This document shows, one piece after another, positions 1 to 24,055 of a DNA stretch of 24,055 nt. The notes below the pieces were generated by a model. It saw nothing but the letters and a program-made list of their open reading frames with translations. It was not told where the DNA came from and ran no database searches. The translations under genes and the position numbers were made by a program. The stretch spans positions 1-24,055 of the IMG/VR virus record IMGVR_UViG_3300046006_002273; one strand, given 5' to 3'. The DNA is from a virus. How positions within the stretch are numbered: the stretch's first letter is position 1; every line of letters begins with the position of its first letter.

Positions 1-708
1 GATCTTGGCGTACTTGACCGTCGTGCCGACGATTACGCCGCTGTCGAACAGGGAAAAGACCTGCTTGTCACCGCCGTCGCCGCCCGGAGGCTGATAGACG
101 ATCCCCGGCCCGTCCCCACTGATCTGGCCAGGTGACAGGCTGTTGAGCAGGACGCCCGTGTCGCGGAGAATGTCCACCTGCCGCTGGGCAAGTATCTCCC
201 ATCGCCGCTTCCCGGTCGCATTGGCCAACGCGATCTGGCCACGGAGGCGAAAGTCTGCCTCCTTCCGCTCGGCCTTGATTTGCTCATCTGCTCGCTTACG
301 GGCCTCGCTTGGAGGCATCGACAGCGCGAACCGGGCCGCCAGGCGATCGCGACGTCGCTTCGTGTCCGCGTCAAACTTCTGCCTCGCAGCCTTGGCGGCG
401 TCTTTCTCGGCCTGTAACCTCGCGGCGATATGGGGGATCCGCTTGTCGCCCGGCCCGATCCGCCGGCGTGCGATCGTCTTCGGACTCAGCGGCGCCCACG
501 TCTGCCCGTCTTCGCCCGGCTGCCCCTTGGCCTTACGGATGAAATCCGCCTTGATGTCGGACAGGGCCGCAAATCCGACCGCAGTAAACACGCCGCGCCC
601 GATACCCAGCGTGTCCGGCTCCCGTCCGGTCACCATGCCGACGAGACGACTGGCCAATTGCCGCGCCAGTTGTCGCCCTCCTCGAAAATAGATCGTCGTG
701 TCGGTCAC
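1..708 (-). CDS. Phage virion morphogenesis protein (Mu GpG-like), partial
   Basis: The reading frame is open for 236 codons and runs off the left edge, so the C-terminus is missing. It starts with GTG at 708, which overlaps the TGA stop of the upstream gene (GTGA). The protein has a helical N-terminus, the segment GEDGQTWAPLSP at about residues 66-76, a long Lys/Arg-rich helical stretch at about 95-165, then ILRDTGVLLNSL at about 180-191. The 'DG..W.PLS ... IL.DTG.L..S' pattern is characteristic of the virion morphogenesis/tail-completion family (Mu GpG, P2 GpS), which acts at the head-tail joint. Its place as the last gene after capsid and Gp36-like genes fits that role. The family call rests on motif recognition only. 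Confidence 0.72.
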   Translation of the reverse strand, partial: MTDTTIYFRGGRQLARQLASRLVGMVTGREPDTLGIGRGVFTAVGFAALSDIKADFIRKAKGQPGEDGQTWAPLSPKTIARRRIGPGDKRIPHIAARLQAEKDAAKAARQKFDADTKRRRDRLAARFALSMPPSEARKRADEQIKAERKEADFRLRGQIALANATGKRRWEILAQRQVDILRDTGVLLNSLSPGQISGDGPGIVYQPPGGDGGDKQVFSLFDSGVIVGTTVKYAKI

Positions 709-1229
709 AGGTCAAACCCCGCCGGCTCGATGGTATGATCTTGCGTCAGCGTCGTTGGCGCGTCGCTGCTATTGACTCGCGTCACCCGCGTTTTGCTGGT
801 CGGCCAGCGTCGGTCAACTCGCAGGTTCGAGAAGCTTGGGCGACTGTCGTACCGCAGTTCGACGCCCGGCAGATTCTGGTGTCCGGCTCCGATTCTGACG
901 ATCAACCCGTCCGGCTCCTGGATCAGCCTGTCCCACTGAGCACGGAGCGATTCGGGCGGAGGATTGTTTCGCGTCTCACACAGATAGCACGCCGCGCCAA
1001 CTGCCGCCCACCTGCGCACGAGGTTTACCGTCGCTAGGACCGCGTTTTCGTATCGGTCATGTAGGTACAGCAAAATTTCGTCGCTCGCCCGCTGAATGCA
1101 GTCGTCTACAACTCCGCTGTCCTCGATCCCGTCGCCATCGTGATCCGCAAACGCAACCACGCCGTTGGCGGATAGCACCCGCTCAACTTCGGCTTGCGTA
1201 CACAGAACCGGCAGCGTTTCAACGGTCAC
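705..1229 (-). CDS. Gp36-like head-tail connector protein (DUF1320-type)
   Basis: This 174-residue protein starts with GTG at 1229, preceded by GGGGTGA at good spacing. After a short N-terminus it carries a calcium-loop-like segment DHDGDGIEDSG (about residues 29-39), followed by helices with the pattern 'DDCIQRASDEILLYLHDRY' (about 42-60). An early Asp-rich loop followed by 'A...I..YL..RY' is typical of the Mu Gp36/DUF1320 family, which sits at the capsid-tail junction. The gene lies downstream of the capsid genes and overlaps the GpG-like gene, the same order as in Mu-like head modules. The assignment is by pattern, not by alignment. Confidence 0.6.
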   Translation of the reverse strand: MTVETLPVLCTQAEVERVLSANGVVAFADHDGDGIEDSGVVDDCIQRASDEILLYLHDRYENAVLATVNLVRRWAAVGAACYLCETRNNPPPESLRAQWDRLIQEPDGLIVRIGAGHQNLPGVELRYDSRPSFSNLRVDRRWPTSKTRVTRVNSSDAPTTLTQDHTIEPAGFDL

Positions 1230-1240
1230 GATTCACCCCA

Positions 1241-1279
1241 TAAAACACAAGGGGCCGGCCGGATGAGCCAGCCGGCCCC
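1241..1279 (-). terminator. Intrinsic terminator after the 151-residue structural gene
   Basis: GGGGCCGGC at 1251-1259 pairs perfectly over 9 bp with GCCGGCCCC at 1271-1279, leaving an 11-base loop. Read on the minus strand, the stem is followed by TTGTGTTTTA, an imperfect U-tract. It sits in the 81-base gap between the gene ending at 1311 and the GTG start at 1229, so it could end or attenuate the transcript that carries the capsid genes. Confidence 0.7.
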
Positions 1280-1310
1280 ACGCGAAGCAACCCAGCACGA
1301 AAGGCATGCT

Positions 1311-1766
1311 CTACACGTAAGCGACGTTTCCGCCGGCGTCCAGCGGCTCCCAGGTGACCGTCCACTTGACGGAACCCGCGTTGCTCGCGGCGCAGTCCAG
1401 TTCGATGTCGCCCGGCCCGAGGATGATTCCCCGCTTCTCCATCACGCTATCCGTCTCCAGTGCCCACAGGCCATCGATCATGGCATCGGAAAAATCGCCT
1501 GTGATCGAATACAGCCGTCCCACCGCGTCATCGGCGATGTTTAGGACCGCGCACAAGTCCACGTCGGCGCCGGTCCCGGCCGGATTGAACTTCAACTTCG
1601 TGTTATTGGCCTGATTCTGAATCGCGGTGGTCACCTCGCCGACGATTTCCAGGATTCGGACCTTGCCGCCCGTGATCCGGAACAGCGCCTCGTCGGCTGT
1701 CTGCGGCAGCGTGTCGGTCTGACGTTCCACGCTTTGCGGAACGCGTCTTGTCCAGGGCGTACCCAT
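1311..1766 (-). CDS. Conserved phage structural protein, function unknown
   Basis: The protein has 151 residues if translation starts at ATG 1766, which has GAGGAC about 8 bases upstream; a TTG 21 bases earlier is a less likely start. The sequence is mostly beta-type with the segments ALFRITGGKVRI, EIVGEVTTAIQ, VDLCAVLNI and SAMID-like helices, ending in KWTVTWEPLDAGGNVAYV. It resembles a protein often found just after the capsid gene in environmental phages, but I know no defined function. Its place between the major capsid protein and the Gp36-like connector suggests a virion or neck component. A strong terminator follows. Confidence 0.75.
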   Translation of the reverse strand: MGTPWTRRVPQSVERQTDTLPQTADEALFRITGGKVRILEIVGEVTTAIQNQANNTKLKFNPAGTGADVDLCAVLNIADDAVGRLYSITGDFSDAMIDGLWALETDSVMEKRGIILGPGDIELDCAASNAGSVKWTVTWEPLDAGGNVAYV

Positions 1767-1814
1767 GTTTCGAGTCCTCGCTTTCAAAATGCGGCGTCGG
1801 CCGCGTCAAGTGTC

Positions 1815-2984
1815 CTAGAACCCGGCGACCGTCGCAATGCAGATGCTGTACGGGTCGTGATTGACCGGCAGTGCGTTGTCCAAGACGTAAATCTCGGTGG
1901 CCGTCGGATTGGCCGTCTTCTTACTCCAGCTGCTCAGGCCGACACGGACCGTCTCCGGTCCCCCGTCATACTCGGCGATCGGTTCCGAGCCCTGATACAG
2001 CGTGTAGTTGTCGCTGCGGGCCTTCGGGTCGCCCATCATGACCACCATGCCGTCGGCCCAGTGCTTCGTATGGACGTAGGTGTCCGTCGTGGCGCTCCAC
2101 AGTTCCAATCCCTCGTCCGAAATATGGAACGTCACGCCCGGCAGGGCATTGAACCGGCCGATGTACTCGTGCATCGGGCTGCCGTCCGGCCGCTTGCCGG
2201 CTTCCCTCGCGAAGTTCTCGAACGGCGGGTTGGCGATACCTGCCATCGCGGCCAGGTAATCGTTGGTGATCAGGTACTGCCACGTCACTGAATTCAGGTG
2301 AACATCGGTCACGGGACCAACGCCCAGGACGGCGCGGGCCTGATTGATCTTGGCGATGTGCAAGGGGATGTTGGCGCCGGCATTCGACCAAGGCACGTCG
2401 ATGATTGTCCCCAGGATCGTCCCGCCGGACCGATCCAGCATCAGCAGCTGATTCTTGTTGCCCGCCGGCACTCGGCAGTTCATCTGGAACAGAGCCGAGC
2501 CGCTGGTGTAGTTGACGAACCAGTCGTCCCCTTCCTGGTGCACGTACAGCTGATCCCGCAACATGCCCACGGTCATGGCAATACGCCAGTTTGCGGCCTT
2601 CTGACTCAGGACGCCCGTCTGCCTGGTGATCATGTCCTTCCCTGCCTCGTCCCGCATCGCCGGATCGTCGATGCGTCCGAGGTTGTGGTAGAACTCGGCC
2701 AGCAGGCTCACGCTGTCGTGCATCCGTGGGTAGACGAACGGGATCTGCTTCATCGGCTGCTTGCTGCTGCGCGCCGCCGGTGTGCCAGGCGCCCGCCCCT
2801 TGCCGACCTTCCGCGAATCGTCGAAGACGTGGAAGGCGCCTTCGCGACCGTGCCCCATGTACTTCTCGTTCGAGCCGCCCGGTTGGAATCCCATAAAGTT
2901 CAAGATCGGGTCGGCGCTCGCCACCACTTGCCGAACGACCTGCGTCAGCACTTGCGGGCGGAGGATGTCAAGATAGCTGGCCAT
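1815..2984 (-). CDS. Major capsid protein (lambda gpE-like family)
   Basis: The protein has 389 residues from ATG 2984 (first residues MASYLDILRPQV). The upstream Shine-Dalgarno is weak (GAGAGAGAC). The sequence looks like an HK97-fold capsid protein of the lambda gpE branch: an N-terminal helix (VLTQVVRQVV), a central mixed alpha/beta part, and a late stretch with WADGMVVMMGDP followed by a C-terminal beta segment ending ICIATVAGF. Its size and its place directly after a decoration protein and a head protease/scaffold gene match the lambda-type order. The call rests mainly on context plus these features. The gene has an unusually long, structured leader (3037-3084). Confidence 0.82.
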   Translation of the reverse strand: MASYLDILRPQVLTQVVRQVVASADPILNFMGFQPGGSNEKYMGHGREGAFHVFDDSRKVGKGRAPGTPAARSSKQPMKQIPFVYPRMHDSVSLLAEFYHNLGRIDDPAMRDEAGKDMITRQTGVLSQKAANWRIAMTVGMLRDQLYVHQEGDDWFVNYTSGSALFQMNCRVPAGNKNQLLMLDRSGGTILGTIIDVPWSNAGANIPLHIAKINQARAVLGVGPVTDVHLNSVTWQYLITNDYLAAMAGIANPPFENFAREAGKRPDGSPMHEYIGRFNALPGVTFHISDEGLELWSATTDTYVHTKHWADGMVVMMGDPKARSDNYTLYQGSEPIAEYDGGPETVRVGLSSWSKKTANPTATEIYVLDNALPVNHDPYSICIATVAGF

Positions 2985-3036
2985 GTGTCGTGTCTCTCTC
3001 GCGCCGTCCCCAGGCGAAAGCCCCATCGTGTTTGGA

Positions 3037-3084
3037 CGCGGCTACTCGCCGGGGAGCGAGCTTTCGGGAGCTACCCTAGCCGCG
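3037..3084 (-). promoter_or_regulatory. Structured RNA element in the major capsid gene leader
   Basis: CGCGGCTA (3037-3044) and TAGCCGCG (3077-3084) form a perfect 8-bp outer helix. Inside are two further small stems: CTCGC/GCGAG with a 6-base loop, and AGCT/AGCT with a 6-base loop, which share two bases and so may be alternatives or form a three-way junction. No U-tract follows on the minus strand, so a classical terminator is unlikely. The element lies about 50 bases upstream of the capsid start and just after the decoration gene stop. Confidence 0.5.
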
Positions 3085-3102
3085 GTATTCGTTCAATGTC
3101 TG

Positions 3103-3951
3103 TTAGGTTCCGAGCCCGAACGGCAGCGTGTTAACGCCCGTTCCGATCGGCACGTTTGGCAACGTCAGCAGCCACAAAGGCGTTCCGTTGACGTAGATCG
3201 ATTCGACATGCACCATCGCGCCGATGTGGTTGCCGGCCGTCGTGAACGTGATCGAATCGGCGGCCAGGTCGTTACCAACGATGACGTTGTCGCCTTCCGC
3301 ACTCGTGACGATGAATTCCTCGTCTCCCTCGCGCAGCAGGTCGAACGACAGGCCAGGGACGATCGTCGGCAGGGTCACGGTCACCGAGGCAGCGTTCGAA
3401 TAAATCAGCAGCGAGCCGTTTTCGGCGGCGGTCACCGCGTCCGTCACCCCCGTTACGCGGGAAATTCGCTGGTTCAGGCCCGACAGGTAGTTGCCCGGAT
3501 CGTCGTCCAGGACAAACCCCGCCTTGGCCAGCATGCGACGAGCCAGGTACTCGTCGGTGTCCCCGACCAGCGCGGTTCCTTCGATCAGCAACTTGCGGGC
3601 CTTCAGCGGAGCACGGGCCACTAGCAGGCGGAATACGCGGTCCTGGTCCGTGGCGTCGAAGTCCTGCGCTCGCAACTCGGTATCGAGCACGCCCCACAGG
3701 TTTTCGCTGCCGTCAGTCCCGTCCGGATTCCACTCCTTGAACTCGCCGCTGCTGGTCACCTTGCCCATCAGTAGCCCCGGCCGCAAGACCGTCGTCGGCG
3801 TGTTGCCGGCGTCACGGGCCGCCCCGGAAATTACCGCCGACGTCCACAGGGCCGCACTGCGGGCCTGATCAGCGCCCCAAAGGATTTCGGTTTCGGCCAC
3901 GGTACGGTCCGCACCAATACCCGGCGTTGCCCATCCGCCCATTTTGCTCAT
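3103..3951 (-). CDS. Head decoration protein (lambda gpD-like) with C-terminal extension
   Basis: This 282-residue protein starts at ATG 3951 with AGGTGA upstream. The N-terminal half holds TVLRPGLLMGKVTSSGEF and, further on, LWGVL, the pattern of gpD-type decoration proteins that bind capsid three-fold sites and stabilise the head. A helical middle (about residues 110-165) is followed by a beta-rich C-terminal part from about residue 175, with SVTVTLPTIVPGLSFDLL and late glycine-rich strands. The family is usually near 110-130 residues, so more than half of this protein is extra. That C-terminal part resembles modules seen at the ends of tail fibres. The gene is flanked by the protease/scaffold and capsid genes, as expected. 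Confidence 0.75.
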   Translation of the reverse strand: MSKMGGWATPGIGADRTVAETEILWGADQARSAALWTSAVISGAARDAGNTPTTVLRPGLLMGKVTSSGEFKEWNPDGTDGSENLWGVLDTELRAQDFDATDQDRVFRLLVARAPLKARKLLIEGTALVGDTDEYLARRMLAKAGFVLDDDPGNYLSGLNQRISRVTGVTDAVTAAENGSLLIYSNAASVTVTLPTIVPGLSFDLLREGDEEFIVTSAEGDNVIVGNDLAADSITFTTAGNHIGAMVHVESIYVNGTPLWLLTLPNVPIGTGVNTLPFGLGT

Positions 3952-3994
3952 CGTGTCACCTGCTCAAAAAATGTGGTGTTGTTTCGACCGTCCG

Positions 3995-4660
3995 TTAGCT
4001 CTTGCGACCAAGCGCCCAATCGGCGGTGGCCTTGATTTCGTCCGGCGTCATTTCTCCTCGCATGGCAGCGGGCGGATCAATGACCGTCGCGCTTGCCAGG
4101 CTGAGCCGCTGCGTCGGGCTCCAGAACGTCCCGGCGGGGATCGCCTCACGGGACTCAATCCACTTCTCCAGATCCGACGGAGACGGCTTACCGCTGGCGT
4201 CCAGGCTCAGGCGGACTGCCGTACTCTGGCCGTCTAGGGTCTTGATTTCCGCCGGCGTCGCCCGGCCGGATTCCGCCAGCGTCTTCAGACGACTGGCGAG
4301 CGATGCCCGATACTGGCCTTCGGCCCAGGACAGCGCCGCACGGGCCTGCAGGCTCATGGTGGCGATGGCGGGGTCTTCAATCTTGGTATCCGCGGGCGGG
4401 GCCTGCGCGTCGTCGTTCGGCCCCTTGCCTTGGTGCGCGGCGGCCGTCAGCAGCGCGGAATGCAGCCGCTCCAGCAGGTTGCTCCCGTTGGTCCCGTCCG
4501 GCAGCACGATATTGAACGTGCGTAGCCCTTCGAGAATGTCGTCAACCGTGCTCGCGTTCTCGGGCGGCGGGGGCGGCTCGGCGGGAGTGTCTTCGGCGGG
4601 CTCGGCGTCTTCCGGCGTCTCGGGCGTCTCTTCGTCGTCGGGCTTCTTGTCGTCGTCCAT
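3995..4660 (-). CDS. Nested in-frame scaffold protein start (predicted)
   Basis: Within the protease gene, Met178 (ATG 4658-4660) is preceded by GGAGGAA with a spacing of about 5 bases, a better ribosome binding site than the one for the full-length protein. Starting there would give a 221-residue protein made only of the acidic linker and the helical scaffold part. Lambda C/Nu3 and Mu I/Z use the same arrangement to make a separate scaffold in excess over the protease. The ribosome site and the domain boundary are seen directly; expression of the short form is inferred. Confidence 0.6.
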   Translation of the reverse strand: MDDDKKPDDEETPETPEDAEPAEDTPAEPPPPPENASTVDDILEGLRTFNIVLPDGTNGSNLLERLHSALLTAAAHQGKGPNDDAQAPPADTKIEDPAIATMSLQARAALSWAEGQYRASLASRLKTLAESGRATPAEIKTLDGQSTAVRLSLDASGKPSPSDLEKWIESREAIPAGTFWSPTQRLSLASATVIDPPAAMRGEMTPDEIKATADWALGRKS

Positions 4661-5191
4661 CGGTTCCTCCGAGAGTCGGTAAGGTTTCGCGTTCAGGCTC
4701 ATCCGCAAAGCGCAGGCGATTGTCTGCGATTCGACTGGCACGAATGGCGTCTGGGAGTGGTCCACCGGGTGATTGACCATGTCAACGTGGGTGATTGCGT
4801 CCCGGTAGCAGTTTCCGGCGCCGTCCCGCCACTCGGGGAAGAGTACCGGCGACACGTAGACCGTGTTCAGTTCGGCGGCTTCAGCGGCCTTGGGCGCCCG
4901 GATGTCAAGCGTGATCTCCGCCGCGTCCCCCGCGTCGTTGACACGGAAGTCGGCCAGGTGCCCGATGGTGGACTTAGCCGACCGGCGGCGGTGGTAGACA
5001 TCCATCGTCAGCGGCTGCAGTGCCTCGGCCGTGTCGGCGTGGTCCCAGTCGATCGGAACGACCTGCTTCGCCCGCGTCATGCGGCCAAATTGTAGCTCCC
5101 AATTCCGCAACCGATCGGTTGTCACCTCGACCTTGCCGTCTGGGCTGTGATAGGTGCCAGTTTTCAGAATTGCCTTGCGGAATTTGGCCAT
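3995..5191 (-). CDS. Head maturation protease fused to scaffold (Mu gpI-like)
   Basis: The protein has 398 residues from ATG 5191; SD is weak (GGGG). The N-terminal part resembles Mu I-type prohead proteases: FRKAILKTGTY, VVPIDWDHAD (about residues 44-53), GHLADFRV, VYVSPVLFPEW (about 111-121) and VDMVNHP. His51 and Ser114 are plausible members of the catalytic pair, though this is inferred from family logic. From residue 178 comes an extremely acidic, proline-rich linker and then a helical C-terminal region typical of scaffolds, including a long helix near residues 290-330. The protease would cleave scaffold and capsid inside the prohead. The gene is divergent from the lone rightward gene at 5292. 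Confidence 0.78.
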   Translation of the reverse strand: MAKFRKAILKTGTYHSPDGKVEVTTDRLRNWELQFGRMTRAKQVVPIDWDHADTAEALQPLTMDVYHRRRSAKSTIGHLADFRVNDAGDAAEITLDIRAPKAAEAAELNTVYVSPVLFPEWRDGAGNCYRDAITHVDMVNHPVDHSQTPFVPVESQTIACALRMSLNAKPYRLSEEPMDDDKKPDDEETPETPEDAEPAEDTPAEPPPPPENASTVDDILEGLRTFNIVLPDGTNGSNLLERLHSALLTAAAHQGKGPNDDAQAPPADTKIEDPAIATMSLQARAALSWAEGQYRASLASRLKTLAESGRATPAEIKTLDGQSTAVRLSLDASGKPSPSDLEKWIESREAIPAGTFWSPTQRLSLASATVIDPPAAMRGEMTPDEIKATADWALGRKS

Positions 5192-5291
5192 GCCCCAACG
5201 ATACGGCGAACTTGACTTTTGCCGCAACGCGCGCCAGACTGAATGCGGTAGCAATGGAAGAAACGGCACGAATGGCACGAAAGGGCTTGCG
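5192..5291. promoter_or_regulatory. Divergent intergenic region between protease/scaffold and moron gene
   Basis: This 100-base gap separates the minus-strand protease start from the plus-strand start at 5292, so it should carry a promoter at least for the rightward gene. TTGACT at 5212-5217 could be a -35 element for the plus strand, but no convincing -10 follows at 17 bases. AAAGGG lies 6 bases upstream of the ATG at 5292. I see no clear operator. Confidence 0.4.
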
Positions 5292-5702
5292 ATGTTCTGG
5301 CGAAATCTCCCCTGGATGCTGGCGGTAGGACTGGTGGCGACGATCGTCTACGGCTGCGCAGCGGGCGTCGACGGCGCGGAGCCGAAAGAAAAGCTGGTCG
5401 TTGAATTCCGTTCAACCGGCGTCGGCCGGACCGCGGAGTTCACCGTCCAAGACGATTGGCGGCTGGAACTGGACGCGAAAGACGGCGCCCGCAGTGTCGG
5501 GCGTGACCTGCTCGTTGTCGATGCGAAGCTTCCGCCGGGCAGCCTGAAAAATCCTCGCTGGATTATCGGCAAGCCGGACTCACACGTGTCGGTCAACATG
5601 GACCGTGGCGGAACGTACTCAATCCGCGTCTTGTACGGGCAGGAAGACCACCGCGGGATCTGGCGGATCCGGATCTGGCAGGGCTCGGGCGAAATCGACT
5701 AG
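5292..5702 (+). CDS. Secreted or membrane-anchored protein, moron-like
   Basis: This is the only convincing plus-strand gene. ATG 5292 has AAAGGG 6 bases upstream and gives 136 residues. The N-terminus is a signal sequence: MFWRNLPWML, then hydrophobic residues to about 20 (VGLVATIVYGC). The Cys21 context (VYGC) is a poor lipobox, so cleavage as a normal secreted protein or retention by the N-terminal segment are both possible. The rest is beta-rich, ending GGTYSIRVLYGQ and WRIRIWQGS. Reverse orientation inside a head module, its own apparent promoter region and export signal are typical of morons, such as lysogenic conversion or superinfection exclusion genes. No family is recognised. Its stop codon overlaps the stop of the convergent helix-turn-helix gene (CTAG 5699-5702). 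Confidence 0.75.
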   Translation: MFWRNLPWMLAVGLVATIVYGCAAGVDGAEPKEKLVVEFRSTGVGRTAEFTVQDDWRLELDAKDGARSVGRDLLVVDAKLPPGSLKNPRWIIGKPDSHVSVNMDRGGTYSIRVLYGQEDHRGIWRIRIWQGSGEID

Positions 5703-5890
5703 CCCGGCAGTTGTACGTCGCTCTGGCGGATGACCGGCCGGCCAGACGGCAGCCAGACGGCGACGAGAAGCCCCTGCCGAACCCACCTGCTCACCGTGGA
5801 CTCGGAGACACCCAAGAGCCTCGCGACCTCCGCCGGCTTCAAAAGCGGATCGTCTTGGCGTCGCTGCTGGGCTTCGCGGGTACGCTTCAC
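5699..5890 (-). CDS. Small helix-turn-helix DNA-binding protein (MerR/excisionase-like)
   Basis: The protein has 63 residues from GTG 5890, whose GTGA overlaps the TGA of the preceding gene. The segment LLKPAEVARLLGVSESTVSRWVRQG (about residues 17-41) is a clear winged-helix/HTH_17-type motif: AEVARLLGVS as the first helix pair, STVSRWV as recognition helix. This is followed by GRPVIRQSDVQ, where excisionases often have a basic wing. Such proteins act as excisionases, recombination directionality factors or local regulators. Directly after the large terminase gene it might regulate the convergent moron or act in packaging; both ideas are inference. Confidence 0.75.
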   Translation of the reverse strand: MKRTREAQQRRQDDPLLKPAEVARLLGVSESTVSRWVRQGLLVAVWLPSGRPVIRQSDVQLPG

Positions 5891-6114
5891 TGGTTCGCCT
5901 CCGCGGCCGCACGGATTTCGTCCAGGACGTAGCCGATGGCGACCTTCCGCAGCATCCCCGGCGCGTTGTCGCTCGGGATTTCTTTGGCCCCGGCCTTTCG
6001 CCACGCATGCGAGATGCCCAACATGGCCGCTTGCCTCGCGCGGTGGACGGTCAGCATCGGCTCGGGGGCCTGCTCGAGTTGCCGGTCTTGCTCGGGTTGC
6101 TTCTGCTTGCTCAT
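5887..6114 (-). CDS. Small protein downstream of the large terminase, unknown
   Basis: This 75-residue protein starts at ATG 6114, in ATGA overlap with the terminase stop. The N-terminus is Gln/Glu/Pro-rich and polar (MSKQKQPEQD...), followed by helical segments LTVHRARQAAMLGISHAWRK and LRKVAIGYVLDEIRAA. No family is recognised. Coupling to the terminase and to the following helix-turn-helix gene suggests production with the packaging genes. Confidence 0.65.
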   Translation of the reverse strand: MSKQKQPEQDRQLEQAPEPMLTVHRARQAAMLGISHAWRKAGAKEIPSDNAPGMLRKVAIGYVLDEIRAAAEANQ

Positions 6115-7652
6115 CGTGCCATGCCTCCTAGGTTGATTGTGCCACCCCACCCGCCAACCACGCGACGGCACTCGGCCGCCGCATAGCTGCTCACGTCAAT
6201 CTGGTCCGCCGGCTCGTCCGGCAAACCCTGCCATGCGGTCAACTCGCTCTCGTAAGCGGCCAGCCACGGGGCCGCCTGCGGAATCAGCAACTTGCCTGCC
6301 TCCAGCCGCTTGATCAGGCCGGCCGCTACAGCCCGATCCAGTTTGGCCCCGGCCGTGCCGTCTCGCATGCCCTCCAAGACAGGCCCGACGAGAGCCGCAT
6401 CCCCCACCCCAGCGCCCAGCAGTTCTGACCGCAGCGGAGGGCCGTAGTGGGCGTTTTCAATCCGAGCCGATCGGACCTGCCAGTCCGCCAGCGTCGCCTT
6501 GACAGCCGGCACGAGGTTCGACCACTCGACTCGGTCCCGCCAAACGTGCCGCAGAAACAGCAGATCCGCCGACGTCCAGTAGTCCCAAACCGCAACCACG
6601 GACCAAGAGGCGCCCTTGCCTCGCGCCGCGTCCGCCTTGTCCCGGCTGGTCCCAGCGGTGTCAATCGTCGCGAACCGCCGACACTGCCGCCGGTCGATTG
6701 TCCTCTTCTCCCCGGCGTCCAGCAGATCCCCGCGGGCGTCGTACCTCCGCAGCCACTCTGCCGGAATGACCAGCGACTCGACCACGTCCCAATTCCCACG
6801 CATCAGCCGCGCCCGCGTCACCGGGGGCAGGTGGGACAACTGCCGCTCGTATTCGTCGGGGTCGAGTGCTGGATTGTCTCGAATCGCAGCCGGAACAAAT
6901 CGCCGTCCCTCCGGCCCGTCAAACACCCGCGCGTCGCTCCGCTCGATCGCCGTCGCACTGTCCTGAGTCAGAAACCGCCGTTTGACCCACGCATGACCGA
7001 TATTGCCGGGGTTGCTCGCCGATCGCATCCGCAGCGGAACAGGACCGCGGCCGGCCTTGGCTGCCGCCTGGTCGAGCTCCTTGGTTTTGCGAAGGCGGGA
7101 GAACAGGAACATGTACGGGTTGCTTTCGTCGTCAGTCAGGCGAAACTCGGTAAGTTCGTCCCATCCGATGAATTGGTATTCTGCCGATGCGTAACGGAAT
7201 CGGTCGTCAGGGTTGTCCACGTAGCCGAACGAAATCTTGGCCCCGCTGGGGAACGTCCACCGCTTCGCCGTCTCATTCCACGTTGCCGACGTCCCTTTCA
7301 GCCATTCCTTGCTGCGATCCATGATCGCCCCGGCCAGGTTCAGCCGCTGAAAGTCCCGCCGCAGGATCAACGCGCTGTAACCCGGCACGTCCACGTATTC
7401 AAGAGCGGCCATCAAGATTGCATCTGACTTCCCGCCTCCTGCCGCACCGCCATACAACACCTCGAGCGCAGTCTCTTCAAGAAACGTTCGCTGTCTCGGG
7501 AACGGCTTGTGCGGGCACCACTGCTGCGTCGGGCTGGTCAGTTCCGCCGTCTTCGATTCGGCGAACCGAACGGCGCGCAAGTTCGGCCGCCACGCCGTCT
7601 GATACCGCCTCTTGCCATTTCGCAAGTAGTTCCTCTTGTGTAAAGCCGTCAT
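6111..7652 (-). CDS. terL: Terminase large subunit (packaging ATPase and nuclease)
   Basis: The protein has 513 residues from ATG 7652. The ATPase part shows Walker A GGAAGGGKS (about residues 68-76), Walker B FIGWDE (about 161-166) and the coupling motif SASNPG (about 211-216). The nuclease part shows FATIDTAG with Asp331, RIENAHYG with Glu399 and QIDVSSYA with Asp486, a complete RNase H-like triad. The enzyme pumps DNA into proheads through the portal and cuts concatemers. The start is uncertain: ATG 7652 overlaps the upstream gene by 176 bases, and third-position GC stays high in this frame across most of the overlap. A TTG codon at about residue 25 is a shorter alternative. Confidence 0.93.
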   Translation of the reverse strand: MTALHKRNYLRNGKRRYQTAWRPNLRAVRFAESKTAELTSPTQQWCPHKPFPRQRTFLEETALEVLYGGAAGGGKSDAILMAALEYVDVPGYSALILRRDFQRLNLAGAIMDRSKEWLKGTSATWNETAKRWTFPSGAKISFGYVDNPDDRFRYASAEYQFIGWDELTEFRLTDDESNPYMFLFSRLRKTKELDQAAAKAGRGPVPLRMRSASNPGNIGHAWVKRRFLTQDSATAIERSDARVFDGPEGRRFVPAAIRDNPALDPDEYERQLSHLPPVTRARLMRGNWDVVESLVIPAEWLRRYDARGDLLDAGEKRTIDRRQCRRFATIDTAGTSRDKADAARGKGASWSVVAVWDYWTSADLLFLRHVWRDRVEWSNLVPAVKATLADWQVRSARIENAHYGPPLRSELLGAGVGDAALVGPVLEGMRDGTAGAKLDRAVAAGLIKRLEAGKLLIPQAAPWLAAYESELTAWQGLPDEPADQIDVSSYAAAECRRVVGGWGGTINLGGMAR

Positions 7653-7848
7653 TCGATTTTTCTTCAGCCAGGGATAGGGCATCTGCGGCAATCAGCGCCC
7701 GGGCCGCCGCGGTCACTTCGCGTCGACTGGCCCTCTTGTTGCTCACGATTCTATCGAGTCGTCGGATCGTCCTCTTACGTACCTCGGGACTAATCGGCCA
7801 GCGCCCTAGAATGGCTTGCACTTCGAGTTTTAGTGTCCTGTTGCGCAT
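7477..7848 (-). CDS. Probable terminase small subunit
   Basis: From ATG 7848 the protein has 123 residues; a GTG 33 bases earlier is an alternative. The N-terminal half is basic and helical (LKLEVQAILGRW, EVRKRTIRRLDRIV, RREVTAAARALIAAD), as expected for a DNA-binding small terminase, and the C-terminal half is acidic and then low-complexity. I see no textbook helix-turn-helix. The call rests on size, basic helical character and position directly upstream of the large subunit. The C-terminal 58 codons overlap the large terminase in another frame, and codon third-position GC there is lower than in the terminase frame, so this tail may be shorter or loosely constrained. Confidence 0.55.
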   Translation of the reverse strand: MRNRTLKLEVQAILGRWPISPEVRKRTIRRLDRIVSNKRASRREVTAAARALIAADALSLAEEKSNDGFTQEELLAKWQEAVSDGVAAELARRSVRRIEDGGTDQPDAAVVPAQAVPETANVS

Positions 7849-7923
7849 CGGCCCCCCGCCCCCCAGCCTGTTCCAATTCACTGCCGCCGCGATACTCGCT
7901 TTTCCGCAGCCAGTTCGTTGTGG

Positions 7924-8649
7924 CTATCCTCGGAAATTCGGAATCGGAAATCTTCCTAGTGAATCAACGTCGTCAGCGGCAATCGTGACAGGCTTTCTAA
8001 CTGTCGAACCGGAGCGCCGAAATTCATACGTCCCGCCGATCCATAGTTGCTCGAATGTCACGAGACCGCCCGCGCCGCTCGCCTCGGTTCTCTCTGCGTT
8101 CTCGACGATGATGCCGCCGCCTGTCGGCTCACGCACAAGGCGGCAGACAATCGACACCCCGCTCTCTACATTCCCGTCCTCATCGTAGACGTAGCTGTAT
8201 CCCGTGCATTGCAGGTCGGACGATGGGCTGGGGACTGATCCTATGGCACTGAGCGTAACCGACCTTGCCGCGGCTGACGTCACCGTGATCTCTGCCGTGC
8301 TGCTCGCATACAGGCTCGACTTACTGACCACGAGGCTATACGTCCCCGCGTCGCACGTCGGCGTAGCTACCCCGCTCGCGTTGGTCGTCTGAATGTCCAC
8401 CAATGTCCCGTCTGCCTCTCGGATTTCGACCGTCGCACCCTGGACAGCTACCGCTGGCGTCCCGGTTGTGACAGTGACCGTCTGGGCATACGTGCCGCCC
8501 GGTGCTGACAGCCCTGCCGCCGCAATCGCAGCCGCTGCTGCCGCTTCCAACGCGTCGGTTGCGTCGGTTCCTTCAATGGTCGTCACGTTCACGTCGGGAG
8601 CCGCCACAGCCACAAATGGAAACGCATCCGCCTTGAATCGCAGTGTCAT
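7924..8649 (-). CDS. Virion protein with Ig-like/carboxypeptidase-regulatory-like domain
   Basis: The protein has 241 residues from ATG 8649, one base after the upstream stop; a GTG at 8658 would add three residues. The N-terminus is MTLRFKADAFPFV, then an Ala-rich helix, then a beta-sandwich candidate with VQGATVEIREADGTLV, TNASGVATPTCDAGTYSLVVS (about residues 68-110), the layout of prealbumin-like CarboxypepD_reg or Ig-like domains. A second such unit may follow (SGYSYVYDEDGNVESGVSIVCRLV...GGLVTFEQLWIGGTYEFRRSG). Ig-like folds on virions commonly aid weak adhesion to surfaces. Its place between terminase and tail-fibre genes fits a tail or baseplate accessory protein. Confidence 0.7.
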   Translation of the reverse strand: MTLRFKADAFPFVAVAAPDVNVTTIEGTDATDALEAAAAAAIAAAGLSAPGGTYAQTVTVTTGTPAVAVQGATVEIREADGTLVDIQTTNASGVATPTCDAGTYSLVVSKSSLYASSTAEITVTSAAARSVTLSAIGSVPSPSSDLQCTGYSYVYDEDGNVESGVSIVCRLVREPTGGGIIVENAERTEASGAGGLVTFEQLWIGGTYEFRRSGSTVRKPVTIAADDVDSLGRFPIPNFRG

Positions 8650-8650
8650 C

Positions 8651-9031
8651 TCAGTCACTCTCTTTCAACAGGACGTATTTGCCAGCATCGATACCGACGA
8701 AAATTTGCAAAGCCAGGATTTTGATGCCGCCCGCAGGCACCGACGCAACGGTCGGCAGCCCCGTGGCGTTGCGATACGGCAAATAGACGCCAGCCAGGCT
8801 GCTGGATCGCCAAGAAGGCCCGGCTGTCAAATCAGTCACCGTCAGCGCGCCATCCCCGTTGAAATCCTGCGAAATGTACCAACGCGTACCTTCATACCAC
8901 AGATACCACGTTGCCCCGCCGCTTGACCAACTCCAGTACGGCTGTCCGTTGAGAGTGCCGATCGCATTTCCCGTCGTCGCTGCGGTGCAATCGGGATTCA
9001 GTGTCCCGGTAATCGCGTAAGCGGTCATCAT
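8651..9031 (-). CDS. Tail-associated protein with a dockerin/EF-hand-like calcium loop
   Basis: This 126-residue protein starts at ATG 9031 in ATGA overlap with the gene before it. Early residues resemble a short repeat unit seen in phage tail proteins (ITGTLNPDCTA, NGQPYWSWSSGGATWYLWY, RWYISQDF). Next comes DFNGDGALTVTDL (about residues 57-69), a loop with Asp at 1, Asn at 3, Asp at 5, and Asp at 12, as in dockerin and EF-hand calcium sites. A second loop is not evident. The C-terminal part is hydrophobic and beta-like. Calcium binding is inferred from the loop only. Confidence 0.7.
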   Translation of the reverse strand: MMTAYAITGTLNPDCTAATTGNAIGTLNGQPYWSWSSGGATWYLWYEGTRWYISQDFNGDGALTVTDLTAGPSWRSSSLAGVYLPYRNATGLPTVASVPAGGIKILALQIFVGIDAGKYVLLKESD

Positions 9032-9396
9032 GCAGTCTCCGTAAGAGCCTTGAATCCGTCGTCGTGAAACGTCGTGCCGTCCCAATAGCCGCTGATTGTC
9101 GCCACCGGCGTGTCCGTAATCGCAGGATCGGCCCCGGATTTCACCGTGACGAACAGATAGTACCACCCAGCCGCAAGCGATGCCGGAAACGTCCCGACGT
9201 ACAGATAGCCACCAGCAGGCGTCTCGACAACCGGGACGTTGTAGCGGTTGCTCCCGGCAACGTACCAGTGCATCGGGTCGAGTGTTTCCAGTGCGTCGGT
9301 CGCGACGTTGTAATACGTCCCGGCCTCGCTCTGAATCGGGACGTAAAGCGTAGCCCCGGTCGCGTTGTGCCGATACTTGATCTCGCCTGCCATCAT
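9028..9396 (-). CDS. Beta-rich tail accessory protein, unknown
   Basis: This protein has 122 residues from ATG 9396, which overlaps the stop of the small gene upstream (ATGA). The sequence is aromatic and beta-rich (IKYRHNATGATLYVPIQ, PAGGYLYVGTFPASLAAGWYYLFVTV, TISGYWDGTTFHDDGF). There is no signal or membrane segment. It belongs to the cluster of small proteins between fibre and terminase and is likely a virion accessory component. I do not recognise a named family. Confidence 0.75.
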   Translation of the reverse strand: MMAGEIKYRHNATGATLYVPIQSEAGTYYNVATDALETLDPMHWYVAGSNRYNVPVVETPAGGYLYVGTFPASLAAGWYYLFVTVKSGADPAITDTPVATISGYWDGTTFHDDGFKALTETA

Positions 9397-9557
9397 TCAC
9401 CTTCTTTCGGCTCGTCCTGCTCAGTCCAGTTGGCCAGCAGGTTAAGCACGTTTTGTACTGGCACAACTTCAATGCTCTGTTCGCTCACTCGCAGCGTAAG
9501 CCCGTCGGCCATGCTCAGGGCCGCTTTGATCTGCTCGTACTCTCGACGGGTCAACAT
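9393..9557 (-). CDS. Small helical protein, unknown (54 residues)
   Basis: ATG 9557 follows the upstream stop after one base, and the TGA at 9393 overlaps the next start as ATGA, so the gene tiles exactly into the operon. It begins MLTRREYEQIKAALSMADGL and ends in an acidic tail (WTEQDEPKEGE). The middle (IEVVPVQNVLNLLANW) is amphipathic. The weak SD is GAGAGTGTGAG. Function is unknown; the exact fit between coupled neighbours is the main support. Confidence 0.65.
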   Translation of the reverse strand: MLTRREYEQIKAALSMADGLTLRVSEQSIEVVPVQNVLNLLANWTEQDEPKEGE

Positions 9558-9558
9558 C

Positions 9559-9801
9559 TCACACTCTCAGTCGTTGAATCGCTCGCAGGACGCAAATTCC
9601 CCAGCCACCGTTGGATTCACACACTGCGATTGCCGCGTCAAGGTCACCTACAAGCGTGCCGTCCTCGTTGATGCGGAACACCTCACCATTTACGCTGTCG
9701 ATGATGACGAGGTTCTGCTTCAGTGAACTGTTGGGCGAATCGGAAATCGCCAGCGCATACTGTCCGTCGTTCACGTACAGCGGCGTCTGTGGGCTATCCA
9801 T
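9559..9801 (-). CDS. Small beta-rich protein, unknown (80 residues)
   Basis: ATG 9801 has a strong GGAGGAGG site upstream and overlaps the previous gene by 8 bases. The protein begins MDSPQTPLYVNDGQYALAIS and continues with NLVIIDSVNGEVFRINEDG, likely short beta strands around Asn-Gly turns, then a Cys-containing helix near the end (IAVCESNGGWGICVLRAIQRL). No family is recognised. It is probably one of the tail accessory proteins. Confidence 0.72.
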   Translation of the reverse strand: MDSPQTPLYVNDGQYALAISDSPNSSLKQNLVIIDSVNGEVFRINEDGTLVGDLDAAIAVCESNGGWGICVLRAIQRLRV

Positions 9802-9994
9802 TCGACACCTCCTCCGCCGGCTTCTCGGCCTTGGCCGCCGTCGCTTCTGCAACGGCCTGCCGAGTTGCCAACACTCGATCAATCATTTCCAGCGCCCGGT
9901 TGCACTCGTCGATCTGCTTCCGCTGCTGGTAGCCGATTGCGTAAAGTTGCTCGTCACTCAATTGAGACAGGTCCACCGTCTGATTCTGCGCCAC
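9794..9994 (-). CDS. Small coiled-coil protein, unknown (66 residues)
   Basis: The start is GTG 9994 with GGGAAGG upstream. The protein is helical with SQLSDEQLYAIGYQQRKQIDECNRALEMIDRVL as one long predicted helix, followed by an Ala/Glu/Lys-rich tail. The stop overlaps the start region of the next gene by 8 bases. The size and helical character resemble small structural or chaperone-like proteins near tail fibres. Function is not known. Confidence 0.72.
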   Translation of the reverse strand: MAQNQTVDLSQLSDEQLYAIGYQQRKQIDECNRALEMIDRVLATRQAVAEATAAKAEKPAEEVSNG

Positions 9995-10017
9995 TCGCCT
10001 TCCCTTTCGTGTTGAAA

Positions 10018-10359
10018 CTACCCCACAACCGGCAGCGTGTCGTCAATCGTCGCTGCCACCTGGAAAAACGTCCCCTGCTTCGCGTTCAGTCTGTCGATCT
10101 CGTCCAGCGTCGCCTGGATCGCGACCACCAGTTTCCCAAAGTCCTCGGCCACGATCTCTTCCGCCTTCGATGCCCCGGCCCACACTTCGGCCTGCATGAC
10201 AGCCAGCGTGGCGGCGTGCTCGGATTCCCTCGCCATTCTGTTATCGTCACTGATCCGCTTCACGATCGTCGTCCCGAGCGTGTAGAGAGCCTGGATCTCA
10301 CGAATTAGCGTTTCGTTGCTACCGTAGAGCCGAGCCACCGCTTCCATTAGTTTCGCCAT
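10018..10359 (-). CDS. Helical protein of the tail region, unknown (113 residues)
   Basis: ATG 10359 has GGAGAAC upstream at normal spacing. The protein is almost entirely helical (MAKLMEAVARLYGSNE, REIQALYTLGTTIVKRISDD, LVVAIQATLDEIDRLN) with a short C-terminal beta stretch (DDTLPVVG). It has no membrane span or known motif. It follows the 356-residue tail protein with a 9-base gap. Confidence 0.75.
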   Translation of the reverse strand: MAKLMEAVARLYGSNETLIREIQALYTLGTTIVKRISDDNRMARESEHAATLAVMQAEVWAGASKAEEIVAEDFGKLVVAIQATLDEIDRLNAKQGTFFQVAATIDDTLPVVG

Positions 10360-10368
10360 CTCGTTCTC

Positions 10369-11439
10369 CTATTCAATCCATCCCCGTGCAATCGTAACCA
10401 CTGTTCCATTCGCGGTCGGCACTGCGGTAAATTTGAGTGTCACGCCGGCCGGCAGCCTAATTGGGATATCGAACTTCACCAAGTTGAAAGCGTTCGGGCT
10501 GCTCACTTCCGCGATGGCTTGAAACAGATTCGTTGCGAAGCCGTCATTTTGCGTCGTTCGCAGGATGATCCTGGCGCTTTGCACTTGATTCGCGGTTGTC
10601 GCGTAGCCGCATGAAATCTGCGTGAGGTAGAGCGTCTTGCCAGCCGGCACGGTGTAGACAGTGTTCCTTGCCCTGGTGTACCCGGCCGTAATGTAGGTGT
10701 AGACCGGGGCGGAACCGTCCGCGTCCCATAGCTGGATCGCAGCCGCCGCAACCCCGCCCGTCCCTGCCGAGATGACTCGCATCGAGTTGACGCGAAAAAC
10801 GTCCGTGTTGATTAAATCAACCCCGGTCGCGTTTCCACCGAGCAAGACGATCTCTGACTTCTGAGCGAACGCGGTCGTCAAGTAACTGATTTTGACCGCG
10901 TGCGCTCCCGTGTAAGCCGCCACGCTGACGACGTGGTAGCCCCTGGATGCCGCTGTCCCGCCGCTGCTGAATCCGCCAGCAATCGTGAGTGTAGTGGTGG
11001 CTACCGCGGTAACGAATCCGTACTCGGGCGTCGTGCCTGATTTGTCGAGAATCACCAGATCGCCAACTGCTACCGCCGTCGCGGCGAGGAAGTCCTCGGA
11101 CGCATCGACGAGGCTGGTTGTCGTGCCCCCGGCGTCGGCGGTCAGTGGGCCGCGGATTGCCGATGCTCGGTCCTGTGCGTGCGCGGTGTATACCTCCATC
11201 GCTGTGCCAGTGGTCGGCAGCGTAATCGTCGCGTCGGTGTACGACCAAACATCCTTTGCCGTCGTTCCGGTCAGCGTCGAGAATCCGATCTTCTCAAACA
11301 CGGAATGCCCGGTAACGCCACCCTCGGCGATTTGCTCCAGGTACGTCTGAGAGACGACGCGCGGATTGCCATCGACGTTTTTCCATCCGCGGGCAACGCC
11401 TGTTGAATCCAGCCAGCCGGTATATTTGAAGTAGCTCAT
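10369..11439 (-). CDS. Tail or fibre-associated structural protein
   Basis: The protein has 356 residues from ATG 11439, which overlaps the fibre stop as ATGA and has GGGGGA upstream. Recognisable parts are DGNPRVVSQTYLEQIAEG near the N-terminus, then a domain with SLVDASEDFLAATAVAVGDLV and YGFVTAVATTTLTIAGGFSSGGT (about residues 110-165). The latter is a small beta module often seen in phage structural proteins, where 'D...F....V..GD.V...' precedes a 'V..V.....LT..' strand. The C-terminal part is beta-rich (AGKTLYLTQISCGYAT, FDIPIRLPAGVTLKFTAV), jelly-roll-like in appearance. It probably sits at the fibre base or on the tail tip; the detailed role is not established. Confidence 0.72.
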   Translation of the reverse strand: MSYFKYTGWLDSTGVARGWKNVDGNPRVVSQTYLEQIAEGGVTGHSVFEKIGFSTLTGTTAKDVWSYTDATITLPTTGTAMEVYTAHAQDRASAIRGPLTADAGGTTTSLVDASEDFLAATAVAVGDLVILDKSGTTPEYGFVTAVATTTLTIAGGFSSGGTAASRGYHVVSVAAYTGAHAVKISYLTTAFAQKSEIVLLGGNATGVDLINTDVFRVNSMRVISAGTGGVAAAAIQLWDADGSAPVYTYITAGYTRARNTVYTVPAGKTLYLTQISCGYATTANQVQSARIILRTTQNDGFATNLFQAIAEVSSPNAFNLVKFDIPIRLPAGVTLKFTAVPTANGTVVTIARGWIE

Positions 11440-13208
11440 GTTATCCCCCATGCTCCCGTCGCGTAGCAGCGGAGCGTAATGGCTTCCCACTGGTTGAGTG
11501 TTTGGTTCGCAACGCCGTCAATCGTCTCGGTGCCAAATCCCTCGATCGTCACCACACCGGCCCCGATGTTTTTGATGTGCTTCGTGTCGCCCACGGTCGC
11601 GGTATTCATGGTGAGAGTGAACGCCGTACCTTTGGAACAGATAATCACCTCGTCCGCCAAGGTTGCGTCGGCTGTGTCAACAACGGTGCGGATGGTTGCC
11701 TTGCGTCCGGCGGTCGTTGTTTTCCCATCGACTACCAAATCGCCTGCGACGCTCAGATACCCGCTGCCCACGACTTTCGGATTGATGACGAGGTTCGTGC
11801 CGTCATAGGTGATCGTCGCGTCATTGCCGGTCCCGAGATAGAGCAGGCTGTTGTCGTTGCCGAGTCGCCAGTTGCCCGACACCGAGTAAATCTGCCAGTT
11901 GGTTGTGCCCTTCGCGAGCGTCGGGACATAGAGCCCGATCTGCGTCCCGAGCGTTCCGGCTCCAGCTACTTCCGTGACCGAGAAGTGCCGCAGTTCGGTC
12001 ATCGTCGAGGACGCACCGATGTTTCCGTATGACGAATACGCCTCCCCGAGCGTTACCGTTCCCGTCGATGCGTCTTGTGCGATGTAGGACCGCATTCCAC
12101 GCATTATTCCGGTTGCATTTGCCGATGACTGCTGCGCGGTCGAACTCATGGCGTTTATGATTAGTACAGATCCGGTACCGGAGGCTGTTGACCGCGCCGT
12201 TCCGTCGATTCCGTAAACGGTGTCCAACACGCCAGATGAATGATTCACCAGCGAGGTAAACGTTAGCGCCGAGCAACCCGTGTACGTGGAGGTAGATGCC
12301 ACCATGTACCCTCGCACCGCCGCTTGACCAGCCGCCCCCGATAACCGATATGCGTAGAATCCATAGGACGCTGACGGTGTAATTCCAGCAGAACTACCGC
12401 CTGCGAGTTCGACGGCTTTTCCGAACGTGACCTGTGTCCCACTCGGCGTCACCGTCAGGTTGCCGGTGGCTCCGGTGGCGAACGTAGTCTGATTCGTCCC
12501 GTTGTCGTAGCCAAGGATGAATTGCGGGCTAGTGACGCTGACGGCGTGCAGACGGGCGGATACCGTGGCCCCGGTGCCGATGCCGAAATTGCCAGCGGTA
12601 AATCGGGCGTGCTCAGACGCACCATCGAATATGATCGTTCCTTCAGAATTGAATATCAATGGAGCTGTAGCACCAGCAATATGAGTAAACCGAAATGTTC
12701 CAGCAGGATACGTTCCAGAATATGACTGCCCATAAAACAGAAAATATGTATTCGCGGCTCCGTTGTTCCACTGCATCCCCATTCGTGCAGCGGCTCCCGT
12801 TGAATAGTTGTACATACGCAACGAATAAGCATCAGTATTCGTTGTTGAAAAACATCGAATATGCGACGTTTGAGACGTTCCATTCTCGCCGATATCTATC
12901 TGCTTGCCTGCGGGCACTGATATGATTGTCCCACTCGGCGTCACCGTCAGGTTGCCGGTGGCTCCGGTGGCGAACGTGGTCTGGTTCGTCCCCGCGTTGA
13001 CAAGCGTGAGTTGCGTGCCGGCAACCGTCACCGTCAGCGGCACGCTCACGCCAACCGCAGCGGTCGTGAGTGTCAAGCCCTTAATAGTCAGCGTGTCCGT
13101 GCCTACGACATAGGACGTTCCCGAGACGCCGTAATGCACGCCGGTCAGTGCGCGAACTTGGATCTCGGTTGCGGTGCCACCGGGCGGGTAGCGGTAACTG
13201 ATCGGCAT
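11436..13208 (-). CDS. Tail fibre protein
   Basis: This 590-residue protein starts at ATG 13208 with GGAGAATAGAGA upstream. It is poor in charged residues and rich in Thr, Gly, Ala and Ser throughout. A segment TNQTTFATGATGNLTVTPSG occurs twice, at about residues 74-93 and 238-257. The central part contains beta-helix-like pieces (FRFTHIAGATAPLIFNSEG, ARFTAGNFGIGTGATVSARL). The C-terminus shows the end module common in phage fibres: DGKTTTAGRKATIRTVV, a TLTMNTATVGDTKHIKN strand pair, then GTETIDGVANQTLNQWEAITL and a final CYATGAWGIT. Fibres bind host surface receptors. The stretch from about 12640 to 12900 is visibly richer in A and T than its surroundings. Confidence 0.85.
   Translation of the reverse strand: MPISYRYPPGGTATEIQVRALTGVHYGVSGTSYVVGTDTLTIKGLTLTTAAVGVSVPLTVTVAGTQLTLVNAGTNQTTFATGATGNLTVTPSGTIISVPAGKQIDIGENGTSQTSHIRCFSTTNTDAYSLRMYNYSTGAAARMGMQWNNGAANTYFLFYGQSYSGTYPAGTFRFTHIAGATAPLIFNSEGTIIFDGASEHARFTAGNFGIGTGATVSARLHAVSVTSPQFILGYDNGTNQTTFATGATGNLTVTPSGTQVTFGKAVELAGGSSAGITPSASYGFYAYRLSGAAGQAAVRGYMVASTSTYTGCSALTFTSLVNHSSGVLDTVYGIDGTARSTASGTGSVLIINAMSSTAQQSSANATGIMRGMRSYIAQDASTGTVTLGEAYSSYGNIGASSTMTELRHFSVTEVAGAGTLGTQIGLYVPTLAKGTTNWQIYSVSGNWRLGNDNSLLYLGTGNDATITYDGTNLVINPKVVGSGYLSVAGDLVVDGKTTTAGRKATIRTVVDTADATLADEVIICSKGTAFTLTMNTATVGDTKHIKNIGAGVVTIEGFGTETIDGVANQTLNQWEAITLRCYATGAWGIT
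12435..12500. repeat. Direct repeat within the tail fibre gene, copy A
   Basis: This 66-base segment is 97% identical by my reading (two differences) to the one at 12927-12992. Both differences fall at third codon positions and keep the amino acids Asn and Thr. The copies are 492 bases apart, exactly 164 codons, so recombination between them would stay in frame. Confidence 0.9.
12927..12992. repeat. Direct repeat within the tail fibre gene, copy B
   Basis: This is the partner of 12435-12500 and encodes the N-terminal copy of the repeated fibre segment. The AT-richer fibre domain lies between the two copies. Confidence 0.9.
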
Positions 13209-13211
13209 TCT

Positions 13212-13418
13212 CTATTCTCCCATCCTCGCATCCACACAATCGGAAATCGCGTCCCGCACGTTGGCCCCGTAGCCGAAAAACCGCCGCCCGTCATCCATCA
13301 TCCATGTCACCCGCACTTGCACGTTTTTCTCGCCTTCCTCGCGATCGAACCTCACGGCACCCTCGCTCATCATAACCGAAATCGTCGTGCACAGCGGGTT
13401 GCCGCAGGTCGCACTCAT
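13212..13418 (-). CDS. Small protein, unknown (68 residues)
   Basis: ATG 13418 overlaps the previous stop (ATGA). The protein starts MSATCGNPLCTTIS, with two early cysteines, then has a beta-rich acidic part (NVQVRVTWMMDDGRRFFGYG) and ends in a short helix (ANVRDAISDCVDARMGE). The alternating pattern could be a small two-layer fold. The tail fibre starts 3 bases downstream. No family is recognised. Confidence 0.7.
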   Translation of the reverse strand: MSATCGNPLCTTISVMMSEGAVRFDREEGEKNVQVRVTWMMDDGRRFFGYGANVRDAISDCVDARMGE

Positions 13419-13798
13419 GTTTGGATTCCGTTCATGCAGCCGACGAACGCCGCCGTCAGCGCGACGAGTGCCACTTCCCCGGTGTTGATCTGGCCCTGCA
13501 GCACGCCGAGTTGATTCGTCGCCGCTTCGATCTGCTGTTTCAAATATCCCATCTGCTGAATCGTCGCGTCAAGCCTGCTCGCTGCCTGCCAGGCCGCGTA
13601 CCACTGCTGGATGCAACGGGTGTAGCCGTCGGTCCCCGGCGTCGGGTATCGAGGTAGGGAGCCGACGTAACTGCCAGGCGAGCCGAGAACGAGATTCCAC
13701 TGTTTCCGATCGTCGGCCGCGTCCCATTCACGGATCGCCTCTGCCAGCGCCCGCGTTGGTATCCCAAGCTCGCATTGCCGCGTTGATCGCTTCTTCAT
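13415..13798 (-). CDS. Unknown protein with coiled-coil C-terminus (127 residues)
   Basis: ATG 13798 has GAGGAG about 10 bases upstream. The N-terminus is helical (ALAEAIREWDAADDRKQWN), a Gly/Pro/Tyr-rich middle follows (GSPGSYVGSLPRYPTPGTDG), then a long helix with heptad character (AASRLDATIQQMGYLKQQIEAATNQLGVLQGQI). The C-terminus is hydrophobic (ALVALTAAFVGCMNG) and may be a membrane segment or a buried helix. It lies between a membrane/coiled-coil protein and the fibre gene. I would not assign a function; a fibre-base or lysis-linked role is possible. Confidence 0.72.
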   Translation of the reverse strand: MKKRSTRQCELGIPTRALAEAIREWDAADDRKQWNLVLGSPGSYVGSLPRYPTPGTDGYTRCIQQWYAAWQAASRLDATIQQMGYLKQQIEAATNQLGVLQGQINTGEVALVALTAAFVGCMNGIQT

Positions 13799-13804
13799 CG
13801 GGCA

Positions 13805-14371
13805 TTAGCTCCTCGATGCGCCGCCATTGCTCGGCGGCGGTTGGACGTTTTTTGATTGCTCTTTGAGGGTCTGTAGCACCTGCTTTTGCACGTCCAGCAA
13901 TTCCAGCATCACCTTGCCTTGAGCATCGCGAATGGCTGGAATCGGAGTCATTAGTCGCGTTGCGGCTTCCATCATGTCGCGAACTTCGCGAGCAGGTAAC
14001 GTTCCATCCTCCATGATCTGTCTGGTGCATTCGGAATCGTCCATCACGTACTTTTGCAATGTCTCGTGCTGGGCGATTACGGTGCGTTGAAACTCGATAT
14101 TCTGGTCTGCGATTGCCGCCAGCTTTTTGACCGAATCCGATACCGATTTGTTCGTCTCCGCGTTGGTTTTGTTCGTCTCAGCGTTGGTTTTGTACGCGCT
14201 GGCCATGTCCTCGTTGACCTTCTGCCTGGACTCCATTTCTTTTTTCCCGTTGAGCCACCCGAACACGACAATGGTGACAATCACTCCGACAACCAACGTG
14301 GTCATGATCCCTTCGCGGCTCATGATCTGGAGGATTAATCTCGCGTACCACGGGTCATCTGATGTCATCAT
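13805..14371 (-). CDS. Membrane-anchored coiled-coil protein (spanin- or holin-like candidate)
   Basis: The protein has 188 residues from ATG 14371, which has GAGGAAC about 9 bases upstream. After an N-terminal segment, residues about 22-38 (IMTTLVVGVIVTIVVFG) form one transmembrane helix. A Lys/Glu-rich coiled coil follows, containing the repeat TNAETNK in tandem (about residues 64-76), and it runs to about residue 100. A second helical region and a Pro/Asn/Ser tail end the protein. One short N-terminal membrane span followed by a periplasmic coiled coil is the architecture of inner-membrane spanins. No outer-membrane partner lipoprotein is evident nearby, so this stays a candidate. Confidence 0.72.
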   Translation of the reverse strand: MMTSDDPWYARLILQIMSREGIMTTLVVGVIVTIVVFGWLNGKKEMESRQKVNEDMASAYKTNAETNKTNAETNKSVSDSVKKLAAIADQNIEFQRTVIAQHETLQKYVMDDSECTRQIMEDGTLPAREVRDMMEAATRLMTPIPAIRDAQGKVMLELLDVQKQVLQTLKEQSKNVQPPPSNGGASRS

Positions 14372-14373
14372 CG

Positions 14374-14544
14374 TTAACAGTTCCTCATGGATCGGAGTGA
14401 ATTATGGTGCAAACTCTCGCCCCGATGAATCGCACACAACAGCGTCAGCCGGCGTCCATCGGGGGTTGTGACAATCGTGTGTCGCGGCGTTGCCAGCGGC
14501 GACGGGCGGCGGGTGATCGGCGGTGATTGCTGGGGTAGGATCAT
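14374..14544 (-). CDS. Small Pro-rich protein, unknown (56 residues)
   Basis: ATG 14544 overlaps the stop of the upstream gene (ATGA) and the TAA lies just before the next start, so the frame fills the gap exactly. The protein begins MILPQQSPPITRRPSPLATP, is rich in Pro, Arg and Thr, and ends RSMRNC. A sequence GAGAGG lies about 8 bases upstream. It may be expressed or may be a spacer; the coupling pattern is the main argument. Confidence 0.5.
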   Translation of the reverse strand: MILPQQSPPITRRPSPLATPRHTIVTTPDGRRLTLLCAIHRGESLHHNSLRSMRNC

Positions 14545-15299
14545 CGGGTCAGCCTCTCAATCAGTACGTTCCCAAGTTGATGGATGTCTCCGCTGGCGTA
14601 CAGTCCGCGTCCCTCGTCTTCGATTCTGCGGAGGACGAAGGCGAGTTCTCGGGAGATGATTCGTTCGGCGACTCGCTCAACCAGTCCGCATCGGTCGCCG
14701 ATCCGACTGTCTCCGGTAATCGTCCCGCGTAGTCGAGTGCTGGTTCCAGATTCATCGGCAGTAATGGTAAGTCGAACACGGTAGAGTTCCCCATTGGGTC
14801 CGATGCTGCCCCAAACGTCCGTGGTCAGTACGACCGAACCGTTTTCAATTCTGGTTGACCTCCGAACGTCGTAACCTCGAATTCGTAATCGGTACTCGTA
14901 ACGTACGGAGCCGTCGGTCCTGCGGTCGGTAACGTAGGATGCGACTCTGTAGGCGGCCTCTCCCCAGGCCCAGCCGGTTCGCTCGCGGCCGTCGATGCTG
15001 AGCGTGATTTGCTTGGGTGCAACGGAACCCAGTCTTGTTTTGGAGCCGATCCCTCCATCAGCATCTCGCCGTCCTCCGGTTCGCTCGGCATCCATTTCTC
15101 GGCTGCGTCTTCCAAGAGCCGCCGCCGTGTTTCGCGCGGTAAAATCCGAATTTCCGACTGACGTAAATCGACCAACGGCATCACGCATCCCTCCGACTAC
15201 CACACCCCACAGAACGCCAGTTATCGGCACCGGGACCGTCGTCTCGCGGCTCGCCTGGCCGGTCGCTCCCAAGATCAGAATTGCCGCTGCGATATTCAT
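14541..15299 (-). CDS. Putative exported protein with signal peptide, unknown
   Basis: The frame of 252 codons starts at ATG 15299 in ATGA overlap with the gene before. The N-terminus MNIAAAILILGATGQAS looks like a signal peptide with a possible GQA/S cleavage site. From about residue 95 the sequence is convincing protein (KQITLSIDGRERTGWAWGE, YRLRIRGYDV, ELYRVRLTITADESGT, LVERVAERIISRELAF): beta-rich, then helical. Between about 15180 and 15010 the codon third-position GC of this frame drops (about 45%), while a nested frame scores higher, so this gene could be interrupted by frame changes or contain a true overlapping gene. The second part is probably right in this frame. Confidence 0.6.
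   Translation of the reverse strand: MNIAAAILILGATGQASRETTVPVPITGVLWGVVVGGMRDAVGRFTSVGNSDFTARNTAAALGRRSREMDAERTGGRRDADGGIGSKTRLGSVAPKQITLSIDGRERTGWAWGEAAYRVASYVTDRRTDGSVRYEYRLRIRGYDVRRSTRIENGSVVLTTDVWGSIGPNGELYRVRLTITADESGTSTRLRGTITGDSRIGDRCGLVERVAERIISRELAFVLRRIEDEGRGLYASGDIHQLGNVLIERLTR
14825..15181 (-). CDS. Overlapping reading frame nested in the 252-codon gene
   Basis: ATG 15181 has GGAGGG 7 bases upstream, one of the better ribosome sites in the window; a GTG immediately before it is an alternative start. The product would have 118 residues. The first part (MPLVDLRQSEIRILPRETRR, then LLEDAAEKWMPSEPEDGEM) reads like a real acidic helical protein and its third-position GC between 15061 and 15120 is 15 of 19, against 8 of 19 in the overlapping frame. 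The remainder is Pro/Ser/Thr-rich and unconvincing. It may be a real embedded gene, or evidence of frameshifts in the gene around it. Confidence 0.4.
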   Translation of the reverse strand: MPLVDLRQSEIRILPRETRRRLLEDAAEKWMPSEPEDGEMLMEGSAPKQDWVPLHPSKSRSASTAASEPAGPGERPPTESHPTLPTAGPTAPYVTSTDYEFEVTTFGGQPELKTVRSY

Positions 15300-15502
15300 T
15301 CGTCCCGCCGATCTCGATACGCTTCGTGTCCGGCCTCAACCAGCGGCCCAAAGTCCCGTTCAAACTCACGATCCACGTCGTCGCGATGGATGCCGCGCGG
15401 CTCGTCAGGCATCACGTGCCGCACGATCGCAATCCAGCCGGCCGCCAGCAGCACGCCGACTGCCATCGACGCGAGAATCAGTATTGCCGCGTAGATGGTC
15501 AT
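15296..15502 (-). CDS. Small membrane protein, holin-like candidate
   Basis: ATG 15502 overlaps the upstream stop (ATGA); an earlier ATG at 15535 with AGGA upstream would add 11 polar residues. The protein (68 residues) begins MTIYAAILILASMAVGVLL and continues hydrophobic to about residue 25, one transmembrane helix. The rest is charged (DEPRG, DDVDREFERDFG, HEAYRDRRDE). One span and a charged tail suit a type III holin or a spanin fragment. It sits in the region with the cysteine peptidase and coiled-coil membrane protein, but assignment as holin is inference. Confidence 0.65.
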   Translation of the reverse strand: MTIYAAILILASMAVGVLLAAGWIAIVRHVMPDEPRGIHRDDVDREFERDFGPLVEAGHEAYRDRRDE

Positions 15503-15669
15503 GATGTTTCTGTTCTGCTTGGATTCTTCATCCAATTCCTAAGCCACCGTCTCGTGTCATCGAGTTTGTCCCGCTCTCGGCGCTGTGAAATGGCGAGCGA
15601 CGGACGGCAAATTTGGTTGATCCAAATTGCGTGGTCAAGCATCGCTATTTTCCGGTCCAGTTTCCGCAT
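15499..15669 (-). CDS. Small basic helical protein (56 residues)
   Basis: Starting at ATG 15669 (AGGCGG nearby), the protein is MRKLDRKIAMLDHAIWINQI followed by a strongly basic helix (SQRRERDKLDDTRRWLRNWMKN). A longer version from 15756 would read through the tRNA-like element, so I prefer the shorter start. It ends in ATGA overlap with the membrane gene. Basic amphipathic helices suggest nucleic acid or membrane contact, but nothing more specific is visible. Confidence 0.55.
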   Translation of the reverse strand: MRKLDRKIAMLDHAIWINQICRPSLAISQRRERDKLDDTRRWLRNWMKNPSRTETS

Positions 15670-15698
15670 GTGCCGCCTATCGAGCCTCGTGATCTTAG

Positions 15699-15771
15699 CC
15701 GGGACTACGCGACTCGAACGCGTGCCTTGACGACTTCTCGCCATGCTCTGCTCCACCTAAGCTAAGTCCCG
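15699..15771 (-). tRNA. tRNA-like element with defective anticodon arm
   Basis: On the minus strand 73 bases fold largely as a tRNA. The acceptor stem CGGGACT/AGTCCCG is perfect over 7 bp. T8 and A9 follow, then a D-stem GCTT/GAGC with a 10-base loop containing GG. The T-arm is ACGCG-TTCGAGT-CGCGT, perfect and with the canonical TTCGA loop. The anticodon region is short: TGGCG and CGTCA pair (one G-T) around a 6-base loop AGAAGT, which lacks T33 and one base. CCA is not encoded; base 73 is G. An isotype cannot be given. Either it is a decayed tRNA, an attachment-site remnant, or an unusual tRNA-like RNA. Confidence 0.5.
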
Positions 15772-15787
15772 CAGTTCGCACCCGCCA

Positions 15788-15949
15788 TCAGTAAACGCCC
15801 GTCCGTGTGCAGTTGTGAAACCCGATTGAACTGGTCATTCGCAAACCATAGTTGTCGAACCACGCGATCCACCTACCGAACCACAGCGGAAACAGCAGCC
15901 AGCCATAACTCGACCTGCAATCATGGATCCTCTGCAACGGCAAGTTCAT
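15788..15949 (-). CDS. Small aromatic hydrophobic protein (53 residues)
   Basis: ATG 15949 has GGGAGG 6 bases upstream; a longer reading from GTG 16054 exists but lacks a ribosome site. The protein begins MNLPLQRIHDCRSSYGWLLF and continues PLWFGRWIAWFDNYG, an aromatic, possibly membrane-associated segment, then a polar tail. It may be a small lysis or membrane protein. The strong ribosome site and placement in the operon are the support; no family is recognised. Confidence 0.55.
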   Translation of the reverse strand: MNLPLQRIHDCRSSYGWLLFPLWFGRWIAWFDNYGLRMTSSIGFHNCTRTGVY

Positions 15950-15962
15950 TCTCATCCTCCCG

Positions 15963-16000
15963 CCCCGCGCGGCCGCGTCCATGCGGCCGGGTCCGCGGGG
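15963..16000. promoter_or_regulatory. Long GC-rich hairpin just upstream of a ribosome site
   Basis: CCCCGCG and CGCGGGG (7 bp) enclose CGGCCGC and GCGGCCG (7 bp) around a 6-base loop, with four unpaired bases on one side. The stem ends a few bases before the GGGAGG of the 53-residue gene. The gap between that gene and the one ending at 16091 (141 bases) otherwise holds no supported feature. No U-tract follows, so control of translation or RNA stability is more likely than termination. Confidence 0.55.
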
Positions 16001-16090
16001 AGTGGTCTTCCTCCGTGTAAGATGCCGCCAGGCGGAACTCTTGGCAGGGTGCACGCCCGGCGGCGGCCCGCATCGCGTCGGGCAGAGATC

Positions 16091-16474
16091 CTAGACGCCT
16101 TTCGCTTCGGCAATGATCTGAGCGTAAACGTCTCCTGCCATCACCGTGTTACCTGCCATCAGCGTCTTTGACGACGCCTCGGCCTCATCGACAATCGCCC
16201 GATACAGTCGCCCTGCCGCAATCGCCTTCCGTAGCGGGCCATGCACCTCCTGATCCACCGCGTTGACGCAACACGTCCGCAGCCGATTCGTAGCCGCCCG
16301 GTCCCGCCGCTTCCCTTCCGCAAACGCCTGGACGCCCTGCGGATTGCAGTTTTCCAGGGCCGCTGCGATGGCGGAGATGATGCTGACGATCATCGTGATA
16401 TCAAATCCAAACGTGTCATCGTCGCCCGTCAAGCGACCATAGACCGCACTCGCAAACGATTCCAGGATTCCCAT
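16091..16474 (-). CDS. Unknown protein with hydrophobic segment (127 residues)
   Basis: ATG 16474 has GGGAG 6 bases upstream and follows the peptidase stop by 3 bases. The N-terminal part MGILESFASAVYGRLTG is amphipathic, followed by a hydrophobic helix FDITMIVSIISAIAAAL (about residues 24-40), then a polar helical region with several cysteines (NCNPQG, RTCCVNAV) and a C-terminal helix (VYAQIIAEAKGV). It resembles small phage membrane-associated proteins. Being directly downstream of the peptidase suggests a shared role in lysis or envelope access, which is inference. Confidence 0.7.
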   Translation of the reverse strand: MGILESFASAVYGRLTGDDDTFGFDITMIVSIISAIAAALENCNPQGVQAFAEGKRRDRAATNRLRTCCVNAVDQEVHGPLRKAIAAGRLYRAIVDEAEASSKTLMAGNTVMAGDVYAQIIAEAKGV

Positions 16475-16477
16475 TGC

Positions 16478-17236
16478 TCACTCCCTCACTGTGATAGTTC
16501 TGATCGCAAACCCACTCGGCCCACCGCGTAGAAACGATTCTGAATCGTAGCCGAATCCGTTTTCTCCCCAGGTTTTCTCCCAGCTATTTTTGTACTTCAG
16601 CAGCCAGCGTTTGCCGTCCTTGACTGCCTGCCAGCCGCAGATACAATGCCGCGAACGCCCGTACACCAACCCGAACCCGAGGAAGGTTGCGGTTGCCGCC
16701 TCGTCGAACGTTGACACCCGCCAGAATTCTTCAACCTTGAACTGAGACGCGGTCGCTTCCCAGCCGTCCGGCAATCGCTGGGAGAACCCAGTTGCCGGGT
16801 GAGTGTGCGGGAACGGTTCGCCTGTGACAGGAAGGATTCCGCGCTCTTTCAGCTCGGTGAGTGCGTCGCCGACAACGGCCCCCGATGACGCACTCCGGCC
16901 GATCCGCTTGTAAAGGCTCATCGCCGACGTTCTGACGATCTTGCCGTGCTGAATCGCTTGGCATCGGTCGAACGCCGCCGCTGCTCCGTTTCCAACGCAA
17001 GAACCCTCTCGGCCCTGCCCTCGAATGAACGGGTCAAGCCGCGTCAGGTCGCCCTGCGCGACAATCAGGTCCGGCCAGTCAGCACGCGGAATCAGGTCGA
17101 ACGCGGACATAAAGTCGCCGCTATCAGCGCAGGCTAATTGGGCTTCGGATTCCGGCAACGCCCCCGCGAATCCATCCACGCCGATGCCTCTCGGCGGTAC
17201 CAAATCAACGTCAATCCACCTGCGGTCAATCATCAC
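16478..17236 (-). CDS. Papain-family (C1-like) cysteine peptidase
   Basis: The start is GTG 17236 or the ATG at 17233, both coupled to the upstream stop; numbering here uses 17236 and 252 residues. The catalytic layout is complete: Gln74 in RGQGREGSC, the nucleophile Cys80, His197 in RSRHCICGW, and Asn217 in KYKNSWEKTWGENGFGYD, the classical papain C-terminal signature. Helix 1 (NGAAAAFDRCQAI) follows the Cys as in the family. There is no propeptide and no signal peptide, so it would act in the host cytoplasm, the virion, or be released by holin. It could cleave peptide crosslinks, virion proteins or host proteins; the substrate is unknown. It is coupled to a secreted PKD-like protein gene. 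Confidence 0.88.
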   Translation of the reverse strand: MMIDRRWIDVDLVPPRGIGVDGFAGALPESEAQLACADSGDFMSAFDLIPRADWPDLIVAQGDLTRLDPFIRGQGREGSCVGNGAAAAFDRCQAIQHGKIVRTSAMSLYKRIGRSASSGAVVGDALTELKERGILPVTGEPFPHTHPATGFSQRLPDGWEATASQFKVEEFWRVSTFDEAATATFLGFGLVYGRSRHCICGWQAVKDGKRWLLKYKNSWEKTWGENGFGYDSESFLRGGPSGFAIRTITVRE

Positions 17237-18090
17237 CCACCCGCCTTTCCGAGCGCCGCAATGACGCCTTCCGCACTCGCTGGCATCGGCACCTTGGCGA
17301 GCGTCTTACCGGACGCTCCGCTTGAATAATCCAGGACGAACAGGACCGGCAGGCGGTCGCTGCCGATCTCTTGTTTGAGCCGATGCACTAGCGGGCTGTC
17401 GCTGTCCTGGTCGAGGACTAGCGGCGATGGGTGGTCTTTGCTCCGCAGCCGCTCCAGGATCGCTTCGTCCGTCCTGAGTTTCAGGATCGCTGTCGCTGTC
17501 GCTGTGTCCGTCGCTCCACTCTCCCGCAAGACTACGATCAGCCGCCGGCCCAACGTCGGTACCGGCGGCGCCGGAGGGTCCGGCGGATCTGGGGGAGCAA
17601 CTCCCGTCAACACGATCGAGTGCGTCGTCATGTCCGCCGCCGGCCCGCCGTTCGCGTTGGTTCCGCTGACGACCAGGACGAACGTGTATTTTCCAGCGGT
17701 CGGGCTGGCAAAAATGCACTTCAGGCCCTGTTCGACCGGCAGGAAGCTGGTTTCCTCGGGGCTGATCGCCAGCAGCCAAAGCCGGCCTGTGCCAACCGAC
17801 TCGCTGGCGTCCAGGACCACCAGGGCGCCGGGGCGGGATTCGCGCGGGCCGGTGATCGTCGCCCGCGGCGACTGGGCCAGGGCGGCGGCGGCCGAAAGCA
17901 GGATCAGGAGGCAGGCACCGAATCGAACGGCCCCTCTGCGGCATGCTCGCAGCGGCTCCCATTGAGCCCTTCCCGCCGGAAAGAAAGCCTCCAGCAGCGG
18001 CAGGCGGAAGAGCGCGACTCGGAGATTATCGCGGTTGGGTCGGTCCCCGGCGAACGCTGGCAGGCGGCTTTTTTCGATAAATGGACGCAT
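17233..18090 (-). CDS. Exported PKD-like domain protein
   Basis: The protein has 285 residues from ATG 18090 with GAGGGG upstream. A hydrophobic export segment, FGACLLILLSAAAALAQS, sits unusually far in, at about residues 57-74, after a 56-residue basic/polar lead; no better start codon is visible closer to it. Then comes a PKD/Ig-like domain (ATITGPRESRPGALVVLDASES to TTHSIVLTG, about 77-160) with typical 'PG..V.LDAS.S' and 'AGKYTFVLVV' strands. A Pro-rich linker (PPDPPDPPAPPVP) leads to an alpha/beta domain (RRLIVVLRESG, LPVLFVLDYSSG). It may bind surfaces or polysaccharide. It is the first gene of the presumed lysis region and shares an overlap with the peptidase gene. Confidence 0.75.
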   Translation of the reverse strand: MRPFIEKSRLPAFAGDRPNRDNLRVALFRLPLLEAFFPAGRAQWEPLRACRRGAVRFGACLLILLSAAAALAQSPRATITGPRESRPGALVVLDASESVGTGRLWLLAISPEETSFLPVEQGLKCIFASPTAGKYTFVLVVSGTNANGGPAADMTTHSIVLTGVAPPDPPDPPAPPVPTLGRRLIVVLRESGATDTATATAILKLRTDEAILERLRSKDHPSPLVLDQDSDSPLVHRLKQEIGSDRLPVLFVLDYSSGASGKTLAKVPMPASAEGVIAALGKAGG

Positions 18091-18183
18091 GACACCCCTC
18101 GTTGTTTTGGGTGCCCGCGTCTATGCGAGCCGTGGCCGCGTTCGTGCGACGGACGGAATTTTAGCGAGTTTCGGGTAGGCTCG

Positions 18184-18555
18184 TCAACATGAGCCGCGAA
18201 TTTCCGCGGGCCCCCGGCGAACGGCCGGAGTTGCACCGGCTGCCGGACAGGATTCCCCTGCGCTCACCGTGGGGGCTCCCGCGGATCTCCAGATATTCTC
18301 CCCGCAATCCGGACACGTCAACAGGTCAAGAACCGGATATCCACATCGCGGACATCGGCCGCCAAGTTCGCGCCGCAGTTCGGTCATCACCTGTTCATGG
18401 TCGGCGAGCGCGGCCCCGGCTTCGTGCCGGCGCTCGATGGCGACTCGCGCGTCCAGCTCCGCCGGCGTGATTCGCTCGGTTCCGCCGGACATGATCTGCT
18501 TCAGCCGGTAGCATGACCAGGCGTCGATGGAATGCTCGTAGCGTCGCCCTCTCAT
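18184..18555 (-). CDS. Zinc-ribbon protein (123 residues)
   Basis: ATG 18555 overlaps the upstream stop (ATGA). After basic and acidic helices (LDARVAIERRHEAG, EQVMTELRRELGG), two CxxC knuckles appear: CPRC (about residues 68-71) and CPDC (about 81-84), forming a zinc ribbon CPRCGYPVLDLLTCPDCGE. A Pro/Ala/Gly-rich tail follows. Zinc ribbons of this size commonly bind nucleic acid or act as adaptors. A gap of 93 bases follows before the exported protein gene and holds no clear element. Confidence 0.7.
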   Translation of the reverse strand: MRGRRYEHSIDAWSCYRLKQIMSGGTERITPAELDARVAIERRHEAGAALADHEQVMTELRRELGGRCPRCGYPVLDLLTCPDCGENIWRSAGAPTVSAGESCPAAGATPAVRRGPAEIRGSC

Positions 18556-19121
18556 GGCGTCCTCGCTTTCTCGGCGGCTTCGCGGGTGGAGTAGTAGCCA
18601 CTGCAGATGGCGTCAAATGATCCATTTGGGCCGTACACGCATGACAGCTTTCCGAGCCTGGTGTTTACGCCGGTAACTTCCCACGATTTCACGCCGATCG
18701 AATCCCAGATTGTGATCCCAGGCGTGATCGGCACACCGTCCGCCGTCTTTGGCAGCCGGTCCACGATCGCCTGTAGCCGCTCGATCTCCGCTTTCGCTTC
18801 CTTAGCCATCTGCCAACGCTGATCGCGGACATCCTCAGCGTCTCGCAATTTGTCTTGCAGCCGCTCGTTCTCCGCCCGCAGCCTGCTGCACTCGCTGATC
18901 GCGTTGACGGCGGCGGCTTGTACGGTGTCGAGGGAAGCCTGTAGTCGCACGTTTTCTCCCTGCCTCTGGTCTCGCTGCTCTCCTAGGATGACCGCGGTTT
19001 TTTGCCACGAATCCACGTCGGCCTGTAGCCGCTCGATTTCGTCAGCCGCGGATCGCAGTTCAATGTTCCAGTCTCGGCAACATCTCGCAATGTCTCGCAA
19101 CTGTTTTGCTGCCTCGCTCAT
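18552..19121 (-). CDS. Coiled-coil protein with C-terminal folded domain
   Basis: ATG 19121 overlaps the previous stop (ATGA) and has GGGAGGGAG about 7 bases upstream, so it is preferred to an earlier ATG at 19136. The first 125 of 189 residues form long heptad coiled coils (IERLQADVDSWQ, RLRAENERLQDKLRDAEDV, AEIERLQAIVDRL). The rest is a small beta-rich domain (DGVPITPGITIWD, VTGVNTRLGKLSCVYGP, GYYSTREAAEKA). Similar coiled-coil plus small C-terminal domain proteins occur in phage early regions, with unknown function. Confidence 0.75.
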   Translation of the reverse strand: MSEAAKQLRDIARCCRDWNIELRSAADEIERLQADVDSWQKTAVILGEQRDQRQGENVRLQASLDTVQAAAVNAISECSRLRAENERLQDKLRDAEDVRDQRWQMAKEAKAEIERLQAIVDRLPKTADGVPITPGITIWDSIGVKSWEVTGVNTRLGKLSCVYGPNGSFDAICSGYYSTREAAEKARTP

Positions 19122-19339
19122 GATCTCCCTCCCCATTTCGCCACCCGCTCGCAAATCTCATCGGCAACGTTTTCACGCTCGCCAGTCGGCCGATCGCGCA
19201 TCAGCCGCATGGCCTCATCACCGTCGCACGGGCCGTCGGCGGGAACGGTTTGGTCCGGCTCGACTTCCGCACGGCTGACGCGGGGCTTTCGCGACGCTCG
19301 GGAGTGCCGGAATTTACCCAATGGCTTCTGGTACACCAT
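19118..19339 (-). CDS. Small polar protein, unknown (73 residues)
   Basis: ATG 19339 has GGAGGAAGGA immediately upstream and overlaps the end of the csrA-like gene by 26 bases. The N-terminal half is basic (MVYQKPLGKFRHSRASRKP), the C-terminal half acidic with a helix (ENVADEICERVAKWGG). No family is recognised. Its ribosome site contains repeated GGA, the core of CsrA binding sites, and therefore is a possible target of the gene just upstream. Confidence 0.65.
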   Translation of the reverse strand: MVYQKPLGKFRHSRASRKPRVSRAEVEPDQTVPADGPCDGDEAMRLMRDRPTGERENVADEICERVAKWGGRS

Positions 19340-19520
19340 GTCCTTCCTCCCGCTCCGCAATCTCGCTCCGCAGCACCGTCACCGCGCGGTCAGCCAGTAT
19401 TCGCAACCGCACCCGGCCGCCGCCCAGCCGGTCCACCACGATTCGCGCCGGCCCGTCGACCTCGATCGACTGGCCACGTTTGCGAGTCAGGACCAACCCG
19501 CCTTTTTCTTTCGTCTGCAT
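19314..19520 (-). CDS. csrA: CsrA/RsmA-family translational regulator
   Basis: This 68-residue protein starts at ATG 19520 with GGAAGGA upstream. It matches CsrA from end to end of the core: LVLTRKRGQSIEVDG corresponds to the first strand with its key LTRK residues, followed by a strand pair around GGGRVRLRI, and ADRAVTVLRSEIAERE carries the conserved 'V.V.R.EI' with the RNA-contacting Arg. CsrA dimers bind GGA motifs in mRNA leaders and block or stabilise translation. In the phage it could control phage or host genes. A GC-rich hairpin lies just upstream (19541-19559), and the ribosome site itself contains GGA twice, which would permit autoregulation. Confidence 0.88.
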   Translation of the reverse strand: MQTKEKGGLVLTRKRGQSIEVDGPARIVVDRLGGGRVRLRILADRAVTVLRSEIAEREEGHGVPEAIG

Positions 19521-19540
19521 GGGATTCCTTCCGCAATGCC

Positions 19541-19559
19541 GGCGGGGAAAGCCCCCGCC
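19541..19559 (-). promoter_or_regulatory. Hairpin in the csrA-like gene leader
   Basis: GGCGGGG and CCCCGCC pair perfectly over 7 bp around a 5-base loop. The hairpin ends about 10 bases before the GGAAGGA ribosome site. There is no U-tract, so a role in translation control or CsrA binding context is more plausible than termination. Function is inferred. Confidence 0.5.
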
Positions 19560-19577
19560 GTGGTTTCGTTTCCCGCC

Positions 19578-20267
19578 TCACGCCTGAACGAATTCAGGAT
19601 GGTCCTTCCAGAAGTCGGCCAGCTTGTCCGCCAGCCCGGCCGCTTTCTCCTCCCCGATGCCCTTGAGCCCATCGTTCCACCCGAGCCCGCTGGCCATCCG
19701 CTCGACCAGGGCCCCCAGCGTCTCGCAACCGGCGCCGGCCAGCGTGTCGGCAATCTTCCCCGTGATGCCGGCCTCGCTCAGCGGCAACTCCCGCCAGGCC
19801 CCCGCGACTCCGGCCTGCAAGCCGGCCCAGAACTCGGACCATGCCTCGGGACCGTCGACGCCTGCCGTCCGGGCGTCGGCAATCGCGGTCTGTACGTCCG
19901 GCTCGGCCAGGTACTCACCGTCGGCCAGCGGGACAGTGCCCGCGTCGATCTGGACCACGATCCCTCCCGCCCGGATCTCGACCACAGGCCAGCTTGTGCC
20001 GATCTCGAGCCCGTGTTGATCCGTCCCGCTCACGATTTCGACCACGGGCAGGCTGACCGCCGGCGCCGCGTCGAACAGCGGCAGGGGCCGCGTCTCGGAA
20101 TCAATCACGGTGGTCAGGTGTTCGACCGCCGCTTCCCACGAGGACTTGGCCGCCTTCGCGTTCTCTTTCGCGATCAGGTGCCGGCTCTCCGCCTCCCGCA
20201 GTTTCTCGCGGGCATCGCCAATTCGTGCCAATGCGTCCGCGTCCGCTGTTTCCAGTTTCTTCGCCAT
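19578..20267 (-). CDS. Coiled-coil protein with helix-hairpin-helix C-terminus
   Basis: ATG 20267 has GGAGG 8 bases upstream, so the longer reading from 20288 is rejected; the protein has 229 residues. Residues 5-58 form a charged helix/coiled coil (DALARIGDAREKLREAESRH). A beta-rich middle follows (PVVEIVSGTDQHG, PVVEIRAGGIVVQID). At residues about 165-218 lie two HhH-like units (AGITGKIADTLAGAGCETLGAL and DGLKGIGEEKAAGLADKL), found in DNA-binding repair and replication proteins. The short motif PLPLFD (about 61-66) resembles sliding-clamp binding peptides but has no Gln. A DNA-processing accessory role is likely. Confidence 0.72.
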   Translation of the reverse strand: MAKKLETADADALARIGDAREKLREAESRHLIAKENAKAAKSSWEAAVEHLTTVIDSETRPLPLFDAAPAVSLPVVEIVSGTDQHGLEIGTSWPVVEIRAGGIVVQIDAGTVPLADGEYLAEPDVQTAIADARTAGVDGPEAWSEFWAGLQAGVAGAWRELPLSEAGITGKIADTLAGAGCETLGALVERMASGLGWNDGLKGIGEEKAAGLADKLADFWKDHPEFVQA

Positions 20268-20271
20268 TGTC

Positions 20272-20778
20272 CTACCTCCGTAAACCACTCGTTGCCAATG
20301 CCAGCCGGACCAACCGGCCAGCCTCTCCAGAACTCATCTGCTGCGGGGTCACCCGTAGCACCCGCCAACCGGCCAGGGAAGCCAGGTTGTATTTTTCCAT
20401 GTCCGTCTTGATCCGCTCGATGCTGCTGTGTCCGGCAACTGCCCGGCGTCCGCACGTCGGGCAGCGTTTGCCGCGCCCAAACAGCCCCCCTTCGATTTCC
20501 AGGGCCACCAGGCGCGCCGGCCAGGCCCAGTCAAAGCAGAATTTCCGCTGCCGGTGGAACCGGAACTCGGCGACGGCTCCCTCGGGGAGCCCGTTTGCGG
20601 CCCCGCTGTGCCCCGCTGGCGCGTCCGCGGGGGTCTTGTCGGCTGGAATCACCGTGGCAGCCGGCGTCACGGCAGCGTGGAACTGGGACTTGCGGCGCAA
20701 CTCCTCGTCCGTCACCGGCCCATAGTCGCCCGGCAAGCGCGCCGTCCGTCCTGTTACGAGGATATCGCGAATGCTCAC
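20272..20778 (-). CDS. PD-(D/E)XK nuclease, Vsr/DUF559-like
   Basis: The protein has 168 residues and starts at ATG 20778 in ATGA overlap with the gene before. The nuclease core is FDWAWPARLVALEIEGG with Asp83, Glu94 and Glu96, then KTDMEKYNLASLAGWRVLRVTP (about residues 124-145), the ending typical of DUF559/Vsr-like and phage Holliday-resolvase-like enzymes. Between them is a zinc-knuckle-like CPTCGRRAVAGH (about 106-117). The last part carries the 'E.Y.....GWRVLR.T' pattern. It likely cuts branched or mismatched DNA during replication or packaging. The N-terminal 70 residues are low-complexity, apparently disordered. Confidence 0.75.
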   Translation of the reverse strand: MSIRDILVTGRTARLPGDYGPVTDEELRRKSQFHAAVTPAATVIPADKTPADAPAGHSGAANGLPEGAVAEFRFHRQRKFCFDWAWPARLVALEIEGGLFGRGKRCPTCGRRAVAGHSSIERIKTDMEKYNLASLAGWRVLRVTPQQMSSGEAGRLVRLALATSGLRR

Positions 20779-21047
20779 TTGCCGGCCTCCTTGAGCAGCG
20801 GAAGGTCAAGGCTACACCTGCGGAAGTCCCATTGGTCGTCCGCCACCTCCCAGTCGGTCAAATCCCAGCCGCGGGTCCGCGACTCACAGACGGCGTGCAT
20901 TCGATACGTGACATGCCCACCGCCGTCGCTATCGATCCCGCGACGGGCGACGTGCCGAGCCCCTTTGCGGATCCGCAGCCCACAGAGTTCGCAGCGGTAT
21001 TGCTCACGCGCTCGCGGGGTCGTGTCGGACAGGTGAAGCCACGTCAT
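20775..21047 (-). CDS. Small zinc-finger protein (90 residues)
   Basis: ATG 21047 overlaps the previous stop (ATGA); a longer reading from 21125 starts inside the previous gene and is less likely. The sequence YRCELCGLRIRKGARHVARRG gives one CxxC, and RMHAVC provides the His/Cys pair about 30 residues later, an HNH-like or treble-clef finger. The C-terminus is acidic with two Trp-rich segments (WDLTDWEVADDQWDFRRC). No HNH catalytic pattern is complete. A DNA- or RNA-binding role is likely. Confidence 0.7.
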   Translation of the reverse strand: MTWLHLSDTTPRAREQYRCELCGLRIRKGARHVARRGIDSDGGGHVTYRMHAVCESRTRGWDLTDWEVADDQWDFRRCSLDLPLLKEAGK

Positions 21048-21229
21048 CGTCCGCCCTCCCGGTCCAGGGGCTGCCGGCAGTCCGGGCAGGCGGCCGGCGT
21101 TTTGACGCTGAGGATCCCCTTGCATCCGGGGCAGCGGACGTGCCGGCCTTCGCGGTCGGGCTTGGCCGCCGGGCGGTCGCGGTTGTCGGCGTGGGGCAGG
21201 GGGCCGTAGATGCTGGGGCGTGTTTCCAT
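21044..21229 (-). CDS. Small zinc-ribbon protein (61 residues)
   Basis: ATG 21229 has AAAGG at good spacing, so a longer reading that begins at 21487 across the repeat region is rejected. The protein begins METRPSIYGPLPHADNRDRP and has HVRCPGCKGILSVKTPAACPDC, two CxxC knuckles about 12 residues apart: a compact zinc ribbon. A likely partner is the neighbouring zinc-finger protein, with which it is translationally coupled. Such small ribbons are common in phage early operons as nucleic acid binders. Exact function is unknown. Confidence 0.72.
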   Translation of the reverse strand: METRPSIYGPLPHADNRDRPAAKPDREGRHVRCPGCKGILSVKTPAACPDCRQPLDREGGR

Positions 21230-21474
21230 TCGGGTGCCTTTCAAAACGTCAAGGTTTCTCGCGTGTAGATGAAGCGGTGGTAAGGGAATCGCTCTAAGTC
21301 CTTTGCGCACGTAGATGAATGAATGAATGAATGATGATGATGATATTATTGACGTTATTGAATAAGTGCTTATCTCTATTGGGTTTACGGCGTCGAAAAC
21401 GTCAAATTTGAGAATTGACGCAATTGACATACGTTGATTGACGTTATCCCCGATTGATGCATCAATTTTGACGT
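21230..21474. promoter_or_regulatory. AT-rich repeat region, candidate origin or operator cluster
   Basis: The 245 bases between the primase-helicase stop and the zinc-ribbon start contain no gene and are much richer in A and T than the rest. The octamer TTGACGTT (or its complement) occurs five times: 21245-21252 (reverse), 21349-21356, 21398-21405 (reverse), 21438-21445 and 21468-21475, the last running one base into the primase stop. Two shorter variants, TTGACG at 21415 and TTGACA at 21424, also occur. A perfect 14-bp palindrome ATTGATGCATCAAT lies at 21453-21466. An inverted repeat ATAAG-TG-CTTAT lies at 21362-21373. A run of ATGA/TGA units fills 21315-21343. Iteron-like sites beside a primase gene suggest a replication origin; an operator cluster is the alternative. 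Confidence 0.6.
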
Positions 21475-23472
21475 TCACAGCGAACACCTCATCCGTTTGA
21501 CGATGGTCCTGGTCCGCTTCTCAGTGCGCTCCTCAACGCTCTTGACTGCCCCGCTGGCCTCCAGGTCGGCAATGATCTCCTGCCGCTCTTTCCGTTTGAG
21601 CCACTGGGTACGGCGGGTCAGTTCGTTCTGGGTACATCCGTCTCGAATCGCGCAGAACACCCGCTTCAGGTCCGATTCGTACTTGCTGCCTGCAACGGTG
21701 TTCCTTGCGGCTTGCAGAACCAGCCGGGTCGAGTAGTTGGCCAGCCGGATTCCCCAGTTCTCCGCCTCGATTGTGATCCGCGGGGCCATGTCGGTGGCTT
21801 GGCAGCATGCATAGATCAGGGCCAGCTTGGCGGCCTTCTCCGGGGCTCGGCTCCAGACGGCGGAATGGATCTCGCTCTCCGCCTGGTGCTTGTCGTTGAC
21901 CAGATCACAGTAGGACTCGTGGCGGGCGTCGGCCTCCGGCGTCTTCTCTGCCAGAATCGGGGCCGGCCCCCCGAGGTTCCCTGATCCCGGCGGCTTCCAC
22001 TCGGACCACATCCGAAGGCGTTCCAAGACCGTCTTCGGGATCTTGGCCTTGAGCGGCTTCCGTCGCTTCGGGCAGCGCACGTCCGTTTGAAAGATCAGCA
22101 GCCGGCCCACAAGCCCGTCGGTCAGGTTCTCCGGGCTCAGGCCGGAGTAGAGGTTCTCCGCCACGCTCGTTCCGTAGACGCAAACGTGGGGCTGATTGAT
22201 CCGCTTGACCTTCGACGCGTCGGCGTACGCGTCCCCGGTCCAGATTGTGTTGGAGGACGAGTACAGGGCCATGAGGACCGTTCCCACGTTGTACAGGTGG
22301 GACACCTTCGGGTCGCGCATGGTCGCCAGTAGCCGGCCGATCTCGTCAAGCTGGAACAGGCGGATCGGGTGTTGACTCACGGCGGAGATGATCCCCGCAT
22401 GGCTGCCGATCCGCTCCGGCCCGTTGACCAGCTCCAGGCCGGATTCAAGCAGGAACCGCTTGTTGACTTGCCGGGGGTATTCCTTGCCGCTTCCGCTCGG
22501 TGCCAATCCGAGGACCATCACGTTCGTCCTGGTGTCGTAGTCATCGCAGACCTTCTGGCCGAATGCGGCCCCGAACAGGGCGATCAGCGCGGCCAGCGAC
22601 AACTCCGGCTGGGGCTTGATCGACGTGTCCACCGCGTAGCGGAAGGCGTCCCGCATCGGCCCGGGGAGATCCTGCAAGCAGTCCTGGGGGAAGACTGCCT
22701 CCGACTCTTCCTCGACCGGTTCGTCATCGACGTTGTGCAGGTGGGAGAGAATCAGGCTTTCCTCAATGAAGTCCGGCTCGTACCGGGCGGCCGATCGGGC
22801 GATGTTCCGCAGTTCCTTGTCGCGGAGCGGCGGCTTGCAGCGGGAAGCGTTGACAGCGGCCAGCGCGTCGAAAATCTCGCCCTCGTTCATCCCGCCGCGG
22901 CGGAACAGGCCGGCGAACCGAATCATGGCGTGGTTGCGGTTCCCCTCGGGGATCTCCTCGCTGACGGATTCCCGGATCTTCGGCCGCTGGCCCCCGAGCA
23001 ACGCCACCAGCCAAGCAGGTACCGGGGGGAGAACCGCTTCCAGATCGATCACCCAGCGGTAAGGCTTTCCGTCGACCACGCTGGGCGGCACGAGGACGTA
23101 ACCGCCGTTGGCCCGGGTGTCCACGCCCTTGGCCAGATCGCCGGACGTGTTGCGGAATTCCTGCTCAGCGCGGAACCAGAAATGCACCCCGCCGCGCGGC
23201 GTGCTGGTCATCGTCGCCCGCATCAACTCCGCCGTGTCCACTTTCGTCAACCACGGCTTGCCGTCGGGGTCGATGTCCAGGACAAGCAGCCCATCGGTTG
23301 CGATGGCGACGTTGTAGTCGGGGTTCTCGGTCCACCATGCTTGAATCTTGTCCTCGTCCGTAGTCGCGTCCAAGCACCCGTGTTTCGTCGCCGGCGGCTT
23401 CCCGTTGGGGACGCACGGGAAAACGCGATAGCCAAGTTCGGCATATTGCAGGGCGGCATCCAGGCTGCGCAT
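21475..23472 (-). CDS. Primase-polymerase fused to an ATPase/helicase-like region
   Basis: The protein has 665 residues from ATG 23472; no clear ribosome site is seen. The N-terminal part is a PrimPol (AEP) domain: LGYRVFPC near residue 15, LVLDIDPDG with catalytic Asp66 and Asp68, GGVHFWF with His97, and KGVDTRANGGYVLVPPS (about 115-131). A primase C-terminal-like helical region follows at about 175-233 (GNRNHAMIRFAGLFRRGG ... LRNIARSAARYEP). The rest is ATPase/helicase-like (DUF3987-type): Walker A GLAPSGSGK (about 322-330) and Walker B FQLDEIG (about 373-379). It could prime and unwind at an origin. The repeat region lies immediately downstream. Confidence 0.88.
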   Translation of the reverse strand: MRSLDAALQYAELGYRVFPCVPNGKPPATKHGCLDATTDEDKIQAWWTENPDYNVAIATDGLLVLDIDPDGKPWLTKVDTAELMRATMTSTPRGGVHFWFRAEQEFRNTSGDLAKGVDTRANGGYVLVPPSVVDGKPYRWVIDLEAVLPPVPAWLVALLGGQRPKIRESVSEEIPEGNRNHAMIRFAGLFRRGGMNEGEIFDALAAVNASRCKPPLRDKELRNIARSAARYEPDFIEESLILSHLHNVDDEPVEEESEAVFPQDCLQDLPGPMRDAFRYAVDTSIKPQPELSLAALIALFGAAFGQKVCDDYDTRTNVMVLGLAPSGSGKEYPRQVNKRFLLESGLELVNGPERIGSHAGIISAVSQHPIRLFQLDEIGRLLATMRDPKVSHLYNVGTVLMALYSSSNTIWTGDAYADASKVKRINQPHVCVYGTSVAENLYSGLSPENLTDGLVGRLLIFQTDVRCPKRRKPLKAKIPKTVLERLRMWSEWKPPGSGNLGGPAPILAEKTPEADARHESYCDLVNDKHQAESEIHSAVWSRAPEKAAKLALIYACCQATDMAPRITIEAENWGIRLANYSTRLVLQAARNTVAGSKYESDLKRVFCAIRDGCTQNELTRRTQWLKRKERQEIIADLEASGAVKSVEERTEKRTRTIVKRMRCSL

Positions 23473-23485
23473 AGGAGAATCCGTT

Positions 23486-24022
23486 CTAACGGTTCCACTT
23501 CGTGGCGTTCCAGCAGTCTACGGCAATTCTGTACGCTCTTGATCCGACTGCTGGCTCTTGCTTCGGTGCGAAATGCCCCATGTCGCAAGGGTCGATCTCC
23601 AAAAAGTCTTCGTCAGGATAGCTCATACAAAGGCCGACGCTTTCTCCTTGATACACCTCATTTCCGCTGAATCCAATTTCACGGCCATACGGATTCCCTT
23701 TGTGCCTTTCTTCGATCAAGATGGCAGCGTACTTTAGCGGCCATCCGACGATAATGAGAGTAGGAACCTTGTAGCCGAGAATACATGCCTTGGCGATGTC
23801 CATTGACTCACCTTCGATTCCGGCCTTGATCTCGACCATCGCTCTTTGCCTGAACAGGCGAATCTGAAAGTCCGGCATGTACCAAAACGTCTTCCCTTCT
23901 CTTGTTTCAAGAGAAAACGTTTCCGGTTCGTAAACCGGATCAAGGCAGTATCGCTTGAACATCAAGTACCAAGCGGCTTCTGTCCTTGAGCGAAATTCGA
24001 TTCCTTCGCAAATCGTCTTCAT
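23486..24022 (-). CDS. PD-(D/E)XK nuclease (phage RecB/TnsA-like fold)
   Basis: The protein has 178 residues from ATG 24022 with GGAGAG 7 bases upstream. The core pattern is IEFRSRTEAAWYLMFK (Glu15), YEPETF (about residues 31-36), MPDF with Asp51, and MVEIKAG with Glu64 and Lys66: a complete PD-(D/E)XK set, as in small phage nucleases beginning 'FRSR.EA.W'. The C-terminal third is unusual, ending in DCWNATKWNR. Such enzymes process replication or recombination intermediates, or degrade host DNA. Bases 24023-24055 hold only the ribosome site. It leads the operon containing the primase. Confidence 0.8.
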   Translation of the reverse strand: MKTICEGIEFRSRTEAAWYLMFKRYCLDPVYEPETFSLETREGKTFWYMPDFQIRLFRQRAMVEIKAGIEGESMDIAKACILGYKVPTLIIVGWPLKYAAILIEERHKGNPYGREIGFSGNEVYQGESVGLCMSYPDEDFLEIDPCDMGHFAPKQEPAVGSRAYRIAVDCWNATKWNR

Positions 24023-24055
24023 GTCGAAGCTCTCCGCGCATTGACAACCGCTTGC

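Follow-up and report, generated by a model that had tools for sequence, protein, structure and literature searches.

The stretch of DNA analysed here, the window, comprises 24,055 bases of a viral record and encodes on its minus strand a protein of 68 residues, MQTKEKGGLVLTRKRGQSIEVDGPARIVVDRLGGGRVRLRILADRAVTVLRSEIAEREEGHGVPEAIG, that belongs to the CsrA family of RNA-binding translational regulators (Table 1). The window maps at 99.9-100% onto the 51,444-base contig G001 (IMGVR_UViG_3300044991_001427), wrapping round its ends, and the two are the same virus. The wrapped ends indicate a genome of about 51 kb that is circularly permuted or terminally redundant. All but two of its 66 predicted genes are encoded on the same strand. 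Besides the primase listed in Table 1, the replication-type genes include those for a ResIII helicase, a DNA methylase and an AAA_24 ATPase, whereas large terminase, major head protein and head decoration protein represent packaging and structure; csrA is located between the replication block and a lysis/structural block. The earlier note had assigned csrA to an early operon. Given this position and the shared strand of nearly all genes, the assignment is a fair guess but no more.

Table 1. Features in and around the csrA region of the window
Feature	Position	Strand	Basis
Zinc-ribbon-like protein	18184..18555	-	tblastn match to the L010 gene
Next gene, 73 aa, no family match	19118..19339	-	ORF list, Pfam
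CsrA-family protein, 68 aa	19314..19520	-	Pfam, fold match, alignment
GGAGGAAGGA, Shine-Dalgarno sequence of the next gene, within the csrA reading frame	19341..19350	-	Sequence, folds
Small hairpin GCAUUGCGGAAGGAAUCCCAUGC, candidate autoregulatory CsrA site	19517..19539	-	Sampled folds
GC-rich hairpin CGGCGGGG-GCTTT-CCCCGCCG, upstream of csrA	19540..19560	-	Folding
Gene upstream of csrA, 236 aa (229 aa if read from the ATG with a Shine-Dalgarno sequence at 20267)	19578..20288	-	DUF3701 similarity, below that family's cut-off
Prim-Pol/PriCT-1 primase, replication block upstream of csrA	21475..23472	-	Pfam Prim-Pol 1e-37

The CsrA-family assignment is well beyond chance and the reading frame is a real gene. 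The protein scores above the gathering threshold of Pfam PF02599 (CsrA; E = 4e-11, 43.1 bits versus a cut-off of 27), with residues 9-57 aligned to positions 2-50 of the 53-position profile, and its match in the PDB is RsmE of Pseudomonas. AlphaFold, to which 77 sequences from the window and other loci were submitted, modelled it as a single chain with a mean pLDDT of 76. When this model was compared with the PDB using Foldseek, the top 15 matches were all CsrA, RsmA or RsmE chains (E from 4.7e-4), most of the best of them with a TM-score by target of about 0.8; the predicted model thus has the CsrA fold. Residues L11, R13 and R51, which correspond to L4, R6 and R44 of E. coli CsrA, are invariant in the 77 aligned sequences, including the window protein, and of these L4 and R44 are critical for RNA contact in CsrA (PMC7652899). 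The earlier note had claimed a complete CsrA core carried by a phage, had proposed a structural model and an alignment as checks, and had named loss of the RNA-contacting arginines among the results that would speak against it. With the fold predicted, the leucine present and both arginines retained, the claim of a phage-borne CsrA-family protein holds.

The protein is nevertheless far from a typical CsrA. It reaches 30.4 bits with NCBIfam NF002469 and 28.8 bits with TIGR00202, compared with CsrA equivalog cut-offs of 73 and 70.1, respectively, a shortfall of more than 40 bits in each case, and it is therefore filed as a member of the CsrA family rather than as a CsrA equivalog. It resembles the characterized CsrA, RsmA and RsmE proteins (PF02599; 2jpp, 1vpz, 2bti, 5z38) in fold, in core length and in the equivalents of L4, R6, V40, V42, R44, E46 and I47, but shares only about 28-39% identity with the E. 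coli, B. subtilis and RsmE proteins. It differs from them by an 8-residue N-terminal stretch, MQTKEKGG, which precedes the first family strand, LVLTRK, by a divergent GPA loop and by the replacements G33 to R40, P37 to D44 and H43 to L50. As G33 is nearly invariant in the family, its replacement may signify an altered function.

The N-terminal extension occurs in only two of the 77 aligned sequences, that of the window and that of a viral locus from IMG/VR (L010), in which the extension is basic. The two proteins are 66% identical over the core and share the sequence GGLVLTRKRGQ(S/T)I.V.GPA. An alternative TTG start at L9, which would yield a nearly canonical N-terminus, was set aside in favour of the ATG because the Shine-Dalgarno sequence is located there and because the L010 protein can be read solely with the extension. 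A scan with the pair recovered no further members; for the genome scan alignment A3 was used, A2 being too diverse. In a tree that was built from few columns and contains many unresolved forks, the two sequences form a pair (support 100/97) on a long branch, within a group that is largely viral and only loosely supported. The tree gives no sign of a recent capture of csrA from a host, as the window sequence pairs with L010 alone on that long branch. Within the 5.3-kb L010 locus, csrA and a downstream zinc-ribbon gene are the only genes that match the window (tblastn 35% over 54 aa for the zinc-ribbon gene), which suggests that csrA has been retained while the remainder of the locus no longer matches.

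CsrA-family proteins on mobile elements have been described before. They were found in 30 of 2,517 phages (PMC7366521), in a survey of GenBank and IMG/VR from which the hypothesis of an anti-CRISPR function at the level of expression arose (PMC8450108), and in a Vibrio phage (PMC12038007). The plasmid-encoded RsmQ of Pseudomonas fluorescens acts as a global regulator of its host, which shows that control of the host can pass to a protein of this kind (PMC9928087). With E. coli CsrA as query, csrA was recognizable in 85 of 50,697 phage records; together with the two catalogues (PMC7366521, PMC8450108) this number indicates that the word "rare", which the earlier note applied to phage examples with adjacent targets, is overstated. 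Viral csrA and the idea that it serves to hijack host regulation are already documented, and the present protein is a divergent addition. A tblastn search of the INPHARED phages with the window CsrA gave no match. The phage homologues listed previously (PMC7366521, Table 3; PMC8450108), e.g. that of Pseudomonas phage F116, have in common with the window protein that they are encoded by tailed phages. However, those of the latter survey are described as highly similar to bacterial proteins, whereas the window protein lies on a long branch with a single relative and no recent host donor is seen for it. RsmQ is likewise a CsrA homologue on a mobile element, but it resides on a plasmid and its function has been demonstrated; the window CsrA is known from its sequence and a model. 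Core matches (E approximately 1e-6) were also obtained with PHROG 9500, annotated as a CsrA-like regulator, and with PHROGs 5527 and 31572, but these matches are weak and the subgroup differs from that of the window protein.

The host of the phage is probably a member of the Planctomycetota. Relatives of its large terminase with 52-55% identity (E to 2e-72) are found in this phylum, compared with no more than 38% identity (best E 4.5e-24) in Pseudomonadota, and the first three matches of the CsrA query among bacterial genomes are Planctomycetota MAGs; both results make a planctomycete host likely. The comparison with G001 also disclosed two 66-base cross-matches of 97% (window 12435-12500 and 12927-12992) within a large open reading frame (11436-13208), which suggests that the encoded protein, a likely tail protein, contains an internal repeat. 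G001 contains a segment of 741 bases (38430-39170) devoid of predicted genes. The single tRNA-like gene called by ARAGORN (window 15698-15771, minus strand), with an unclear anticodon, is probably spurious.

The leader of csrA reads ...CGGCGGGGGCTTTCCCCGCCG GCATTGCGGAAGGAATCCC ATG. The two GGA motifs noted earlier at the ribosome site are present in GCGGAAGGAATCCCATG, although they amount to hardly more than what is usual for Shine-Dalgarno sequences in this phage, in which 18 of the 66 predicted genes carry at least two GGA within positions -25 to -1. The GC-rich hairpin upstream also exists, with a stem of 8 bp and a loop of 5 nucleotides, 19 nucleotides ahead of the csrA ATG; the regulatory role that the earlier note gave it does not stand. 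Its loop lacks GGA, the Shine-Dalgarno sequence lies outside of it, and it is one of nine similar hairpins found in the non-coding regions of the phage, 4.5 kb in total, where shuffled sequences lead to an expectation of 0.9, so that there is nothing particular to csrA about it. The whole csrA leader folds no better than its shuffled versions (z -0.69), and a csrA-specific control element at this position can be dismissed. The nine intergenic hairpins, all of them strong and GC-rich, with examples at G001 37415-37446 and 43226-43284, and most of which lack a T run, may be terminators or processing sites.

The start of the next gene overlaps the 3' end of csrA by 26 nucleotides, an arrangement that makes translational coupling of the two genes likely. 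According to the earlier note, the GGA repeats at the ribosome site of this gene mark it as a CsrA target. The motif is indeed there, just before the ATG, and with four GGA in positions -25 to -1 the gene has the most of all genes of the phage, all of them inside the csrA coding sequence; GGAGGAAGGA encodes part of the CsrA C-terminus. On closer inspection the target role is not supported. A target mRNA would be expected to display GGA in a loop at the ribosome site and to retain this feature with the gene, but the GGA of GGAGGAAGGA, which belongs to the gene's own Shine-Dalgarno sequence, is base-paired in the fold ensemble and occupies a hairpin loop in at most 1% of the sampled folds, and the gene is absent from L010, the sole close relative, where the zinc-ribbon gene follows csrA directly.

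A different structure at the csrA start itself deserves consideration. The small hairpin GCAUUGC-GGA(AGGAA)UCC-CAUGC presents the GGA of the Shine-Dalgarno sequence in its loop and holds the AUG in its stem, which corresponds to the preferred CsrA site, a GGA-containing loop on a short stem (PMC7652899). In 84% of the sampled structures the GGA is in the hairpin loop, the highest value among 65 genes, and L010 contains a comparable, weaker hairpin, CGAAA(GGGA)UUUCG, just before the csrA start. These features suggest a switch by which CsrA would repress its own translation through the Shine-Dalgarno hairpin and, owing to the overlapping start, would also lower that of the coupled next gene, for which autoregulation of E. 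coli csrA provides a precedent (PMC7652899). Several results weigh against it. The hairpin alone is weak (-4.7 kcal/mol), that of L010 drops to 12% in a longer sequence context, and in comparisons with shuffled sequences in which the Shine-Dalgarno sequence was kept fixed P was 0.058 for the window hairpin and 0.074 for the L010 hairpin (40+15 nt), rising to as much as 0.176 and 0.238, respectively, in other contexts. Because the idea arose after the folds had been seen, it was tried on new sets of leaders. Among the 62 csrA leaders of a second phage set, a few of which, including L185, repeat members of the first set, 6 had GGA in a loop, compared with 4 of 78 neighbouring genes (P = 0.34), and in Planctomycetota host csrA leaders the corresponding numbers were 4 of 28 and 4 of 22; neither set is enriched. 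A general rule of loop GGA in phage or planctomycete csrA leaders is thus unsupported by the second viral set and the host set. Autoregulation in the window phage is possible, but we regard it as doubtful. Certain other leaders stand out individually: ACGAA(AGGA)UUCGU at the Shine-Dalgarno sequence of the L012/L185 csrA (98% in the loop in L012) and CGACC(AAGGA)GGUCG at that of L060 (99%) are, as judged from the predicted folds, strong candidates for CsrA autoregulation.

Over the start sites of the whole phage, GGA was displayed in loops at a fraction of 0.08, compared with 0.12 in shuffled sequences. There is no excess, and the start-site folds give no evidence that phage genes in general are CsrA targets, which makes host mRNAs the more likely targets. 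A CsrB-like sponge RNA encoded by the phage was also looked for, but neither a cluster of GGA hairpins nor an Rfam match was found. The reading we favour, to which we assign a probability of about two-thirds, is that the window protein is a CsrA-family member that has diverged and is specific to phages, that it is carried by a tailed phage of about 51 kb, probably of Planctomycetota, and that it would exert translational control as a GGA-binding dimer. The protein would form the usual intertwined dimer and bind GGA in short hairpin loops or in Shine-Dalgarno sequences, and translation of chosen mRNAs would as a result be blocked or altered during infection. It would most likely act on mRNAs of the host that belong to a Csr network there, and perhaps also on its own message by way of the small start-site hairpin. 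Competition of the phage CsrA with host CsrA, as proposed earlier, is plausible.

The divergence of the protein allows other interpretations. The low family scores, the arginine in place of G33, the divergent GPA loop and the N-terminal extension could be those of a decaying or repurposed gene whose product keeps the CsrA fold but no longer binds GGA. We consider this very unlikely, since both the window protein and its relative with 66% identity retain the main contact residues, the reading frame has stayed open and the neighbourhood is partly conserved. Alternatively, the protein might act without targets of its own, as a dominant-negative or rewiring subunit that forms mixed dimers with host CsrA paralogues and thereby disturbs the host network. 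Each RNA-binding surface of CsrA is built from both subunits (PMC7652899), several Planctomycetota genomes contain from 5 to at least 16 csrA genes, and away from the contact residues the window protein has diverged strongly, all of which would suit such a subunit; the same divergence, together with the N-terminal extension, could equally hinder pairing, and the proposal appears unlikely. A function in counter-defence, in which the phage CsrA would reduce the translation of mRNAs for CRISPR-Cas or other defence systems of the host, draws on the repression of CRISPR-Cas by RsmA in Serratia and on the phage RsmA/CsrA homologues found in GenBank and IMG/VR (Campa et al., PMC8450108). That proposal stems from another host group, and the host of the present phage is narrowed down to a probable phylum, so we rate it as quite improbable here. 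The most far-reaching version of the GGA-binding reading, namely a CsrA lineage of planctomycete phages that carries its N-terminal extension beside the RNA-binding strand, is autoregulated through the start-site hairpin and drives a wedge into translation control by an unusually large set of host CsrA paralogues (from 5 to at least 16 per genome in part of the phylum), is a long shot.

In part of the probable host phylum csrA is strongly multiplied. The gene was found in 183 of 392 sampled Planctomycetota genomes, about half, and at least 40 of the 392, about one in ten, contain five or more copies, with a top count of at least 16; among 389 Pseudomonadota genomes one has five or more copies (both numbers counted from the listing). 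With so many host paralogues, a viral CsrA would enter a multi-paralogue network. In a Singulisphaera MAG (L085, contig DAIDJG010000420.1), csrA is located near genes for an ERF recombinase (E 1.3e-22) and a Cro/CI-type repressor; from its gene content the region looks like a prophage and would place a second csrA in the replication module of a planctomycete phage. Most documented viral CsrA proteins come from phages that infect Gammaproteobacteria, and there they are very similar to the CsrA of the host. The window protein, divergent and from a phage that probably infects planctomycetes, indicates how far the family can drift while its RNA contacts are kept, and in a host phylum with so many csrA genes the viral copy could act on a regulatory network that has been little studied.
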